Source: Actomonas aquatica
GTDB lineage: Bacteria > Verrucomicrobiota > Verrucomicrobiia > Opitutales > Opitutaceae
Assembly (NCBI RefSeq): GCF_019679435.2
Contig: NZ_CP139781.1
Span: 3,877,753-3,941,752 of the forward strand
Reading direction: 5' to 3'
Length of the DNA: 64,000 nt
Shown: positions 1-64,000 of the stretch, in pieces
Layout: every line of letters starts with the position of its first letter
Numbering within the stretch: position 1 is the stretch's first letter
The notes under the pieces: generated by a model
What the model was told of the DNA's origin: nothing
Databases searched by the model: none
Seen by the model: only the letters and a program-made list of their open reading frames with translations
Translations under genes and position numbers: made by a program

Positions 1-207
1 GAAGGAGTGCCACTCGCCGCTGGCGGCGCGCACGAAAACGCCCGCGTCGGTCGGGATGGAGGAGTTCTGCTGCGCCTTGGTGAAGGCGGCGGCCATGAAC
101 AGCTTGGGCGAGGTTTCGGCGGCGGCGGTCAACGCCGTGGTGACCGTGGCGGCGGCGACAGCGAGACCGAGGGAGGCGTGGAGTCGGGAGAGAGTGAAAC
201 GCTTCAT
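1..207 (-). CDS. Secreted protein, N-terminal fragment (runs off the left edge)
   Basis: Reading leftward from an ATG at 207, the first 69 codons are open to the window edge. The start is a signal peptide: basic MKRFTLSR, then an Ala/Val/Thr-rich stretch ending in an AAA-E site, so the protein is exported. The mature part begins with KLFMAAAFTK and contains DAGVFVRAASGEWHSF. Its ATG overlaps the TGA of the upstream gene (ATGA), so the two are almost certainly co-transcribed and translationally coupled. Too little is visible to name a family; the phrase 'GVF-R---GEWHSF' resembles a beta-propeller or BNR-type strand, but that is only a guess. Confidence 0.7.
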   Translation of the reverse strand, partial: MKRFTLSRLHASLGLAVAAATVTTALTAAAETSPKLFMAAAFTKAQQNSSIPTDAGVFVRAASGEWHSF

Positions 208-2123
208 GGGGCCAGCGGGACGATGCGGGTGGTGGTGGCGGAGGCGTCGAAATCGAGCTCGCGGCGTTCGGTGCCGAAGCGGATTTCGAGTTGGTGGCTT
301 TCGCGGGCGGCCTGGGCGAAGGGCCCGTCGAAGAGCGGCCAGGACTCGTAGGGGAGCGGCTCGCCGTCGATCAACGGACGCTCGCCGTAGGTGCCGGAGA
401 GCACCGTGCCGTCGAGACTGGTGAAGGTCACGGTCGGCGTGGGTTCGGTGGCGAAGTCGAGCGGCAGGGCTTTGACCGCCGTTTGGAAGTCGGCAAAGGA
501 GGCGTAGGCCGAGACCGGGGCGACTTGGACGACGTAACCGTTCTTCGGATACTCGCTCACGCGCACCCGGTGGCCGGCGCCCCATTCGTCGTGACGGGCG
601 CTGATCCAGGCACCGGCGCCGCCGGCGAGCAGGCCGGTCCAGTCGGAGGGACGCCACTCGCCGGGTTGGAAGGGACGGTAGGCGATGTAGGTCGGACCGC
701 CGATGGCGAAGATCCAGCCGGAGTCGTCTTCGGTGACTTCCGCGAGGTCGCGGGAGAAGAAGGTGTTGAGGTGTTGGAAGGGCGCGTCGGGCGCGATGTC
801 GTAGAGACCGATGAGGGCCGACTTGGATTGGAAGACCTGCTCGTAGGGCGAGCCGCTCATCATTTTGTCGGGCGACGTATAGTCGACTTTGGAGCGGGCG
901 ATGAGATCGACCACGTCGTCCCACTCGGCGCCGAAATACATGGTGCCTTCCTTGGCCGAGTAGTGCGGGTGGAGAGCGAAGAAGGTGTTGGCGATGCCGA
1001 GCGGTTTTTCCTCAAACCAGTTGAGGCTCCAGGTCTGTTGTTGGATGGGTTGGAGCAGGCCGCCTTGACTGGAACCGAGCAGATAGTCCGGCGTGACGTA
1101 GCTGTATTTGTAGACCGGCGTGGTCATGTGGTCCTCGATCTCAAAGGCGTCGGGACCGGCGTGGCGCATGCGCCAGCGGGTGCGTTTGAGTTCGCGGTGC
1201 TCGTAGGGCACATCGCGGTAGGTGGCGATGCGTTGGAGGATGGGCGGCGGGGTCCAACCGCTGAGCGCCACGATGAGGGCGGAGCCATTGAGAGTGAGTT
1301 CGTGTTGATCCCAGAGCAACCAGGCGAGGGCGCTCGAGGCACCGAGCGCGGGTTGCATGGCGTGCTTCGGGTAGATGCGGCTGTGGGCGCCGCCGTAAAC
1401 GCCGCCGATGTTTTCCACCGCGAAGTCGAGCAGTTCATACTCGAGCATCATGGTGGCCTGTTGGCGAAGTTCCGGGTCTTCGCACCAACCGGCGAGCAGG
1501 CCGAGGGCGGAGACGTAGGGATCGATGTAGTTGGGCGAGTCGTATTCGCCGCGGCCGTAGGCGGTGGTGATCTTGATCCAGTCGAGGATGTATTCCTTGG
1601 CTTCGGCGCGGTTCTCGGCGGAGGACTTGCCGTTATACCAAGCCTCGGGCGGCAGGTCGGACCAGGTCTCGGCGGCGAGGTAGAGGCTGGCGTAATACAT
1701 CAGCCAATGGTTCTCGGTGTCGCCGCGGAAGGGGAAGTAGGTGCGCCAGGCCTCGCGGATAACCGCCCAGTCGGACGGTGCGAGATGGGGCTCACCGGCC
1801 TTCATTACGAGCACCATGGGATACATCCAGAACATGGCGCCGGAGGGTTCCTTGGTGAGTTCGCGCAGACGATGGCGGGCCCACTCGAGATTGGTGCCGC
1901 GGGCGAAGTTGGCGGCGACCCAGGGGAGACTGCCCCACTCGGGGTTGTCGGCTTGGGTGCGCTCGATGTAACGATTGATGAGCTGCTCGCTCCGCGCGTG
2001 ATAAGCGGCGGAGATCTCGCCGTCGCTGGGCGCAGTGGGTGGGGTGGCGCGAAGGGCGCAGCTACCGGCGACGATGAAAGCGAGCAGGAGAGCAATCCGG
2101 GGGAAGGGAGACTTTCCTGGCAT
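204..2123 (-). CDS. Secreted 639-aa protein, possibly an (alpha/alpha)-toroid polysaccharide-active protein
   Basis: The reading frame is open from 2231, but the ATG at 2123 gives a proper signal peptide (MPGKSPFPRIALLLAFIVAG...CALRA), so I start there. The mature protein has a long helical N-terminal half rich in Trp/Tyr/His (ENHWLMYYASLYLAAETWSD, SPNYIDPYVSALGLLAGW), then a beta-rich C-terminal half. That order is seen in heparinase II/III-like and alginate-lyase-like toroid enzymes, but I cannot point to a diagnostic catalytic motif. It lies upstream of, and overlaps by ATGA, another secreted protein gene on the same strand. The call 'secreted, unknown' is firm; the enzyme idea is weak. 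Confidence 0.75.
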   Translation of the reverse strand: MPGKSPFPRIALLLAFIVAGSCALRATPPTAPSDGEISAAYHARSEQLINRYIERTQADNPEWGSLPWVAANFARGTNLEWARHRLRELTKEPSGAMFWMYPMVLVMKAGEPHLAPSDWAVIREAWRTYFPFRGDTENHWLMYYASLYLAAETWSDLPPEAWYNGKSSAENRAEAKEYILDWIKITTAYGRGEYDSPNYIDPYVSALGLLAGWCEDPELRQQATMMLEYELLDFAVENIGGVYGGAHSRIYPKHAMQPALGASSALAWLLWDQHELTLNGSALIVALSGWTPPPILQRIATYRDVPYEHRELKRTRWRMRHAGPDAFEIEDHMTTPVYKYSYVTPDYLLGSSQGGLLQPIQQQTWSLNWFEEKPLGIANTFFALHPHYSAKEGTMYFGAEWDDVVDLIARSKVDYTSPDKMMSGSPYEQVFQSKSALIGLYDIAPDAPFQHLNTFFSRDLAEVTEDDSGWIFAIGGPTYIAYRPFQPGEWRPSDWTGLLAGGAGAWISARHDEWGAGHRVRVSEYPKNGYVVQVAPVSAYASFADFQTAVKALPLDFATEPTPTVTFTSLDGTVLSGTYGERPLIDGEPLPYESWPLFDGPFAQAARESHQLEIRFGTERRELDFDASATTTRIVPLAP

Positions 2124-2250
2124 GATAGCCGAACTTGGGTGCGGCGACCGAGCTGGGGAAGTGAAAGTGGAATGAAAGTTTCCGGCGCGCTCCGCGTGGC
2201 TGCTTCGCGGCGCCGATTGACCGCAGTCCAAGTCCGGCTATGGTCCGGCC

Positions 2251-3870
2251 ATGTCGAAAGCCAAAGCCACTGCCCCTGCGAAGGTTACGGTCCGCCGCGC
2301 AACCCTGCGGGACATCCCCGCGCTCGTTAAGCTCAACATCGCCGCCTACCCGGTGCTCGCCGACGAGAACGTGGTCTGGGGCGAGGCGCACTTGGCCCAC
2401 CACCTGCGCGTGTTTCCGCAAGGCCAGTTTGTGGCCGAGGTGAAGGGCAAGATCGTCGGCGCGGCGTCGACGCTGGTGGTCGATCTGGGGCCGGATCCGC
2501 TGCGCAATCACACCTGGTCGGGCATCACCGACAGCGGTTATTTCAACAACCACGACCTCAACGGCGATACCCTCTATGGCGCCGATGTGTATGTGCACCC
2601 GAAGGCGCGTGGACTCGGCGTGGGCGCGGCGCTCTACGATGCACGCCGCAAACTCTGCAAACGACTCAACAAGCGGCGCATCCTGGCGGGCGGTCGTCTG
2701 TGGAACTACCAGGATCATGCGGAGAAGTTCTCCCCGCAGGAATACGCCGAGCGCGTCGCGGCCGGTGAGTTCCGCGATCTCGTGCTGAGTTTCCAACTTC
2801 GTGAGGGGTTCCAGTTGCGCGGCGTGATGCCGAACTACCTGCGCGATCCCAACAGCCACAACCACGCCAGCCTCATCGAGTGGCTCAATCCCGACTACCG
2901 GCCGGCCAAGACCGGTGCGCGCAAGGTGCGGGTGGCCTGCGTGCAATACCAGATGCGCAAGATCAGCTCGTTTTCGGACTTCGCGCGACAGGTGACCTAC
3001 TTCACCGACGTGGCGGCCGACAGCGATGCCGACTACGTGTTGTTTCCCGAGCTCTTCACCGTCGAATTGCTTTCGACCACCCACACCAAGTCGCCGCAGG
3101 AGGGCATGAAGCGCCTGGCCAAGCTCACGCCGAAGGTCGTCGGCCTCCTGCAAAGCCTGGCCGTCAAATACGGCGTCACGATCATCGGCGGCAGCCACCC
3201 GACCAGAGTGGGCAAGGAGCTGCAGAACATCTGCACGGTTTGCCTGCCCGACGGCAGCATCCACGAGCAGCCCAAGCTGCACATCACGCCGAACGAAAGC
3301 CACTGGTGGGGCATCACGGGCGGCAACTCCCTGCAGGTAATCGACACCCCCGGGGCCAAGATCGGTGTGCTCATCTGCTACGACTCGGAGTTTCCCGAAG
3401 CGGCGCGTCATTTGGCCGACCACGGCGCCGAGATCCTCTTCGTGCCCTTCTGCACCAACGACCGCAAAGGTTACCTGCGCGTGCGCTACTGCTGTCAGGC
3501 GCGGGCGGTGGAGAACCAGGTCTACGTCGCACTCGCCGGCAATGTGGGCAACCTGCCTGACGTCGAGAATATGGACGTGAACTACGCGCAGGCCGCCGTG
3601 TTCACGCCGTCGGACTACGCCTTTGCCCGCGACGGCATTGCCGCCGAAGCCGATTCCAACGAAGAGACGGTGCTCATCTGCGACCTCGATCTCGACGACC
3701 TGCATGAAGCACGTGAACTCGGCACAGTGACGCCGCGACTCGATCGCCGCGAAGACTTGTTCAAGATGACCTCCCACGTCGTCGTCCCCAAGGGCGCGGT
3801 GATCGACCCGATCGGTCCACTCGGCACCCAGCGTGGTTGGAGCAGCGAGGTGAATCCGGAAGGCGGTTGA
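2251..3870 (+). CDS. GNAT acetyltransferase / carbon-nitrogen hydrolase (nitrilase) fusion protein
   Basis: A 539-aa two-domain protein. Residues about 13-190 are a GNAT N-acetyltransferase: TVRRATLRDIPALVKLNIAA at the start, and the acetyl-CoA loop region 'VHPKARGLGVGAALYDARR'. Residues about 225-505 are a nitrilase-superfamily hydrolase with the complete catalytic triad: Glu267 in FPELF, Lys342 in QPKLH and Cys376 in GVLICYDSEFPE. The family hydrolyses amides or nitriles; fused GNAT-nitrilase proteins are known in many bacteria but the substrate is generally unassigned. It is transcribed away from the secreted-protein operon on the other strand, about 130 bp apart, so the gap holds divergent promoters. 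Predicted cytosolic, with no signal peptide. Confidence 0.93.
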   Translation: MSKAKATAPAKVTVRRATLRDIPALVKLNIAAYPVLADENVVWGEAHLAHHLRVFPQGQFVAEVKGKIVGAASTLVVDLGPDPLRNHTWSGITDSGYFNNHDLNGDTLYGADVYVHPKARGLGVGAALYDARRKLCKRLNKRRILAGGRLWNYQDHAEKFSPQEYAERVAAGEFRDLVLSFQLREGFQLRGVMPNYLRDPNSHNHASLIEWLNPDYRPAKTGARKVRVACVQYQMRKISSFSDFARQVTYFTDVAADSDADYVLFPELFTVELLSTTHTKSPQEGMKRLAKLTPKVVGLLQSLAVKYGVTIIGGSHPTRVGKELQNICTVCLPDGSIHEQPKLHITPNESHWWGITGGNSLQVIDTPGAKIGVLICYDSEFPEAARHLADHGAEILFVPFCTNDRKGYLRVRYCCQARAVENQVYVALAGNVGNLPDVENMDVNYAQAAVFTPSDYAFARDGIAAEADSNEETVLICDLDLDDLHEARELGTVTPRLDRREDLFKMTSHVVVPKGAVIDPIGPLGTQRGWSSEVNPEGG

Positions 3871-3888
3871 GGTCGAGGGGGGGGCGAT

Positions 3889-3955
3889 GTCGGGCGTGAA
3901 GCCCGACCCACACTCTGGTGCGCCCTTCTGTTGTGGGTCGGGCTTTATGCCCGAC
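3889..3955. repeat. Inverted pair of small hairpins (REP/BIME-like)
   Basis: Two hairpins face each other: stem GTCGGGC-GTGAA-GCCCGAC followed by CCACA, then about 20 bp later TGTGG followed by GTCGGGC-TTTAT-GCCCGAC. The second is the reverse complement of the first apart from the loop, so the whole segment is a larger inverted repeat. It sits just after the stop of the GNAT-nitrilase gene and may also help end its transcript. Confidence 0.8.
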
Positions 3956-4054
3956 TACCTATTGTGGCGTTATCTGAACCGGTGTCTGCAGCGCGCGGCA
4001 CTGCGTAGTTTGCGGCATTGCCAAAACGGCGGCGGGGCTTTCGGTTGCTGGGCT

Positions 4055-4432
4055 ATGGTCAAAGGTCAACGCGTCGTCTGCATCAACGACACCTTCTCCG
4101 ATATGATTCGGGCGCTCTACAAGCAGCTCCCGACGAAGGGGGAGACCTATACCATTCGCGAAGTGTTTCTCGGCCGCGAAAAGGTGGTGAAGGGAGGCGA
4201 CTCCGCGACGGTGGGATTGCTGCTGGAGGAGATTCACAATCCGCCGGATCCCTTTCACGCCGAGCAACAGGAACTCGGGTTCACGTCCGAACGGTTCGCG
4301 CCACTCGAGGAGCTGCCGCCGGAAGAGGCCTCGGCTTACGCCGAAGGTGAAGCCGAATTTGAACTCGTCGGACCGGGCAATGGTGCCGGCGGATCGCCCG
4401 ACAAAGGTCCACTGAAGTGGGACCTGAATTGA
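4055..4432 (+). CDS. Conserved-looking 125-aa protein of unknown function
   Basis: The frame is open upstream to 3887, but that extension translates the hairpin pair described at 3889-3955. The ATG at 4055 (MVKGQRVVCINDTF) gives a natural start and so is preferred. The N-terminal 70 residues look folded and compact (GQRVVCINDTFSDMI, KGETYTIREVFLG), possibly a small beta-barrel. The C-terminal 50 residues are acidic and Pro/Gly-rich (PPEEASAYAEGEAEFELV), probably flexible. A perfect hairpin with six T residues follows nine bases after the stop, so this is probably a one-gene transcript. I do not recognise a named family. Confidence 0.7.
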   Translation: MVKGQRVVCINDTFSDMIRALYKQLPTKGETYTIREVFLGREKVVKGGDSATVGLLLEEIHNPPDPFHAEQQELGFTSERFAPLEELPPEEASAYAEGEAEFELVGPGNGAGGSPDKGPLKWDLN

Positions 4433-4440
4433 TTGAGGTA

Positions 4441-4466
4441 GAGCCGGCTGCAGCCGGCTCTTTTTT
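4441..4466 (+). terminator. Intrinsic terminator made from a REP-like palindrome
   Basis: A perfect 20-bp palindrome GAGCCGGCTGCAGCCGGCTC (4441-4460) is followed directly by TTTTTT (4461-4466). It closes the 4055-4432 gene. It is preceded by GTA and so has the same GTAG-stem form as the other small hairpins in this gap. Confidence 0.85.
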
Positions 4467-4534
4467 GGGGCGGGCAGGAGCGGTGTCGGAGACGAAGGTG
4501 GAGTGCGGTGCGGTGACTCATCCGCTTGGAACGA

Positions 4535-4759
4535 CGCCGGCTGAAGCCGGCGCCACGAGATCGGCGTTCGGTGGGTAGGGCAGTGGTTGTAGCCGGGCGC
4601 GGTGAGCCCGGTGGCGTTTTGAGGTGGACCGTCGGCGCGGAGGACCGAGGTCAACGACCTCGGCTACAGCGGAGGGGAGCGTTGCTACGTGATGGGTGTT
4701 CGGTGGGATGCGCAGAGGCTTCCAGCCTCTGCCACAGTGGCCGCGGCTTCCAGCCGCGG
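4535..4759. repeat. Cluster of five small hairpins with different stems but shared flanks
   Basis: This fills the gene-free stretch 4433-4884. The hairpins are: CGCCGGCT-GA-AGCCGGCG (4535-4552); CCGGGC-loop-GCCCGG (4593-4611); CCGAGGTC-AAC-GACCTCGG (4645-4663); GCAGAGGCT-TCC-AGCCTCTGC (4712-4732); CCGCGGCT-TCC-AGCCGCGG (4741-4759). The stem sequences differ from one to the next, yet several are followed by CCAC or CTAC, and two share the TCC loop inside GGCTTCCAGCC. Each has kept its own pairing, which looks like compensatory change rather than simple copying. No gene is visible in this stretch. Confidence 0.8.
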
Positions 4760-4824
4760 TGATGTGCTCGGAAACGAAGTGGCCTGCATCGCGTGTTCGC
4801 GTGAGGCGTTGCTGGGTGTGCGCA

Positions 4825-4858
4825 CAAAAAAGCAGCCGCTCGTTTCCGAGCGGCTGCT
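4825..4858 (-). terminator. Strong intrinsic terminator of the H1-like gene
   Basis: A perfect 12-bp stem (AGCAGCCGCTCG / CGAGCGGCTGCT, loop TTTC, 4831-4858) is flanked by an A run at 4825-4831. Read on the - strand this is a hairpin followed by a T run, 26 bases after the stop of the histone-H1-like gene. Confidence 0.93.
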
Positions 4859-4884
4859 TAGGATGTTGGATCTGGTGAAGGAGC

Positions 4885-5139
4885 TTACTTCTTCTTGGCA
4901 GCGGCCTTCTTGGCCGGGGCCTTCTTAGCAACCTTCTTAGCCGGAGCCTTCTTAGCGGGTGCCGGTTTGGCAGCGGCCTTCTTGGCCGGAGCCTTTTTGG
5001 CAGCCTTCTTGGCCGGCGCCTTCTTAGCAACGGCCTTCTTAGCCGGGGCCTTCTTGGCGGGGGCCTTCTTGGCCGGGGCTTTCTTCGCCGGTGCCTTCTT
5101 GGCAGCGGCCTTCTTCACCGTCTTCTTGGCTTTAGCCAT
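4885..5139 (-). CDS. Histone H1-like lysine/alanine/proline-rich DNA-binding protein
   Basis: An 84-aa protein made almost wholly of [15 protein letters not shown] repeats after a short [10 protein letters not shown] start. This is the composition of eukaryotic H1 C-terminal tails and bacterial H1-like (Hc1/AlgP-type) nucleoid proteins, which bind DNA non-specifically through lysines. A strong ribosome-binding site, AAGGAG, lies about 7 bases before the ATG (CTCCTT at 5147-5152 on the + strand), and a perfect terminator follows, so it is a well-expressed single gene. The repeated GCCTTCTTGGCC-like DNA is simply the coding repeat. A similar tail recurs on the antitoxin at 21016. Confidence 0.92.
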
Positions 5140-5406
5140 AGCAGTCTCCTTTTTGGGGATCGTAGTGTTGGTTCTGATCTATCGTTCGGGGTGTTTTGTT
5201 CCGCCGAACACTTGGCGCACCATGCGCCGCGTGTCCTGAGAATCAAACACTTGGAATCAATTGCAAGTATCCAGTGATACGAGCTTGCAGATTTCTGTGC
5301 GGTGTTTCAGCCCACCCAAATGGGCTCATATCCAATTAATGGATACGTCGGTCCGCGGTTGTGAGCGGGCTTGCCCCGGGGCGGGAAAGTGGCATCAGCA
5401 TGGAGC

Positions 5407-5829
5407 ATGAACCTGACCGATGCCCGCACCCTGATCACCCGTTGTGCTGAAAGAATGGATACGCTGGGCGGCGGCGTGGTCTTTGATGAATGGGCGGTCG
5501 TCACCCTCGGAGCGGGCGGAGCGAAGCTCGCCGCCTATGCGGGGCCGCGGGTGGAATCGTTTCGGCGACGCTTCAACGCCGACATCCGTCCCCTGCAGGC
5601 CGAACTGGAAGGGCGGCAGCTGCAGGTGGGTGAGTTTGCCTTTGCCCCGCAGGCCGAGGGCACCGCTTACGATGCCTGTGTGCGCATCGGTCGTGGCGCT
5701 TACCTGTGGTGGAACAACACACAGGCGACGTTGGAAGATATCCGCGCGCGTGGGTCGTGGCTGCCGGCGCAAAAGGTGTTCGCTGATTTGTGCGAAGTGT
5801 TCCGCAGCGATCCGCTGGAGCAGGAGTAG
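5407..5829 (+). CDS. Hypothetical 140-aa cytosolic protein
   Basis: The frame opens at 5371, but the ATG at 5407 (MNLTDARTLITRCAERMDTL) begins an evident N-terminal helix and is preferred. The sequence looks like a compact alpha/beta protein: FDEWAVVTLG, AAYAGPRVESFRRRF and a C-terminal helix with LPAQKVFADLCEVFRSDPLE. No signal peptide or membrane segment is present. It converges with the membrane-protein gene on the other strand, with stops only 18 bases apart. I do not recognise a family; the codon pattern and clean start support a real gene. Confidence 0.7.
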   Translation: MNLTDARTLITRCAERMDTLGGGVVFDEWAVVTLGAGGAKLAAYAGPRVESFRRRFNADIRPLQAELEGRQLQVGEFAFAPQAEGTAYDACVRIGRGAYLWWNNTQATLEDIRARGSWLPAQKVFADLCEVFRSDPLEQE

Positions 5830-5847
5830 GGGGGGCGGACACCGTTC

Positions 5848-6834
5848 TCAGGCGATGAGGCCGGTGTAGACGAACCACGCGTAAGCCACGACGAGTCCCG
5901 CCGCGATCGGTCGCGGCAAACGACCCACGGTGAGCAGACAGATGCCATGCACGAGCACGGCCCCGCCGAGAATGATGACGGCGGTTTGAAAAAAGTCGGG
6001 CAGCGGCACGGGTTGCAGCACGGCGAAGAGACCGAGACAGAGCGGGATGCAGATGTGGCCGTCGCCGACTTGGGAGCTGTAAACGATATCCGCGCGCCGA
6101 CGCCATGCGTAGTAGAACGCGAGCAGGGCGTTGGGCAGCACGAGCAGCCAGCCGGTGATCCAGCCGAGGTTGGCGGCGCTGAAGAAACCGGAGTCGGCGG
6201 CGCTCAAGTAGGCGACCAACCCATCGAGGCTTTCGTAGATGACCCAGCCGCTGAGTGCGATGAGCACGAGGTCGATGTAGAAGCGCCAGCCGAACGAGCC
6301 GCCGCGGCGCACGTTGTCCTTGAGCACGTCGAAGACCTGGAAGCACTGCCAAAAGAGAAACACGCCGATAAGGGCGAGGCCGTCGCCACGATCGAGTTGA
6401 CCATCGCGACCGAGGGCCCAGGTGAGGCCGGTGAAAAACAGCACGGCGGCCAGGGTGAGTAGCAGCGCGAGGCGACTGAGCTGTTGGGTGCGACGCTGCG
6501 ATTTGCCGCCTTTATTCGCGACAATGTGCAGCGGCCAGATGAGGGCGGGCAGGCCGAGCAGCAAGGTGAGGTTGGTCGTGTTGTTGACCAGGCTGTTGAC
6601 CATGATCTCGACGGGCGCGCCTTGGTCGCGCCAGAGCAGAAAGACGAAGACGAGGTTACCCAATCCCGAACAGTAGGGCACGATGAGCGTGCCGAGCGCG
6701 GTGCCGTCGAGGCCCTGCTGCAGCATGGCTTCGAGCCGCCAGATCATCAGCCACGACGCGAGCAGGAAGAGCACCGTGAAGGTGGCCGGATGCACGATGC
6801 CAAGCTGGTCGATGAGATCGTAGAGCGGATGCAC
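5848..6834 (-). CDS. Multi-pass membrane protein resembling sodium/calcium (CaCA) exchangers
   Basis: A 328-aa integral membrane protein with about ten hydrophobic segments arranged as two similar halves. The first half has GTALGTLIVPYCSGLGNLVF followed by VNSLVNNTTNLTLLLG; the second has WLLVLPNALLAFYYAWRRR with a following GDGHICIP region. Polar residues inside these segments (Ser, Asn, Thr) recall the alpha-repeats of Na+/Ca2+ exchangers, although the usual GSSLPE-type motif is not intact. It would exchange cations across the inner membrane. It lies downstream of the lipoate ligase on the same strand, 180 bp away. Family assignment is moderate; the membrane topology is clear. Confidence 0.72.
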   Translation of the reverse strand: MHPLYDLIDQLGIVHPATFTVLFLLASWLMIWRLEAMLQQGLDGTALGTLIVPYCSGLGNLVFVFLLWRDQGAPVEIMVNSLVNNTTNLTLLLGLPALIWPLHIVANKGGKSQRRTQQLSRLALLLTLAAVLFFTGLTWALGRDGQLDRGDGLALIGVFLFWQCFQVFDVLKDNVRRGGSFGWRFYIDLVLIALSGWVIYESLDGLVAYLSAADSGFFSAANLGWITGWLLVLPNALLAFYYAWRRRADIVYSSQVGDGHICIPLCLGLFAVLQPVPLPDFFQTAVIILGGAVLVHGICLLTVGRLPRPIAAGLVVAYAWFVYTGLIA

Positions 6835-7014
6835 GGGAGGGTGGTCTTACAGAAGGTAACGAAGGGGGCGAAGGGCTGGGAGGCAGGGTGATTTTTTAGA
6901 ACGGTGGTCGTCGTGGCTGCACGACGATGGTTGGAGCGATGGCGGGTGAGCTCATGCTGCTCTTCGTTTCCTCTTGGTTGAAACAGCGTTGGAGTGGGGC
7001 GTGCGCCTTGCGTC

Positions 7015-7740
7015 TCAGCGACGTTCGATCCACTCGGGGGTGGCGTAAGATTCGGCGAGCGGGTCGAGGGCTTCGTCCCAGAGCTCAGGCCAAGTGGATT
7101 CGTGCGCTTCGGCGGCGAGCAACGTGGCGAGGGCGGCGGTGAAGTCGCCGTGGAAGAGTTCCCAGTCGATTTCGCCGACGGCGCCGCGGGCGATGGAGCC
7201 TTGGAACAACAGCCCGTGCTTGGAGCGTTTTTGGGCGGCGCCGGCGAGCTTGGCGCCGGTCGTCGCATGAATGACGTCGTGCAACTCCGGTTTGGTGAAA
7301 CAGACGCCGGGTCCGGGGGCGTCGTCGTCGCAGGGTTCGCAGTGTTCTTTGAGTTCGGCCGCGACGCCTTGGCGGGTGAGGCAGTCGGTGACGGCGCGAT
7401 GGATGGCGGCGTAGGCTACGGTGGCACGCGCGTCGCCGAGATCGTGACCGCGCGGAATGACCAGCGCATAGGTCCAATCGTCGCGATGGTCGACGACCCC
7501 GCCGCCAGTGGGACGCCGACAGAGTTCGAAGTCGCTGGCCGTGATGGTGGCATCAACCGGCAACTGTTCCCGCACCCAGGCGATCTTTTGGCTGTAGCCA
7601 AAGGTGATGGCCGGGCGGTGCCAGCCGTAGTGGCGAAAGCGGGCGTGGTCACGCTGCGGGTAGTGCTGCAGCAGCAACAGATCGGCGGCCATGTTGGCGG
7701 CGGCGGAATCGGAGCGGGAACTGAGGAGGTCAAAAACCAT
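7015..7740 (-). CDS. Biotin/lipoate A/B protein ligase family protein (lipoate ligase)
   Basis: A 241-aa enzyme of the LplA/BPL fold. The hallmark motif RRPTGGGVVDHRDDWTYAL matches the family pattern RR-x-GGG-x-x-x-H ... TY, and GAKLAGAAQKRSKHGLLFQG holds the lysine that positions the lipoyl or octanoyl adenylate. It attaches lipoate or octanoate to 2-oxoacid dehydrogenase or GcvH domains. The frame extends to 7926 but would overlap the divergent kinase gene; the ATG at 7740 gives a normal N-terminus (MVFDLLSS). The 130 bp to the kinase start at 7872 would then hold both promoters. At 241 residues it lacks the extra C-terminal accessory domain of long LplA proteins. Confidence 0.88.
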   Translation of the reverse strand: MVFDLLSSRSDSAAANMAADLLLLQHYPQRDHARFRHYGWHRPAITFGYSQKIAWVREQLPVDATITASDFELCRRPTGGGVVDHRDDWTYALVIPRGHDLGDARATVAYAAIHRAVTDCLTRQGVAAELKEHCEPCDDDAPGPGVCFTKPELHDVIHATTGAKLAGAAQKRSKHGLLFQGSIARGAVGEIDWELFHGDFTAALATLLAAEAHESTWPELWDEALDPLAESYATPEWIERR

Positions 7741-7871
7741 GGCGGAAGGAAGCGCGTTGGCGGGTGAACGCAGGGTAGAGGAGTAGGGTGGGAGAAGGCG
7801 CGCAAGCCGCAGCTCCGCAATGGAGGCAGTTTGCGATTGGCGTGGGCGGTAATTCGTAGATTGCTCGACGC

Positions 7872-9428
7872 GTGACTCCCGAAGATGCCCCAGAGCCGGC
7901 TCCCCCGCAGGTGATTGCGAGGTCATTGGCGTGGGTGGCGGGAGCGAGTGCGGGCGGAGCGGGGGCGTTGGCGCTGGTCCTGGTCGATCGTGGAGCGGAG
8001 TTGGCGGCTTGGAGTGTGTTGGGCTTGGGGGTGGGTCTGGCTGGTGGCCTCACTTACGTGCGCTCGTTGGCCCGGATCCACGCCGAACGAAAGTCACGGA
8101 TGCGATTGCAGGCGGAGGCCGAGGTGCAGCACCTGGCCCTGGAGAAGGCGTTGTTGCAGCTGGACGAAGCAAAGGTGGCGGCGCGCGCGGCGGAGCGGCA
8201 TGCCGCGCGGGCGCGTGAGTTGGAGGAGCGGATTCTGGCGCTGCAGTCGCAGGCGGCGCTCGGACGCATGGCGGGTGGGGTGGCCCACAGTTTTAACAAC
8301 ATGCTCGTGGGCATCATGGGTTACGCCAGCGCGGTGGAGGAGGTGAATCACCTCACGCCATCGGAGATGCGGCAATACTTGTCGCAGATCAACGCGGCCA
8401 GTCAGCGGGCTTCGGCGTTGTGCTTTCAATTGATGGTGGCGGCCGGTCGACGATCGGCCGATGCGGAGGTGGTGTTTCTGCGCCGGTTTCGCGCGGAGAT
8501 CGAACCCCTGCTCAGTGCCTGCGTCGGACGCGGGGCGGCGCTCACGCTCGAGCTCTCGCCGAATTTGCCGCGCGTGCGTTGCGATCTCGGCGGGCTGCAA
8601 ATCGCGTTGGCCAACCTCACCTTCAACGCTCTGGATGCGATCGCGGGTCAGGGGGGGCAGCTCACGCTCACCATCGAGGCCACCACGCTGGATGCGTCGC
8701 ACATCGGGATGACGCCGGAGATGACGACGATCGAGCCGGGACCCTATGTGCGGTTTCGGCTACAGGACGACGGCGTGGGTATTTCCGCGGAGGTGAAGCC
8801 ACAGATTTTTGCGCCATTTTTCAGCACCAAATCGGGCCGCTTGGGGTTGGGCCTGACTGCGGTCGCGCGGTGGGCGCGCAAGCTGCATGGCGGACTGTTG
8901 GTGGAGGCGGTCGAACCGCGCGGCACGCGGGTCGAGTTGTTCCTGCCGGCGCTGCCGGGCTCCGATGATCCGGCCGACAATACGCAGGCGCCGTTTGAGA
9001 AAACGCGGGTGGAGAACGAGGAGGCATCCGCCGGGCCCGAACCCGCCGCGGCGGTGGCCAATCGGCGCGTGCTGTTTGTGGATGACGACCAGACGGTGCG
9101 CGATCTCGCGGCAATGCTCATTCGTCAGCTCGGTCTGGAGGTGGTGTGTGCGAGTGACGGTCACATGGCCGAAGCGCTGTTGCGGGAGCACGCGCCGGTG
9201 GGTTTGGCGATGGTCGACTACTCGATGCCGGGACGCGACGGAGTGGATACCATTCAAGCGCTGCGTCAGGTGCAGCCGGGGCTGCGGGTGGTGTTGATCT
9301 CAGGCTCGATGAAGTCGGAGATCGATAACCTCGCCACGGTGGAGCCGTTGGTGGGCTTTTTGCAGAAGCCGTTTAACTACACCGCGGTCAAAGGCCTGCT
9401 GCTGAAACTGATGGGCGGGCAGAGCTGA
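7872..9428 (+). CDS. Membrane hybrid histidine kinase with C-terminal receiver
   Basis: A 518-aa protein. Two hydrophobic segments (about residues 16-60) anchor it, then a coiled coil (RLQAEAEVQHLALEKALLQL), a histidine-kinase dimerisation segment with His139 in GRMAGGVAHSFNNMLVGIMG (the HxFNN form of this subclass), an ATPase domain with LANLTFNALDAI, DDGVGIS and the FSTKSGRLGLGL lid, and a receiver (RVLFVDDDQTVRD, phospho-acceptor Asp in MVDYSMPG, Lys in LQKPF). There is no periplasmic sensor domain, so it may sense through its membrane or coiled-coil part. The start is a GTG with no clear Shine-Dalgarno. The gene converges with sixA, whose stop is 34 bp away. Confidence 0.9.
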   Translation: MTPEDAPEPAPPQVIARSLAWVAGASAGGAGALALVLVDRGAELAAWSVLGLGVGLAGGLTYVRSLARIHAERKSRMRLQAEAEVQHLALEKALLQLDEAKVAARAAERHAARARELEERILALQSQAALGRMAGGVAHSFNNMLVGIMGYASAVEEVNHLTPSEMRQYLSQINAASQRASALCFQLMVAAGRRSADAEVVFLRRFRAEIEPLLSACVGRGAALTLELSPNLPRVRCDLGGLQIALANLTFNALDAIAGQGGQLTLTIEATTLDASHIGMTPEMTTIEPGPYVRFRLQDDGVGISAEVKPQIFAPFFSTKSGRLGLGLTAVARWARKLHGGLLVEAVEPRGTRVELFLPALPGSDDPADNTQAPFEKTRVENEEASAGPEPAAAVANRRVLFVDDDQTVRDLAAMLIRQLGLEVVCASDGHMAEALLREHAPVGLAMVDYSMPGRDGVDTIQALRQVQPGLRVVLISGSMKSEIDNLATVEPLVGFLQKPFNYTAVKGLLLKLMGGQS

Positions 9429-9462
9429 GCGAGGGGAGCGTGTCTCCCGGATCGCCGGCGGT

Positions 9463-9963
9463 TCAGGTCTCGGGGATGAGCAACGGCGGCAGGTGCCAGT
9501 CGACGCGCCAGCGGGGCAGGGTGGTGGCGCTGTGGGTCTTGTCGGAGCGGCGCAGACACAGCACGGCGGCTTTCTTAAAATGGAAGAGGCTGGGGCTGGC
9601 GCGGTTGCTCACGAGCAGGCTGGCCAGGCAACCGAGGTGGGGTTCGTGGCCGACCAGGGCGATGTCATGCACGGGTGGATACGCCGCGAGGCGGGTCGCC
9701 ATCAGGGTCGGCGCGTCGCCGGGGAGCAGGCCGTCGGTCTCGACCAGCGGGGCATCGATCTCCAGGCCGGTGACAAGCGCGTTGGCGGTTTCGTAGGCGC
9801 GTCGCAGCGGACTGTGCCAGACTTGGCCCGGGCGCAGGTGGGCGTTGTGGCGGAAGAAGGAGGCGACGTGGGCGGTCTGTTGGCGGCCGCGTTCACTGAG
9901 GGCGCGCAGGGCATCCGTGGCGGCGGCTTCGGCGTGAGCGTGACGGATGAGGAAGAGGCGCAT
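9463..9963 (-). CDS. sixA: Phosphohistidine phosphatase SixA
   Basis: A 166-aa histidine-phosphatase-superfamily protein beginning with MRLFLIRHAHAE, the RHG catalytic motif, with the second His in ALVGHEPHLG. SixA removes phosphate from histidines of phosphotransfer (HPt-type) domains. It begins nine bases downstream of a hybrid histidine kinase gene on the same strand, so the two are co-transcribed with pdxH. That context suggests it damps the adjacent phosphorelay, although the neighbouring kinase carries a receiver and no HPt domain of its own. Confidence 0.9.
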   Translation of the reverse strand: MRLFLIRHAHAEAAATDALRALSERGRQQTAHVASFFRHNAHLRPGQVWHSPLRRAYETANALVTGLEIDAPLVETDGLLPGDAPTLMATRLAAYPPVHDIALVGHEPHLGCLASLLVSNRASPSLFHFKKAAVLCLRRSDKTHSATTLPRWRVDWHLPPLLIPET

Positions 9964-9972
9964 GGGGAAAAC

Positions 9973-11541
9973 CTAAAGGGCCGCGTCGAGGAGCTGCCGC
10001 ACGCTGTTGAGCAGCGCGCTCAGCGCGAACGGTTTGGGCAGGGTCTGCTGTTGGGCGAGCGGGATAAAATCGACGCGATGGGCCTCCCGGTGCGGGGTGC
10101 AGAGCACGCGCAAGCCGGCGTGGTGGGCGTGCAGCTCGCGCAGCATGTTGAAGATATCGTCGGAGGGATCGGCGGTATCGACGATCACGAGATGGGGGGC
10201 ATTGACGTGGCGTTTGACCTCGATGAGGCCGGCGGCGGGAGAGGACGCCTCCATGACATCGTAGCCGTCGGCAGTGAGGATGCCGCTCACCATCTTGCGC
10301 ACGACGGTGTCCTCTTCGACGACCAACAAGGTTTCGCGGCCGCGGGTGGAGGGCAGGGGGGCGAGGGGGCCGGTTGAGCCGGCGGCTTCCTCCTGCACGA
10401 AGGGCAGGTAGATCTCGAAGGTGGTGCCTTGGCCGGGTGCGCTCTGCACGAGGATGTGACCGTTGCTCTGCTGCACGACGCCGTAAACGAGCGCGAGGCC
10501 GAGGCCGGTGCCCATGCCCTCATCCTTGGTGGTGAAGAACGGTTCGAATAGGACGGCCTGCGTGGCGTCGTCCATGCCGCAGCCATTGTCACTCACGGTG
10601 AGCACGACGTAGTGACCGGGGCGCAGGTCGGTGAGGCGGCGGTTGTAGCCGGGTTCGACGGAGCGGTTTTTGGTGGTGATAACCACGCGACCGGTGGGGC
10701 GGGTGGCGTCGCGGGCGTTGAGCACGAGGTTGAGCAGGACCTGCTGCAACTGGGTGGGATCGACGCGGATGTTGCCGACCTCGTCATCGAGCGAGAGTTC
10801 GAGAGAGCGCTCTTCGCCGAGGAGGCGGCTGAGGATGTCGGCGTTTTCGCGCACCAGGCGGTTGGGGGAAATCACGCGCGGGTCGAGCGCCTGGCGTCGA
10901 CCGAAGGCGAGCAACTGGCGCACGAGACCGGAGGCGCGTTGCCCGGCCTGATGGATCTCGAGCACCTCGCGCTTGGCTTTGGGGTTGTCGCCGATCGAGT
11001 GCTGCAGGATCTCGCAGTAACCGTTGATGACGGAGAGCAGGTTGTTGAAGTCGTGGGCCACGCCGCCGGCCAGACGGCCGACCGCATCGAGGCGTTGGGC
11101 GTGGACGAGTGCTTCCTGCAGTCGGCGCTGTGCCGTCTGATCACTGTAGGTGATGATGAGATGGGTGAGACGACCGCGCGCGTCGCGCAGCGGGGAAATC
11201 GTCCAGGCGCAGTAGAGGTGGTGGCCTTGTTTGGTGAGCACGTAACCCTCTGACGTGAGCGGCTCGGCGTCGGGCAGGGAGGCGATCCATTCGCGCAGGG
11301 CGGTGAGATCGGCGGGCGTGGGATGCAGGCGAGCATGGCCACGCCCACTCAACTCGCGGGCGGTGTATCCGGTGATCCGGCACAGCGCGGGATTGGCGTG
11401 CAGGACGCGCAGGCCGGTGCGACCGAGCTTGGGTTCGGCGATGAGCACGCCCTCGGTGAGGTTGTCGAACACCCCCTGCAGGAGAGTGGGCGACGGGGCC
11501 GCCGACTTGGCGGAAGCGGACTTGGATGATTTGGCGGACAC
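9973..11541 (-). CDS. PAS-domain hybrid histidine kinase with receiver
   Basis: The frame is open far upstream through pdxH, so the start must lie inside; the GTG at 11541, 16 bases after the pdxH stop, is the best candidate and gives 522 residues. After a Ser/Ala/Lys-rich lead comes a PAS domain ([18 protein letters not shown] ... [14 protein letters not shown]), a DHp helix with [20 protein letters not shown], an ATPase domain ([33 protein letters not shown]) and a C-terminal receiver ([12 protein letters not shown], Asp in [11 protein letters not shown], Lys in LPKPF). No membrane segment is present, so it is a cytosolic sensor. It is the middle gene of a pdxH-kinase-sixA operon. Confidence 0.88.
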
Positions 11542-11557
11542 CGGCAATGCGGCCCCG

Positions 11558-12196
11558 TCAGGGGGCGAGTCGTTCGATGATCCAACGATCCTGCTCGCGT
11601 CGGTAGCGCAGGCGGTCGTGCAAGCGGCTGGGGCGACCCTGCCAGAATTCGATGGCGGTGGGTGCGACCCGATAACCACCCCAATGCGGCGGCGGCGGGA
11701 TGGGTTGCCCCGCGAAACGGGCTTCGGCGGCCTGGCGGGCGGACTCCAGCACTTCGCGGCCGGAAACGACATCGCTTTGCGGGGAAGCCCACGCGCCGAT
11801 CTGGCTGCCGATCGGGCGCGATTGGAAATAGGCGGTCGTCTCCTCGCGGGAGACCTGGGTGACGCTGCCATAGACTTTCACCTGCCGTTCGAGCGCGAGC
11901 CACGGAAAGACGAGGCAGGCCTGAGGGTTGGCAGCGAGTTCGCGGCCCTTGCGGCTTTCGTAGTTGGTGAAGAACACGAATCCACGGTCGTCGAAGCCCT
12001 TGAGTAACACCGTGCGGGCGGACGGCATGCCGTCGGGCGTGGCGGTGGCGACGGTCATCGCATTGGGCTCCAACACGCCGCCGCCATGGGCTTCGTCGAA
12101 CCAGCGGCCAAACTGGTCAAACGGATCCGCGGCCAGGTCGGATTCGCTCAGGCCGGCGAGGGTGTAGTCTTTGCGCAATGCGGCGAGATCGGGCAT
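11558..12196 (-). CDS. pdxH: Pyridoxamine 5'-phosphate oxidase
   Basis: A 212-aa FMN enzyme that oxidises pyridoxine or pyridoxamine 5'-phosphate to pyridoxal phosphate, the last step of vitamin B6 synthesis and salvage. Family signatures are clear: NAMTVATATPDGMPSARTVLLKG, the FFTNYESRKGREL flavin-binding stretch, YFQSRPIGSQIGAWASPQS, and the C-terminal FWQGRPSRLHDRLRY motif. Length is normal. It is the first gene of a three-gene - strand operon with a PAS kinase and sixA, an unusual partnership. Confidence 0.97.
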   Translation of the reverse strand: MPDLAALRKDYTLAGLSESDLAADPFDQFGRWFDEAHGGGVLEPNAMTVATATPDGMPSARTVLLKGFDDRGFVFFTNYESRKGRELAANPQACLVFPWLALERQVKVYGSVTQVSREETTAYFQSRPIGSQIGAWASPQSDVVSGREVLESARQAAEARFAGQPIPPPPHWGGYRVAPTAIEFWQGRPSRLHDRLRYRREQDRWIIERLAP

Positions 12197-12331
12197 GTTC
12201 GGGGCCGACGCTGGCCCGCCCGTCCGGACCTGTCAAAAGCTACTCTTTACAACTGTAGTAGGAGGGTCGCCACAGATTGGAGTTTCGTTGCGCGATCGGA
12301 CGGCGCAGGCTGGCCGCGCGAAACCGCCCTT

Positions 12332-13582
12332 ATGAGCACGCCTTCCCTCTCCTCTTTTCTCGATCAAAGCGCCGACCGCCTCACCACCCTGCTCCGCGAG
12401 CTGGTGCAGTGCGACACCACCAATCCGCCCGGGCGCAACTATGATGCGATGACCCATCTGCTGGTGGATCGGCTGGCCGAGACGGGTCTGAGCGCGCGCC
12501 GCCTCAACGTCCCCAAAGCCAAACAACGCGAGGCCCTGCCGCCGGCGCAGTGGGACTACCCGCGCTACAACGTGCTCGGCAAATGGAAGGTGCCCGGCGC
12601 GAAGCGCACCCTGCACTTCAACGCCCACTACGACGTGGTCCCGGTATCCGGAAAGTGGCGACACGGTGACCCCTTCGGTGGTCAGGTGGACCGTGGCTGG
12701 ATCTATGGTCGCGGCACGGCCGACATGAAGGGCTCCATCGCCTCGCTCCTGCTGGCGCTCCAGGCGCTGCGCGCCGCCGGTGTGAAACCCAACCTCAACG
12801 TCGAGGTATCCTTCACCGCCGACGAAGAAACCGACTCGGTGCTGGGCTCGGAGTGGCTGGTGCGCCATGCGCCGATCTCACCCGACTATGCGGTTGTCAT
12901 GGAGGGCGGCGAAGGGGCCGAAGTTTGCTGCGGCCACAACGGCGTGACCTGGCTGGAGGTCGTGGTGCACGGCAAGGCGGCGCACGGCTCGCAACCCGAG
13001 AAGGGGGTGAATGCCTTGGAAAAAATGTCCGCACTTGTGCTTGCGTTGGGCGACTACAAACAGCGCCTCGCGGAGCGCACCTTCACCGCGCCCGATGGCA
13101 CCGTTATGCGCCCCACCATGAACCTCGGTGGCGAGTTTGCCCAGGGGCCGGGCGGCAAGATCAACACCGTGCCGTCCGAGGGCCGTTTCACCATCGATCG
13201 CCGCGTGTTGGCGATCGAGACGGCGGCCGGCGCCGAGAAGGAGTTGCGCGCGGAGCTCAAGCGCGCCGCAGCATCGATCCCGGGTTGCCGCATCACCATC
13301 AACAAGATCTCCGAAAACCACCCGTGCTTCAGCGCACCGGAAGGGCCGTTTTTCGCCACCATGGCGGAGTGCGTGCAAACGGTGCGACGCGCGCCCACGA
13401 CCTTCAGCGTTTCGAGCGGCTTCAACGACATGCACTTCTTCTCCGCCGAGTGCGGCATCCCCACGCTGGGCTACGGCCCGGGCGGCGTGGACTACCACGC
13501 CATCGACGAACGGGCGAAGGTGAAGGACCTGATCAACTGCGCCAAAATCTACGCGCGCCTGCTGACGACCTTCGAAGGCTGA
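12332..13582 (+). CDS. M20-family metallopeptidase (ArgE/DapE/carboxypeptidase G2 type)
   Basis: A 416-aa zinc amidohydrolase. Metal-binding and catalytic motifs are in order: NAHYDVVPVSGKW (His ligand), GRGTADMKGSIAS (bridging Asp), FTADEETDSVLGS (catalytic Glu pair), YAVVMEGGEGAE (Glu/Asp ligand) and GYGPGGVDYHAIDE (last His). The central EVVVHGKAAHGSQPEKGVNA segment is the dimerisation domain. Relatives deacylate acetylornithine, succinyl-diaminopimelate or dipeptides; the exact substrate cannot be read here. The open frame starts upstream at 12086, but the ATG at 12332 (MSTPSLSSFLDQSADRL) is the natural start. A GC hairpin with a T-rich tail follows the stop. Confidence 0.92.
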   Translation: MSTPSLSSFLDQSADRLTTLLRELVQCDTTNPPGRNYDAMTHLLVDRLAETGLSARRLNVPKAKQREALPPAQWDYPRYNVLGKWKVPGAKRTLHFNAHYDVVPVSGKWRHGDPFGGQVDRGWIYGRGTADMKGSIASLLLALQALRAAGVKPNLNVEVSFTADEETDSVLGSEWLVRHAPISPDYAVVMEGGEGAEVCCGHNGVTWLEVVVHGKAAHGSQPEKGVNALEKMSALVLALGDYKQRLAERTFTAPDGTVMRPTMNLGGEFAQGPGGKINTVPSEGRFTIDRRVLAIETAAGAEKELRAELKRAAASIPGCRITINKISENHPCFSAPEGPFFATMAECVQTVRRAPTTFSVSSGFNDMHFFSAECGIPTLGYGPGGVDYHAIDERAKVKDLINCAKIYARLLTTFEG

Positions 13583-13583
13583 G

Positions 13584-13606
13584 GTAGCGGCGCGCTGCGC
13601 CGCCAC
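13584..13606. repeat. GTAG...CCAC hairpin, probable terminator of the M20 gene
   Basis: Stem GCGGCGC, loop GCT, stem GCGCCGC, flanked by GTAG on the left and CCAC on the right, followed by a T-rich CTCTTTCTT. It begins right after the stop codon and belongs in form to the variable-stem hairpins around 4.5 kb. Confidence 0.7.
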
Positions 13607-13690
13607 TCTTTCTTGTTAGGGTGTGTCTGGGAAAGCCGAGGTGCCCGCAAGCCCTGCTCCCAAGGCACTAAGCGGCCGTGTAGCCCGCGT

Positions 13691-13746
13691 TCGGTGGGGT
13701 TCCGGCCAGCGGGGAGAACGATAAAGATAAAGAGAAAGAAGAAAGA
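13691..13746. repeat. Polypurine intergenic repeat, copy A (right half)
   Basis: A GC core (GGTGGGGTTCCGGCCAGCGG) is followed by GGGGAGAACGATAAAGATAA and more A/G-only sequence to 13746. It is a diverged copy of the element described at 23391-23495 and 26692-26796, lacking the left polypyrimidine arm. The rest of the gap 13583-13865 shows no gene. Confidence 0.75.
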
Positions 13747-13865
13747 TGGGAGCGGAGTTTCTAGGGTTTCACAGACACACCCTTGGTGATGCGGTGACGG
13801 AGCAGAGCTTCTAAGCCCACCCATCGCTTGCGCGGTGCGCATACGTCCTGCTTGTTGGTCGAATC

Positions 13866-14687
13866 TTGCCTACACCGCTCCTTTACGAATCCCACTGCCA
13901 CACGCCGTTGTGCAACCATGCCGAGGGCGAGCCGCCCGAGTATGCCGAGGCCGCTCTGCGGGCCGGGCTGAAGGGCATCATCTTCACCTGTCATTGTCCG
14001 CTCCCCGATGGCGTCAGCGCGTCGGTGCGCATGTCGCCGATCCAATACGAGTTTTATCACCAAATGATCGCACGCACTCGCGAGCAATTTGCGGATCGGC
14101 TCGATGTGCGGGCCGGCTTGGAGAGCGACTACTATCCCGGCGTCGAACCGTGGTTGGAAAACCTGCACGCCCGGCGGCCGCTCAACCACGTGTTGGGTTC
14201 GATTCACCCGCAGTTGAAGGACTACCGCGACCGCTACTTCACCGGTGGCGTCTTCGCCTACCAGCAGCTCTATTTTGACCACCTCGCACAGGCCGCCGAG
14301 ACCGGCCTCTTCGATACGCTGGCGCATCCGGATTTGATTAAAAACATGCCGCCGAGCGAGTGGCGCTGGGAGCGCATCGTGCCCTACATCGAACGTGCGC
14401 TCGACCGCATCGCGGCGACGGGCGTGGCGATGGAGCTCAACACCAGCGGGGCGTTGAAAGCGTTGCCCGAAATGAATCCCGGCAAGTCCATGCTGCAGCT
14501 CATGCACGCGCGCGGCATCCCGGTGGTGATCGGCGCCGATGCGCACGTGCCGACGCGGGTGGGTGACGGTTACGTTGAAGCACTGCAGACCCTGCGTGAC
14601 GTCGGCTACACCGAGGTGAACTATTTCCTCGAGCGCCAACGCCAGAGCGTGTCCATCGCCGACGCGCTGGCGTCGCTGCAAGGGTAG
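13866..14687 (+). CDS. PHP-domain phosphoesterase, histidinol-phosphatase (HisJ/HisK) type
   Basis: A 273-aa PHP-fold metal-dependent phosphatase. It starts with ESHCHTPLCNHAEG (first metal-binding His-x-His) and continues with GIIFTCHCPLP, AGLESDYYPG, LGSIHP, DTLAHPDLIK and PVVIGADAHVPTRVG, the ordered metal ligands of the family. The best-known members hydrolyse histidinol phosphate in histidine biosynthesis, and length fits, so this is the likely role; other PHP phosphatases cannot be excluded because no his genes are adjacent. The start is a TTG at 13866 with no ATG nearby in frame. Confidence 0.85.
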   Translation: MPTPLLYESHCHTPLCNHAEGEPPEYAEAALRAGLKGIIFTCHCPLPDGVSASVRMSPIQYEFYHQMIARTREQFADRLDVRAGLESDYYPGVEPWLENLHARRPLNHVLGSIHPQLKDYRDRYFTGGVFAYQQLYFDHLAQAAETGLFDTLAHPDLIKNMPPSEWRWERIVPYIERALDRIAATGVAMELNTSGALKALPEMNPGKSMLQLMHARGIPVVIGADAHVPTRVGDGYVEALQTLRDVGYTEVNYFLERQRQSVSIADALASLQG

Positions 14688-14759
14688 GGTGGTTTCTGGG
14701 GGCGTCGTCGGAATGGCGCCGTCACTTTTTCGTGTCCATTCGGCGCGAAATCGCACCAA

Positions 14760-15875
14760 TTGGCGCCCGTGACCGCTCCCAGCACCTCTCCACTTTCCCT
14801 TCTCGGCCTGACTCGGGCGGAGCTGGGTGAGCTTGTTTCGGACTGGGGTTTTAAGACTGTCCATGCCGGCAAGATCTGGCGGCATCTCTACCTGGAGGGT
14901 CGCACCGACTGGGAGGCGATTTACGGCCTGCCCGGGGAGTTGTGCAGAAAGCTCTATGCGGAGACGACGGCGGAGCTGTTGCCCATCGCGCGGGAGACGC
15001 ATTCCAGCGACGGATTCACCCGCAAATACCTGCTCGCGCTGCATGACGGTCACAAGATTGAGACGGTGCTGATGCGCTACTCGGGTCGGGTGACGGCCTG
15101 TGTGAGTTCGCAGGTCGGTTGCGCGATGGGCTGTGTGTTTTGTGCGACGGGGCAGATGGGTTATACGCGCCACCTCACCACGGCCGAAATCGTGGCGCAG
15201 ACTCTGCACGTCGATCGCATCCTGCGGGAGACCGCGCCGGAGACGCCGGCGCTGGCGGAGTCGGATCATGACTCGCCGCACCATCGCCACGAACGCCTGC
15301 GCAACATCGTGCTCATGGGCATGGGCGAACCGCTGCACAACTATGACGCGGTGATCAAAGCCACCCAGATCCTGCGTGAACCCGGCGGCCTCGCGCTCGG
15401 CGCGAAGAAGATCACGCTCAGCACGGTGGGCGTGGTGCCGGGGATCCTGCGCCTGGCGGAGGAACGGCAGCCGATTTACCTCGCGGTCTCACTGCATGCG
15501 GCGACGCAGGAAAAGCGCGCGGCCATCGTGCCGGCGGCGCGCAAGTGGAAGCTCGATCAGCTCATGGACGCCTGCCGCTATTATGCGGAAAGAATGCAGC
15601 GCCGCATCTTCTTTGAGTGGACCCTGATCGAGGGCGAAAACGACCGTCCGGAGGACGCGCATGCGGTGGGCCAACTCCTGCAAACCGTGCCGGGTCAGGT
15701 GAACCTGATCCCCTTGAATCCAACAAATGGATACGCCGGCCAGCCCAGCGACAACACCGCGGCCAAACGATTTCAGGAGATCCTCGCCACCTACGGGTTG
15801 CCGAGCACCATCCGCCAACGCCGCGGCATCGACATCGCCGCCGGCTGCGGCCAACTGGCCTCCGCGGAAGGATAA
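14760..15875 (+). CDS. rlmN: Dual-specificity RNA methyltransferase RlmN
   Basis: A 371-aa radical-SAM enzyme that methylates C2 of A2503 in 23S rRNA and A37 in some tRNAs. The CxxxCxxC cluster site is CAMGCVFC, preceded by RVTACVSSQVG and followed by ATGQMGYTRHLT; downstream are NIVLMGMGEPLHNYDAV, KKITLSTVGVVPGI, the GENDRPEDA region and the C-terminal RQRRGIDIAAGCGQLA containing the methyl-carrying Cys. All family landmarks are present. The start is either the TTG at 14760 or the GTG at 14769. It includes a modest insertion after the cluster site (ETAPETPALAESDHDS). Confidence 0.96.
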   Translation: MAPVTAPSTSPLSLLGLTRAELGELVSDWGFKTVHAGKIWRHLYLEGRTDWEAIYGLPGELCRKLYAETTAELLPIARETHSSDGFTRKYLLALHDGHKIETVLMRYSGRVTACVSSQVGCAMGCVFCATGQMGYTRHLTTAEIVAQTLHVDRILRETAPETPALAESDHDSPHHRHERLRNIVLMGMGEPLHNYDAVIKATQILREPGGLALGAKKITLSTVGVVPGILRLAEERQPIYLAVSLHAATQEKRAAIVPAARKWKLDQLMDACRYYAERMQRRIFFEWTLIEGENDRPEDAHAVGQLLQTVPGQVNLIPLNPTNGYAGQPSDNTAAKRFQEILATYGLPSTIRQRRGIDIAAGCGQLASAEG

Positions 15876-15920
15876 GCCCAAAGACGGAGCGGCCCACATC
15901 GCGGCCACCCTGTTCGGTTC

Positions 15921-16018
15921 TGTAGGGCCGTCGCTTGCGACGTGCCGCAGTGTGACGGGATAGCGTGCCGTTCCGCCTGCGCCGAGGCTACGGCGGACAA
16001 GGAGACGGCAGCCCTACA
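15921..16018. repeat. 98-bp interspersed element with TGTAGGGC/GCCCTACA terminal inverted repeats
   Basis: Starts TGTAGGGCCGTCGCTTGCGA and ends GACGGCAGCCCTACA. The first 43 bases are identical to 23513-23555 and the last about 15 match the end of that copy, while the middle differs. It lies in the 460-bp gap after rlmN. No transposase is encoded, so it is a REP/MITE-sized non-coding element. Confidence 0.85.
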
Positions 16019-16171
16019 TGCAGGAGCGGCCCATTTCAGTTTTGCCTTCCCGTCACTGATTTGCGTCGCTCGCCGGACGTTGCCCCGACTCTGGCCTGGC
16101 CGGGAAACCCCGCACCGCACCATGCCCCCCGACCCGTTCATTTCCGGACAACAGTCCCGAACAATACTGGC

Positions 16172-16339
16172 GTGCAACTCTGCGCGTCGAGTTGGGCCGT
16201 TCAAGACAAGGACGCGATCAATTTCAGCGCGGACGAAGGTCAGGTCGTGCGCGAATATACTACCGCCGCCCTCCTCGCCCGCATTCGCACCGAACGAGAA
16301 AAGCAACCCGATCATCAGAGAAAACCGATCCCCGTATGA
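16172..16339 (+). CDS. Possible 55-aa leader protein or remnant upstream of the DUF4209 gene
   Basis: The frame ending at 16339 overlaps the ATG of the next gene as ATGA, a typical coupling arrangement. From a GTG at 16172 it reads VQLCASSWAVQDKDAINFSA ... EYTTAALLARIRTEREKQPD, soluble and plausibly helical at the end. The frame is open further upstream, but that part runs through the repeat element and looks non-coding. It could be a small cassette gene, the degraded tail of a lost gene, or chance. Base composition resembles the cassette that follows. I list it because of the overlap only. Confidence 0.3.
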   Translation: MQLCASSWAVQDKDAINFSADEGQVVREYTTAALLARIRTEREKQPDHQRKPIPV

Positions 16340-18219
16340 GCGAAGAAACCGAGGAACCTGAGGAACGATTCAACGTAACCGCCGAGGCCCTTCGCGAATA
16401 TGACTGGGCGTCGGTTATCGACTCCTGCGAGCGGAAGGAATGTTTCCACTACTACGAACGCCTCAGCGCAGAATCCGCAAAACTTGATACAAGGGGAGAC
16501 AAGTTAGGGGGCCGAGTCTTCGCACTGCTTTCGGTGGTCGCTTCGTTTCACGCCAACTACGACGCTTCTGGAAACCCTTACGGCTCCATGTGGAGTGGAT
16601 TCAACGGTCGTCGTTCTCTCAACGCTGAGGATTTGACTGAGCGAGACCTAGCGGCCCTGGCGGGAGTCGTAGACGAGATTACTGACCCGGAGCTTCGAGC
16701 CCGAGTTGCCGATGTCCTTTGGGTTACCAAACGAAACTTCAAAACCGCCAAGTCTGCAATCGTCGCCTTCCTTGAGTCGGCTGAACGGTTGAAAACAAAC
16801 GACATGTGGCCTCCTTATTCTGACCGGCTGACACGGGCGGCACAGATCGCGGCAAAAAAGGGATTCGAATCCGAAAAGGCGGACGTCTTGCAGGCGATCG
16901 AAGCATCAATCACAGAGCACGCAACCGATCTCAAATCAGGTCTTCTTTGTGACCGTCTGATGGGAATCATGGTCGTTCTGAAGGCGGGAAATATGCCGGA
17001 ATACGCGGGTCTATCGGAGAAACTTGCCCGGCAGTTTTCGGAACAAGGAAACTGGCATTTCGCCGAGGTTTATTGGGAGCGAGCGGAGCTTTGGCACCGG
17101 AGGGCGAAGAATGAAGCTGAGGTCCTGAGGTGCCGAATTGCACGAGGTGAGTGCTACGTTTCACGGGCTGAGGCTGGCCCGGTCGGACGGGGAACCAACT
17201 ACATGTATTCGGCCCACTGGATGGGTAGGGCTGTGGAAATGCTGCGGTCGGCAAAAGCTGCTTCTGAACGAGTTGCAGCCGTAAACAAACGGTTTCTTGA
17301 GCTACAGAAGCTTAGTCTCGGCGAAATGGGTCGGGTGGAGGTTCCTGTGGACGAATTGCCCGGATTTCGTGAGGAGGAGCAGAAAGCCCGAAAAGCTGCT
17401 GCTGAGCGCGTTCGGGGTGTTGATTTCCCGACCGCGATCGCGCGGTTCGCCCTGATCAACAGACCTACCTCAGTAGAGGGAATGAAAGAGCAATACGCAA
17501 AGACTGCGGAAAGCGCTCCCCTGATGCACATTATCGGGGCCTCCGCTATCGATCGAAGTGGGATGACGACGGATCGAATCCCCGCACGACTTCCTCGCGA
17601 AGACGATCAGAATGACGAGGCAGCTCGCAAGCAAATGGTCCAGCAGGCCCAAATCGTGAACTGGCCCCTACGAGTCGCGTGGCAGATCAACCCAGCTAGG
17701 GAAGCCATCCGCGGCGAACATGGAGTTCGCCTACGAGATCTCTGGTTTCTGGTTGAAAACAATCCCTTTATTCCAGCTGGCCACGAGGGGATTGTTCTTC
17801 GCGGCATCCAAGCCGGATTCTGCGGCGACTGGCTAACGGCAATGCATCTGCTGGTGCCGCAAGTTGAGGCGTCTATCCGGCACGTGCTGCAGCAACGCGG
17901 AGTGGTCACCTCCACGATGGATGGCGAAGGGCTGCAGAAGGAACTCGATCTGAACCAGCTCCTTTGGATGAAGGAGGTCGAAGAAGTTTTCGGGCTAGAT
18001 GTTCTGTTCGACCTGAGGGGGATCCTTATTGAGCGGTTCGGTCACAACCTCCGTAACGAACTCGCGCACGGATTGCTTCCCGAAGGAGGGTGCTATCACC
18101 CAGCGACTGAGTATCTCTGGTGGCTTCTACTCCACATCTACTGGAGAGGTTTTCATTTCGTCCAGACTTACGAGGTCGATCACCTCGGAAACCATCTGCC
18201 TCCCGAGAAAAAGTCTTAG
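16336..18219 (+). CDS. DUF4209-domain protein with R-x4-H (HEPN-like) motif, putative defence protein
   Basis: A 627-aa protein. The open frame begins at 16192, but the ATG at 16336 (MSEETEEPEERFNVTAEAL) is the sensible start. The N-terminal two thirds are helical and repeat-like (YWERAELWHRRAKNEAEVLR). The C-terminal part matches DUF4209: GDWLTAMHLLVPQVEASIRH, then Arg573-Asn-Glu-Leu-Ala-His578-Gly, the family's RNxxxHG motif. R-x4-H is also the signature of HEPN ribonucleases, so RNase activity is a reasonable inference, not shown. Codon use is visibly more A/T-rich than in flanking genes, which suggests transfer. It is followed after 40 bp by a GmrSD-type restriction gene on the same strand. 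Confidence 0.82.
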   Translation: MSEETEEPEERFNVTAEALREYDWASVIDSCERKECFHYYERLSAESAKLDTRGDKLGGRVFALLSVVASFHANYDASGNPYGSMWSGFNGRRSLNAEDLTERDLAALAGVVDEITDPELRARVADVLWVTKRNFKTAKSAIVAFLESAERLKTNDMWPPYSDRLTRAAQIAAKKGFESEKADVLQAIEASITEHATDLKSGLLCDRLMGIMVVLKAGNMPEYAGLSEKLARQFSEQGNWHFAEVYWERAELWHRRAKNEAEVLRCRIARGECYVSRAEAGPVGRGTNYMYSAHWMGRAVEMLRSAKAASERVAAVNKRFLELQKLSLGEMGRVEVPVDELPGFREEEQKARKAAAERVRGVDFPTAIARFALINRPTSVEGMKEQYAKTAESAPLMHIIGASAIDRSGMTTDRIPARLPREDDQNDEAARKQMVQQAQIVNWPLRVAWQINPAREAIRGEHGVRLRDLWFLVENNPFIPAGHEGIVLRGIQAGFCGDWLTAMHLLVPQVEASIRHVLQQRGVVTSTMDGEGLQKELDLNQLLWMKEVEEVFGLDVLFDLRGILIERFGHNLRNELAHGLLPEGGCYHPATEYLWWLLLHIYWRGFHFVQTYEVDHLGNHLPPEKKS

Positions 18220-18259
18220 TTCAATACTAGACGTTTAGACCCTAAACCACCTTCACCCC

Positions 18260-20341
18260 ATGAAAGCCCAGGACCTCCAATTCACCCAACTGCTGGAAGG
18301 CTCCAAGCAGTTCATCATTCCCATCTTTCAGCGCACCTACAGTTGGGAGTTGGCGCATTGTCAGCAGCTCTGGAACGACATAGTTCGAGTCGGACGCAGT
18401 GCTGAACTCAACAGCCACTTCATCGGCTCCGCCGTCTACATTCCCGAAACCAATGTCGACGCCGCCATTCCGCGATGGCTGGTTATCGATGGCCAGCAGC
18501 GTATCACGACCATGACGCTGTTTCTGATCGCTTTGAAGCGTCGCTTGGAGGCGGGGGGAATGGATGATCCCGTTTCCGCAGCGCAGGTGGAGGACCTCTA
18601 CCTGCGCAATCGTTATGGCAAGGGCGAGGCGGCTTATCGACTGTTGCTCACGCGCACCGATAAGGAAACGCTCATTCAATTGATCGACGGCAAGGAGCCA
18701 CCAGAGGAGGAAGGGTCCCTCCGGATCATCGAGAATTTTCGTTTCTTCACGTCTCAGCTGGCCAGCGTCGATGTGGGCGAGGTCTGGAAGGGAATCAAGA
18801 AGCTCATGATCGTGGATGTCTGCCTACAGCAAGGGATCGACAATCCGCAGATGATCTTCGAGAGCATGAACTCGACCGGGAAGGCGCTGACTCAGGCGGA
18901 CCTGATCCGGAATTTCGTGCTCATGGGGCTAGCCCATGAACACCAAACCCGTCTCTACACCGACTATTGGCGCCCCATGGAGGTGGAGTTCGGCGCGGTG
19001 AACTACATCAACGAATTCGACGAGTTTATGCGCTACTACCTCGTCATTCATACCGGCAATGTGCGGATCCGTCGGGGGGATGTGTATGACGAGTTCAAGG
19101 GCTACTCCCGGAAGCATGAGGTTGAACCGTTGCTCGAATCCCTGAGGGAGTTCGCCGGTTACTACTGCCGCATCGCCTTGGGCACCGAGAAGGATGCCGC
19201 TCTCGCTGCGGCGTTTCACGACATCCGCGAGCTGCGAGCCGATGTCTGCTACCCCATGCTGATGGAGCTGTATCAGGATTTTCGGCACGATCGCCTCTCG
19301 CACGATGAGTTTGTCGAGGTGGTGCGTATGGTCGAAAGCTATGTCTTCCGGCGGGCGGTTTGCGATATCCCCACCAACTCGCTGCGCCAAACCTTCGCGA
19401 CGTTTACGCGGCGGGTGAAAAAAGACCGCTACGTCGAGAGCGTTAAAGCGGCGTTTCTGCTCTTACCGTCCTACCGTCGGCTGCCGACCGACGCCGAGTT
19501 CATCCGTCAGATCCAAGTGCGCAACCTCTACAAGTTTAATCGCCGGTCCTACTGGCTGCGGCGGTTTGAAAACCACGGACGCAAGGAACGCGTGCAAGTC
19601 CAGGACTATACTATCGAACACATTATGCCCCAGAACGAGGACTTGAACGCCCAATGGCGAGCAGATCTCGGGGAGGAATGGCAGCGGATTCACACGCAAT
19701 ATTTGCACACCTTGGGGAACCTGACGCTCACCGGTTACAACTCGGAATACAGCGACCGTTCTTTCCCCGAAAAGCGCGATATGGAAGGTGGATTCAGGTA
19801 TAGCCCTCTGAAGTTGAATCAAGGTCTGGGTTCTTGCGAAATCTGGAACGAGTCCGCGATCCAAGAGCGGGCAAAGCGACTGGCTGAAATTGCGGCAGAA
19901 ATCTGGCAGGCGCCGAAGCTTTGGCAGGACCTTTTGGAGGCCTACAAACCGGCTCCCCCCAAGGGAGCTAACTACTCTATCGCAGATCACCCGAATCTGG
20001 CCGGGGGGATAACCCGGGAACTCTTCGAAGCGTTCCGCAAGGAGGTGTTGGCATTGGATGAGTGTGTCACCGAGGAATTCCTCAAGCTCTACGTCGCCTA
20101 TAAGGCCGAAACAAATTTTGTGGATATTGTGCCACAGTCGAAGGGGCTTCGACTCAGCTTGAATCTGCCGTTCCCGGAAATCGACGACCCCCGCAAACTT
20201 TGTCGCGATGTGACCGATCTCGGGCGTTGGGGCAACGGAGACGTCGAGGTCCGGTTAGAACGGATGGAGGATCTCGCCTACGTTGTCGGCCTGGCACGAC
20301 AAGCATTGGAACGACAACTGGGTGACGAGCCGGCAGAGTGA
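18260..20341 (+). CDS. GmrSD-type restriction endonuclease (DUF262-DUF1524, with C-terminal DUF5655-like domain)
   Basis: A 693-aa protein. The N-terminal DUF262 domain has PIFQRTYSWE and Asp77 in VIDGQQRITTMTLFLIAL, the (D/E)GQQR nucleotide-binding motif of GmrS-like NTPases. The DUF1524 nuclease part has DYTIEHIMPQNEDLN with the His-Me-finger histidine at 454 and the downstream LGNLTLTGYNSEYSDRSF. The last about 100 residues (FVDIVPQSKGLRLSLNLPFP ... DLGRWGNGDVEVRLE) resemble the DUF5655 domain. Type IV enzymes of this family cut phage DNA carrying modified bases. The stop overlaps the start of the RES toxin gene by GTGA, so the two are translationally coupled. Confidence 0.92.
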   Translation: MKAQDLQFTQLLEGSKQFIIPIFQRTYSWELAHCQQLWNDIVRVGRSAELNSHFIGSAVYIPETNVDAAIPRWLVIDGQQRITTMTLFLIALKRRLEAGGMDDPVSAAQVEDLYLRNRYGKGEAAYRLLLTRTDKETLIQLIDGKEPPEEEGSLRIIENFRFFTSQLASVDVGEVWKGIKKLMIVDVCLQQGIDNPQMIFESMNSTGKALTQADLIRNFVLMGLAHEHQTRLYTDYWRPMEVEFGAVNYINEFDEFMRYYLVIHTGNVRIRRGDVYDEFKGYSRKHEVEPLLESLREFAGYYCRIALGTEKDAALAAAFHDIRELRADVCYPMLMELYQDFRHDRLSHDEFVEVVRMVESYVFRRAVCDIPTNSLRQTFATFTRRVKKDRYVESVKAAFLLLPSYRRLPTDAEFIRQIQVRNLYKFNRRSYWLRRFENHGRKERVQVQDYTIEHIMPQNEDLNAQWRADLGEEWQRIHTQYLHTLGNLTLTGYNSEYSDRSFPEKRDMEGGFRYSPLKLNQGLGSCEIWNESAIQERAKRLAEIAAEIWQAPKLWQDLLEAYKPAPPKGANYSIADHPNLAGGITRELFEAFRKEVLALDECVTEEFLKLYVAYKAETNFVDIVPQSKGLRLSLNLPFPEIDDPRKLCRDVTDLGRWGNGDVEVRLERMEDLAYVVGLARQALERQLGDEPAE

Positions 20342-20952
20342 AAAGCTATTCAGTGAAATCACTTTCACCGCATCCCCAGTTCAGTCGGCTCAAGCGAGAG
20401 TTGCGAAAGATCGCGCCCCAGCACGCGGAAGCTTGGGAGCGCCCAGTTTTTCGCTGTGTGGAGCCCAAGTGGGCTCATCCGAAGTATCTGATCGCGGGTG
20501 TGGGAACGCGGATTCACGGGAGCCGTTGGATGCCTCGCGGAGTCGCTTCCGCAGTCTACGCGGCATCGACCGAAGCCATTGCGCTGAAGGAAGCGCGGCA
20601 CAACTTCAGTCGCTACGGCATTCAACCGCGTCAGAAGCCGCGGGTCTTGGTTGAGGTCGACCTGCGATTGAGTGCAGTCGTGGCCCTGCCCGCTTTGGTT
20701 GAAGCGCTGCCTGGCATCGTCTTGGCTGAACTATTGGCCGAGTCTTGGGAGGCGGTGAACGACCGGGACTCCGAGTCACTTTCCCAAGCCTTGGGTCGCT
20801 GTCTTTGGGATCTTGGTTACGAAGGACTGCGGGTGACTTCGGCCCGGGATGCCAGAGGGCAAAACCTGGTTTGGTTTCCTGACCGTCTACGCCCGGGGAG
20901 CTCAGCCTCGATCTGCGGGGAAGAAGAACTCAACCGTTGGATCGCAACCTGA
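20338..20952 (+). CDS. RES-domain toxin (NAD+-targeting family)
   Basis: A 204-aa protein of the RES family, toxins that degrade NAD+ or ADP-ribosylate targets using conserved Arg, Glu and Ser. The order is visible: Arg in PVFRCVEPKWA, the GTRIHGSRWMPRGVASAVYA core (G-x-RW-x-P-G), Glu in IALKEARHNFSRYG and Ser in LRVTSARDARGQNLVWFPD. The GTG start lies inside the stop of the GmrSD-type gene (GTGA overlap), so its translation depends on the restriction gene. An Xre-like antitoxin follows. In most RES-Xre modules the antitoxin comes first; here the toxin does. An N-terminal extension of about 30 residues precedes the domain. Confidence 0.9.
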   Translation: MKSYSVKSLSPHPQFSRLKRELRKIAPQHAEAWERPVFRCVEPKWAHPKYLIAGVGTRIHGSRWMPRGVASAVYAASTEAIALKEARHNFSRYGIQPRQKPRVLVEVDLRLSAVVALPALVEALPGIVLAELLAESWEAVNDRDSESLSQALGRCLWDLGYEGLRVTSARDARGQNLVWFPDRLRPGSSASICGEEELNRWIAT

Positions 20953-20969
20953 CATGCAGAAGTGCATGT
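20952..20969. promoter_or_regulatory. Palindrome between toxin and antitoxin genes, candidate operator
   Basis: ACATGCA-GAAG-TGCATGT, a perfect 7-bp inverted repeat with a 4-base spacer, sits right at the toxin stop and 46 bases before the antitoxin ATG. Xre-type antitoxins commonly repress their own operons by binding such palindromes. Its position implies that the antitoxin may have its own regulated promoter here. Confidence 0.5.
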
Positions 20970-21015
20970 ATTGTGTTGCGCCTTCCGATGGTCCGTTCCA
21001 TGGGTGTGGCCTGCG

Positions 21016-21504
21016 ATGAAAACCAAGAAAGCAGTCAAGAAGGCGACGACGAAGCGGGCCATGACCAAGACTCCCGTGAAAAAGGCGGTTAAGAAGGCCA
21101 TCGCCAAGAAAGCAGCGGCCAAGGTTCGCGGCGCTCCAATGGCATTGAGCGGCGACTACGCGCTTGGGCCTTCCCGCGTCGATACCTTCGCGGTGAAGGA
21201 ATTCTGCCAACGCTTTCAGATGGTTCGACCGGACCTCACGCGCCTCACTGGTTTTTCGCTGCGGTCGGTCGACAAATGGGCGGCCGGCGAGGAACCGGGC
21301 AACCCCGCCAAGAAGCAGCTGAAGGAATTGGTGCGTCTCTTCGATGCCCTCGCCGAGCTGATGGAATCGAAAGATGTCGGCCCCTGGCTCAAGGCTCCCA
21401 ATCCTGCCTTTGCGCAATCAACGCCTTTGCAGATCATCGAGCGGGGCGAGATCGACCGTATCTGGCGCATGATATATCAGCTCGAAACCGGCGAGCCGGC
21501 ATGA
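21016..21504 (+). CDS. Xre/MbcA-like antitoxin with histone-H1-like N-terminal tail
   Basis: A 162-aa protein. The first about 45 residues are a lysine/alanine tail (MKTKKAVKKATTKRAMTKTP, then KKAVKKAIAKKAAAK), like the H1-like protein at 4885. The rest matches the Xre/COG5642 antitoxin layout: an N-terminal helix-turn-helix (FCQRFQMVRPDLTRLTGFSL, RSVDKWAAGEEP) and a C-terminal toxin-binding part with LMESKDVGPWLKAPNPAF and the end ERGEIDRIWRMIYQLETGEP. That last part matches the 'W...PN.F....P...' pattern of RES-neutralising antitoxins. It would neutralise the RES toxin encoded 63 bp upstream. The tail is unusual for this family and could hold the antitoxin on DNA. The frame opens at 20962 but the ATG at 21016 fits best. 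Confidence 0.82.
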   Translation: MKTKKAVKKATTKRAMTKTPVKKAVKKAIAKKAAAKVRGAPMALSGDYALGPSRVDTFAVKEFCQRFQMVRPDLTRLTGFSLRSVDKWAAGEEPGNPAKKQLKELVRLFDALAELMESKDVGPWLKAPNPAFAQSTPLQIIERGEIDRIWRMIYQLETGEPA

Positions 21505-21613
21505 GCTGACTCATCCCGTCGTGAGGAGGGCGGCTTTGCGGTGAGGGGCGAGGGAAGCGTTACGCACTGGGACGACGCGGTCCGGAGGTTTGTTGGCCTT
21601 TGGCGGTGAGACG

Positions 21614-21640
21614 GTGCCGAGGCAGGGGTGCCTCGGCCAC
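21614..21640. repeat. CCGAGGCA hairpin next to polypurine repeat (copy 1)
   Basis: GTG-CCGAGGCA-GGGG-TGCCTCGG-CCAC, an 8-bp perfect stem. The same hairpin, one base different in the loop, occurs at 27528-27553, again just upstream of a polypurine element. Confidence 0.8.
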
Positions 21641-21649
21641 GGAAGGTGC

Positions 21650-21686
21650 GGGGAGAAAGAGAAAGATAAAGAGGAAAGAGAAAGAG
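21650..21686. repeat. Polypurine intergenic repeat, copy B (right arm only)
   Basis: An A/G-only stretch GGGGAGAAAGAGAAAGATAA continuing AAGAGGAAAGAGAAAGAG, lying 11 bases beyond the stop of the antiporter gene. It matches the right arm of the full elements at 23391 and 26692. Confidence 0.85.
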
Positions 21687-21697
21687 GGTGTGGGCGG

Positions 21698-23311
21698 TTA
21701 CTCCTCCCGGGGGCGGAGGGGGTTGGCTAGGTCGGGGCGTTGTTGGGTGAAGACGTGGTGGACGTGGTCGGCGAAACCGGAGCCGGCTTCGGCGTAGAGG
21801 TTGAAGGCGGTGTCGAGGCCGAGGCGGCGGAGCTCCTTCACTTCGTCATCAAACTTGCCGGTCGCCGCCACGACGCCTTCGAAGCCGTGGCGTTTGAGCG
21901 ACTCGGCGGCGTGCACGTTGGCGCTGTGTTTGGGCATGGCGAGGACGACGAGGTCGAGGTTCTCCTTGGCACAGACCCGGGTCCAAAAGTCGGAGTCGGT
22001 GGCGTCGGCGAGCAGGACCTTGCGGTCGGCGCGGAGGTGGTGCTCCACCGCGGCGGGGTCGCGGTCGAAACCGATCACCTTACCCGGGAAGCGGTGTTGC
22101 AGGGTGCGGTAGGCGGCGATGCCAACGCGGCCCATGCCGAAGATGCCGATGCGTTCGCCGGCGGTTTGGATGGGCAGGTCGTCGGGGTGCTGGCCCTTGG
22201 TCTCGAACTTTTTGAGGAAGTTGCTGATGGGGTCGTAGAGCTCGTCGGCTTTGCGAGTGAGCGGGGCGACGAGTAGGATGCTGGCGGAGAGCGAGAGGGC
22301 CATGGCGACAAGCCAGTCGCTGCTGATCCAGTCTTTGCCGACGGCGAGGGCGAGCACGATGAGGCCAAACTCACTGTAGGTCGACAGGGTCAGGCCCGAC
22401 ATCCAGGCGGTGCGGGCGCGGAGGTGAAAGCGGGTGAGCAGGAAGAAGAAGGCCAGGCTTTTGAGCGGCAGCAGGAGGAGCAGAAATGCGGCCCAGAGCA
22501 CGGCCGACAGGGTGATCGCGCCCTGCAGTCCGATCTGCAGGAAGAAGCCAACGAGGAGCAGGTCGGTGAGACCGGCGAGGGATTTGCCGAGCTCCTTGGC
22601 TTTGGGGTGGGATCCGACGAGCACGCCGATGAAGAGGGCACCGAGGTCGGCTTTGAGGCCGACGGCGGTGAAGCCTTCGGCGCCGAGCACGAGGGCAAGG
22701 AAGAGGCCGCAGAGGGTGATCATCTCGCCGTGGCCGGAGCGGCCGATGAGGGCCTGTATCCATTTTCTACCGACAAGGAGCGCGGCCAGCAGCGGCAGGG
22801 CCCAGAGGGTGGGGATCTTGCCGGTGGAGAAGGTGAGGAAGAGGACGGCGAGGATGTCCTGCATGATGAGCACACCGATGGCGATGCGGCCGTGCATGGC
22901 GCCCATGTCGCCGCTGTCGTTGAGGCTTTTGACGGCGAAGACGGTGCTGGAAAAGCTGAGGGCAAAGGCGACCAGCAGCGCGGTGTTCCAGTCCATGCCG
23001 GCGGCGTGCCCGAGCAGCGCGCCGACGCCGACGAGGGCGGGCGTGAAAAGCAGCAGGACGATGAGCGTGTGCAGGGAGGTGCCGGCCCAGATCTCGGGGC
23101 GGGCGAGCGTGCGCAGGCGGAGTTTCACGCCGATGCTGAAGAGCATGAGGGTGACGCCGAGGTTGGCGATGGCGTCGAGGGCGGCGCCGCCGGTTTTGCC
23201 CAGGGCCTGGAGAACGAAGCCGGAGATCAGAAAGCCGACGAGCGGGGGCAGGCGAAACTGTTGGGCGAGCAGGCCGAAGAAGAAAGCGACCGCCAGTAAG
23301 AGGGCATCCAT
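21698..23311 (-). CDS. CPA2-family cation:proton antiporter with TrkA-N domain (KefB/KefC-like)
   Basis: A 537-aa inner-membrane protein. About twelve membrane helices fill residues 1-380, starting MDALLLAVAFFFGLLAQQF and including the family stretch SFSSTVFAVKSLNDSGDMGA and VLIMQDILAVLFL, where Gln-Asp is the typical ion-binding site. Residues about 400-510 form a TrkA-N Rossmann domain (IGIFGMGRVGIAAYRTLQ, VIGFDRDPAAVEHH, LLADATDSDFW), the regulatory nucleotide-binding part of K+ efflux systems. The extra 117 codons upstream in frame translate the polypurine and REP repeats and are excluded. It is transcribed alone on the - strand; the gap to 23712 contains two repeat elements. Confidence 0.93.
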   Translation of the reverse strand: MDALLLAVAFFFGLLAQQFRLPPLVGFLISGFVLQALGKTGGAALDAIANLGVTLMLFSIGVKLRLRTLARPEIWAGTSLHTLIVLLLFTPALVGVGALLGHAAGMDWNTALLVAFALSFSSTVFAVKSLNDSGDMGAMHGRIAIGVLIMQDILAVLFLTFSTGKIPTLWALPLLAALLVGRKWIQALIGRSGHGEMITLCGLFLALVLGAEGFTAVGLKADLGALFIGVLVGSHPKAKELGKSLAGLTDLLLVGFFLQIGLQGAITLSAVLWAAFLLLLLPLKSLAFFFLLTRFHLRARTAWMSGLTLSTYSEFGLIVLALAVGKDWISSDWLVAMALSLSASILLVAPLTRKADELYDPISNFLKKFETKGQHPDDLPIQTAGERIGIFGMGRVGIAAYRTLQHRFPGKVIGFDRDPAAVEHHLRADRKVLLADATDSDFWTRVCAKENLDLVVLAMPKHSANVHAAESLKRHGFEGVVAATGKFDDEVKELRRLGLDTAFNLYAEAGSGFADHVHHVFTQQRPDLANPLRPREE

Positions 23312-23390
23312 GCGACGACAGAAGCTACTTATGTGCCCTTGGCCAGTCGGGGTGGGTGGTTGGGGAGGATGGGGGCACGGGGAGATGGAA

Positions 23391-23495
23391 TGGGGCTCTT
23401 TAGTCTTTCTCTTTATCTTTCTTCTTTCTCCCCACGGAGCGGATGGGTTTTGGCCGGCGGGGATAAAGAGAAAGATAAAGAGGAAAGTGAAAGAT
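23391..23495. repeat. Polypurine/polypyrimidine inverted repeat, copy C (full length)
   Basis: Left arm of almost pure pyrimidines (CTTTCTCTTTATCTTTCTTC, then TTTCTCCCC), a GC centre with GGAGCGGATGGGTTTTGGCC, and a right purine arm (GGGGATAAAGAGAAAGATAA, then AGAGGAAAG) that is nearly the reverse complement of the left arm. It can form a hairpin with a stem of about 30 bp. It differs from the copy at 26692-26796 at only four positions over 105 bp. Confidence 0.9.
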
Positions 23496-23512
23496 TGGGG
23501 GGGGGCTAATGT

Positions 23513-23603
23513 TGTAGGGCCGTCGCTTGCGACGTGCCGCAGTGTGACGGGATAGGCGGGAGCCGAGAGGCACGGGCGGCGTGCCGCAAGCGGCAGCCCT
23601 ACA
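23513..23603. repeat. 91-bp element with TGTAGGGC/GCCCTACA ends (second copy)
   Basis: The left 43 bp are identical to 15921-15963, and the right end GGCAGCCCTACATGCA matches the other copy; the middle differs in sequence and length. It sits 17 bp from the polypurine element in the 400-bp gap 23312-23711, where no gene is visible. Confidence 0.85.
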
Positions 23604-23711
23604 TGCACGCACGCGGACGGTCCGGGGGGCCGTCCCTCCTTTGGTTGTGCATAAAATTGCATTGATGTGTTTCGCGGATGGGGGCAGGGGTGGGGGAACC
23701 CCTTTTGCTTT

Positions 23712-26687
23712 ATGGTATCCCCTCGTTGGTTGGTTGGTGTGGTCTTGGTCTGTGTCCTCGGATCGGTCGCGGTGCGCGCCGGTGCGTCTTATTATGGGGA
23801 GGCCCCGGCGGATCCGGCGGCGGTGGTGTTGCGACCCGGGGCGTTTGGCGCGGTGGGGGATGGCGTGGCCGATGATACGGCGGCGCTGCAGGCGGCGGTG
23901 AATGCGGTGCAGGAGCAGACGGTGCGGGGAGTGGTATTGGTCGAGCAGGGGCGTTACCGGCTCACCGACACGGTGCATGTGTGGGCGGGGATTCGCTTGA
24001 TCGGGTATGGACCCGAACGGCCGGTGTTGGTGTTGGGCGAGGCGACGCCGGGTTTTGATGAGGCGGAGAGTCGTTACCTGCTGCACTACACGTCGTATCG
24101 GCCGGAGGAGGGCGGGGAGATTCGGGATGCAAATCCGGGGACGTTTTACAGCGCGTTCAGCAACATCGATGTGGAGATCGGCGCGGGCAATCTGGGCGCA
24201 GTGGGCATTCGTTCGCACTGGGCGCAGCATGGGTTCATCGCGCATGCGCGCTTCACGCTGACCTCGGGCAAGGCGGCGGTGGAGGAGGTCGGCAATACGA
24301 TCTTCGACTGCGAATTTATCGGCGGTGATTATGGTCTGCTGACCGGCAAGCCGTCGCCGAGCTGGCCGTTTACGCTGCTCGATGCGCGCTTTTCCGGTCA
24401 GCGGGTGGCGGCGATCCGCACGGAGGAGGCGGGCATGACGATCGTGCGCGGTCACTTTGCCGACGTGCCGACGGTGGTGACGATCAATCCGGAGCGATCA
24501 GAGGAGTTGTTTGTGCAGGACTCGCGGTTTGAGCGCGTAAGTGGACCGGCGATCGTGGTGAGCGAGGTGGCCAATGCGCGCACGCAGGTGAACCTGCAGA
24601 ACGTCGTATGTGAAGCGGTGCCGGAGTTGGTGCGGTTGCGCGAGACGGGTAAGGTGGTGGCGGGCCTGTATCCGGAGGATCCCTACATGGTGGAGCGGTT
24701 TTCGCACGGGCTGCATCTGGCGGGCGTGGGGGCGGAGCCGGAGATCAAAACCGTGCTGGAGGCGCGACCGGTGGCGGAGTTGCCGGAGTTGCCGACGAGT
24801 GATTTGCCGGCGGTGCCGGCGGTGGCGACATGGTTTAACGTGAAGGACGCGGGAGCGGTGGGTGATGGCGTGACCGATGACACGGCGGCGATCCGCGCGG
24901 CGATCGTGGCGCATCGCACGGTGTTTTTCCCGGCGGGGCGGTATGTGGTGAGCGATACGCTGACGCTGCGGGAGGATTCGGTGTTGGTCGGGCTGAGTCC
25001 AATCACGACGCAGATCGCGCTGCGCGATCATGCGCGGGCGTTTTGGGGTGAGGGCGCGGATGAACGGGACCCGGCGGAGGTTACGGGTTGGGCGGCGCGC
25101 TTTCCGGTCGATCATGGCACGGGCGCGCCGAAGGCCTTGATCGAATCGGCCCGCGGAGGCGCGGCGATTTTGAGTGGGCTGGGTGTCGACCCCGGGGACA
25201 ATCCGCGGGCGGTGGCGGTGTTGTGGCGAGCGGGGGAACATTCGTTGGTCGACGACGTGAAGTTCTTGGGCGGTCACGGCACTTATCTGCCGGATGGCAC
25301 AGCGGTGCCGGCTTATAATGAATTTCGCACGGCGGATGGGAATCCGCGGCGGGCGTGGGACCGGCAATACGCCAGCCTGTGGGTGACCGATGGCGGCGGC
25401 GGCACCTTCCATGATTTGTGGACGGCGAGTCCGTATGCGGCGGCGGGCATGGTGGTGAGCGACACGCGCACGCCGGGGCGGCTTTATGCGATGTCGAGTG
25501 AGCATCACGTGCGGGCGGAGGTGGTGGTGCGACGGGCGGCGAATTGGTCGTTTTATGCGCTGCAGTTTGAAGAGGAGCGATTGGAGGGACCGGCGGCGCT
25601 GCCCTTGGAGATCGCGGACAGTGAGAACCTGCTCTTCGTGAACACTTACGTCTACCGGGTGATGTCGACCTACTCGCCGTTTCCCACGGGTATCCAGATT
25701 TCGGATTCAAGTAATGTGCGGTTCCGTGGGATCCATGCCTACAGTCCGAGCAAGTTTACCGCCGATGCGACGGTGCGGGATGTGGGCACGGGCGCGGTGG
25801 TGTGGTCGCGCGAGATTGCGTGGCTCGATGTCGAGGTGTCGGCGCAGGATGAAGCGGAGGTGGTGGAGGTGACGCCGCACACGGTGGTGGCTGCAGGGTT
25901 CAACAACGCGGATGGGTTGGTGAGCGACGCGGTGGGCAACGTGTTGTGGGTCGATGCGCGGTGGCAGCGGATCTGGCGCTGGGAGGCGGCGTCGGGACGC
26001 GTGCGGTTGTTGCGCGACGAGCCGTTGGAGCCGGTGGCGCTGGCGGTGGCGGCGAATGGCGAGGTGCTGGTGGTGACGCGCGTGGGCACGGTGTATGCGT
26101 TTGATCCGGAGCGACCGGAGCAGGCGATCACGGTGTTGGCGCCGGAGCCGGCGGCGGCGCGACCGGGCGCAACGGCGTGGGTGCCGAGTTCACGGTGGCG
26201 CGACGCGCATGATTTCCTCGAGCGCACGATGGTGGCGGCGCCGTGGCATTACGTGTCACCGGATGGCTCGATCTTCATTCCGGCGGAGGATGCGTTTGTG
26301 CAGGCCGGGTCGTTTCACTCGAACTATTCGACGATTGATTTGATCCGTTGCTATGGGCTGACGCCGGTGGTGGACGGGCGGCCGACGGCGGTGGCGGATG
26401 AGTTTGGTCAGCGCACGTTTTTGTTTGAGACGCACGATGCGGCGGGGGTGTTGGGCGCGCCGCGCTTGCTGGTCGAGGAGGGCGAAGCCACAGCGATCAC
26501 GGGGCCCGATGGCCGGGTGTATGTGGCGGCGGGCGTGATCTTCGTTTACGAGCCGGATGGCACGGAGGTGCGGCGAATCGTCTTGCCGCAACGGCCGACG
26601 AGTCTGGCGTTTGGTGGTAAGGATGGCCGCGTGTTGGTGGTGGGGGCGCGCGACAAGGTTTACGCGGTGGAGGTGAGGGTGGAGTAG
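23712..26687 (+). CDS. Secreted double pectate-lyase-fold protein with C-terminal propeller-like region
   Basis: A 991-aa exported protein; MVSPRWLVGVVLVCVLGSVA followed by VRA is the signal peptide, which fixes the start at the ATG 23712. Two copies of the N-terminal motif of right-handed beta-helix enzymes are present: FGAVGDGVADDTAALQAAV near residue 42 and AGAVGDGVTDDTAAIRAAI near residue 380. This tandem layout recalls GH55-type glucanases and pectate-lyase-superfamily proteins, so a carbohydrate-cleaving role is likely but the substrate is unknown. From about residue 700 the sequence changes to short repeats (LEPVALAVAANGEVLVVTRV, TSLAFGGKDGRVLVVGARDK) like an NHL or SMP-30-type propeller. 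Polypurine elements lie on both sides. Confidence 0.85.
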   Translation: MVSPRWLVGVVLVCVLGSVAVRAGASYYGEAPADPAAVVLRPGAFGAVGDGVADDTAALQAAVNAVQEQTVRGVVLVEQGRYRLTDTVHVWAGIRLIGYGPERPVLVLGEATPGFDEAESRYLLHYTSYRPEEGGEIRDANPGTFYSAFSNIDVEIGAGNLGAVGIRSHWAQHGFIAHARFTLTSGKAAVEEVGNTIFDCEFIGGDYGLLTGKPSPSWPFTLLDARFSGQRVAAIRTEEAGMTIVRGHFADVPTVVTINPERSEELFVQDSRFERVSGPAIVVSEVANARTQVNLQNVVCEAVPELVRLRETGKVVAGLYPEDPYMVERFSHGLHLAGVGAEPEIKTVLEARPVAELPELPTSDLPAVPAVATWFNVKDAGAVGDGVTDDTAAIRAAIVAHRTVFFPAGRYVVSDTLTLREDSVLVGLSPITTQIALRDHARAFWGEGADERDPAEVTGWAARFPVDHGTGAPKALIESARGGAAILSGLGVDPGDNPRAVAVLWRAGEHSLVDDVKFLGGHGTYLPDGTAVPAYNEFRTADGNPRRAWDRQYASLWVTDGGGGTFHDLWTASPYAAAGMVVSDTRTPGRLYAMSSEHHVRAEVVVRRAANWSFYALQFEEERLEGPAALPLEIADSENLLFVNTYVYRVMSTYSPFPTGIQISDSSNVRFRGIHAYSPSKFTADATVRDVGTGAVVWSREIAWLDVEVSAQDEAEVVEVTPHTVVAAGFNNADGLVSDAVGNVLWVDARWQRIWRWEAASGRVRLLRDEPLEPVALAVAANGEVLVVTRVGTVYAFDPERPEQAITVLAPEPAAARPGATAWVPSSRWRDAHDFLERTMVAAPWHYVSPDGSIFIPAEDAFVQAGSFHSNYSTIDLIRCYGLTPVVDGRPTAVADEFGQRTFLFETHDAAGVLGAPRLLVEEGEATAITGPDGRVYVAAGVIFVYEPDGTEVRRIVLPQRPTSLAFGGKDGRVLVVGARDKVYAVEVRVE

Positions 26688-26691
26688 GGTT

Positions 26692-26796
26692 TGGGGCTCT
26701 TTAGTCTTTCTCTTTATCTTTCTTCTTTCTCCCCGCGGAGCGGATGGATTTCGGCCGGCGGGGATAAAGAGAAAGATAAAGAGGAAAGAGAAAGAT
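26692..26796. repeat. Polypurine/polypyrimidine inverted repeat, copy D (full length)
   Basis: Begins 4 bp after the stop of the beta-helix gene: pyrimidine arm, centre CCCGCGGAGCGGATGGATTT, purine arm. It is 105 bp long with four mismatches to the copy at 23391-23495. It lies between two co-directional genes. Confidence 0.9.
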
Positions 26797-26852
26797 GGGG
26801 GCTGGGGCTCGGGCGTTGCGTTGTGGGGAGCGAGGGGCTTGGTGTGGGCGTT

Positions 26853-27506
26853 GTGAGTCAGTCTGCTGTTACTCAAATTTCCTGTCCCAGTTGCGGGCAC
26901 GATCAGGACTTCACGTTGTGGAACTCGATCAACGTGGGCTTGGATCCCGACAAAAAGTCCGCGTTGAAGAACGGGTCTTTGACGCGGTTCACGTGCGCGA
27001 AGTGCGCGCATGAGACCGATGTGAATTACCCGATCCTATATCACGATCCGGCGCACGCGTTCATGGTGTGGCTGCACGTGGGGGAGGGAGAGGTCGATAC
27101 GGACACGCTGCCCGGCGGGGAGGTGCTGGAGGGGTATCACCTGCGGGTGGTGGCCTCTCGCAATGCGCTCATCGAGAAGACCCATGTGTTGGAGCAGGGT
27201 TTGGACGACCGGGTGATGGAGCTGTTCAAGGCGCTCATGCGGCGGGACCACAACAACGTGCCGGAAGGCGAGCTGTTGTTTGCGGGCACCGGGACCGGTC
27301 AGCAGGACGTGGAGGAGCTGCAGTTTGCCGTCGTGGCGGCGGGCGGCACGCAGTTCATCGGCGCGACGCGCAAAGCTTATGATGACTATGCGGCGGTGTT
27401 GACGCGGGTGGCGGACGCGGAGCCGCTGGAGGTCGGCAAGTGGTATGCGGTGGACCAGGCGTATGCCCGGCAACTCATCGCGCGGCATCTGCCGGAGGCG
27501 GGGTAA
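26853..27506 (+). CDS. CpXC-domain zinc-ribbon protein
   Basis: A 217-aa protein. It begins with a zinc ribbon: ISCPSCGHDQDFTLWNSINV and, after about 30 residues, FTCAKCAHETDVNYPILYHD. This Cys-Pro-x-Cys ... Cys-x-x-Cys layout with the following Tyr-Pro-Ile-Leu stretch is the CpXC domain, found in several bacterial phyla with no known function. The rest is alpha/beta with no recognisable motif. The open frame reaches back into the polypurine repeat, so I use the GTG at 26853 (VSQSAVTQIS) as the start. Cytosolic; transcribed alone, converging on the DAHP synthase gene. Confidence 0.85.
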   Translation: MSQSAVTQISCPSCGHDQDFTLWNSINVGLDPDKKSALKNGSLTRFTCAKCAHETDVNYPILYHDPAHAFMVWLHVGEGEVDTDTLPGGEVLEGYHLRVVASRNALIEKTHVLEQGLDDRVMELFKALMRRDHNNVPEGELLFAGTGTGQQDVEELQFAVVAAGGTQFIGATRKAYDDYAAVLTRVADAEPLEVGKWYAVDQAYARQLIARHLPEAG

Positions 27507-27527
27507 GGGGCGAAGGCGAGGTGGCGG

Positions 27528-27650
27528 TGCCGAGGCAGGGATGCCTCGGCCACGGGGAGGGGGGCTCTTTATCTTTCCTCTTTCTCCCCGGGGAGCGGAT
27601 GGGTTTCGGCCGGCGGGGATAAAGAGAAAGATAAAGAGGAAAGAGAAAGA
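27528..27650. repeat. CCGAGGCA hairpin plus polypurine inverted repeat, copy E
   Basis: Hairpin CCGAGGCA-GGGA-TGCCTCGG (27530-27549) flanked by GTG and CCAC, then a full polypyrimidine/GC/polypurine element from about 27561 to 27650 with a shorter left arm (CTCTTTATCTTTCCTCTTTC) and the core GGAGCGGATGGGTTTCGGCC. It separates the convergent CpXC and DAHP synthase genes and could terminate both. Confidence 0.88.
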
Positions 27651-27651
27651 G

Positions 27652-28704
27652 TTAGGCGTGGCGGCGGGCTTTGACGGACTCGGCGAGTTGGGTGAGGACG
27701 GGGAGGGTTTTTTCCCAGGAGAGGCAGGCGTCGGTGATGCTTTGGCCGTAGTTGAGCGGGGTGGCGTCGATGGGCTGGTTGCCGCCGAGGAGGTGGCTTT
27801 CGAGCATGACGCCGGTGAGGGCGCGGTCGCCGGCGGCGATGCGGGTGGCGAGGTCGGCGGCGACGGCGGGTTGGCGCTCGGGGTCTTTGCCGCTGTTGGC
27901 GTGGCTGCAGTCGACCATGACGTGCGGGGGCAGGTGATGTTTTTCCAGGAGGGCAACGGCTTCGGCGACGTGCTCGGCGCTGAAGTTGGGTCCGGCGGTG
28001 CCGCCGCGGAGCACGAGGTGGGTGTCGGGGTTGCCGGTGGTGCCCATGATGGCGGGGGCGCCCTCGCGGGTGAGGGTGGAAAACCAGTGGGGCTGGGCGG
28101 CGGAGCGGATGGCGTCGATGGCGACCTGCAGGTTGCCGTCGGTGCGGTTCTTGAGGCCGACGGGCATGGAGAGGCCGGAGGTGAGTTCGCGGTGGACCTG
28201 GCTCTCGACGGTGCGGGCGCCGATGGCGGCCCAGCTGATGGCGTCGGCGTAGTATTGGCCCAGGGTGGTGTCGAGGAACTCGGTCGCGATGGGCAGGCCG
28301 GTGGCGGTGATATCGACGAGGAGTTGGCGGGCGAGGCGCAGGCCGTGGTTGACGCGGTAGGAGTTGTCGCGGTCGGGGTCGTTGATGAGGCCCTTCCAGC
28401 CGACGACGGTGCGGGGTTTTTCGAAATAGACGCGCATGACGACGAGCAGGTCGTCGCGGTGACGCTCGGCGGCGGCGGCGAGATGGGCAGCGTAGTCGAG
28501 GGCGGCGGCCGGGTCGTGGATCGAGCAGGGACCGGTGATGACGAGCAGGCGGTCGTCCTCGCCGCGCATGATGGCGGCGACCTCGCGGCGGGCGGCGTTG
28601 ACGCGGGCGGCGGAGGACTCGGGCAGGGGCAGTTCCTCGGCGAGCACGCCGGGAGCGATGAGCGGTTTGGTGGCGCGGATGCGCAGGTCGGCAGTCTGAG
28701 GCAT
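27652..28704 (-). CDS. 3-deoxy-7-phosphoheptulonate (DAHP) synthase, class I
   Basis: A 350-aa enzyme joining phosphoenolpyruvate and erythrose 4-phosphate, the first step of the shikimate pathway. It is of the AroF/AroG/AroH type: LLVITGPCSIHDPAAALDYA, VVMRVYFEKPRTVVGWKGLI, NDPDRDNSYRVNHGLRLAR, PIATEFLDT, WAAIGARTVESQVHREL, GLKNRTDGN and VMVDCSHANSGKD. Length and all substrate-binding motifs are normal. It is transcribed alone; which aromatic amino acid inhibits it cannot be judged from sequence. The gene's stop nearly touches a polypurine repeat. Confidence 0.96.
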   Translation of the reverse strand: MPQTADLRIRATKPLIAPGVLAEELPLPESSAARVNAARREVAAIMRGEDDRLLVITGPCSIHDPAAALDYAAHLAAAAERHRDDLLVVMRVYFEKPRTVVGWKGLINDPDRDNSYRVNHGLRLARQLLVDITATGLPIATEFLDTTLGQYYADAISWAAIGARTVESQVHRELTSGLSMPVGLKNRTDGNLQVAIDAIRSAAQPHWFSTLTREGAPAIMGTTGNPDTHLVLRGGTAGPNFSAEHVAEAVALLEKHHLPPHVMVDCSHANSGKDPERQPAVAADLATRIAAGDRALTGVMLESHLLGGNQPIDATPLNYGQSITDACLSWEKTLPVLTQLAESVKARRHA

Positions 28705-28819
28705 GGAACAGCCCGACTATCGGCCGGGGGAGGCCGGTTTGGGAATGCTGAATTCAGCCGGTGGCGCGGCTGGCCGACGAGAGGAGGCGTTTCGGCCCGG
28801 TGACGTTGCGCTAACTAAT

Positions 28820-29023
28820 TCACTGGCGGTCGCGCGAGGAGGAGGAGGAGCGGCGGCGGGCGCGGTGTTCGCGCTCGGCGCGTTCCTCCTTGGCGCGTTC
28901 TTCGGCGGTCGGCCACCGCAGCTCCGGCGGGTATTGAATGCGACGGATGCGCCAAGCTGTGATGGCCATCGCGATTGCGACGGCCAATCCGATTGCCCCG
29001 ATCGTGAGGAGCGTGTCGTTCAT
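28820..29023 (-). CDS. Small single-pass membrane protein with Arg/Ser-rich tail
   Basis: A 67-aa protein: a hydrophobic helix (MNDTLLTIGAIGLAVAIAMA, then ITAW), a charged linker (TAEERAKEERAEREHRARRR) and an SSSSSRDRQ end. The composition (membrane helix, then a Glu/Arg helix) is typical of a real short membrane protein rather than a shadow frame. It lies 115 bp upstream of the DAHP synthase gene on the same strand. No family recognised. Confidence 0.55.
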   Translation of the reverse strand: MNDTLLTIGAIGLAVAIAMAITAWRIRRIQYPPELRWPTAEERAKEERAEREHRARRRSSSSSRDRQ

Positions 29024-29210
29024 CTGAGAGGTATACGCGGCTGAGGGTTGACGAAGGGGATGCCGGCCAGCGGCTTAGGGAAATGTCGCGGATTGCATGC
29101 AGATGCAACCTTTTAGGTTTATGGCTAAGGTGTAGACCCTACCCCACGCAGGGATTTGGCCCTGAGGGCGCACTCAGGTGCGCGTATTTTGTGCCGAAGG
29201 ACTGAATGAT

Positions 29211-31868
29211 ATGCCCGACGCAGACCTCTCTACCCCTCCGACTCTCGACGTCGATTCCCCCAGCGAAAGCACGGGGTCGGCGCGTGGTGGATTGGTGCCG
29301 GGGCAGACCTGGCAGGGGCGCTATGTGATTGAGCGGGAATTGCCGGCCTCGGGCGGTGGGCCGGTGTTTGCGGGCGTGCGCAAAGAGGACGGCGTGCCGG
29401 TGCGGTTGCGGCGTTTGGCGGCGTCGGCGGATTCCGAGACGCGGCGGCAGGTGTGGCAGGCGTTGAGTGAGCCGCCGTTGCCGGGTGGGCCGGTGTTGCT
29501 GGAATCGGTCGTCGAGGACGAAGGCCGGGTGGAGGTGTGGCAGCCGGTGGAGGGGCCGACCTTGGAGGAGCGTTTGGCGACGGCGAAGTTGGTTACCGAA
29601 GAGGTGGCGGAGCTGGTCGGGCCGTTGGCGCGTTCGCTGGCGGCGTTGCACGAGCGGGATTTGGTTTATCTGCAACTGAGTGCGGAGCGGGTGGTGCTGG
29701 CGGATTCGCATCTCGGGGATGCGCGGCTGACGCGGGTGGAGATGGCGACGCCGGTGGAGGCCGGGGGCAATTTGGTGTCGGTGCCGACGGATGTGACGCG
29801 GGTGCCGCCGGAGGCGTTGGGGCTTTACCGAATGAAGGCGGATGAGGGGTTGAAGGCGTGGGACTGGTGGACGCTCGGGCGGCTGATTCAGGAGCTGTGG
29901 CTGGGGCACACCGTGATGGCGCATGCCTTGGGGCGGGATCTGCCGCGCAGCAACGAGGCGGTGCGCAAACACGCCGAGGTGATGCTGAAGGAGGAGAACA
30001 CCAAGGATCCGCGGGCGGGTGGCGTGGAGCACATGACGGATCTGCCGGTGCAGGTGAAAACGCTGTTGCGCGGCCTGCTGACGTCGGTGCGCGAGGCGCG
30101 TTGGGGGGCGAAGGAAGTGCGGGCGTGGCTCGATGGGCAGACGGTGCCGGAGCGTTACGATCTGCCGCGATCGACGATATTGGTGCGCTTTCATGACGAG
30201 CAGCTGACGGTGGCGGAGACGGCGGTGCGGCTGCTGCAACCGCAGCACTGGCGCGAAGGCGTGGCGTGGTGGGCGGCCGACACGGCGCCGACCGGATCGT
30301 TGCCGGAGGTGTTGGTGAAGACGCGCACGGCGCTGCATCGGGAGCGAGAGTGGTTGGAGGAGGTGCGCGAGGCGGCGAAGACGAGTGGTTTCAAAAAAGT
30401 GCCGGACGAGATCGCGCATGAGATCCTCAGTGCGGTGGCGTGGGTGGGTATCGCGGGCGGCAGCACGCGGTTTCGGTGGCGCGGCGAAGAGATCGGCCCG
30501 GATCTGGCGGCCGACGTTTTGGCCGAGGAGGACGGGCTCGAGCGGCTGCAGGCGTTGTTGGCCAAACCAGTGATCACGCTGGTGAAACGGGTGGATGCGA
30601 ACTCGGCCTGGTTGCTCGACACCTGGGCGCGGCAAATCGAGGAGGTGCGGGTGCTGGCGGCGAAGCATAAGTGGGTCGGGGCGAATGCGGCGACGCAGGC
30701 CAAGCTGGTGAAGCTGGCGCTCACGGATGCGGCGGATCTGGACCGACGCTTTGCGGAGGCGCGGTTGAAATACCGGCTGTCGACGGATGAAGAGGTGCAG
30801 GCGATGTTTGGTGCGCCGAATCCGCCGGGGCCGATGCTGGCCGTGTTGGCGCTGAGTTTTGAGTCGCCGGATGCCTGCGGTTATTTGACGCACGAAGCGT
30901 GGCGCGAGCAGGAGCTGGCGCGGCTGCGCGAAAAGGCGGAAGGACTGGTGGACGCGCTTGTCATGGTAGACCTGATACAAGTGCTGAAGCGCGGGTTGCC
31001 GGTGTTTGCGCCGATGTGGGTTTGGGCGACCTGTCTGGTGCTCACGCTCGGCGTGACGGCGTTGTTTTGGCCGGGGTGGACGGGCTTGGGCACGATCGGC
31101 GGACTCGCGATCGGGTTGCTGGTGCTGCGCCGTCTGCTGCGTCCGCTGGTGCGCGAAGCCAGTGGCATGGAGACGGAGGAGCGTTGGTCGTGGGCGGCGG
31201 CGATGAATACGGCGATACGGCGCGGGCGGGCGGCGTTGGGGGGCGGCTCGTTGACGACGGCGGCGCGGTTGCGCACGGCGCTGGCGCGGGTGAATCAGGA
31301 CATGTTGAAACTCGCGGGCGATGCGGAGATCGAGTTGGTGGCGGAGCGGGGCACGGACGACCGTCTGCGCTACGCGGCGTGGGGCAGTTGGTTGGGGCTG
31401 GTGGTGGTGATGAGCGGAGTGTCCTGGCAGGCGGTGCAGCCGCAATGGAGTCCGGGGTGGTCGGCCGGAGAGTGGCGTAAGGAATTTGAAGCGTTGGCCG
31501 TGGGGTTTGGGTTGATGGAACCGCCGGAGCCGGAGGTGGAGGTGGTGAAGATCGCGTGGCCGCATCCGACGACGGGCGAAGGCCGCGGCGTGACTTATGA
31601 GGAACGGGAGGGGGCGACCGAGGCGCAGCGGGCGCGGGCTGAGGCGTTCATTGCCGAAGTGCAGCGGCTCTACCTGCCGGAGAGTTTGGGTGGCATCGTG
31701 GCCATCAATGTCGCAGTGGAAGGCGTGGGTGGCGCGGAGTTGATGCTCATCGATGTGGCGGCCGGGAAACCTCTCAACGGGCTGGTTTACGAAATGAATT
31801 ATCTCCCACTGCGAGGCACCTGGATGAAGATGGCGAACCGCGATGTGCTGTTTTTGAACGGGCTGTAG
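29211..31868 (+). CDS. Membrane-anchored protein-kinase-like protein lacking catalytic residues (pseudokinase)
   Basis: An 885-aa protein. Residues about 20-310 follow a Ser/Thr kinase fold: [20 protein letters not shown] (degenerate Gly loop), a C-lobe with [27 protein letters not shown] at the catalytic-loop position, and [15 protein letters not shown] as the conserved C-lobe helix. The VAIK lysine is replaced (VPVRLRRL), the HRD aspartate is absent (YLQLSAE where HRDIKPxN is expected) and no DFG is present, so it should not phosphorylate. After a long helical region come membrane segments near residues 600-640 and 725-740. It probably acts as a scaffold or regulator. The ECF sigma/kinase pair downstream is a plausible partner. 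The ATG at 29211 is chosen; the frame opens at 29178. Confidence 0.78.
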
Positions 31869-31873
31869 TGGGG

Positions 31874-31997
<124 letters not shown>

Positions 31998-32002
31998 AGG
32001 GT

Positions 32003-32039
32003 GGGGAGAAAGAGAAAGATAAAGAATAAAGAGAAAGAG
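32003..32039. repeat. Polypurine intergenic repeat, copy F (right arm only)
   Basis: GGGGAGAAAGAGAAAGATAA followed by AGAATAAAGAGAAAGAG, the same arm as at 21650, with one insertion or substitution patch. It lies between the heptamer array and the ECF sigma gene. Confidence 0.85.
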
Positions 32040-32113
32040 TTGGGGGGGAGAATTTGCGGGCGGTGGGGGTGAAGTGGGTGTAAGGGCTGCGAGGTCCCCG
32101 TCGTTTTCTTGGT

Positions 32114-32782
32114 ATGAATGAAGAAACCCCCGACTCCGCTGCTCCGGTGCCCGAAGAGACGCGCTCGGCCTTGCGCACTCGACCCACGTTGTTGTTTCGT
32201 CTGCGCGATTGGCGGGACCAAGCCACGTGGCGGGAGTTCTACGCGTTGTATGAGCGATATGTGTATCGGTATGCGCGGGGGGCGGGCTTAAACCACCACG
32301 AAGCGGAGGATTTGGTGCAGGACGTTTTTGCGAAAGTGGCGGACCGGATCGGCGACTTTGAAAGCCGGGAGCAGCGCGGTTCGTTTCGGCGTTGGTTGGG
32401 CAACCTGGTGCGCTGGCGCATCGTCGATTTGCGGCGGCGGCAACAGCGGCGGCCGGGCGAGAGTCATTCGGTATCGGCGGCTCCCTTTGATGAGATGGCC
32501 GATGCGCCGCCGGCGGAGATGTGGGAAGGTGACTCGGCCGAAGCGGAACGTTGGGAAACGGAATGGCAGCAGCGGGTGGTGGATGTGGCGATGAGTCGCT
32601 TGTCGCGCCAGGTCTCACCGGAGCATCTGCAGGTGTTTCAACTGCGACACCAGAAGGGGTGGAGCCTCATTCGTATCTCGCGGGAGTTGGGGGTGGGTTT
32701 GGCCAATGCCTACGCGATCAATAGTCGGTTGACCAAACGCCTAAAGACGGAGGTCGAGCGACTGAGCACAGAGCTGCTCTAG
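32114..32782 (+). CDS. ECF-type RNA polymerase sigma factor
   Basis: A 222-aa sigma-70 family protein. Region 2 is clear: [58 protein letters not shown] (-10 recognition). After a variable acidic linker, region 4 has [20 protein letters not shown] and [20 protein letters not shown], which contacts the -35 element. It lies 104 bp upstream of a Ser/Thr kinase gene on the same strand. Linked ECF/kinase pairs are known in the Planctomycetes-Verrucomicrobia group, where phosphorylation is thought to replace anti-sigma control. No anti-sigma factor gene is adjacent, which supports that view. Confidence 0.94.
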
Positions 32783-32886
32783 ATGGTTCTGGGAAGGCCC
32801 GGACAGGCAGGATGGAGAAGGACCGCGGGCTACGCGGATGAGATTTGATTGCGCTGGGCGGCACGGGTCCGGCTTGGTGATCGGCC

Positions 32887-35814
32887 GTGAATCGTCCTAC
32901 CCCGGAAGCACCTCCACGGATCCCCGATTACGAGATGCTGCGCCGCATTGGGGGCGGGAGCTATGGGTCGGTGTGGTTGGCGCGCACGGCGACGGGAATC
33001 TATCGCGCGGTGAAGGTGGTGTGGCGGGACGGCTTTGAGGACGCGGAGCCTTACGAGCGGGAGTTTCGTGGGCTGCGGGAGTTTGAGCGGGTGTCGCTGA
33101 CGGAGGCGCGGCAACTGGCGTTGCTGCATGTGGGGCGGCGCGATGAAGAGCGGTTTTTCTACTACGTCATGGAGTTGGCCGACGACGTGGAGCGTGGCCG
33201 TGAAATCGATCCGGACAGTTACCGTCCGCTCACGCTACGCGAGATGCCGCGGAGTGGACCGCTGTCGGTCGAGCGGGTGGTGCAGCTGGGGGTGGAGTTG
33301 GCGCGGGGTCTGGCGGTGTTGCACGATCGGGAGTTGGTGCATCGCGACATCAAGCCGTCGAACGTGATCGTGGTGAACGGCGAGCCGAAGTTGGCGGACA
33401 TCGGTTTGGTGGCGTCTTCGACCCTGGCGCTCACGTTTGTGGGCACCGAGGGGTTTGTCGCGCCGGAGGGGCCGGGGTCGCCGGCGGGGGATGTGTATGC
33501 GTTGGGCAAGGTGCTCTACGAATTGGCGACGGGCTTGGATCGTCTGCGGTTTCCGGAGTTGCCGGAGGGGTTTACGGAGCGGCGGGACCGGCTGGCGTTT
33601 TTGGAGCTCAACGCAGTGATTCTGCGGGCGTGTGAACCGGATCTAAAGCGGCGGCATCCGGATGCGCGGGCGTTGTTGGAGGACTTGCTGATGGTGCAGG
33701 CGGGCAAGTCGGTGCGGCGGTTGCGGGCGGCCGAGCGCGGGTTGGCGCGGGCGTTGCAGGTTGTGGTGGTTTTGGCGGCGGTGGCGGCGGTCGCGGGCGG
33801 TGGCGCGTGGGTGGCGTGGAGTCGGGCGCAACACGAAATGGCGTTGCGATCGGAGGCGGAGGCGGAGCGCGATGCTTTGGCGCGGCGCATGCACTATGCG
33901 GGTTTGATGGCGCAGGCCTCGCGGGCGGTGGAGCGGGGGGAGATGGGGTTTGCGCGATCGATTTTGGCGGAGGCGCGGAGCTTGTTCGAGGTGGACCAGG
34001 AGGTGCCGTTGGAGTGGCGGTTGTTGCGGGGGCAGGCAGAGGGGGAGGCGGAGCGTTTTCTGCGGGCGGCGGGGGCGCCGGTGAAGCGTCTGGTGCTGCG
34101 GCCGGATGGCGCGGAGTTGGCGGCGTTTGATCTGGAGAACGGCGTGGTGTTGCTGGACGCAGAGACCGGGGCGGAGCGAGGGCGCCTGGCCGGAGCGGCG
34201 GATCTGGGGGGCTACGCGGCGGATGGTCGCGGGCTGTGGGGCGTAGACGAGGCGGGGAGGCCGACTTACTGGGAGACTGCTTCAGGGGAGGCCAAATCGG
34301 CCGACTACGACGGCGGGTTTTTGTGGCCGCTCAGCGGGGAGCAGTATGGTGGTTTTCTGGGCGTGGAACGCGTGTCGCCGGGACGGAGGATTGTCTGGGA
34401 TGGCGCGGGGGGCGTGCGGGAGCTGGGCAGGTTGCTGCCGGACGATGGGGAAGACTGGAAACTGTTTCGGGCGGAGGCGGACGAAGGAGGGCGGCGCGGG
34501 GTGGTGGCCTGGGTGGCGGGGGATGCGGCGACGGCGACTTTTTTGATCACTGCCTGGCGGGGAGACGACGTGTGGTCGACCGCGGCGCGGGTGCGACCGG
34601 GGAGTGTGGCGTGGTTTGAAGCAGCGGGCGAAGCACCGGCGGTGGAGTGGGCGAATGATTTGAATGGCCAGTGGGAGCGGTGGACGCCGGGCGCCGGTGT
34701 GCCGCAGGTGCAGAGAGGCGAGTTGGGGGAGAACAGCAGCGTGCGTTTTGCGGGACCGGGCGGTCGGGGTGTGCGGCGGGCGGTGGGTTCGCATTGGGAG
34801 TGGGTCGGTCCGGATGGCGCGATGCGAACGCTGCGCGGGCACGGCGGTAAAGCGATGGAGTGGGAGGAGGATGAAGCGGGGCAGCGGGCGTATTCGGCGA
34901 GTGAGACCGGGGAGATCATCCGGTGGAGTTTGCGTGAGGGCCTCGCGGCGCAGGAGGCGCTGCCATCGGCGGCGCTGCGGGTGCAGTTTACGGCTGGCGG
35001 TAGCCGACTGCTCGTGCCGTCGAAGGAGGGCGGCGTCCGGGTGTGGTCGATTCCGGATCGGGCGTGGGTGGATACGTGGGAGGCGCTGGGCGCGCCGTTG
35101 GCAGTCGAGGATGGCCGGGCGTGGGGTGTCGACGCGAGCGGTTGTCGGATTGTGGGCTGTGATGACCGGACAGGGGCGGTGAATTGGAGCCCGGCGGAGG
35201 CGGGCAAAGCGCTGGCCCTGTTGCAGGTGGGGGTGGCGCCCGCGGGCCAGGGGTGGGTGTATTCAAAAAGTGATCACACGGTGTGGGTTGGAGGACCTGA
35301 GCTGCCGAGCCCGCGGTGGGTGACGTCGGTGACGGGTTACCGGTGGGCGCTAAATCTTGATCGGAACCTGGCCCACCTTTGGTGCACGGGGGGCGACGGC
35401 CGATTGGAGTGTCATGATCTGAGTGCGGGAACGATCCAGTGGTCCCGCCCCCTGCCGACGCTGGCGGCCGATGTGGTGCTGTCGCCGGATGAGAAGGAAG
35501 TAGCGGCGGCGCTGGAGAACGGCGAGGTGTGGTTTTGGGAAGCGGCGTCGGGGCGGTTGTTGAGGCGGTTGCAGTCGGGCACGGCGGCGGCCGAGGTGTT
35601 GTTGTATTCAATAAATGGAGACCGCTTGTTGGTGGGGGGCAACGATGGCACGGTGCAGGTGTTTGAAACCGAGACGTGGTCCCACGTGGTGGCGTTGGCC
35701 ACCGGGGGGGAGGCGGCGCTGGGTCGGATGGTGCTGGCGCCGGGTGATGAGGCGCTCGCGGTGGTCGACCAAAAAGGCCGGTTCGCCGTGTTGACGGCGA
35801 AACCGGCCCGATAG
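32887..35814 (+). CDS. Transmembrane Ser/Thr protein kinase with WD40-like sensor domain
   Basis: A 975-aa protein with a GTG start. Kinase domain, residues about 15-270: GGGSYGSVWLART (Gly loop), AVKVVW (Lys), ELVHRDIKPSNVIVV (catalytic loop intact), LADIGL (DFG as DIG) and TEGFVAPEGPGSPAGDVYAL. A membrane helix follows near residue 295 (LQVVVVLAAVAAVAGGGAWV), then a coiled segment, and from about residue 390 a beta-propeller of WD40-like repeats (VKRLVLRPDGAELAAFDLEN, AADVVLSPDEKEVAAALENG, GDRLLVGGNDGTVQVFETET). The propeller would lie outside the membrane and sense or bind a partner. It follows the ECF sigma gene and is probably co-transcribed with it. Confidence 0.93.
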   Translation: MNRPTPEAPPRIPDYEMLRRIGGGSYGSVWLARTATGIYRAVKVVWRDGFEDAEPYEREFRGLREFERVSLTEARQLALLHVGRRDEERFFYYVMELADDVERGREIDPDSYRPLTLREMPRSGPLSVERVVQLGVELARGLAVLHDRELVHRDIKPSNVIVVNGEPKLADIGLVASSTLALTFVGTEGFVAPEGPGSPAGDVYALGKVLYELATGLDRLRFPELPEGFTERRDRLAFLELNAVILRACEPDLKRRHPDARALLEDLLMVQAGKSVRRLRAAERGLARALQVVVVLAAVAAVAGGGAWVAWSRAQHEMALRSEAEAERDALARRMHYAGLMAQASRAVERGEMGFARSILAEARSLFEVDQEVPLEWRLLRGQAEGEAERFLRAAGAPVKRLVLRPDGAELAAFDLENGVVLLDAETGAERGRLAGAADLGGYAADGRGLWGVDEAGRPTYWETASGEAKSADYDGGFLWPLSGEQYGGFLGVERVSPGRRIVWDGAGGVRELGRLLPDDGEDWKLFRAEADEGGRRGVVAWVAGDAATATFLITAWRGDDVWSTAARVRPGSVAWFEAAGEAPAVEWANDLNGQWERWTPGAGVPQVQRGELGENSSVRFAGPGGRGVRRAVGSHWEWVGPDGAMRTLRGHGGKAMEWEEDEAGQRAYSASETGEIIRWSLREGLAAQEALPSAALRVQFTAGGSRLLVPSKEGGVRVWSIPDRAWVDTWEALGAPLAVEDGRAWGVDASGCRIVGCDDRTGAVNWSPAEAGKALALLQVGVAPAGQGWVYSKSDHTVWVGGPELPSPRWVTSVTGYRWALNLDRNLAHLWCTGGDGRLECHDLSAGTIQWSRPLPTLAADVVLSPDEKEVAAALENGEVWFWEAASGRLLRRLQSGTAAAEVLLYSINGDRLLVGGNDGTVQVFETETWSHVVALATGGEAALGRMVLAPGDEALAVVDQKGRFAVLTAKPAR

Positions 35815-35836
35815 CTTTGGTGGTGGTGGGGCGCGA

Positions 35837-36535
35837 TCAGGGATTGTCGCCGCCGGAGCCGCCCGGGGGGATGGGCGGGGGGACGTTGTGGTGACCGGTT
35901 TTCATCTCCGGCACGAAGGTGTCGGTTGCGGGCGGAGCGGTTTGGATGAGTGCGGCGTCGAGGCCGACATCGGCGAAGAAGGTGCGGGTCGAAAACTCCA
36001 CGTAGATGGCGAAGGTGTCGGACTGCGGGTTGATCATCTCCACGGAGTCGGCGACGACCGGGTCGAAGGCATCGACTTTGTAGCTGGTGCTGCCGGTGTC
36101 TTTTAGGATGGCCGGCAGGGTTTTCCAGACGGTGTGGCCGGAGGCATCGGTGGTGGCGAGTTGGTAGTCGACGGGCCAGCCGGCGATGGCGGGTCCGTCG
36201 ATGAGTTCGACGGTGTGGGTGGGGCTTTGGATGCCGAGGTTGGCGAGGCTGAGGGCCTGGCGTTTGGCGACGGAAAATTTGGTGAGATCGACCTTCACCA
36301 AGTAGCGATAGACGTCGTCCTGGCCGGGGACTTCGAGGCGGTGTTGCAGGACATAGGCGACAGTGACGGTTTCGTGGGCGTCGTCATCCACCACCATTTC
36401 GTAGGTGGCCTCGGCGGACTTGGTTTTGAGATGGTTGTGGGGCTCCACGTTGGTGTGAGCGTGAAGGGGGTTGAAGAGGAGGACGGAGCTGGCGCTGAGA
36501 AGCAGCGTGCGGAGGACGGACGTGGTTTTGTTCAT
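35837..36535 (-). CDS. Secreted 232-aa protein of unknown function
   Basis: The N-terminus MNKTTSVLRTLLLSASSVLL ... LHAHTNV is a signal peptide with a cleavage site after LHA. The mature part is beta-rich with no cysteine pairs (ETVTVAYVLQHRLEVPGQDD, TFAIYVEFSTRTFF) and ends in a His/Pro/Gly tail (HHNVPPPIPPGGSGGDNP). The composition suggests a periplasmic or cell-surface beta-sandwich. It is convergent with the Ser/Thr kinase gene, stops 22 bp apart. No family recognised. Confidence 0.8.
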   Translation of the reverse strand: MNKTTSVLRTLLLSASSVLLFNPLHAHTNVEPHNHLKTKSAEATYEMVVDDDAHETVTVAYVLQHRLEVPGQDDVYRYLVKVDLTKFSVAKRQALSLANLGIQSPTHTVELIDGPAIAGWPVDYQLATTDASGHTVWKTLPAILKDTGSTSYKVDAFDPVVADSVEMINPQSDTFAIYVEFSTRTFFADVGLDAALIQTAPPATDTFVPEMKTGHHNVPPPIPPGGSGGDNP

Positions 36536-36658
36536 GGGATAGGAGGCGTGTTTTGACGCAGCACGAGGGTATCCGAACTCCCCGGGTGGCGGGGGGCGCG
36601 GTTGCGACGACTAGAACGCGGTGCGCTCTGCTCTCCTGACAAAAAACTCTACCCAGTT

Positions 36659-36922
36659 TTAGGGTGCAGCGGTGTCGCTGGCGGCGGGCGGAACTTCATC
36701 CCACTCGTGCACCTGCAGGGTGTGGCCGGCGAGGAGGGTGCCGCGGGCGCGCACGGTTTTGCCGACGAGCGGGGCGAGTTCCGGGTCGATGCCGAAGGCG
36801 AGGCCGGCGGGCCGCCGCATCAGGTATTCCTGTTGGCCGGTGACCAGCACGAGGGCGTCGCGTTCGCTCTTGGAGCCAAGCGCGAAGGGTTTTTTCACGA
36901 CGGTGCCCTGAATCTCCGACAT
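36659..36922 (-). CDS. Small OB-fold-like protein, 87 aa
   Basis: The frame is open upstream to 37273 through the protease gene, but MSEIQGTVVKKPFALGSKSE at 36922 is the natural start, 58 bp after the protease stop. The pattern EIQGTVVKKPF ... VGKTVRARGTLLAGHTLQVH is typical of short OB-fold or tower-type domains, where a first beta strand 'GTV' and a late strand 'VRARGTL-GHTLQV' close a barrel. Length and lack of a signal peptide suggest a cytosolic accessory protein, perhaps co-transcribed with the protease. Function unknown. Confidence 0.7.
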   Translation of the reverse strand: MSEIQGTVVKKPFALGSKSERDALVLVTGQQEYLMRRPAGLAFGIDPELAPLVGKTVRARGTLLAGHTLQVHEWDEVPPAASDTAAP

Positions 36923-36980
36923 GGGTGTATTGGTGCGAGCATGACGCGCGGTTGGCAACGTCAAGTGGGTGCCGGCGGGC

Positions 36981-38519
36981 TCAGCGACTGCAGAGGTGTT
37001 GGACGGCGACGATCTCGCCGGCGGCGTCTTCGATGGCGAGGACGGCGGAGAGTTGGAGCGGGCGACCGGCTTCCGGGTGCGGGGAGGGCTCGAAGGCGAT
37101 GTGAAAGGCCCGGGGTGGCGCGGTGCGCAGGGCGTGGGCGACGCCGCGGGCTTTGGCGAGGGTCGAGCCTGGTTCGCGGATCGGGTAGGTGAGCACGCGC
37201 AGCAAGCGCGGCGGCTTCGCGTGGAAGATGGCGCGCACCTTTTTGAGGAGGCGGGGCGACGGAGTGGTGTCATCGAGCGCGCCGGCCACGGCCTGGGTTT
37301 TTTGCAGGGTGAGGCCTTGCTGGTGGGCGAGGTAGCGGCGCGATTTGGTCGCGAAGTTGGGGTCCTCCGTCAGGGTGGCATCGGCGGGGCGTTTGACCGG
37401 GTGGATGGAGGGGTCGCCCAGTAGGTTAAATTGAGCGAGGGTTTTGAGTTCGAAGGGGCTGAGGGCGGCGCTGCCGGCGACGAATTGGGTGCGGGCTTCG
37501 AGGGTGGAGCGGCCGAGTGAGGCGCCGGCGCGCAGGGCTTGGAAAAAGGAGATGCAGATGAGGTCGGCGAGGGCGTTGCCCTGGCGGGGGCCGTAGGCGA
37601 TCGTGCTACTGCCGAGGTAGCCGTAGGCGCCTTCCTGGAGGTAGGTTTGACAGAGGGGGAGCGTGCCGAGCGCGCTGGTGGTGGGGTCGAAGAGTTCCGC
37701 GCCGTAGCAGCATTCGGCGGCGGTGACGGTGCCGCGGGTGATGTGGCCGGCCAGGAGGCTGGCGTCGTGGGCGACGGGCATGGCGTGTGACGGGGACTCG
37801 CCGTAGAAGCGAGGGTCGGAGGGGGCGCCGTGGCAGTTGATGAAATGGGATTTGGGGCGGAGTTGGGGCGGCGTCCAATTGGGTCCGGCGGGCGGGGATT
37901 GATGTGGGCGGGCCGGAGAGCCGAAGGCATTGCTCAGGCTGAGCTGGGTGGATGCCTGCCAGATCTGGGCGGTGAGGCCGAAGGGTTGGTCGTAGGCCTT
38001 GGCGGGCTGCGAGGTCCAGCGGCTCTGGCGTTTGATCAAGGCGGCGAAGGCGCGGGCGTCGTGGCTGCCGGTGACGTCGGGTAGGCGGCCGACGACGCGG
38101 CTCGGGCCGACAAATTGGGTGATGTCCTGAGCGTAGGAGGTGTTGCAGGCGTAGGGAAGGTCGCTGGGGACAAATTGATCGGGATCGGGGGAGCGCCGCG
38201 GGCGGTAGAGGGGGTTGTGCAGCTGTTGGTGGGGGAGCACATCCGGGGCGCCGAGGATGAGCAGGTAGTCGGGGGCGTGGTGGGCGTAGATCGCGTCGAT
38301 GGCGGCCTTGGTCTGGCGCTCGGTGGCGGGGATCGAGACGGGGCGGCCGCCGACCGCGGTCATGCTGGTCGGGTCGTCGAGGTAGATGATTTGGGTCGAA
38401 AGGTGGCGGCGGGCGTCGGCTTGGATCAGGGTCTGGAGGGCGGTGTCGATGCGGGTCAGACCGGCGGCATACTTCGCCTGCAAGGCGGCGCGGTGGGAGA
38501 CAATGATCTTTGTCGGCAT
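36981..38519 (-). CDS. Caspase-fold (C25/clan CD-like) cysteine protease-like protein
   Basis: A 512-aa protein without a clear signal peptide. The layout fits clan CD proteases such as gingipains: a first strand region with PDYLLILGAPDVLPHQ, then His230 in SHFINCHGAPSD and the Cys270-Cys271 pair in AAECCYGAELFDP, the His-Gly / Cys dyad arrangement, followed by YGPRQGNALADLICISFFQA. The C-terminal about 120 residues have no known match but contain a beta stretch (LQLSAVLAIEDAAGEIVAVQ). The target is unknown. It lies downstream of a TPR-like gene, with a terminator between, and upstream of the small OB-like gene. The long frame continuing to 39818 is a shadow of the TPR-like gene. Confidence 0.78.
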   Translation of the reverse strand: MPTKIIVSHRAALQAKYAAGLTRIDTALQTLIQADARRHLSTQIIYLDDPTSMTAVGGRPVSIPATERQTKAAIDAIYAHHAPDYLLILGAPDVLPHQQLHNPLYRPRRSPDPDQFVPSDLPYACNTSYAQDITQFVGPSRVVGRLPDVTGSHDARAFAALIKRQSRWTSQPAKAYDQPFGLTAQIWQASTQLSLSNAFGSPARPHQSPPAGPNWTPPQLRPKSHFINCHGAPSDPRFYGESPSHAMPVAHDASLLAGHITRGTVTAAECCYGAELFDPTTSALGTLPLCQTYLQEGAYGYLGSSTIAYGPRQGNALADLICISFFQALRAGASLGRSTLEARTQFVAGSAALSPFELKTLAQFNLLGDPSIHPVKRPADATLTEDPNFATKSRRYLAHQQGLTLQKTQAVAGALDDTTPSPRLLKKVRAIFHAKPPRLLRVLTYPIREPGSTLAKARGVAHALRTAPPRAFHIAFEPSPHPEAGRPLQLSAVLAIEDAAGEIVAVQHLCSR

Positions 38520-38582
38520 GGCGGGGTAGGGAAGGGGGCGGTGGTTCGGACCGGAAAACGCGCGCGGGGTGGGGGCGCTGAC

Positions 38583-38621
38583 AAAAAAAAGCCCCGTCCC
38601 GGCGGGGGCCGGTGGCGGGGC
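38583..38621 (-). terminator. Intrinsic terminator after the TPR-like gene
   Basis: Read on the - strand: GCCCCG ... CGGGGC outer stem with an inner CCGG-rich stem, then a run of eight T (A run at 38583-38590 on the + strand). It separates the TPR-like gene (stop 38650) from the protease gene (start 38519), so readthrough or an internal promoter would be needed for joint expression. Confidence 0.75.
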
Positions 38622-38649
38622 GGAAAAAGCGGGGCAGACGGAGGTGGGG

Positions 38650-40014
38650 TTAGAACCCGAGGTGGGCGCGGGCGGCGGCGACGGTGTCGTCGTCGGTGGG
38701 CAGGGCGTCGAGGGCGGGTGCGTCGCTGTTGAGGCGGGAGGCGCGATCGGCGAGGGTGAGGGTGCTGAGGGCCGCGGCGGTGCCGGAGGCCGGATCGGCG
38801 AGGGGGGCGGGCAGCGGCGCGAGTTGTTCGCGGGGCAGCACGCCCTTGTCGGCGAGGAAGGTGGAGAGCGAGGTGCCGAGGGAGTCGATCCAAGCGGTGG
38901 CGCTGGCGGGCGGGGCGTAGGGGAGACCGTCGGCTTCCTTCCACTCAAAGAAGAAGCGGAGTTGTTGGTGGAGTTTGGCGAGTTCGGCGTCGGCGGTGGC
39001 GGGGGTCCACTGGGCTTCGAAGCTCTTGCGCTCGCGGAAGCCTTTGATCTCCCAGAGGCGCAGTTGGAGTTGGAAGTCGCCGTCCTGTTCGCGGAGGGCG
39101 CCGGTGACGACGTAGTCGAGGGGGCCGCCGCTGGTGTCGATGAGTTGGCGGATGTTGTCGCCGGTCCAGGCGTTGGGGAAGAGGGCGTAGTGGGCCTGTT
39201 CCTTGAGGCCGACGGCGGCGATGGTGGTGTATTGGCTGGAGAAATACAGGGTCTCGGCGAGCCAGAGGGGGAGGCCGCGGGTGAAGCGGCCGAGGGCCTC
39301 TTCGGGTTGCTCGGAGCGTTTCTCGAAATCGGGGGTGTCGAGCAGGGAGAGTTGGGCGAAGGCGACGCGTTTGGTGGCGCCTGCTTTGTTGGGGAGCAGG
39401 CCGGGCAGGTCTTCGAGGCCGTAGGACCAGATGGGTTTGGAGATGGAGACCAGGTTGATGTGGTGCTCGCGGTTGCCCGGGCTGGCGGTGGTGCCGCGGG
39501 AGCCGCGGTTGGCCATGAGTTCGCCGATGGCGTTGGAGAAGCCCCAGAGGCGTTCCTCGAGCTCGGGTTTTTGGAGGGCGAAGAGCAGGTCGAGCACGTG
39601 TTGGGCGGACTCGGGGTCGCCGAGGGCGAGGTAGGCCTGGAGGAGGTTGATGCCGGTGGCGGGGCCGTGGCGATCGGCGTCGTAGCGCGGGGCGATGAGC
39701 TCGGGGATGAGGGCGATGTTGCCGGTGGCGCCGCAGTCGCCGGAGATGCGCACGAGCACGTCGGGGCGGTCGCCGGCGGTGGAGTTGAGGATCTCCTCGT
39801 AGATTTCCTTGGCGCCATCGGTGTTGCGCACCTCGAGCTGTTCGAGGGCGGTGGCGAGTTTGGGGCCGACGGGTCCGATGTCGGCCGCGGGAGCGGGGGC
39901 CGGCTCCGGATCCGGATCGGCGGGGGCCGCGGGCGGCGGCGTGGGTGAGCTGCCGTTGGGGGCGGGGCGGGATGGTTTGGCGGATTTGCCGAGCAGGCGG
40001 TCGAAGAAACCCAT
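38650..40014 (-). CDS. TPR-like / helical repeat protein, 454 aa
   Basis: Starts MGFFDRLLGKSAKPSRPAPN followed by a Pro/Ala/Asp-rich linker, so the short amphipathic N-terminus (GFFDRLLGK) may dock to membrane or partner. Residues about 55-160 look like TPR-type helices (KLATALEQLEVRNTDGAKEI, GINLLQAYLALGDPESAQHV, LDLLFALQKPELEERLWGFS). The later half is mixed alpha/beta with LEDLPGLLPNKAGATKRVAF and GDFQLQLRLWEIKGFRERKS. No catalytic motif is seen. It is divergent from the DyP peroxidase gene across a 233-bp gap and has its own terminator. The neighbouring protease gene suggests a shared role, but this is inference. Confidence 0.75.
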   Translation of the reverse strand: MGFFDRLLGKSAKPSRPAPNGSSPTPPPAAPADPDPEPAPAPAADIGPVGPKLATALEQLEVRNTDGAKEIYEEILNSTAGDRPDVLVRISGDCGATGNIALIPELIAPRYDADRHGPATGINLLQAYLALGDPESAQHVLDLLFALQKPELEERLWGFSNAIGELMANRGSRGTTASPGNREHHINLVSISKPIWSYGLEDLPGLLPNKAGATKRVAFAQLSLLDTPDFEKRSEQPEEALGRFTRGLPLWLAETLYFSSQYTTIAAVGLKEQAHYALFPNAWTGDNIRQLIDTSGGPLDYVVTGALREQDGDFQLQLRLWEIKGFRERKSFEAQWTPATADAELAKLHQQLRFFFEWKEADGLPYAPPASATAWIDSLGTSLSTFLADKGVLPREQLAPLPAPLADPASGTAAALSTLTLADRASRLNSDAPALDALPTDDDTVAAARAHLGF

Positions 40015-40247
40015 GGGGAGTTTTGAACGAGGGGATGCGGGAGCTGGCGACAGGAAAGTGATGGGGGGAGGGTGGGGGATGGGAGGTTTTCCCGGCAGCT
40101 GGGCGGGATTTCCCGGCCGGGCAGTGGTGTGCCTGTGGCATGCTAGGCACGTGTCCGAGACCTTGTTAGATTATTGGCATATGCTTGCATCTGGCTTGGT
40201 TGGTGCTGGTCCGACCGGACACGCTTGCCCCTTTCCTACCCCTTCCG

Positions 40248-41657
40248 ATGCCGAATGACTTTCTAGAGCGGGATCGCTTTACGGCGACCGAAGAGTCGAA
40301 GCTGCTGCACGATCTGCAGTGCAACATCCTCGCGCCGCATCGTCGCGTGCACAGTGCCCACCTGTTGATCGGTTTGCCGTCGGATGGGGCGCAGGCGCGA
40401 CGTTATGTGGGGGAGTGGTCGGATCGGGTGACGCGGGCGAGTGAGGTTGCGGAGGACCAGGCGAAACGCACACGAACGTTGAAGCGATGGGGGTGGTGGA
40501 ATGTCGCGTGGACGGGTCGGTGGAGAATCCGGGTGGGCAAAGCGGTGGGTTGGGATCGGTTGGCCGAGTCGGAGCCCCGACCGGCGCTGAAACGGGGGTT
40601 GGTGCGTTCTTTCATGGTGTCCCATGGGGCGTTGCGGGCGGATCGGCTGGGGCGAAGCGAAGAGATCCCGTTGGTGGAGACCGAATTTCGCGCGCTGACT
40701 GGTGCGGGCGAGACGGAGCCGATGAGCTGGTCGGCGGGAGCGTGGGAACGACCGTTCAGAGGTAACCAGATCGAGGCGCAGATCCTGTTGGCGAGCGATG
40801 ATCTCGACGAATTGAAGGAGGCGGTGGCGGCTGAGCAGACCCGATTGGAGACGGGGGACATGGACGGGCGGGTGTTGCAGACGTTGTGGGGGTATGTGGC
40901 GAGAGATCGGGAGCGTCGACCGGTCGAGCATTTTGGGTTTGTTGATGGGGTGAGTAACCCGGAGGTGCTCGAGTCGGAGTATCGGTGGGCGACCCGGCGT
41001 CACGGCGTTTACCGACCGCGTTTTCCGCTGAAGAGCTTTCTGTTTGAGCTAAACGGAAGTCCGGGCCGCTACGCCTCTTTCCAGGTGTTGCAGAAGATCG
41101 AGCAGCACGTGGGGCGTTTTCGGCAGCTATCGCAGCTGGAACAGGAAGCGATGGTGGGGCGGAAAGCGGACGGAACGCCCCTGGAGGCGATGGGGCCCGG
41201 TGGCATCAATGATTTTGTCTACGATTTTGAGGCGTCGAAACCGCGTTGTCCGTTTCACGCCCACATCCGCAAATCGAATCCACGACTGACGAAGCTACGT
41301 TCCGAGATGGCGGTGCTGTTTCCGCGGCGAGGCATGCTGTATGGGGAGCGAGAGGCGGATGTGACGACGGGAGAGTTTAGGGACGAACCCGATTCGGGCG
41401 TGGGGCTGCTCTTCATGGGCTACATGGGGGGCATCCATCGTCAGTTTGGTCGCATGGTGAAGACTTGGATGGCGAACTCGAGGTTTGGAGGAGGCGTGCA
41501 TACTCAGAATGTGGGGGAGGACCTCATTGGTCCGGCGCGGGAGCCGGATCCGGCGAAGGACTACACCACGGTGCTGGGAGGGGCGTATTTTATGGTGCCG
41601 CCGCTCGCGTGGCTGGAGGAGTTCAAGCCGACCGCGGCGGCGGGTTCCGACCAATGA
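40248..41657 (+). CDS. DyP-type heme peroxidase
   Basis: A 469-aa dye-decolorising peroxidase. The family signature GFxDG appears as EHFGFVDGVSNP with catalytic Asp233; the proximal heme-ligand region is CPFHAHIRKSNPRL with His339; the distal Arg region is LFPRRGMLYGE, and GLLFMGYMGGIHRQFG follows. It is longer than bacterial class A/B enzymes (about 300-400 aa) because of inserted segments in the N-terminal half. No Tat or Sec signal is present, so it is probably cytosolic. The frame opens at 40185 but the ATG at 40248 (MPNDFLERD) fits. Its stop overlaps the start of a hybrid kinase gene (ATGA). No encapsulin gene is nearby. Confidence 0.92.
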   Translation: MPNDFLERDRFTATEESKLLHDLQCNILAPHRRVHSAHLLIGLPSDGAQARRYVGEWSDRVTRASEVAEDQAKRTRTLKRWGWWNVAWTGRWRIRVGKAVGWDRLAESEPRPALKRGLVRSFMVSHGALRADRLGRSEEIPLVETEFRALTGAGETEPMSWSAGAWERPFRGNQIEAQILLASDDLDELKEAVAAEQTRLETGDMDGRVLQTLWGYVARDRERRPVEHFGFVDGVSNPEVLESEYRWATRRHGVYRPRFPLKSFLFELNGSPGRYASFQVLQKIEQHVGRFRQLSQLEQEAMVGRKADGTPLEAMGPGGINDFVYDFEASKPRCPFHAHIRKSNPRLTKLRSEMAVLFPRRGMLYGEREADVTTGEFRDEPDSGVGLLFMGYMGGIHRQFGRMVKTWMANSRFGGGVHTQNVGEDLIGPAREPDPAKDYTTVLGGAYFMVPPLAWLEEFKPTAAAGSDQ

Positions 41658-44500
41658 TCGACTGGCGGCACATGGCGGAGTTGGCGACGGCCCAACAGGA
41701 TTTTGGGTGGTTCTGTGTCTTCCTGGCTTGGGGGGCGATGGTGACTTTGGTGGTGATGAGGGGGTCGTGGCGGAAGGGTGACCGGGCGGTGTGGTGGTGG
41801 TGGGGATTGACAGCGGTGGGGGCGATGGGAGGAGCGATGGGGGAAGGGGTGATGCAGGTCTGGCCTCCGGCTTCGATTCATGCCGAGCGGGTGGGGTGGG
41901 ATTGGTGGCTGAGCGGCATGGTGCTGTTGCAGGGGATGGCTTTGATACCGTGGGTGCGAAAGGCGGGTGCGCGTCGAAGTTTGGTGGTGGGGTGGGCGGG
42001 GCTGGGGGTGTTGCTGTGGGTGATGCGCGGAAGTGCGCCCACGCTGTTGCGGGGAGGAGGGCTGATGTGGGCGGCGACGACGGCGTGGCTGGCCGTGCGA
42101 GGCGTGCGGGCGGAGCGCGATGGTCGTTTTGATGCCCGGTGGGTGGAGGGGGCCGTGGGGCTGGTTGTGCTGGTGGTGGGACTGAGCTCGACCGGCTGGT
42201 TGGCGGAGGTGACACACCAACAGCGACGGTGGACGGACCTCTCGTTCCTCGGGTTGCCGGCGGTGTTGTCGCAGGCGGTATTGGCGGGCGCGGTGCTGTG
42301 GGCCCTGCGACCGGGAAAGGTGCTGTGGCCACGGGGACTGGGCACGGACGCCACGCGGGAGGTGTGGGTGCATTTTGTGGTCCTGGGGGGCTGGTTGGGG
42401 ATGGGGGGCGCAATCGCATGGTGGACGGGGAGCGCGGCGCGAGAGGCCTTTGAGGAGACCATGCTGGCGCGGGCGGGGGCGGCTTCCGTGGTGGTGGATC
42501 GGGATCGCGTGCAGCGACTGCTGGGGCCGGAGTTTCAACTGACCGACTTCAAGAACATGTCGCAGAGCAGTGGGCGGTTGAATGCGTTGGCGACGGTGTC
42601 GACCTTGCCGGAGGAGGGGGCGGAAATCGCGGATCAATTGGCGCGGGTGGAGGCGGTGAATCCGGGGGTGTATTGGGCACATCTGGTTTCGCTGCGGGAA
42701 GGGTATATGGTGAGCAGTGTGATTTCCTCCCGCCTGGCGGTGGCGCGGGACGAGGTTTCGCTGATGCGACCGGTGCAGCGGGCGGACTGGTGGCACTGGG
42801 TGGAGCGGGAAGGTTTTTTTGAGGGACCGGAGATCGGCCCGTGGGGAGAATTGGTGCGTGCCTACGCGCCCCTGGTGCATGAGGAGGCAGGCATGCTGGG
42901 GTGGGTGGTGCTGGATTTTGGCGTGCGGGATTGGCTGGCTGCCCAGGCGCAGGCGAGGGCGCAGACCTTTGCGTTGGTGGCCGCGGGGGCGGTGGTGATT
43001 CTGTTGGTGCTGGGTGGGCGGTTGCAGGGCGCGGAGCGGCGGGCGATGCGGGAGCAGGCGGCCGTGGCCCAAGCATCGGATCGGGCCAAAACGGCTTTTC
43101 TGGCGAAGGTGAGTCATGAGCTGCGCACGCCGGTGCAGAGTATCCTGGGCTATGGGGAGTTGCTGGATGGTGAGGCGACCGAGGCCTCGACCCGTCGCTG
43201 GACGAATGCGATCCGCAGCCAGGGACAGCTGTTGGTGCGACTGGTGAATGACCTGATCGACTTGAGTGCGCTGCAGTCGGGCGCGTTTCGGTTGGTGGAA
43301 AAGCCGGAGCGCTGGGTGGCGGTGGTGACGGGGGTGGTGGATTCCCTGCGGAATCGGGCCCGGGCCAAGGGGCTGGAGTTGGTGGTGGAAGCGGAGGCCG
43401 GGCTGCCGGAGTGGGTGATGGTCGACGACGACCGTTTGCGGCAGGTGGTGTTAAATCTGGTGAACAACGCGGTGAAGTTTACCGACCGGGGCCGGGTGAC
43501 GGTGCGGCTGCGGCAGGGGCGGGCGTTCGCTCGGGAGGAGGGGCTTTGTATGGACGTTATCGATACAGGTCCGGGAATCGCGGAGCAGGATCAGGCGCGA
43601 CTGTTCCGGCCGTTTGTCCGCCTGGATCCCGCCGGCGGCCAAGCGGGGGCGGGTTTGGGACTGTCGTTGTCGCGGGCCATTTGCGAAGGGATGGGCGGTT
43701 CCCTCACGCTGCGCAGTGACGGGGTTTCCGGTTGTGTGTTTACGGCCCGTCTGCCGCTGGTGGTGACGGCGGAGGCGCAGGGCGACGACGAGCGGGAGGA
43801 GGTGATTGTTCTGACGGGGCGGCGGGTGCTGGTGGCGGACGACAATACCCTGGTGAGGGAATTGTTTGTGACCGGCCTGCGCCAAGCGGGGGCGTGGTGT
43901 GACATCGCCACGGATGGTCTGGAGGCGTTGGAGATGTGTGAACGGGTGCGTTATGATGCGGTGATCATCGACGTCGACATGCCGTGGATGGATGGGTTGA
44001 GCGTGGCCCGCAAACTCCGCGGGGGCGATGGTGGTCCGGGGCGCATCATTGCGGTGAGTGGCGAATCCCGGGGGGACGGGAAACGTGCGGTGGAGGCCGG
44101 GGTGGTGGACGCTTTTATGCTCAAGCCGGTCAAACTGGGGCGCTTGTTGGGGACCGTTGCCGGGGTGACGCCGGACTCCGGGGCGCCGTGGCCGCAACGC
44201 GGGGGGGACTTGATTCTACTGCGCAAGCTGCGGGCGATGTTTGAAGTCGAGTCGCTGCGACTGGCGGCGGAGATGCGGGAGGCCCGGTCGGGCGGAGACC
44301 ACCGTCGGCTGTATTCGACAGTTCACTACATAAAGAACAGCGCGGACGCGGCGGGATACCAGGAGCTCAGTTTGTTGTGCCAGCAGCTCCAGCAGACGCT
44401 GGAAGCAAGTGGGCAAGGGTCAGGCGGGGTGGTGGATGAACTCATCACCGCTGTGCTGGAGTCACTTTCTCAACCCGCGGAACGGGGGAAGCCTTCCTAG
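41654..44500 (+). CDS. Multi-domain hybrid histidine kinase (membrane, HisKA, ATPase, REC, HPt), copy 1
   Basis: A 948-aa protein whose ATG lies in the stop of the DyP gene (ATGA). About seven to eight membrane helices fill residues 10-275, then an extracytoplasmic sensor-like stretch to about 440 and one more helix (TFALVAAGAVVILLVLGGRL). His488 in LAKVSHELRTPVQS is the autophosphorylation site; the ATPase domain has VLNLVNNAVKFTDRG and DTGPGIAE with GLGLSLSRAI; the receiver has VLVADDNTLVREL and Asp773 (DVDMPWMDG); a C-terminal HPt has His891 in YSTVHYIKNSA. All relay residues are intact. It closely resembles the kinase at 46194. NarL-type regulators encoded nearby are the likely outputs. 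Confidence 0.93.
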   Translation: MIDWRHMAELATAQQDFGWFCVFLAWGAMVTLVVMRGSWRKGDRAVWWWWGLTAVGAMGGAMGEGVMQVWPPASIHAERVGWDWWLSGMVLLQGMALIPWVRKAGARRSLVVGWAGLGVLLWVMRGSAPTLLRGGGLMWAATTAWLAVRGVRAERDGRFDARWVEGAVGLVVLVVGLSSTGWLAEVTHQQRRWTDLSFLGLPAVLSQAVLAGAVLWALRPGKVLWPRGLGTDATREVWVHFVVLGGWLGMGGAIAWWTGSAAREAFEETMLARAGAASVVVDRDRVQRLLGPEFQLTDFKNMSQSSGRLNALATVSTLPEEGAEIADQLARVEAVNPGVYWAHLVSLREGYMVSSVISSRLAVARDEVSLMRPVQRADWWHWVEREGFFEGPEIGPWGELVRAYAPLVHEEAGMLGWVVLDFGVRDWLAAQAQARAQTFALVAAGAVVILLVLGGRLQGAERRAMREQAAVAQASDRAKTAFLAKVSHELRTPVQSILGYGELLDGEATEASTRRWTNAIRSQGQLLVRLVNDLIDLSALQSGAFRLVEKPERWVAVVTGVVDSLRNRARAKGLELVVEAEAGLPEWVMVDDDRLRQVVLNLVNNAVKFTDRGRVTVRLRQGRAFAREEGLCMDVIDTGPGIAEQDQARLFRPFVRLDPAGGQAGAGLGLSLSRAICEGMGGSLTLRSDGVSGCVFTARLPLVVTAEAQGDDEREEVIVLTGRRVLVADDNTLVRELFVTGLRQAGAWCDIATDGLEALEMCERVRYDAVIIDVDMPWMDGLSVARKLRGGDGGPGRIIAVSGESRGDGKRAVEAGVVDAFMLKPVKLGRLLGTVAGVTPDSGAPWPQRGGDLILLRKLRAMFEVESLRLAAEMREARSGGDHRRLYSTVHYIKNSADAAGYQELSLLCQQLQQTLEASGQGSGGVVDELITAVLESLSQPAERGKPS

Positions 44501-44542
44501 CCCGCAAGCCGGGTGAAACGTGAACCAAAAACCAATGATGCA

Positions 44543-45073
44543 ATGAGTCAGATCTATCACCTCGAATACTCGGCCCCGTTCAATGGACAGGACGCGACCT
44601 TTGGAAAATCCACCGCCACCCTGCCCCTCCCGGAGCAGGGCGGTATAACCGAACTCGTGCTATGTCCGACCGACGGCCATCTGGGACCGGGGCAGACACT
44701 GGAGATGAAGGTAACGGCGGCGGAAACCGAGTCTGCCATCGTGATTATCACGGCCGGCAACTGGCCGCGTTCCTGTAACTCGGCCGTCCAGCTCGAGCTG
44801 GGCGGGGGCTACAACGAGCTCAGAAAGGAATACGGCTCCAACGGCTACGGCGTGCCGGAACGGAGCGAGGTCACGCTGACTTTCGACGCCGAGGGTTTAC
44901 TGCAGGTGGCCGCAGCCAAGCTGAACTTCTCGATCGATGTGTCCTCGAACAATTCCGCGACTGATCGCCATGAACACCGGGTGATTGTGGTGCCCAAGCC
45001 GAATCTGGACGACAGCACCCGCCTCAGCCAGATCACGGTCGAGCTGAATGGAGTGGCCACGACGCTCAATTGA
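44543..45073 (+). CDS. Unknown 176-aa beta-rich protein inside the kinase locus
   Basis: Starts MSQIYHLEYSAPFNGQDATF; no signal peptide. Strands alternate with turns (GGITELVLCPTDGHLGPGQT, SAIVIITAGNWPRSCNSAVQ, VTLTFDAEGLLQVAAAKLNF, HEHRVIVVPKPNLDD), suggesting a beta sandwich. Two cysteines are present but not in a motif. It starts 42 bases after the kinase stop, on the same strand, so it is probably the third gene of the DyP-kinase operon. A ligand-binding or structural role is possible; nothing in the sequence shows one. The frame opens 30 bases upstream; the ATG at 44543 is preferred. Confidence 0.75.
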   Translation: MSQIYHLEYSAPFNGQDATFGKSTATLPLPEQGGITELVLCPTDGHLGPGQTLEMKVTAAETESAIVIITAGNWPRSCNSAVQLELGGGYNELRKEYGSNGYGVPERSEVTLTFDAEGLLQVAAAKLNFSIDVSSNNSATDRHEHRVIVVPKPNLDDSTRLSQITVELNGVATTLN

Positions 45074-45268
45074 GGAGGGGTCTGCCGGGCTGCAACGGTT
45101 GATCGTTCGCCGTGATGACGCGGTGGGCGGTCGACCGGTTGGCCGAGCTGGCGTGTTGTGAGTCCGTTGGTGACGTGGCGGAAAAAATCACCAGGCTGCC
45201 GGGAGCTTTTCCCGGCCCGCGGGCGGGGTCTCCCGTTCGGACACCGGGGCCTGATGGTAGGATTCGGA

Positions 45269-45913
45269 ATGAGCCAAGCAGCGAAAATACTCCTGATCGA
45301 AGACCACTCCATGGTGCGCCAGATGATGGCGCATTTGGTGCGGGAGGATTTGGGGCATGAATTGGTGGCCGACTGCACTTCGGTGACGGAGGGCACGGCG
45401 GCGGTGCGGGAGCACAAACCCGACCTGGTGATCGCCGACTGGATGTTGCCTGATGGGCGGGGCTTCGAGGTGTTGCGGGAAACCGGTCCGAAGCTGCCGC
45501 GCACGCGCTGGTTGTTTGTGTCCTCCAATGAGCAGGGGCATCTGGTGCGTGAGGCGGTGCGGCTGGGGGTGCAGGGTTTTGTGATGAAGCGCTCCGACCT
45601 CTCGACGCTGCGCACGGCGATCACGCGGGTGTTGGCGGGGGAGACCTACTATTGCCCGACGGCGTCGGCGTTGTTGGTGGGCAATATGGTGGGCGAGGGG
45701 CAGTCTTCAGCGGCCAATCTTTCGCCGCGGGAGCAGGTGGTGCTGCGTGGGTTCGCCAGTGGAGAGAACCCCAAGGCGATGGCCGATCGGCTGGGGGTGA
45801 GCGCGAAGACCGTGCAGAACGTGCTTTCCACGATCAAAGACAAGCTGGGCCTCTTCGAGCCGGCGCAGTTGGTGCACTACGCGATCCGGCATGGCTACAT
45901 CGAGGCGCCCTGA
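45269..45913 (+). CDS. NarL/FixJ-type response regulator (REC-LuxR HTH), 1
   Basis: A 214-aa protein. Receiver: KILLIEDHSMVRQMMAHLVR with the acidic pair, phospho-acceptor Asp in LVIADWMLPDG, Ser in LFVSSNEQG and Lys in FVMKRSD. LuxR-type helix-turn-helix: NLSPREQVVLRGFASGENPK, then AMADRLGVSAKTVQNVLSTI. It binds DNA when phosphorylated. The start is the ATG at 45269 (MSQAAK); another in-frame ATG lies at 45254. It sits between two paralogous HPt-bearing kinases, from which it probably receives phosphate. Confidence 0.93.
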   Translation: MSQAAKILLIEDHSMVRQMMAHLVREDLGHELVADCTSVTEGTAAVREHKPDLVIADWMLPDGRGFEVLRETGPKLPRTRWLFVSSNEQGHLVREAVRLGVQGFVMKRSDLSTLRTAITRVLAGETYYCPTASALLVGNMVGEGQSSAANLSPREQVVLRGFASGENPKAMADRLGVSAKTVQNVLSTIKDKLGLFEPAQLVHYAIRHGYIEAP

Positions 45914-46193
45914 GCGGGATCGCGGGACGGCGGCGAGGTGAACTCGCTGCTTATCGCGGCAGGGAGTGCCGGGTCAGCTCGACGGTATGGTAACTCGGTC
46001 GCGTGAGCGGCTGGGGGTCGCGCGCGAAAATGACTTTGCTGGCCACTTGGGCGGAGCAGATGCAGCGGATCGACAACCAGAAGGATGAAAGCATGTGTCG
46101 CATGTTGAAGTGCTGAGACTGCAATACGCCTGCCAAGTTCTGGCAAATTTTTGCTATTTGTAGACTGATAACAGGGACGGGCCGGGACTTGCG

Positions 46194-49097
46194 ATGCAGG
46201 GGCGGACGCTGGCAGCGTGCCTCCCCAAGATGGTTGACGGAGTGTTGATCGATGTAGTGCCGGTGTGGTTGCGCCGGGTGGCCGTGCACCAGGACTATGC
46301 TTGGTTCGTGGTCCTGGTGGTTTGGGCCGTGGTGGTGCTGGTAAGCTGGCGGCACCCGCAGCGGGGGCAGCGTTGGGGCTGGTTGCCGGCTTTGGGGATG
46401 ATGGCGATCGGGTCGACGGCGGTGCAGTTCATGATCTTTGATCCGACCTTTGACTGGTTTCAGGATCGGTTGGTGCCGGGCACGACCAATGTCTATGAGC
46501 CCGCGTTGATCCCGGTGGAGTTGTTGGGGGATTTTCTGATGGTGTTGGGGTGGGCGGCGGTAGCGGCGTGGTGGTGGTGGCGGGCTCTGGCTGGGTGGTG
46601 GCGCTGGCTGGGTTTGGCGGCGGCAGCGGGGGCGGGCGCGTGGGCGTTGGGGGCACCGGAGGGAGGTTCGCTGGCGTTGGCTGCGGTTGTCGGACTGGGG
46701 GCGTTTCTGCAGGGGCGGCATGCGCCGCGGGGTGTGTCACGGTGGGGTTTGGCGGCGGGAGCGGCGATGATGGGGCTGTCCACGGTCGGTCCTTTGGCGG
46801 TGTGGACGGGAGGCGGGCAACGGGAAGCGGCGGCAACGGTGTGGGGATTGGGCGCCGCGGTCTTTTACGGGATGGTGGGCGTGGGGTTGATGGTGGTGGT
46901 TGGGCGGGAGGTATTGCGGGAGACGGAGGAATTGATCGATGCCGAGGAGGCGGTGCAGAGACGGCGGGAGTGGTGGCTGTTTGGGACGTTGGCCGCGGTA
47001 TGGTTGGGGTTGGGGGTGGGCTACGCCCACCAGATGGGATTGGATAATCGGCTGGAGTTGCAGCGGCATCGGCTCCGCGCGGTGGCGGCGGAGGCGATGG
47101 TGTTTCCGCGGGAGCCGTTGGCGGATCTGGTGGATGTGCGGTGGCAGTTGGAGCGGGTGGAGGTGAGTCCGTTGGACCGGGAACCGCGCGCTTTGCGGGC
47201 GCCGTGGTTGGACAGTGTTGCGGCACAGGCGCTGCGGGAGCAGTTGGCGCAGGTGGTGATGGAAACGCCGTTCTTGGATCGCGCGCGGATTCTGGTGATC
47301 CGCGACGGGCTTTTGATCGAGTTGGCGAGCAGTCAGTTGCCGCGGGAGTCCTCCTTTGTGAGGGTGGAGCGAGAGGCGACGGCGGCGGATCGCGCGGCGT
47401 GGGCGCGGGCGGAGCCCTACATCGAGCGGGATGTGGTGGGGGAGATCGGGGATGCCTATTTTTGCCGGGCGCCGATTTTGACGCGCGATGGGCAGGTATT
47501 GGGTTGGTTGGATTATGTGCGGCAGGAATTCTTCCAGAGTCTGGAGCGTAAGTGGCGAGTGGGTCCGCTCACGGTGATCGCGTTGGGGTTGGTGGCCGGG
47601 TTTGTGGTGGTATTGCAACGGCGGTCGGTGCGAGCCCAACAACGGGCGTGGCGACGGGCGGCGGCGGAGACGGAGGCCAATCGGTTGAAGTCGACCTTTC
47701 TGGCCAAGGTGAGCCATGAGTTGCGCACACCGCTGCAATCGTTGCTGGGTTACAGTGAGTTGCTGGAGCGGGAGGCGAGCGATGCCGTGCAGCGGGCGCG
47801 GCTGGGGCGGCTGCGGGAGCATGGAGACCTGTTGCTACGCATCGTGAATGACCTGCTGGATCTGAGTGCGATGGAGGCGGGGCGGTTGCAGTTGGTGGAA
47901 GCGCCGGTGGAGCTGGATCGCTTGGTCGAGAAGACGGTGACCTCATTGGCGGCGCAGGCGGAGGCGAAGGGGTTGAGTTTGGAGTGGGAGGTGGCCGACG
48001 AGCTCAAGGGGCGTTGGTGCCTGGCGGACGCGGTGCGGGTGCAGCAGGTGGTCTACAACCTGGTGGGTAATGCGGTGAAATTCACGGACGTCGGGCGCGT
48101 GGTGGCGCGCTTGCGGGCGGCGGAAGCGGGGCGAATTCGCCTGGAGGTGGAGGATTCGGGGCCGGGGGTGAAGCTGGAGGATCAGGCGCGACTGTTCAGC
48201 GCGTTTGCCCGTCTGGATGCGGCGGCCTTGCAGGAGGGCACCGGGTTGGGTCTGGCGATGGTGGCGGCATTGTCGCGGCGCATGGGGGGCGACGCCGGGG
48301 TGACGAGTGATGGCGTCGCGGGGGCGGTATTTTGGTCGGAGTGGAGCTTGGAGGTGGTGCCTCCCCCGGCGTTCGAGCGAGGGGTGGAGTCGCCGGAGAT
48401 GTTGGCCTCGTTGCGGGGCAAACGGGTTTTGGTGGCGGAGGACAATCCGTTGGTGGCGGAGCTCTTTCAGGCGGTCTTGGCGGAGCGCGGAGCGCGTTGT
48501 GAATGGGTGCCGGATGGTGAGTTGGCCTGGCAGCGCTTGTTGGCGGAGGCGTTTGATGCGGTGGTGCTCGATTTGGCGCTGCCGCGATTGAGTGGGATGG
48601 AGGTGGCCCGGCGGTTGCGTGCCCCGGGCGCGGGCTCGCGGTCGGTGCGAGTGGTCGGCGTGAGTGCGCATGCGAGCCAGCAGGACCAGATGGAGGCGCT
48701 GGCCGCGGGCATGGATGTGTTTTTGTCCAAACCGGTGAGGCTGGCGGAGCTGTGTGCGGCGCTGGCTGGGCCGACGAAAGATGGACGTCGTTCGGCGGCA
48801 CCGTTTGAGGATCCGGTGAGCCGGGCGCGGGCTCGGTTGGAGGGGATATTCCGGCGGGACGCGCGGCGCCAATGGGAGGACGTGCGCGATGCGGTGAAGG
48901 TTGGAGACCCCCTGCGGGTGCGCCGGGCGGCCCACTATTTGGCCAATAGCGCAGGGGTGGTGGAGGACGTGGCGCTGCTGACGCTATGCCGCCGTTTGGA
49001 ATCGGTGGCGGAGGCGGTCGCGCCACGCGAGGCAGTGAGTCGCGAGCTGGAGGGGGCGATGCAGCGTTGGCTGGCGGACGGTGCGAGCGAGGGTTGA
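46194..49097 (+). CDS. Multi-domain hybrid histidine kinase (membrane, HisKA, ATPase, REC, HPt), copy 2
   Basis: A 967-aa paralogue of the kinase at 41654 with the same order of parts: seven to eight N-terminal membrane helices starting at WFVVLVVWAVVVLVSW, an extracytoplasmic segment, a helix (LTVIALGLVAGFVVVL), His508 in LAKVSHELRTPLQSLLG, an ATPase domain (VVYNLVGNAVKFTDVG, DSGPGVKLED, GTGLGLAMVAAL), a receiver with Asp793 (VVLDLALPRLSG), and an HPt domain with His914 in VRRAAHYLANSAG. The membrane half is much less similar to copy 1 than the kinase half, so the two probably sense different signals. The start may be 46194 or the ATG at 46230. It is followed by a convergent NarL-type regulator gene. 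Confidence 0.93.
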   Translation: MQGRTLAACLPKMVDGVLIDVVPVWLRRVAVHQDYAWFVVLVVWAVVVLVSWRHPQRGQRWGWLPALGMMAIGSTAVQFMIFDPTFDWFQDRLVPGTTNVYEPALIPVELLGDFLMVLGWAAVAAWWWWRALAGWWRWLGLAAAAGAGAWALGAPEGGSLALAAVVGLGAFLQGRHAPRGVSRWGLAAGAAMMGLSTVGPLAVWTGGGQREAAATVWGLGAAVFYGMVGVGLMVVVGREVLRETEELIDAEEAVQRRREWWLFGTLAAVWLGLGVGYAHQMGLDNRLELQRHRLRAVAAEAMVFPREPLADLVDVRWQLERVEVSPLDREPRALRAPWLDSVAAQALREQLAQVVMETPFLDRARILVIRDGLLIELASSQLPRESSFVRVEREATAADRAAWARAEPYIERDVVGEIGDAYFCRAPILTRDGQVLGWLDYVRQEFFQSLERKWRVGPLTVIALGLVAGFVVVLQRRSVRAQQRAWRRAAAETEANRLKSTFLAKVSHELRTPLQSLLGYSELLEREASDAVQRARLGRLREHGDLLLRIVNDLLDLSAMEAGRLQLVEAPVELDRLVEKTVTSLAAQAEAKGLSLEWEVADELKGRWCLADAVRVQQVVYNLVGNAVKFTDVGRVVARLRAAEAGRIRLEVEDSGPGVKLEDQARLFSAFARLDAAALQEGTGLGLAMVAALSRRMGGDAGVTSDGVAGAVFWSEWSLEVVPPPAFERGVESPEMLASLRGKRVLVAEDNPLVAELFQAVLAERGARCEWVPDGELAWQRLLAEAFDAVVLDLALPRLSGMEVARRLRAPGAGSRSVRVVGVSAHASQQDQMEALAAGMDVFLSKPVRLAELCAALAGPTKDGRRSAAPFEDPVSRARARLEGIFRRDARRQWEDVRDAVKVGDPLRVRRAAHYLANSAGVVEDVALLTLCRRLESVAEAVAPREAVSRELEGAMQRWLADGASEG

Positions 49098-49134
49098 TCG
49101 CCGACGGCCGTTTCCGGGGGGCAGCGAAAGCGGC

Positions 49135-49776
49135 TCAGCCGCGGTTGGATGCGGTCCACTGAGCCGCTTGAGCGATCAGCTGGGCGGCGTTGGTGATGCC
49201 GAGACGCAGCTTGATGTGCTCTTTGTGGGCATCGACGGTTTTGGGGCTGATACCGAGGGCCACGGAAATCTCTTTGGTGGTGCGGCCGAGGCCGATGAGA
49301 CGGAAGACCTGGAGTTCCCGATCGGAGAGTTTTTCAACGTCGAAGCCGGGGGTCTGGATGAGGGAGGCGGCGCTCAATGTTGAGACGTTGCTGCCGTCTT
49401 GGCGGCCGCGGAGCGCGGCGATGGTGGTCTCGATGCCGTCGGTTTTGTGGACAAAATCGTCGGCTCCGGCAGCGAAGGCGCGGCTGCGGTAGGTTTGGGG
49501 CTCCATCATGGTGAGCACGACGATGCGAAGCGAGGGGCGCAGCTGGCGAAGCTCGCGAATGAGGGTGAGGCCGTCCTGGTCGCCCAGCATGAGATCGAGC
49601 ACGGCGACATCGGGTTTAAGATGCGTGACGGCTTTTTTGGCGCTGATGGCGTCGTTGGCTTCCCCGCAGATCGTCAAGTCCGGGCAGGCTTCCAGCAATG
49701 CGGCGATGCCGGCACGCACGAGTGGGTGGTCATCGACGAGGAGGATGCGGGCGGGAGAAGGATCCACGGAGTTCAT
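49135..49776 (-). CDS. NarL/FixJ-type response regulator (REC-LuxR HTH), 2
   Basis: A 213-aa protein. Receiver: ARILLVDDHPLVRAGIAALL, phospho-acceptor Asp in VAVLDLMLGDQDG, Thr in VVLTMMEP and Lys in DFVHKTD. LuxR-type DNA-binding part: EKLSDRELQVFRLIGLGRTT, KEISVALGISPKTVDAHKEH. The frame opens at 49818, but the ATG at 49776 (MNSVDPSPAR) is the natural start. It is convergent with kinase copy 2 and divergent from the giant surface-protein gene, with an AT-rich 211-bp gap that holds an inverted repeat, so control of that gene is plausible. Confidence 0.93.
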   Translation of the reverse strand: MNSVDPSPARILLVDDHPLVRAGIAALLEACPDLTICGEANDAISAKKAVTHLKPDVAVLDLMLGDQDGLTLIRELRQLRPSLRIVVLTMMEPQTYRSRAFAAGADDFVHKTDGIETTIAALRGRQDGSNVSTLSAASLIQTPGFDVEKLSDRELQVFRLIGLGRTTKEISVALGISPKTVDAHKEHIKLRLGITNAAQLIAQAAQWTASNRG

Positions 49777-49854
49777 CCTACGAAGTGGCGGAAGAATGCA
49801 AGTCGAGGCTGGAAGCATTGGCTGGGTTTACTTTTTATTTGCCAGCTATTTGCG

Positions 49855-49955
49855 CAATTTTGCCTATCCCTGATCGGGTGGGGGCACTGGGCCCGATAAG
49901 GCTTATTGGTGGTAAGAATTAACCTTATTTTTAATTCTGGACGATTTTTGCATAG
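49855..49955. promoter_or_regulatory. AT-rich regulatory region with inverted repeat and repeated ATTTT(T)GC motif
   Basis: In a GC-rich setting this short region is strikingly AT-rich. It has the perfect inverted repeat GAATTAA-CCTTATTT-TTAATTC (49916-49937) and two copies of a similar string, CAATTTTGCCTAT (49855-49867) and GATTTTTGCATAG (49943-49955). A third, AAATTTTTGCTAT, lies at 46145-46157 before kinase copy 2. These could be regulator binding sites; not proven. Confidence 0.4.
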
Positions 49956-49987
49956 CGATAGCGTCAGGCAACCGGTTCATCTAGAGG

Positions 49988-52900
49988 ATGCTCCTGTCGT
50001 CGACTCCCCGCCTGGAAGGCAGTGCATTGGCACGGCCCGACTTCCCCCCATCGCTTCGCTCTTGGGCGAGATCAATCAAGAAATGGACCATGGTTGCCGG
50101 TGTGATGCTGGGAGCCGCGGTGGCGGGAGCCACTGACAACTGGGCTCCGGAGGGATGGTTCAATTCTCCTCTTTTCACCCAGAACGTCATCGCCGATCGC
50201 GTGACCGAAGGGCCGGACGGCAAGCTCTACGCCTCGTTCTACAATGGCGGCGCGATCGACGGTGTGAGGGACCGCGGGCAGTATGGCGCGATCATCCGTC
50301 TGCATGGTGACGGGTCGTTGGACGACTCGTTCAACATGGGGCCGCTCCTCACCGACGCATGGGCGATCGCGTTCCAATCTGACGGTCGACTCGTGGTGGG
50401 CGGCATTTCTGGCGATGAGACCTACCAGACGGGTCTGCCGCAGTATCGGGTTTATCGCCTGAACTACGATGGCAGTTGGGACTACAGCTTCCAGTCCCCG
50501 GTTTTCCGCGGCATTCCGCGCTTCATTGCCGTCGATCCAGTTGACGACTCGCTCATCGTGGTGCCCTCCAGCGGGGATAGTGGCAATGGAGGGATCCCGA
50601 CGCTGGCCCGGTTGAACGCCGACGGTTCTTTGGATGGCAATTGGAATGAGCCCGATTTGGCGGGTGGCTTTATTTTCGCTCCGCCGGTCATCGACGGGAA
50701 CGGGAAGATTTTGATCGGTGGGGTGTTCGACAACGTCAACGGAGCGACGCGTCACGGCGTGGCGCGGCTCAATGCCAACGGCACCTTGGATTCGAGTTTC
50801 GTGCCCTCGGGCTATAATCCGGATTGGGCACCACACCAGATCCGCGGCCTCGCGGTGCAGACGCAGGGAAACAACGCCGGTAAGGTAATCGTGGCTGGCG
50901 GCACGATTCTCGTTCCCGGCTCTGATGACGCTGCGGCCAATCGTCCGCTCATCCGCCTCAACTCGAACGGATCGCTCGACACCACGTTCAGCCTGACGAC
51001 CCAGGGCGACGCCGGCATGTATGCGCGCCCGCGCTTGGTGGAGGTCCTGCCCGACGACAGTATCGTGATAGTGGGTGGTGGCGTGGCGCGGTTCAGCGCC
51101 GATGGCGTGCAGTTTCCGGCGCCGGTCAACGATCCGGGGGAATCCGGAACTTACTCCCGGCCGACTTTTTCCACCGAGTTCTTCTGGATGGAAGCGCTCT
51201 CCGACGGCAGTGTGATCGTGCCGCCGCAACAGGGGGCTTGGATCAATGGCGAGTATGCCCCGACGTTTGTGAAGTTTGATCCGACCGGTGTGGTCGACGG
51301 TAACTTCAACGCTCCGCAGTTCACGCGCACCGTTTATCCCAGTGGTGTGCACGGATACGGGGAGGGCGATGGTCGTTTCCTCGTTTGGGGTAATTTTGAT
51401 ACGGTGAACGGCGAGCCCCGGCCGGGTATCGTTCGATTCTTTAACAACGGTAGCATCGATTATTCGTTCAGCACCGACTTCGCTTACCCGCCCTCCTACG
51501 TCAGTAGCGCGCATGTCGCCGATGACGGCGATATCCTGGTCACGATCTTCGATCCGTTTGGCGGCGGGTCCCAGATCACTCGCCTGACCGACAGTGGTTC
51601 GGTCGACACGGGCTTTGCGATCGACGAGTCCCTTGCCGGCCAGCTGGGCGACGTGAGTTTGAATCCGCTCTCCGATGGTTCGATTCTGCTGGTGGGGGTG
51701 AACGCCCAGCGACTCTACGACGGCAACCTGCTCATCGCGAAACTGACGGATACAGGAGCCATTGACACCAACTTCAACGGAGCAGCGCTGTTGGACGTCG
51801 GCGCGGTTTTCCGCGATGGCGACGATGTGATCCAGGCAATGACCTTGGGTTATCTCAATTTCATGGCTGAGGACGCCAATGGTCGGCTCATCTTCAGCAA
51901 GTCGGTCGGACCCTATGTCGAGAATCAGACCTCGATGGATATCACGTTGGTGCGCACGAGCAGCACCGGTGTCGTCGAGGCTCCCCAAACGTTCTCCGCG
52001 CCAACGATCAACTGGCTTACCAATGGCGTGACGTTCCCGTCGATCTACCAAACGACCACCGAGAACTACCGGCAGGTTGCCACGACCTACGTCGGTTCCC
52101 CTTTCCAGAAGGTGGTGGCGCAACCTGACAACAAGATCATCGTGGGCGGCCTCTTCGAGGAGATCGCCGGTGAAGCCCGCTCGGGCATCGCCCGGCTCAA
52201 TGCCGACGGCAGCTTCGACTACGGGTTTAATACGGGCAGTGGCGTTGCCTTCGACGCGGCGCCCAATCGGCTCGCGCAGATCACCGATATCATGGTGGCG
52301 GGTAATGAGCGCATCTGGCTGACGGGTTACTTCGATTCCTTCTCCGGTGAACCTGCGCCGGGTGTGGTGCAACTTGAGTCCGACGGCAGCCGCGTGGCGA
52401 ACTTCAACGCCTTCATCGAAATGCTGCCTTACACGGGAAGCGACATGACGATCACGCCGACCGAGGGCGGCTGGGCGATGTTGCTCGGAGGCACCTACCG
52501 CACGCAGAACGAATGGTATCCGGTGGCTTTCCACCGCATGCTGCAGCTGCCGCTGGTCAACATCTACGCCCAGCCGCAGAACATCTCTATTCCCTACGGT
52601 TACTCCGGCGCGTTGCGCGTCGGTTACGACAACCCGCAGGCCGAGGTGAGCATTCAGTGGTATCGTAACGACGAGCCCATCCAAGGCGCCAACGACGCTG
52701 AGTTGAACTTGTTTGGGCAGAATGACACTGCCGGTTATTACTACGCGGTCTTCACCGCACCCAACGGCGAGACCCAGCAGACCAACATGGTCGAGGTGCG
52801 TCTCTCCGGCGCGGGCGCGTTCTGGCGGCGCGACTACGGCTTCAACGCGCCCCAACTCACGTCCGACCGTCTCGCCGGCCGGGTGACGTCCGATGGCAAC

Positions 52901-55900
52901 GGCGGCTATTACGGCACTTGGGTGAATGGCAACTACCTCTCCGGCGCCGATGGTGTCGTCACCGGTCCGGTGGTGCACATCAACGCCGATGGCACGGTCG
53001 ACGGCTCCTTCAACACGGGTGCGGCCCTCAACGATGCCTGGGCGGTTCAGCCGCTGCCGGACGGCGGTGTGTTGGTCGGCGGCGTGGCCTCGGAAGAGAG
53101 TGGCATCAGTGGCCAGGCGCTGCCGCGGGTCTTCAAGTTCGACGCTTTCGGCAACCTGGATCCCAACTACCAGTCTCCCGTCCTGGGTGGCCTGCCGCGT
53201 TTCATGACGCTGCAGCCGGATGGGAAGTTGATCGTTGTGCCGACCGGCAACAACGGCAGCAACGGCGGCCCGCAGTGGATCGCCCGTCTTAACACCGACG
53301 GCTCGCTGGATGAGAGTTTTCACCAAGTCTGGTTGAACGGCGTCATCTTCGCTCCGCCGGTCGTGGATCCCGTCAGCGGCAAGATCTACATCGGCGGCAG
53401 CTTCTGGACGGTCGACAACCAATACCGACCGGCGGTCGCTCGCCTCAACGCGGACGGCTCCCTCGATACGGAGTGGTATCCGTCCGGCATCAATCCCAAC
53501 GACAACGCGCCCTACCAGGTGCGCGGCCTCGCCTTGCAGACCCAGGGCGACAATGCCGGCAAACTGCTTGTCGCGGGCAACCCGCTCTATGTGCCCGACG
53601 GGAACGAAGGCACCTTCGACGCGGCGGTCGTGCGACTGAACCTCAACGGTTCGCTCGACACGTCCTTCACTCACGTCAGCCAAGGCGACGCCGGTATGAG
53701 CCCGCGCGCGCGTTTGCTGCATCTGCACGCCAACGACGACTTCAGCATCGTCGGTCAGTCGGTCACCCGCTTTGACGCCGACGGTGCACTGCACAGCACC
53801 TTCCAAGCGCCCTCCTTCAGCGGCGAGGCCTACTGGTTCGCCGTCGATACCAACGGCAAGATCGTGGTGCCGACCGAATGGGGCACGTTGCTCGAGACGG
53901 CGGAGAACACGCCCGATGTGAGTGGCTGGGTCCGCTTCAACAGCGATGGCACCTGGGACACCGATTTCCACGTGGCCCGGTTTGAATTGGCGACCTTCCC
54001 CAACCGCTTCGCCATCATGGAGGATGACGGAATCCTCACTTGGGGAGGCTTCTCCAAAGCAGGTGACACGTATTGGCCCGGCATCGTGCGGATCGATTCC
54101 GACGGCCGCGTCGATACCAACTTCAATCCCTCGTCCCTCCAGTGGCCGGTCGGAGTCGTCTTCGCCGAAGTGACCCCCGGTAACCAAATCCTCGCCACCA
54201 CGACCGACCAGGTCACTGGCGAGCGCGGCTTGGTGCGCTTGGACAGCGACGGCACGCTCGACGAGACCTTTGCGGTCGACAGCGAGATCGGCAGCATGAC
54301 GGGCGTTGAGACCAAGGTGCTCTCCAGTGGGAAGATCCTCGCCTGGGCGGCAGATGCCCAACGGGTGATCGACGATGAGACCGGCTTCACCCGTTTGCTC
54401 TCCACCGGAGCGATCGATGACACGTTCACTGGCACTCCGACCCTGCCGGCTCTCGGTGCCGTTTACCGCAACGAGGATGGCTCCATTCGCAATCTCAGTA
54501 TTGGTAACTTCCGCATCCTCACGGTCGATGCCGACGGCAACTTCTACGCCCGCACGACCATCGATGGTTACGGGGAGTGGACGGGCGGGATGCTCCACAC
54601 CATTCAGCGTTTCAGCGCCGAGGGCGTTCTGGATACCAACTACAACGCGCCGGGCATCTGGTGGGGCACCTTCGAGAGCTATCCGACAGTGACCGATGCG
54701 CAGACCAACGGTGGAGTCGCCGACCAGGTGCGGGCCGATGTGGCCTACACCCCCTTCAATGGGGCGGTCGCACTGGACGATGGTTCGGTCATCGTTTTCG
54801 GCCGCTTCACCTGGTATGGCGACCAGTATTCCCCGGGCATCGTCCGTCTGACCAATACCGGTGCGGTCGATTCCGACTTCTCCGCCAGGGTAGGCTCGGG
54901 CGCGTCGTTCCTCGCGGCCCCCAACCGCAACGGCAACATCACGGCGGTCACGCCGGCCGGCAACGGTCAGTTCTGGGTCGCCGGCTTCTTCGATAGCTTT
55001 AACGGCCACGCGCTGCCGGGCATCGCGTTGCTCAACAACGACGGCAGCTTGGACACGAGCTTCGCGACCGACATCGAATTCCAAGCCTACTTCGCGACGG
55101 CGATGGGCGTGGGCGTCGATTCCCAGGACCGATTGGTTCTCGCCGGCTCCTATCAGACCTACGCCGGCGTCAACATCCAACCGTTCCAGCGCTTGGTGAA
55201 GACCATCGGCTTTGTGAACGGAGAGCTGCCCTACAACATCACTTACGCTGGCAATGAGACCATCGAACTTGATGCCTCGGTGGCTGGTATGGTTAACCCG
55301 GTCTTCGTCTGGAGAAAGGACGGCATCATTCTGCCCGGAGAGACCGGACCGATTCTCACCCTGGAGAACGCAGGGCCTGATGACGCCGGCTTCTATGCTG
55401 TTGAGGTCGAGGACGACAACGGACGCTTCGCCGGGAGCACCTCCACGCTCATGATGGCGGGCGCCTTCGCCGGATCGGGTCCGATCTATGGTATCGGCGA
55501 TCTACCGGGCGGTGCTTTCTATTCACAGGTGCGTGATGCCACGCTGGTCGACGGCGTCATCCATGCGGTCGGCACCTCGGTGCGTCGCGGCAATGAGGGT
55601 AGCGCCGGTGACACGGGGGTTTACTGGCGCTCGGACAGCGGCCTCTACCTCTTGCCGGAAATTGAGCCCGACTCCCAAGGTTTTGGCTTTGTTACGGCCA
55701 GTGCCATCACGCCCACCGCCTCCCACATCGCCAATCGCACTCGCGTGGCGCTCGACAACACTCGGGCGGCATCGCGCGTTACCGTGGATGGCTTCGGCGT
55801 CGAACGCCTGCCGGATCCGACCAACTTCGGCAGTTACAGCGCGGCCACGACGATCTCCGCCGACGGCAACCAGTTGGGCGGTTTCTACTGGGTCGACACC

Positions 55901-58900
55901 GGAGGCTACCATGCCTTCCTCACCGACCTGAGCACCGATCCCGTTTCGGTCACCGAAATCGTGCCGACGCTACCCGACTACGAATGGGCCTTCGTGGCTG
56001 GTGGTCGTGGTATGTCGGCCGACGGCACCGTCGTGGTGGGCGACCTCGAGGACATCGAATCGGAGTATAACACCCTGCGTGGTTACCGCTACGATGTGGG
56101 TGCCGGTATGACGGTGCTGCCGACCTTGGAAACCGGCTTCTGGGCCTCCGCGATGGCGGTTTCGGCCGATGGTGTTCACACGCTGCTGCGCGGTGACTCC
56201 TCCGATTTCCCTGCTGGTGAGCTCTTCGTGCACAACAGCTCCGACGGTAGCGTGACCACCTTGGGCGCACCCCGCCCGGACGTGTATCCGCTCAACATCG
56301 CCGGGACGACGGACGACTTCAGTGTGATCGTTTGCTCCTTCTACGACGTGGATACCCATGAAGGCGGCACCTACATCCACAATTACAACGGTTGGTTCTC
56401 CCTCCAGGAGGCGCTGGCCGGAATGGATGCGGGCTTGGATGGCTGGAGCTTTGACGATGGCCTCGGCGTGTCGCGCGACGGTCGTCTGATTTATGGTTCT
56501 GGCAGCCGATACGGCCAGCAGCAGGGTTTCGTGATCGAGTTCCCGGCCGGTTATCTGGCCGACTTCGAACCGGCTCCGATGCTCGATGGTCCCAGCGACG
56601 ACATCATCGTCGGCGCTTGGGTGGCGGGCACCTCTGATCATACCTTCACCGTGATCTTCGACCGTGATGGTTCCTACGTGCACATCGGCCTCGGTATCAA
56701 CCTCGGTGAGGCCAATGGTTACGAGCGTGGTCACTACGGCTGGGATAAAGAGTCCGGCCTGTTTACGGTGACCACCGTCGCCGACTTTAATGGTGACCAA
56801 GGACTCGACGGCATCAACTTCCGCAGTGACCTCACCCTCAGTGTTTCGGGTGACCAGCTCACGCTCACCATTCCAAATGACGAGGTGGTGACGCTCAATC
56901 GCGTGACCCATCCCACTCACACGATGGTGGGCGCTTGGTCGCTCAACGACTTCAGCGAACAGGAGAACGGCGGTGCCTACGTCGTTCTGTTGGCCGATGG
57001 CACCTACTTCCACGCCGAAGAAGGTGAGCAGGACGCGGATGGTCAGAGCGGCATCGAGCATGGCTCCTGGACCTGGGAAGACATGACGAGCCGGTTCACC
57101 GCCTTCGACATTGATGCCGACACCAACGGCCAGTGGGGACTCTCCCACCCGCAAGGCGTTACCTACGCCGGGGTCTGGGACTACAGGTGGACCCTCCTCT
57201 ACTCCGACGATGGAGGTAGCGCTTCGCTCCGCCGCGTCGCACCGCAACCGGTCGACATCGAAGCCCATCCGATGGGTGGCGATTACACCGAGGGCGACGA
57301 GATCACGCTCAGCGTCGGCGTCGTCGGCGAAGGTCCCTTCACCTACCAATGGCGCCATGAGGGCCAGGAAATCCCGGGGGCGACTGGCAGCACCTTGGTC
57401 CTTAGCGGTCTCGGTTTCGAAGACGCCGGTTACTACGACGTCGCTGTCACGGGTCCGGATGGTCTGAGCCTCTCCGACGGGGCTTGGATCAACGTGTTTG
57501 AAGCCCCGCCCCCCGGCCGGGTGCTGTTGAACTACTCGGCCCGCATCGAGCTCGATCAATGGGAGACGGCCAGTGTGCCGTTCCGCATCGAAGGCAGCGG
57601 TGACAAGGAGCTGCTCATCCGCGTCGTCGGACCGGCGTTGGGTGCCCTCGGCATTCCTAATGTCATGGCCGATCCCAGCCTGCTCGTCGTGGACGAACTC
57701 GGCTTCGATGTCACCGGCAACGATGACTGGGATTCGACCGGAGGCGTTTTGGCTGCAGCGGCCAGCTCCGTCGGCGCGCTCTCGTTGGCCGACGGTTCGG
57801 CCGATGCCGCGGTGATCGCGCTCCTGCCGCCCGGCAGCTACACGCTGCAGGTGGCCGGTGCCGATGCCGGCCAAGTGATTGCGGAACTCTACGACCTCGA
57901 CGGGTCGGCCTCGACTTCCCGCTTGGTCTATATCGGTGCCCTGGCCCCCAGCACCACTGGTGGCCAACTCAACATTGGGTTTACGACGGCCGATGTCGGT
58001 TCCGCCGAACTGTTGGTGCGCGCGATCGGTCCCAGCCTCGGCCTGGCCGGAGCGATTTCCGATCCCAGCCTCACCGTGCTCGCTGGTGGCACCACCCTTG
58101 CCAGCAACGACAACTGGGGTGGCACCACGGAGCTGATGACGGCGTTCTCGGATGCCGTGGCTCCCATGTTGGACCCGAGCTCGGCGGATGCCGCGGTCGT
58201 GACCGACTTCAATGGCAATTCCGTTTATTCGCTGACCATGAACGGTAACGAGTCCGGCCTGACCCTCACCGAGGTCTACGACACCTATCGGCGTGAGCCG
58301 ATCGTCTCGCCGGTGCTCCTGCACGCGCCGCAGTCGCTCACGGTGTCGGGCGGATTCACGGCTCGTTTTGAGCCGGTCGTGGCCAGCTCGTCCACCGTGG
58401 CCTACCAATGGTTCAAGAACGGTGCGGAACTCACGGGCGCAACGAGCCGAATGCTGGAGATCGCTGATGTGCAGTCGGACGACGCGGGCACCTACGTCCT
58501 GCGTCTCACCAACGCCAACGGCACGGTCGACAGCGCCCCCGCGACGCTCACCGTGCTCAGCGGTCCGGACATCACCAGCCAGCCCAGTGGCACCACGATC
58601 AGCTCCGGCACCACGGCGACCCTCGCGGTCACCGCGACCTCCGAGGCAGGCGATGCCACCTACCAATGGTATGCGGGCACGAGTGGCGACACCACGGCTC
58701 CGATCAGCGGGGCCACGGCGGCGACCTACACGACGCCAGCGCTCGACGCCTCGGCTGATTATTGGGTGCGCGTGACCGATTCCTTCGGCTCCGTCGATTC
58801 CGTCACCGCGACGGTGGTGGTGGAAACCGCCTCGGACATTTATGCCACGCATGCGGTGGTCGGCGCGGGTTACCGTGCTGGAGGCACCGTTACGATCGAG

Positions 58901-59566
58901 ACGACGTTCTACTACACGGGAGCGGCCGTCACGGTAGGTTGGTCGGTGGATCTGCCCGCCGGTTGGAGCTTTGCTTCCACCAACGATCCGGGTTTCGCGT
59001 GGGTTCCGCCAGAGGAAGGTGATACCGGTAACATTAGCTTCGCGTTCACTCGGGTTCCGGTCAGCCCGGTCACCTTCAGCTACACGCTGAATGTGCCGGC
59101 GGGACAAACGGGTTCGGTGGAGCTTACGTCGACCGTGCTCTTCCGCGATGGCGTTAACCCCGAGCAACCTTTCACCGTGACGCCGAGTCCTTTGGTGATC
59201 ACGGAAGCCCCGGCCTACCATTCGGGTGACAGCGATCAGGATGGCTTCTTCAGTCTGTCCGAATTGCTGCGCGTTATCGAGCTCTACAACACCCGCAATG
59301 GCACCACTCGCACGGGCCATTATAAGGTGCAGAGCGGGACGGAGGATGGCTTCGCGTCGAATCCGGACCTCGCCGACAGTGAGTCTGGCAACCTTACGGT
59401 GTTCCACAGTGGCGATAGTGATCAGGATGGTAAAATCAGCCTGTCTGAATTGTTGCGCGTGATTGAGCTCTACAACTACCGCCAAGGCACCACCCGCACC
59501 GGGCAGTATCATCCGGCCACCGGCACCGAGGACGGTTACGCCCCGGGCCCGGAGCCGACCTCCTGA
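49988..59566 (+). CDS. Giant secreted multi-domain protein (delta-60 repeats, Ig-like, HAF, cohesin-like, EF-hands)
   Basis: 3192 residues with a signal peptide (KKWTMVAGVMLGAAVAGA) near the start. Residues about 58-858 and 948-1743 are two copies of an 800-residue delta-60 propeller-type block (ARLNADGSLD repeats), each followed by an Ig-like domain. Then come a HAF-type region (about 1831-2191, YGIGDLPGGAFYSQVRDATL), two lipocalin-like segments (VGAWVAGTSDHTFTVIFDRD), an Ig domain, two copies of a 'LLIRVVGPALGALG' domain (2511-2768) and two more Ig domains. The C-terminus is a cohesin-like domain (2952-3075, LPAGWSFASTNDPGF) and two canonical EF-hand loops, DSDQDGFFSLSE and DSDQDGKISLSE. 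It is probably an exported surface or matrix protein. The start codon is uncertain: AGAGG abuts the ATG. Confidence 0.92.
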   Translation: MLLSSTPRLEGSALARPDFPPSLRSWARSIKKWTMVAGVMLGAAVAGATDNWAPEGWFNSPLFTQNVIADRVTEGPDGKLYASFYNGGAIDGVRDRGQYGAIIRLHGDGSLDDSFNMGPLLTDAWAIAFQSDGRLVVGGISGDETYQTGLPQYRVYRLNYDGSWDYSFQSPVFRGIPRFIAVDPVDDSLIVVPSSGDSGNGGIPTLARLNADGSLDGNWNEPDLAGGFIFAPPVIDGNGKILIGGVFDNVNGATRHGVARLNANGTLDSSFVPSGYNPDWAPHQIRGLAVQTQGNNAGKVIVAGGTILVPGSDDAAANRPLIRLNSNGSLDTTFSLTTQGDAGMYARPRLVEVLPDDSIVIVGGGVARFSADGVQFPAPVNDPGESGTYSRPTFSTEFFWMEALSDGSVIVPPQQGAWINGEYAPTFVKFDPTGVVDGNFNAPQFTRTVYPSGVHGYGEGDGRFLVWGNFDTVNGEPRPGIVRFFNNGSIDYSFSTDFAYPPSYVSSAHVADDGDILVTIFDPFGGGSQITRLTDSGSVDTGFAIDESLAGQLGDVSLNPLSDGSILLVGVNAQRLYDGNLLIAKLTDTGAIDTNFNGAALLDVGAVFRDGDDVIQAMTLGYLNFMAEDANGRLIFSKSVGPYVENQTSMDITLVRTSSTGVVEAPQTFSAPTINWLTNGVTFPSIYQTTTENYRQVATTYVGSPFQKVVAQPDNKIIVGGLFEEIAGEARSGIARLNADGSFDYGFNTGSGVAFDAAPNRLAQITDIMVAGNERIWLTGYFDSFSGEPAPGVVQLESDGSRVANFNAFIEMLPYTGSDMTITPTEGGWAMLLGGTYRTQNEWYPVAFHRMLQLPLVNIYAQPQNISIPYGYSGALRVGYDNPQAEVSIQWYRNDEPIQGANDAELNLFGQNDTAGYYYAVFTAPNGETQQTNMVEVRLSGAGAFWRRDYGFNAPQLTSDRLAGRVTSDGNGGYYGTWVNGNYLSGADGVVTGPVVHINADGTVDGSFNTGAALNDAWAVQPLPDGGVLVGGVASEESGISGQALPRVFKFDAFGNLDPNYQSPVLGGLPRFMTLQPDGKLIVVPTGNNGSNGGPQWIARLNTDGSLDESFHQVWLNGVIFAPPVVDPVSGKIYIGGSFWTVDNQYRPAVARLNADGSLDTEWYPSGINPNDNAPYQVRGLALQTQGDNAGKLLVAGNPLYVPDGNEGTFDAAVVRLNLNGSLDTSFTHVSQGDAGMSPRARLLHLHANDDFSIVGQSVTRFDADGALHSTFQAPSFSGEAYWFAVDTNGKIVVPTEWGTLLETAENTPDVSGWVRFNSDGTWDTDFHVARFELATFPNRFAIMEDDGILTWGGFSKAGDTYWPGIVRIDSDGRVDTNFNPSSLQWPVGVVFAEVTPGNQILATTTDQVTGERGLVRLDSDGTLDETFAVDSEIGSMTGVETKVLSSGKILAWAADAQRVIDDETGFTRLLSTGAIDDTFTGTPTLPALGAVYRNEDGSIRNLSIGNFRILTVDADGNFYARTTIDGYGEWTGGMLHTIQRFSAEGVLDTNYNAPGIWWGTFESYPTVTDAQTNGGVADQVRADVAYTPFNGAVALDDGSVIVFGRFTWYGDQYSPGIVRLTNTGAVDSDFSARVGSGASFLAAPNRNGNITAVTPAGNGQFWVAGFFDSFNGHALPGIALLNNDGSLDTSFATDIEFQAYFATAMGVGVDSQDRLVLAGSYQTYAGVNIQPFQRLVKTIGFVNGELPYNITYAGNETIELDASVAGMVNPVFVWRKDGIILPGETGPILTLENAGPDDAGFYAVEVEDDNGRFAGSTSTLMMAGAFAGSGPIYGIGDLPGGAFYSQVRDATLVDGVIHAVGTSVRRGNEGSAGDTGVYWRSDSGLYLLPEIEPDSQGFGFVTASAITPTASHIANRTRVALDNTRAASRVTVDGFGVERLPDPTNFGSYSAATTISADGNQLGGFYWVDTGGYHAFLTDLSTDPVSVTEIVPTLPDYEWAFVAGGRGMSADGTVVVGDLEDIESEYNTLRGYRYDVGAGMTVLPTLETGFWASAMAVSADGVHTLLRGDSSDFPAGELFVHNSSDGSVTTLGAPRPDVYPLNIAGTTDDFSVIVCSFYDVDTHEGGTYIHNYNGWFSLQEALAGMDAGLDGWSFDDGLGVSRDGRLIYGSGSRYGQQQGFVIEFPAGYLADFEPAPMLDGPSDDIIVGAWVAGTSDHTFTVIFDRDGSYVHIGLGINLGEANGYERGHYGWDKESGLFTVTTVADFNGDQGLDGINFRSDLTLSVSGDQLTLTIPNDEVVTLNRVTHPTHTMVGAWSLNDFSEQENGGAYVVLLADGTYFHAEEGEQDADGQSGIEHGSWTWEDMTSRFTAFDIDADTNGQWGLSHPQGVTYAGVWDYRWTLLYSDDGGSASLRRVAPQPVDIEAHPMGGDYTEGDEITLSVGVVGEGPFTYQWRHEGQEIPGATGSTLVLSGLGFEDAGYYDVAVTGPDGLSLSDGAWINVFEAPPPGRVLLNYSARIELDQWETASVPFRIEGSGDKELLIRVVGPALGALGIPNVMADPSLLVVDELGFDVTGNDDWDSTGGVLAAAASSVGALSLADGSADAAVIALLPPGSYTLQVAGADAGQVIAELYDLDGSASTSRLVYIGALAPSTTGGQLNIGFTTADVGSAELLVRAIGPSLGLAGAISDPSLTVLAGGTTLASNDNWGGTTELMTAFSDAVAPMLDPSSADAAVVTDFNGNSVYSLTMNGNESGLTLTEVYDTYRREPIVSPVLLHAPQSLTVSGGFTARFEPVVASSSTVAYQWFKNGAELTGATSRMLEIADVQSDDAGTYVLRLTNANGTVDSAPATLTVLSGPDITSQPSGTTISSGTTATLAVTATSEAGDATYQWYAGTSGDTTAPISGATAATYTTPALDASADYWVRVTDSFGSVDSVTATVVVETASDIYATHAVVGAGYRAGGTVTIETTFYYTGAAVTVGWSVDLPAGWSFASTNDPGFAWVPPEEGDTGNISFAFTRVPVSPVTFSYTLNVPAGQTGSVELTSTVLFRDGVNPEQPFTVTPSPLVITEAPAYHSGDSDQDGFFSLSELLRVIELYNTRNGTTRTGHYKVQSGTEDGFASNPDLADSESGNLTVFHSGDSDQDGKISLSELLRVIELYNYRQGTTRTGQYHPATGTEDGYAPGPEPTS

Positions 59567-59604
59567 ACTCGCCGTGATCCGCGACTGACAACCCAAATCA
59601 GCCC

Positions 59605-60033
59605 ATGAAACAACATCGATCCCTCCTCGCTTCGCTCCTGCTGTTCTTCGTGAGTGCGGCGCTGCTTCGCGCCGAATCCGTGGTGGCCACGCCGGACGTG
59701 GATGCCCTCTCGCCCGCCGGCGGTGAAGTTGAATTGACCGTGATCGTCGACTACGGCTCCCCGCCCACCGCGATGGGTTTGCAGGTCAACCTACCCAAAG
59801 GCTGGAGCTTCGGCGGTCTCACCGCCGGTCCGACGCCACCGCAGATCGTTCCTCCGGCCGGCACCACCGATAAAGTGGAACTGGCCTGGACCAGCGCGCC
59901 GGCGGGCGGAGCGGAGTTTAAGCTCAAACTCGCCTACCCGGCGGGTGCCGGCGGCACTTCGCTCACTGGTCATGCCGAGCTGCGCCGTGACGGCAAGAAG
60001 CTCGAACTGAAGCTGCACGTTCCGCTCGGCTAA
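59605..60033 (+). CDS. Small secreted cohesin-like domain protein
   Basis: A 142-aa exported protein: MKQHRSLLASLLLFFVSAAL then LRAES is the signal peptide. The mature domain (VELTVIVDYGSPPTAMGLQV, NLPKGWSFGGLTAGPTPPQI, KVELAWTSAPAGGAEFKLKL, LTGHAELRRDGKKLELKLHV) is a beta sandwich. It resembles residues about 2952-3075 of the giant protein encoded 38 bp upstream (shared 'LP-GWSF', 'F-F/K-L-VPAG-GS/TSLT', 'VLFRDG/AELRRDG'). Both look like cohesin-type domains, which bind dockerin or EF-hand partners. It is probably co-transcribed with the giant gene and ends at a clear terminator. Confidence 0.82.
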   Translation: MKQHRSLLASLLLFFVSAALLRAESVVATPDVDALSPAGGEVELTVIVDYGSPPTAMGLQVNLPKGWSFGGLTAGPTPPQIVPPAGTTDKVELAWTSAPAGGAEFKLKLAYPAGAGGTSLTGHAELRRDGKKLELKLHVPLG

Positions 60034-60061
60034 GGTCCCACGGCCCTCGTCGGCCTGCGTA

Positions 60062-60099
60062 AGCCCCGCCGCGCCCGTTGCTTGGGCGCGAGCGGGGCT
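60062..60099 (+). terminator. Intrinsic terminator after the cohesin-like gene
   Basis: Stem AGCCCCGC/GCGGGGCT with an inner GCGCCC/GGGCGC stem and loop GTTGCTT, followed by TTTCCCGTTT. It separates the surface-protein genes from miaB. Confidence 0.85.
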
Positions 60100-60149
60100 T
60101 TCCCGTTTGACCCGGCGGCGTCGCCCTCTAGGCAAAGCCGCTCCCGCGT

Positions 60150-61517
60150 ATGAACCGCGTCTACATCAAAACCTACGGCTGCCAGATGAACGAGCGCGAC
60201 AGTGAGGCTGTCGCGGCGATGCTGCGCGGCCGGGGTTATCGCATCGTGGACGCCGAGGATCAGTGCGACATCATGCTGCTCAACACCTGCAGCGTGCGTG
60301 ACGCCGCCGAGCAAAAGGCCCTCGGCAAAGCGTCCTATGTCTCGCACCGGAAAAAGAAGAATCCCGACTTCGTTTTGGGCATTCTTGGCTGCATGGCCCA
60401 GAACCGCGGCGCGGCCATTCTCGAGCAGTTGCCCGATGTCGACCTCATCGTCGGCACGCAGAAGTTTCACCAGGTCCCCGATTACCTCGACAACCTGCGC
60501 GCCGCCCGCGAGGCCGGGGTGCTGGTCGGTTCGTCCATCGTCGACATTGAGGAGGAGGCCGGTTCGCAGAATACCATCCGCGAGCATTTCGAGCCGGAAG
60601 GGGAGCAGAAGGTCAGCGCCTTTGTTTCGATTCAGCAGGGCTGCAACATGTCCTGCCACTTCTGCATCGTGCCGAAAACCCGCGGCGACGAACGCTCCCG
60701 GCCGATGGAGGACATCGTGGCCGAGTGCCGTCAGCTCGCCGCCCGCGGCATCAAGGAGATCACGCTCCTCGGCCAGATCGTCACCAGCTACGGCCGCCGC
60801 GACTACACCCACACCAACGGCATTTCGCCCTTCGTGCAGCTCATCGAAAAGGTGCACGAGATCGAGGGCATTGAACGCATCCGTTTCACCTCGCCGCACC
60901 CGCGCGGTTTTAAACAGGACCTGGTCGAGGCCTATGGTCGCCTGCCCAAGCTCATGCCCTACGTGCACCTGCCGATGCAGAGCGGCAGCGACACGATCCT
61001 GCGGGCGATGAACCGCCCGTATTCGGCCGCCCGTTACAAGGAGATCGTCGACGCCCTGCGCGCCGTGACGCCCGACATGTATTTCTCGACCGACGTCATC
61101 GTCGGTTTCCCCGGCGAGACCGAGGAGGATTTCCAGCAGACCAAGGAGCTCTTCCGCGCCTGCAATTTCGACATGGCCTACATCTTCAAATACTCCATCC
61201 GCACCGGCACCGTGGCGGAAGAGTTGGAGGATCAACTGCCCGACGAAGTGAAGGAACGCCGCAACCAGGAGCTGCTCGATGTCCTGCGCGAGAACTCCCT
61301 GCGCCGCAACCAGTCGCTGGTCGGCAGCACACAGGCGGTCCTGATCGAGGGGCCGGACAAAACCGGCGAACACTTCACCGGGCGCACCCCGGGCAACCGC
61401 GTGGTCATCGTCGATGCCGACCCACGCTTGGTGGGCGAGGTGGTGCAGGTCAAAATCCACCGCGCCACCATCAGCACCCTTTACGGCGATCTGGTGCTGG
61501 AGGGAGTGGAAAGCTGA
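60150..61517 (+). CDS. miaB: tRNA-2-methylthio-N6-dimethylallyladenosine synthase MiaB
   Basis: A 455-aa radical-SAM methylthiotransferase that adds the methylthio group to i6A37 of tRNA. The N-terminal UPF0004 domain has YIKTYGCQMNERDSE, LLNTCSVRDAAEQKA and GILGCMAQNRG, holding the three Cys of the auxiliary cluster. The radical-SAM motif is SIQQGCNMSCHFCIVPKTRG (CxxxCxxC). The C-terminal TRAM domain ends the protein (VLIEGPDKTG ... VVQVKIHRATISTLYGDL). All eight-strand and cluster landmarks are normal. It is the start of a housekeeping stretch. Confidence 0.97.
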   Translation: MNRVYIKTYGCQMNERDSEAVAAMLRGRGYRIVDAEDQCDIMLLNTCSVRDAAEQKALGKASYVSHRKKKNPDFVLGILGCMAQNRGAAILEQLPDVDLIVGTQKFHQVPDYLDNLRAAREAGVLVGSSIVDIEEEAGSQNTIREHFEPEGEQKVSAFVSIQQGCNMSCHFCIVPKTRGDERSRPMEDIVAECRQLAARGIKEITLLGQIVTSYGRRDYTHTNGISPFVQLIEKVHEIEGIERIRFTSPHPRGFKQDLVEAYGRLPKLMPYVHLPMQSGSDTILRAMNRPYSAARYKEIVDALRAVTPDMYFSTDVIVGFPGETEEDFQQTKELFRACNFDMAYIFKYSIRTGTVAEELEDQLPDEVKERRNQELLDVLRENSLRRNQSLVGSTQAVLIEGPDKTGEHFTGRTPGNRVVIVDADPRLVGEVVQVKIHRATISTLYGDLVLEGVES

Positions 61518-61602
61518 TGTCGCGCCCACAGGAAACCGCGACACCGGCCAAAAATCTCTTCGCGCTCCTTCGCGTTATTCGCGGTTAATCAACCTCTCCG
61601 CC

Positions 61603-62160
61603 ATGTCACTCACGCTCGCCACTCTCATCACCGGTCTCCTGCTGCTCGCGCTGGGCGTGGCTTTCATCGTGCCGTCGCCGGTGGTGGTGTCGTCGATCAA
61701 ACGCTTCCCGCGTTCCCGTTCGCTGGCCTTCATCCTCTTCGGACTGGGCGCGATCTGGTTCCTCTACCGCGTTTGGCACCTGTCGGAGGCCGACTTCGGG
61801 CAGTTCCGCAAACAACTCTTTGTGTTCTTCGCGCTGGTCGCGGTCGGCGCCTTCATCTGGGTGCCGGACTTCCTCGCGGTGCGCGGGGTCTGCGTGCTGG
61901 TCCTGCTCGGTGCCACCAACCTGTTGGAACCGAGTTACATGAATTGGAACTACGGTGAACTCACCGATGGCGGGCGCATCTATCTCTACAAGGTCGCCGT
62001 GTTTGTGGCCGCCGGTCTGGCCGTCTACCTCGGCGCGTCTCCCTTCCGCGCCCGCGATTTTCTCAACTGGCTCTATCGTAAACCTGGCCGCGCCAAATTG
62101 GTGGGTGGTCTGATCGCGGCCTACGGCCTCGCCGTCACGACGGTCGCGTTCACTTACTGA
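61603..62160 (+). CDS. Multi-pass membrane protein, 185 aa, unknown function
   Basis: The ATG at 61603 gives a protein with about six membrane helices: LTLATLITGLLLLALGVAFI, SLAFILFGLGAIWFLYRVWH, LFVFFALVAVGAFIWV, GVCVLVLLGATNLL, YKVAVFVAAGLAVYLGAS and KLVGGLIAAYGLAVTTVAFT. Polar loops include LEPSYMNWNYGELTDGGRIY. The frame opens upstream inside miaB and is a shadow there. It lies between miaB and gmk and may be co-transcribed with gmk (26 bp). No family recognised. Confidence 0.78.
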   Translation: MSLTLATLITGLLLLALGVAFIVPSPVVVSSIKRFPRSRSLAFILFGLGAIWFLYRVWHLSEADFGQFRKQLFVFFALVAVGAFIWVPDFLAVRGVCVLVLLGATNLLEPSYMNWNYGELTDGGRIYLYKVAVFVAAGLAVYLGASPFRARDFLNWLYRKPGRAKLVGGLIAAYGLAVTTVAFTY

Positions 62161-62185
62161 GCCCCTTTTCGACTGTCTCCGTTTC

Positions 62186-62815
62186 ATGGCTGCCGACTCC
62201 GCCGCTCCTTCTTCGTCGATTGATAACACGCCCGTGTTGCTGGTGCTCGCGGGCCCGGCCGGTTCCGGCAAGACCACGCTTTGTGAACGCATGGTGGCCG
62301 AAGTCCCGGGTTTCTCCCGCGTGGTGACCACCACGACCCGCGAGCCGCGCCCTGGTGAGGTGAACGGCGTGCACTATCACTTCTTCACCGCCGAAGAGTT
62401 TGACCAGCACCTTGCCGAGAATGCTTTCCTCGAGTGGGCCTGGGTGCACCGCAAGAACCGCTACGGCACCCTCGCGTCCTCCGTGCTCGATCCACTGGCG
62501 GCCGGTCACAGCCTCATCATCAATGTCGATGTGCAGGGCGTGGACAACTTCCGGCGCGCCGCTGCGGCCAATCCGCTGCTCGCCCGCCACATGGGCACGG
62601 TCTACATCGACGTGCCGATTCCCGAGCTGCGAGAGCGCCTCGAAGGCCGCGGCGAATCGACCGAAGAGATCGATCGCCGCATGATCACCGCCGAGCGCGA
62701 ACAACAGGAGCGGGAAAAGTTCGATTACGTGATCACCAGCGCTTCCAAAGAAGCAGATTTTGTCGCCTTGCAGGCCATCTGGAAGCAGCTGCAGACTCGT
62801 GTGCAAGAGGGCTGA
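62186..62815 (+). CDS. gmk: Guanylate kinase
   Basis: A 209-aa nucleotide kinase converting GMP to GDP with ATP. The P-loop is LAGPAGSGKTTLCERM, GMP binding is TTTTREPRPGEVNGVHYHFF, then ENAFLEWAWVHRKNRYGT (the usual YGT motif), INVDVQGVDNFRR and the RRMITAEREQQER lid. Length is normal. The start MAADSAAPSSSIDN carries a short flexible lead. The family is essential for nucleotide supply. Confidence 0.96.
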   Translation: MAADSAAPSSSIDNTPVLLVLAGPAGSGKTTLCERMVAEVPGFSRVVTTTTREPRPGEVNGVHYHFFTAEEFDQHLAENAFLEWAWVHRKNRYGTLASSVLDPLAAGHSLIINVDVQGVDNFRRAAAANPLLARHMGTVYIDVPIPELRERLEGRGESTEEIDRRMITAEREQQEREKFDYVITSASKEADFVALQAIWKQLQTRVQEG

Positions 62816-62897
62816 GGGCCACGCCCTTTTCCGCGCCAGCGCAGGTCCAAAAACACCCGCCGCAAAATTTGCGCAGTAATCGGGTTTGCATTCCCGA

Positions 62898-62915
62898 ACC
62901 CCAATATGTTGGGGT
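62898..62915. promoter_or_regulatory. NrdR-box-like palindrome upstream of the ribonucleotide reductase
   Basis: ACCCCAA-TATG-TTGGGGT, a perfect 7-bp inverted repeat. Its inner part CAATATGTTG matches nine of ten positions of the NrdR-box core CwAtATaTwG. A second, odd-length palindrome CGCAAAATTTGCG lies about 40 bp upstream. It sits 87 bases before the reductase ATG, where NrdR repressor sites are expected. Confidence 0.55.
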
Positions 62916-63001
62916 GATCTTTGCCGCTCGACACAACCTGTGGGAGCCAGCGGCGCCTCTTACCCCGCCACCTTCAGCGTTAACTGTGGAGTTTTGTGTA
63001 T

Positions 63002-64000
63002 ATGAATCTTGATCCGTCTCTGTCCTCGTCTGTCTCCGAATCCGTCCCTTCTGCCGCCGCGTCGAGTCCTCGTCCGGTGCGTCATGATGCGAATGGGTTG
63101 GAAGACTACATCGCGGTGTCCCGTTACGCCCGTTACGACGAACAGAAACGCCGACGCGAGACGTGGGAAGAGGCGGTGGAGCGCGTGCAAAACATGCACC
63201 TGAGCCACTACGCCGATCGTTCGCTCCTCGAGGAGGCGGCGACGGCCCTGCGGCGGGGTGAGGTGGATGCGCGCGCGATGGCCAAGCTGGGTTCGCTCGG
63301 CTCGCTGCACGACGCGATCCGCGATGCTTTTGGAGCGGTGGCCGGCAAGCGGGTGCTGCCGTCGATGCGCAGCCTGCAGTTTGGCGGCGATGCGATCCTC
63401 AACAAGCACACCCGCATCTACAATTGTGCCTTCATGCACATCGACCGGCTGGAGTCCTTCAAGGAGAGCCTCTACCTCCTGCTCTGCGGGTGTGGCGTCG
63501 GCTTCTCGGTGCAACAGCAGCACGTGTCCCGCCTCCCGGCTCTGGCGCCGTTGCCGGCGGCCGATGCTCCGATGACCACCTGGGTCGTGGGTGACACCAT
63601 CGAAGGCTGGGCCGATGCGCTGCACGAGCTCATGTGCTCGGCCGTGGAAGGTCGTCGTGTCCAGTTTGACTACTCCGACATTCGCCCGGCGGGCGCACCG
63701 CTGCGCACGTCCGGAGGCAAGGCCCCGGGCCCCGAGCCGCTCATGTATGCGCTCAAGAAGATCGAGACCGTGCTGCATGGCGCTGCCGGTCGCCAGCTCA
63801 AGTCGATCGAGGCCTACGACTGCCTCATGTGGGGCGCCAAGGCCGTGCTCTCCGGCGGTATCCGCCGTTCCGCTACGATCTGCCTTTTCTCCGTCGACGA
63901 CGAGGACATGCGCAATGCCAAGACCGGCAACTGGTTTGAGAAGAACCCGCAACGCTCGGCTTCCAACAACTCCGCGGTGATCGTGCGTTCCGAGGCGACT
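63002..64000 (+). CDS. B12-dependent (class II) ribonucleoside-triphosphate reductase, N-terminal part
   Basis: 333 codons are open from the ATG at 63002 to the window edge, so the gene is truncated by the window. The sequence matches monomeric adenosylcobalamin-dependent reductases: VLPSMRSLQFGGDAI, RIYNCAFMHIDRLESFKESL, LLLCGCGVGFSVQQQHV, RTSGGKAPGPEPLMYALKKI and SGGIRRSATICLFSVDDEDM, with the C of YNCA as an active-site Cys. It makes deoxyribonucleoside triphosphates without oxygen dependence. GGAG lies about nine bases before the start, and an NrdR-box-like palindrome is upstream. No B12 riboswitch is evident. Confidence 0.93.
   Translation, partial: MNLDPSLSSSVSESVPSAAASSPRPVRHDANGLEDYIAVSRYARYDEQKRRRETWEEAVERVQNMHLSHYADRSLLEEAATALRRGEVDARAMAKLGSLGSLHDAIRDAFGAVAGKRVLPSMRSLQFGGDAILNKHTRIYNCAFMHIDRLESFKESLYLLLCGCGVGFSVQQQHVSRLPALAPLPAADAPMTTWVVGDTIEGWADALHELMCSAVEGRRVQFDYSDIRPAGAPLRTSGGKAPGPEPLMYALKKIETVLHGAAGRQLKSIEAYDCLMWGAKAVLSGGIRRSATICLFSVDDEDMRNAKTGNWFEKNPQRSASNNSAVIVRSEAT

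Follow-up and report, generated by a model that had tools for sequence, protein, structure and literature searches.

The stretch of DNA analysed here (the window) comprises 64,000 nucleotides, positions 3877753-3941752, of the 6.1 Mb single-contig genome of Actomonas aquatica. It contains a RES gene followed by a gene for an antitoxin with a lysine-rich N-terminus, and the features of this region are as follows.

18260-20341, GmrSD-type restriction gene (PADLOC Orf5, 2.4e-192), its stop overlapping the GTG start of the RES gene
20338..20952, plus strand, RES toxin gene (204 aa) ahead of the antitoxin gene, with a GTG start and an alternative GTG at 20353
20949..20954, plus strand, possible -35 box CTGACA, weak, overlapping the RES stop and with no convincing -10
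20952..20969, plus strand, palindrome ACATGCAgaagTGCATGT, candidate operator at the RES stop, upstream of the antitoxin start
21016-21504, plus strand, antitoxin open reading frame, ATG to TGA, 162 aa
21016..21183, plus strand, N-terminal arm (residues 1-56), predicted to be disordered and K/A-rich across residues 1-40
21184..21501, plus strand, folded part (residues 57-162), predicted HTH and toxin-binding domain

The AlphaFold2 model of the antitoxin, built on an alignment of 46 sequences, had pLDDT values per ten-residue block of 90-96 for residues 61-160 and 44-64 for residues 1-60. No helices were predicted before residue 60 and the predicted HTH comprised helices 60-67, 71-78 and 82-89, placing a disordered arm directly ahead of the HTH. 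In a Foldseek search, the best PDB match of the folded part was MbcA (6fkg_C, E-value 1.7e-4), followed by NatR, VPA0769 and the P. putida Xre protein, and the HigA2 HTH (8a0x) was also among the matches (E-value 0.3, probability 0.99). The antitoxin matched MbcA by phmmer as well (1.2e-7), and its profile scores lay under the cut-offs of PF09722 (21.9 bits; cut-off 24.5) and NF049845 (28.3; cut-off 90). The preceding gene product matched Pfam RES (PF08808) with an E-value of 7.2e-17 and scored 24.7 bits against NF049844, under the cut-off of 110. Its AlphaFold2 model (mean pLDDT 93.8) resembled MbcT (6fkg, 2.8e-10) and ParT (6d0i, 6.6e-7) in Foldseek, with NatT and the P. putida RES protein also matching. 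Residues R39, E85 and S168, candidates for the catalytic R, E and S, were invariant in all 30 aligned RES sequences. By these predicted folds, the pair shares the RES and Xre/MbcA/ParS architecture of MbcTA, ParST, P. putida Xre-RES, NatRT and VPA0770-0769. It differs from these known RES-Xre modules in having the toxin gene first, a palindrome between toxin and antitoxin and a basic disordered arm, and both proteins fall under the NCBIfam subfamily cut-offs.

To place the pair among its relatives, an alignment of the antitoxin folded part was run against the species-genome collection, which yielded 55 loci; the locus scan first requires one of two core-derived peptide patterns and therefore captures close relatives only. 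Matches occurred in 25 of 252 genomes of the taxonomic family and in 21 of 387 phylum-sampled genomes, the window's own counted. All loci belong by record label to Verrucomicrobiota, save L094 and L096 ('bacterium') and L090 (Blastochloris), the last of which is probably a mislabelled bin because it sits deep inside the tree. Elsewhere in the genus, one of seven genomes (G001) gave a match, a 37-residue, 150-bp remnant (L047 6999-7148) that is 74% identical to the 3' end of the antitoxin gene, indicating that the module is patchy. A single-sequence scan of the genome-contig collection with the RES protein gave no match, and a scan of viral contigs with the antitoxin-core alignment gave zero matches; plasmids yielded 18 records, with Xre/MbcA/ParS-type antitoxins at about 27-40% identity. 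Locus L106, a 17-residue match, was set aside, leaving 54 loci for analysis.

The gene order in this Verrucomicrobiota family is inverted, with the toxin first. A RES gene lay upstream on the same strand in 45 of the 54 loci (the match at L059 being partial), no RES match was found in the other nine, and the best RES match was downstream in none. By comparison, among the non-family PF09722 matches in the phylum, RES was downstream in 21/21 with a RES frame (two of them resting on weak E-values of about 0.002), five having no such frame. natR-natT likewise has the antitoxin first, as against the toxin-first window pair. We treated the antitoxin-first order as typical, rather than defining, for RES-Xre modules. 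A first-pass annotation of the window had described a normal RES-type antitoxin; the adjacent RES gene and the MbcA-like fold bear out the RES type, while the toxin-first order does not fit the word normal. Toxin-first systems occur elsewhere, HigBA being named among them (PMC6929052). In the open-licence PMC text consulted, we found no description of RES-Xre pairs with inverted order or of RES-Xre antitoxins bearing a lysine-rich arm. As for the neighbouring GmrSD-type gene, a conserved link was considered and dropped: with flanks of up to 2.5 kb, one of the 54 loci (L064) has a GmrSD-like gene, which is 25% identical and lies on the other side, downstream of the pair.

The K/A-repeat tail reported by the first-pass annotation is real. 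Residues 1-40 contain 14 K (a fraction of 0.35), 2 R, 10 A and zero D/E; the net charge is +15 for the arm (residues 1-56) and 0 for the remainder, so that the positive charge comes from the arm. Two copies of KKAVKKA occur in the arm, and by eye their codons differ at 5/7 places while encoding the same amino acids. As a DNA pattern, KKAxKKA had 3 matches in the 6.1 Mb genome, two in the antitoxin gene and one in the gene at 4885-5139; 100 shuffled versions of the window gave none. The looser KKAxxKKA had 24 genome matches at about 10 places, so K/A tracts are not in themselves rare in this genome. The gene at 4885-5139, on the minus strand, encodes a small H1-like protein with KKAPAKKA repeats, which matches HC2 at 9.2e-7, under the cut-off. 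The antitoxin itself gave no match to the HC2 profile at E-values up to 1, so that an H1 domain is not supported for its tail. Searched against the rest of the genome, the tail DNA gave nine other short weak matches, none inside the H1-like gene, and so gave no sign that the tail was recently copied from that gene.

Whether the arm is translated depends on the start codon. GC3 was 0.73 over antitoxin codons 1-45, 0.74 over the later codons and 0.52 in the same frame upstream, consistent with coding from M1. In the relatives L054 and L097, codons 1-60 contain no ATG/GTG/TTG apart from M1, and L053 has one further start-capable codon there, codon 54, within the HTH. Having no alternative start ahead of the HTH, these three genes must encode the arm if the protein is made at all. 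Judging from these reading frames, an internal start, one of the objections anticipated for the tail, appears unlikely, although M16 and M42 are formally possible starts of the window antitoxin.

We then compared the N-termini across the family. The arm set consisted of 45 loci plus the window, 45 of them distinct by their first 25 residues. It left out L058 (without an ATG-started arm), L071 (identical to L069), L104 (cut by a contig end) and the fragments L096, L100-L103 and L105. Antitoxin starts were assigned by rule as the first ATG lying 19 nt or more past the RES stop; those of L052, L077, L080, L087 (GTG), L088 and L093 were set manually. As a charge control we used 17 of the 26 non-family PF09722 matches (from 30 loci), with starts set by eye; L141, L155, L167 and L169 were left out for an unclear start or frame, and L157, L158, L161, L164 and L168 because RES was not found. 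The first 20 residues were net positive in 44 of the 45 distinct family antitoxins, with a mean charge of +4.64 and a lowest value of 0 (L063). In contrast, the 17 Xre-first antitoxins of the phylum had a mean of -0.47, four being positive and 13 at or below 0; adding the lysine-rich L167 by hand brought this mean to about -0.1. Eight weaker relatives averaged +1.12, and 110 control ORFs taken mechanically from the same DNA averaged +0.65. Mann-Whitney p values of the family against the Xre-first antitoxins, weaker relatives and control ORFs were 1.6e-8, 8e-5 and 1e-16, respectively, all of which are too small because the rows are related. Outside the family, the Xre-first antitoxin at L167 (970-1653), from elsewhere in the phylum, has a lysine-rich N-terminus (MTDKIKTTKSKKAV...); basic arms therefore arose more than once or are more widely spread, and are not exclusive to this family.

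The length and letters of the arm were not conserved in this way. Arm length ranged from 8 to 56 residues, clustered on the tree, and 33 of the 45 family arms in the tree set were shorter than 35 residues. At least three KKA/AKK/KAK motifs in the first 60 residues were seen only in the window antitoxin and in L053 of Cerasicoccus frondis, its tree sister (96/85 support), both of which begin MKTK. By path length L052 is nearer to the window antitoxin, and it has a basic arm of other letters. Among homologues, then, the tail is not absent but recurs as positive charge, and the window tail is, judging by its sequence, the longest and most lysine/alanine-rich form of a family-wide basic arm rather than a unique fusion. 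Substitutions were counted over the first 16 codons in 10 pairs drawn from five close loci. In the six pairs with silent arm changes, pN was 0.08-0.11 in the arm and 0.00-0.02 in the body; arm pS in these countable pairs was 0.32, which puts pN/pS below 1. In three of the other four pairs, all arm changes altered the amino acid.

The palindrome ACATGCAgaagTGCATGT occurs once in the genome, even when 1 mismatch is allowed. Of 44 distinct family regions, 33 had its core, TGCA-N4-TGCA, no more than 60 nt from the RES stop, where shuffling predicts 0.015 such regions; the other 11 lacked the exact core, several of them holding near versions by eye. A terminator scan also lists the palindrome (7 pairs, 3 of them G-C, with a weak T run), and its conserved letters favour a protein site over a terminator. 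The RES-first order and, judged by eye, a palindrome are also present in L048-L050, three weaker relatives that lack a basic arm, suggesting that the arm is not required for an operator. In 18 of 43 regions the palindrome was located between the -35 and -10 of the top-scoring promoter-like match, as in TTGACA-N17-TATTAT at L081 and L093; in 14 of these 18, the RES stop codon ends 3 or 4 bases after the -35 begins. At the position of the window's CTGACA, relatives such as L081, L083 and L094 have TTGACA. Promoter scores reached p <=0.05 against shuffles in 10 of the 43 regions; neither the window (p 0.38) nor L052-L056, the relatives nearest to it, scored above shuffles (p 0.36-0.87 overall), and a consensus promoter scan of the window region found no promoter. 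Part of the family thus probably transcribes the antitoxin gene from a separate promoter that the antitoxin itself represses, and by analogy the same may hold for the window antitoxin.

These features suggest how the module could work. The gene pair would be an inverted type II RES-Xre toxin-antitoxin module, in which the C-terminal domain of the folded part of the antitoxin would neutralise RES while its HTH binds the palindrome at 20952-20969 and shuts down transcription of its own gene. The disordered polycationic arm would lie along the DNA beside the HTH-bound operator and raise affinity electrostatically, so that its composition would count more than its letters; in Actomonas aquatica, the arm would have lengthened and drifted to KKA repeats. 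We consider it somewhat more probable than otherwise that the antitoxin represses its own promoter from the palindrome with the arm strengthening DNA binding, which we infer to be the best explanation of a polycationic disordered arm, an XRE-type HTH and an operator-like palindrome occurring together. Several observations weaken this reading: the palindrome and RES-first order of L048-L050, which have no basic arm; the spread of arm lengths and the zero charge of L063; the 11 regions without an exact core and the window promoter scores; the positive N-termini in 4 of 17 Xre-first antitoxins and in L167; and K/A tails on proteins not known to bind DNA.

Arms ahead of an HTH have precedents. The arm of phage lambda repressor contains lysines and is about 6 residues long, compared with about 56 in the window antitoxin. 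It precedes the HTH and contacts DNA (PMC5575656). A closer parallel is HigA2, the HTH-XRE antitoxin of V. cholerae, which likewise carries a disordered arm, predicted in our case, ahead of its HTH; without this N-terminal region, operator affinity was reported to be more than 15-fold lower and repression was gone, the operator being a perfect 7-bp inverted repeat (PMC11006873). The toxin of HigBA2 is an mRNase, whereas the window toxin is a RES protein; the HigA2 arm also binds its toxin, whereas here the C-terminal domain would be expected to do so. In addition, the HigA2 arm is sequence-dependent while the family arm varies freely, which also weakens the arm-assisted reading. In P. putida Xre-RES, a palindromic operator adjoins the antitoxin gene (PMC12204516), as the candidate operator does here. 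If the arm acts like that of HigA2, disordered arms would tune autorepression in two toxin-antitoxin families with unlike toxins, here by a composition-driven mechanism, unlike in HigA2; affinity could then be determined as a function of arm charge along the natural series of arms of 8 to 56 residues. In any case, the family adds a Verrucomicrobiota branch to RES-Xre systems, with inverted order, a candidate operator at the toxin stop codon that lies inside a promoter-like match in part of the family, and a basic arm kept in charge rather than in letters.

The first-pass annotation had proposed that the tail binds DNA anywhere, like histone H1, and parks the antitoxin with its bound RES on the chromosome. 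In composition the arm, with its K fraction of 0.35, does resemble the H1-like protein of the window and the PAKK/KAAK tail that mycobacterial HupB is reported to require for nucleoid association (PMC5676037). The likeness to HupB and HC2 lies in the K/A repeats; unlike in these proteins, the tail here is N-terminal, on a regulator predicted to be sequence-specific and without an HC2 profile match. Most family arms are shorter than 35 residues, repeats of this kind are mostly confined to the window antitoxin and L053, and such tails also occur on CTP synthase and thymidylate kinase in the same genome. Moreover, with a palindrome next to the gene that occurs once in the genome, specific binding to an operator is a simpler role than a nucleoid tether. 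Contact of the tail with DNA seems likely on inference, and a general tether we regard as unlikely, if worth bearing in mind. Neutral drift, in which the segment before the HTH is unconstrained and the lineage fills such ends with K/A repeats, would account for arms changing faster than the body in close loci and for KKAxxKKA turning up on several unrelated enzymes, including a thymidylate kinase tail found in one genus genome. Nevertheless, charge is kept in 44 of 45 antitoxins while letters change, arm pN/pS is below 1 in the six countable pairs, and the KKAVKKA copies differ at 5/7 codons with amino acids unchanged; we hold drift of the whole arm to be rather unlikely.

Antitoxins are turned over by proteases, and an arm predicted to be disordered could be a protease entry point that sets the half-life of the antitoxin. 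The arm conserves charge only and no sequence, however, and we find a proteolysis signal very improbable. The arm might also contact the toxin and aid neutralisation, as do the charged surfaces of NatR-NatT, where acidic Flap residues of the toxin are reported to bind positive antitoxin residues (PMC11535050). Against this, the RES protein of the window carries a net charge of +7, and over 36 pairs no anticorrelation was seen between the charges of arm and RES (Spearman +0.28, p 0.09), which makes such a contact hardly credible. Finally, the K/A tail in the genus could serve as a common address label by which unlike proteins are kept on the nucleoid or RNA, namely the RES antitoxin, CTP synthase, RsfS, a DksA/TraR-type protein and, here, thymidylate kinase; the antitoxin would thereby hold a silenced RES on the chromosome, to be released on disturbance. 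We judge this label quite improbable.

As to these other tails, a lysine-rich C-terminus of CTP synthase was present in 8/8 genus genomes, with different letters in each, and the K/A tail of thymidylate kinase in 1/8, that of Actomonas aquatica only (loci L195-L202, L205-L212, L171 and L192). K/A tails were also seen on a DksA/TraR zinc-finger protein (N-terminal), an RHH protein, RsfS and one protein without a Pfam match (loci L173, L174, L179 and L193). Because CTP synthase, thymidylate kinase and RsfS bear such tails too, the K/A style is habitual in this genome and does not single out DNA-binding proteins; the KKA letters, recurring on several unlike proteins, may be drift atop a conserved basic arm. 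A further observation concerns the segment between arm and HTH: the window's clade goes without it, and one other clade (loci such as L075-L094) carries a conserved FRFxHRGAxDY at this position.
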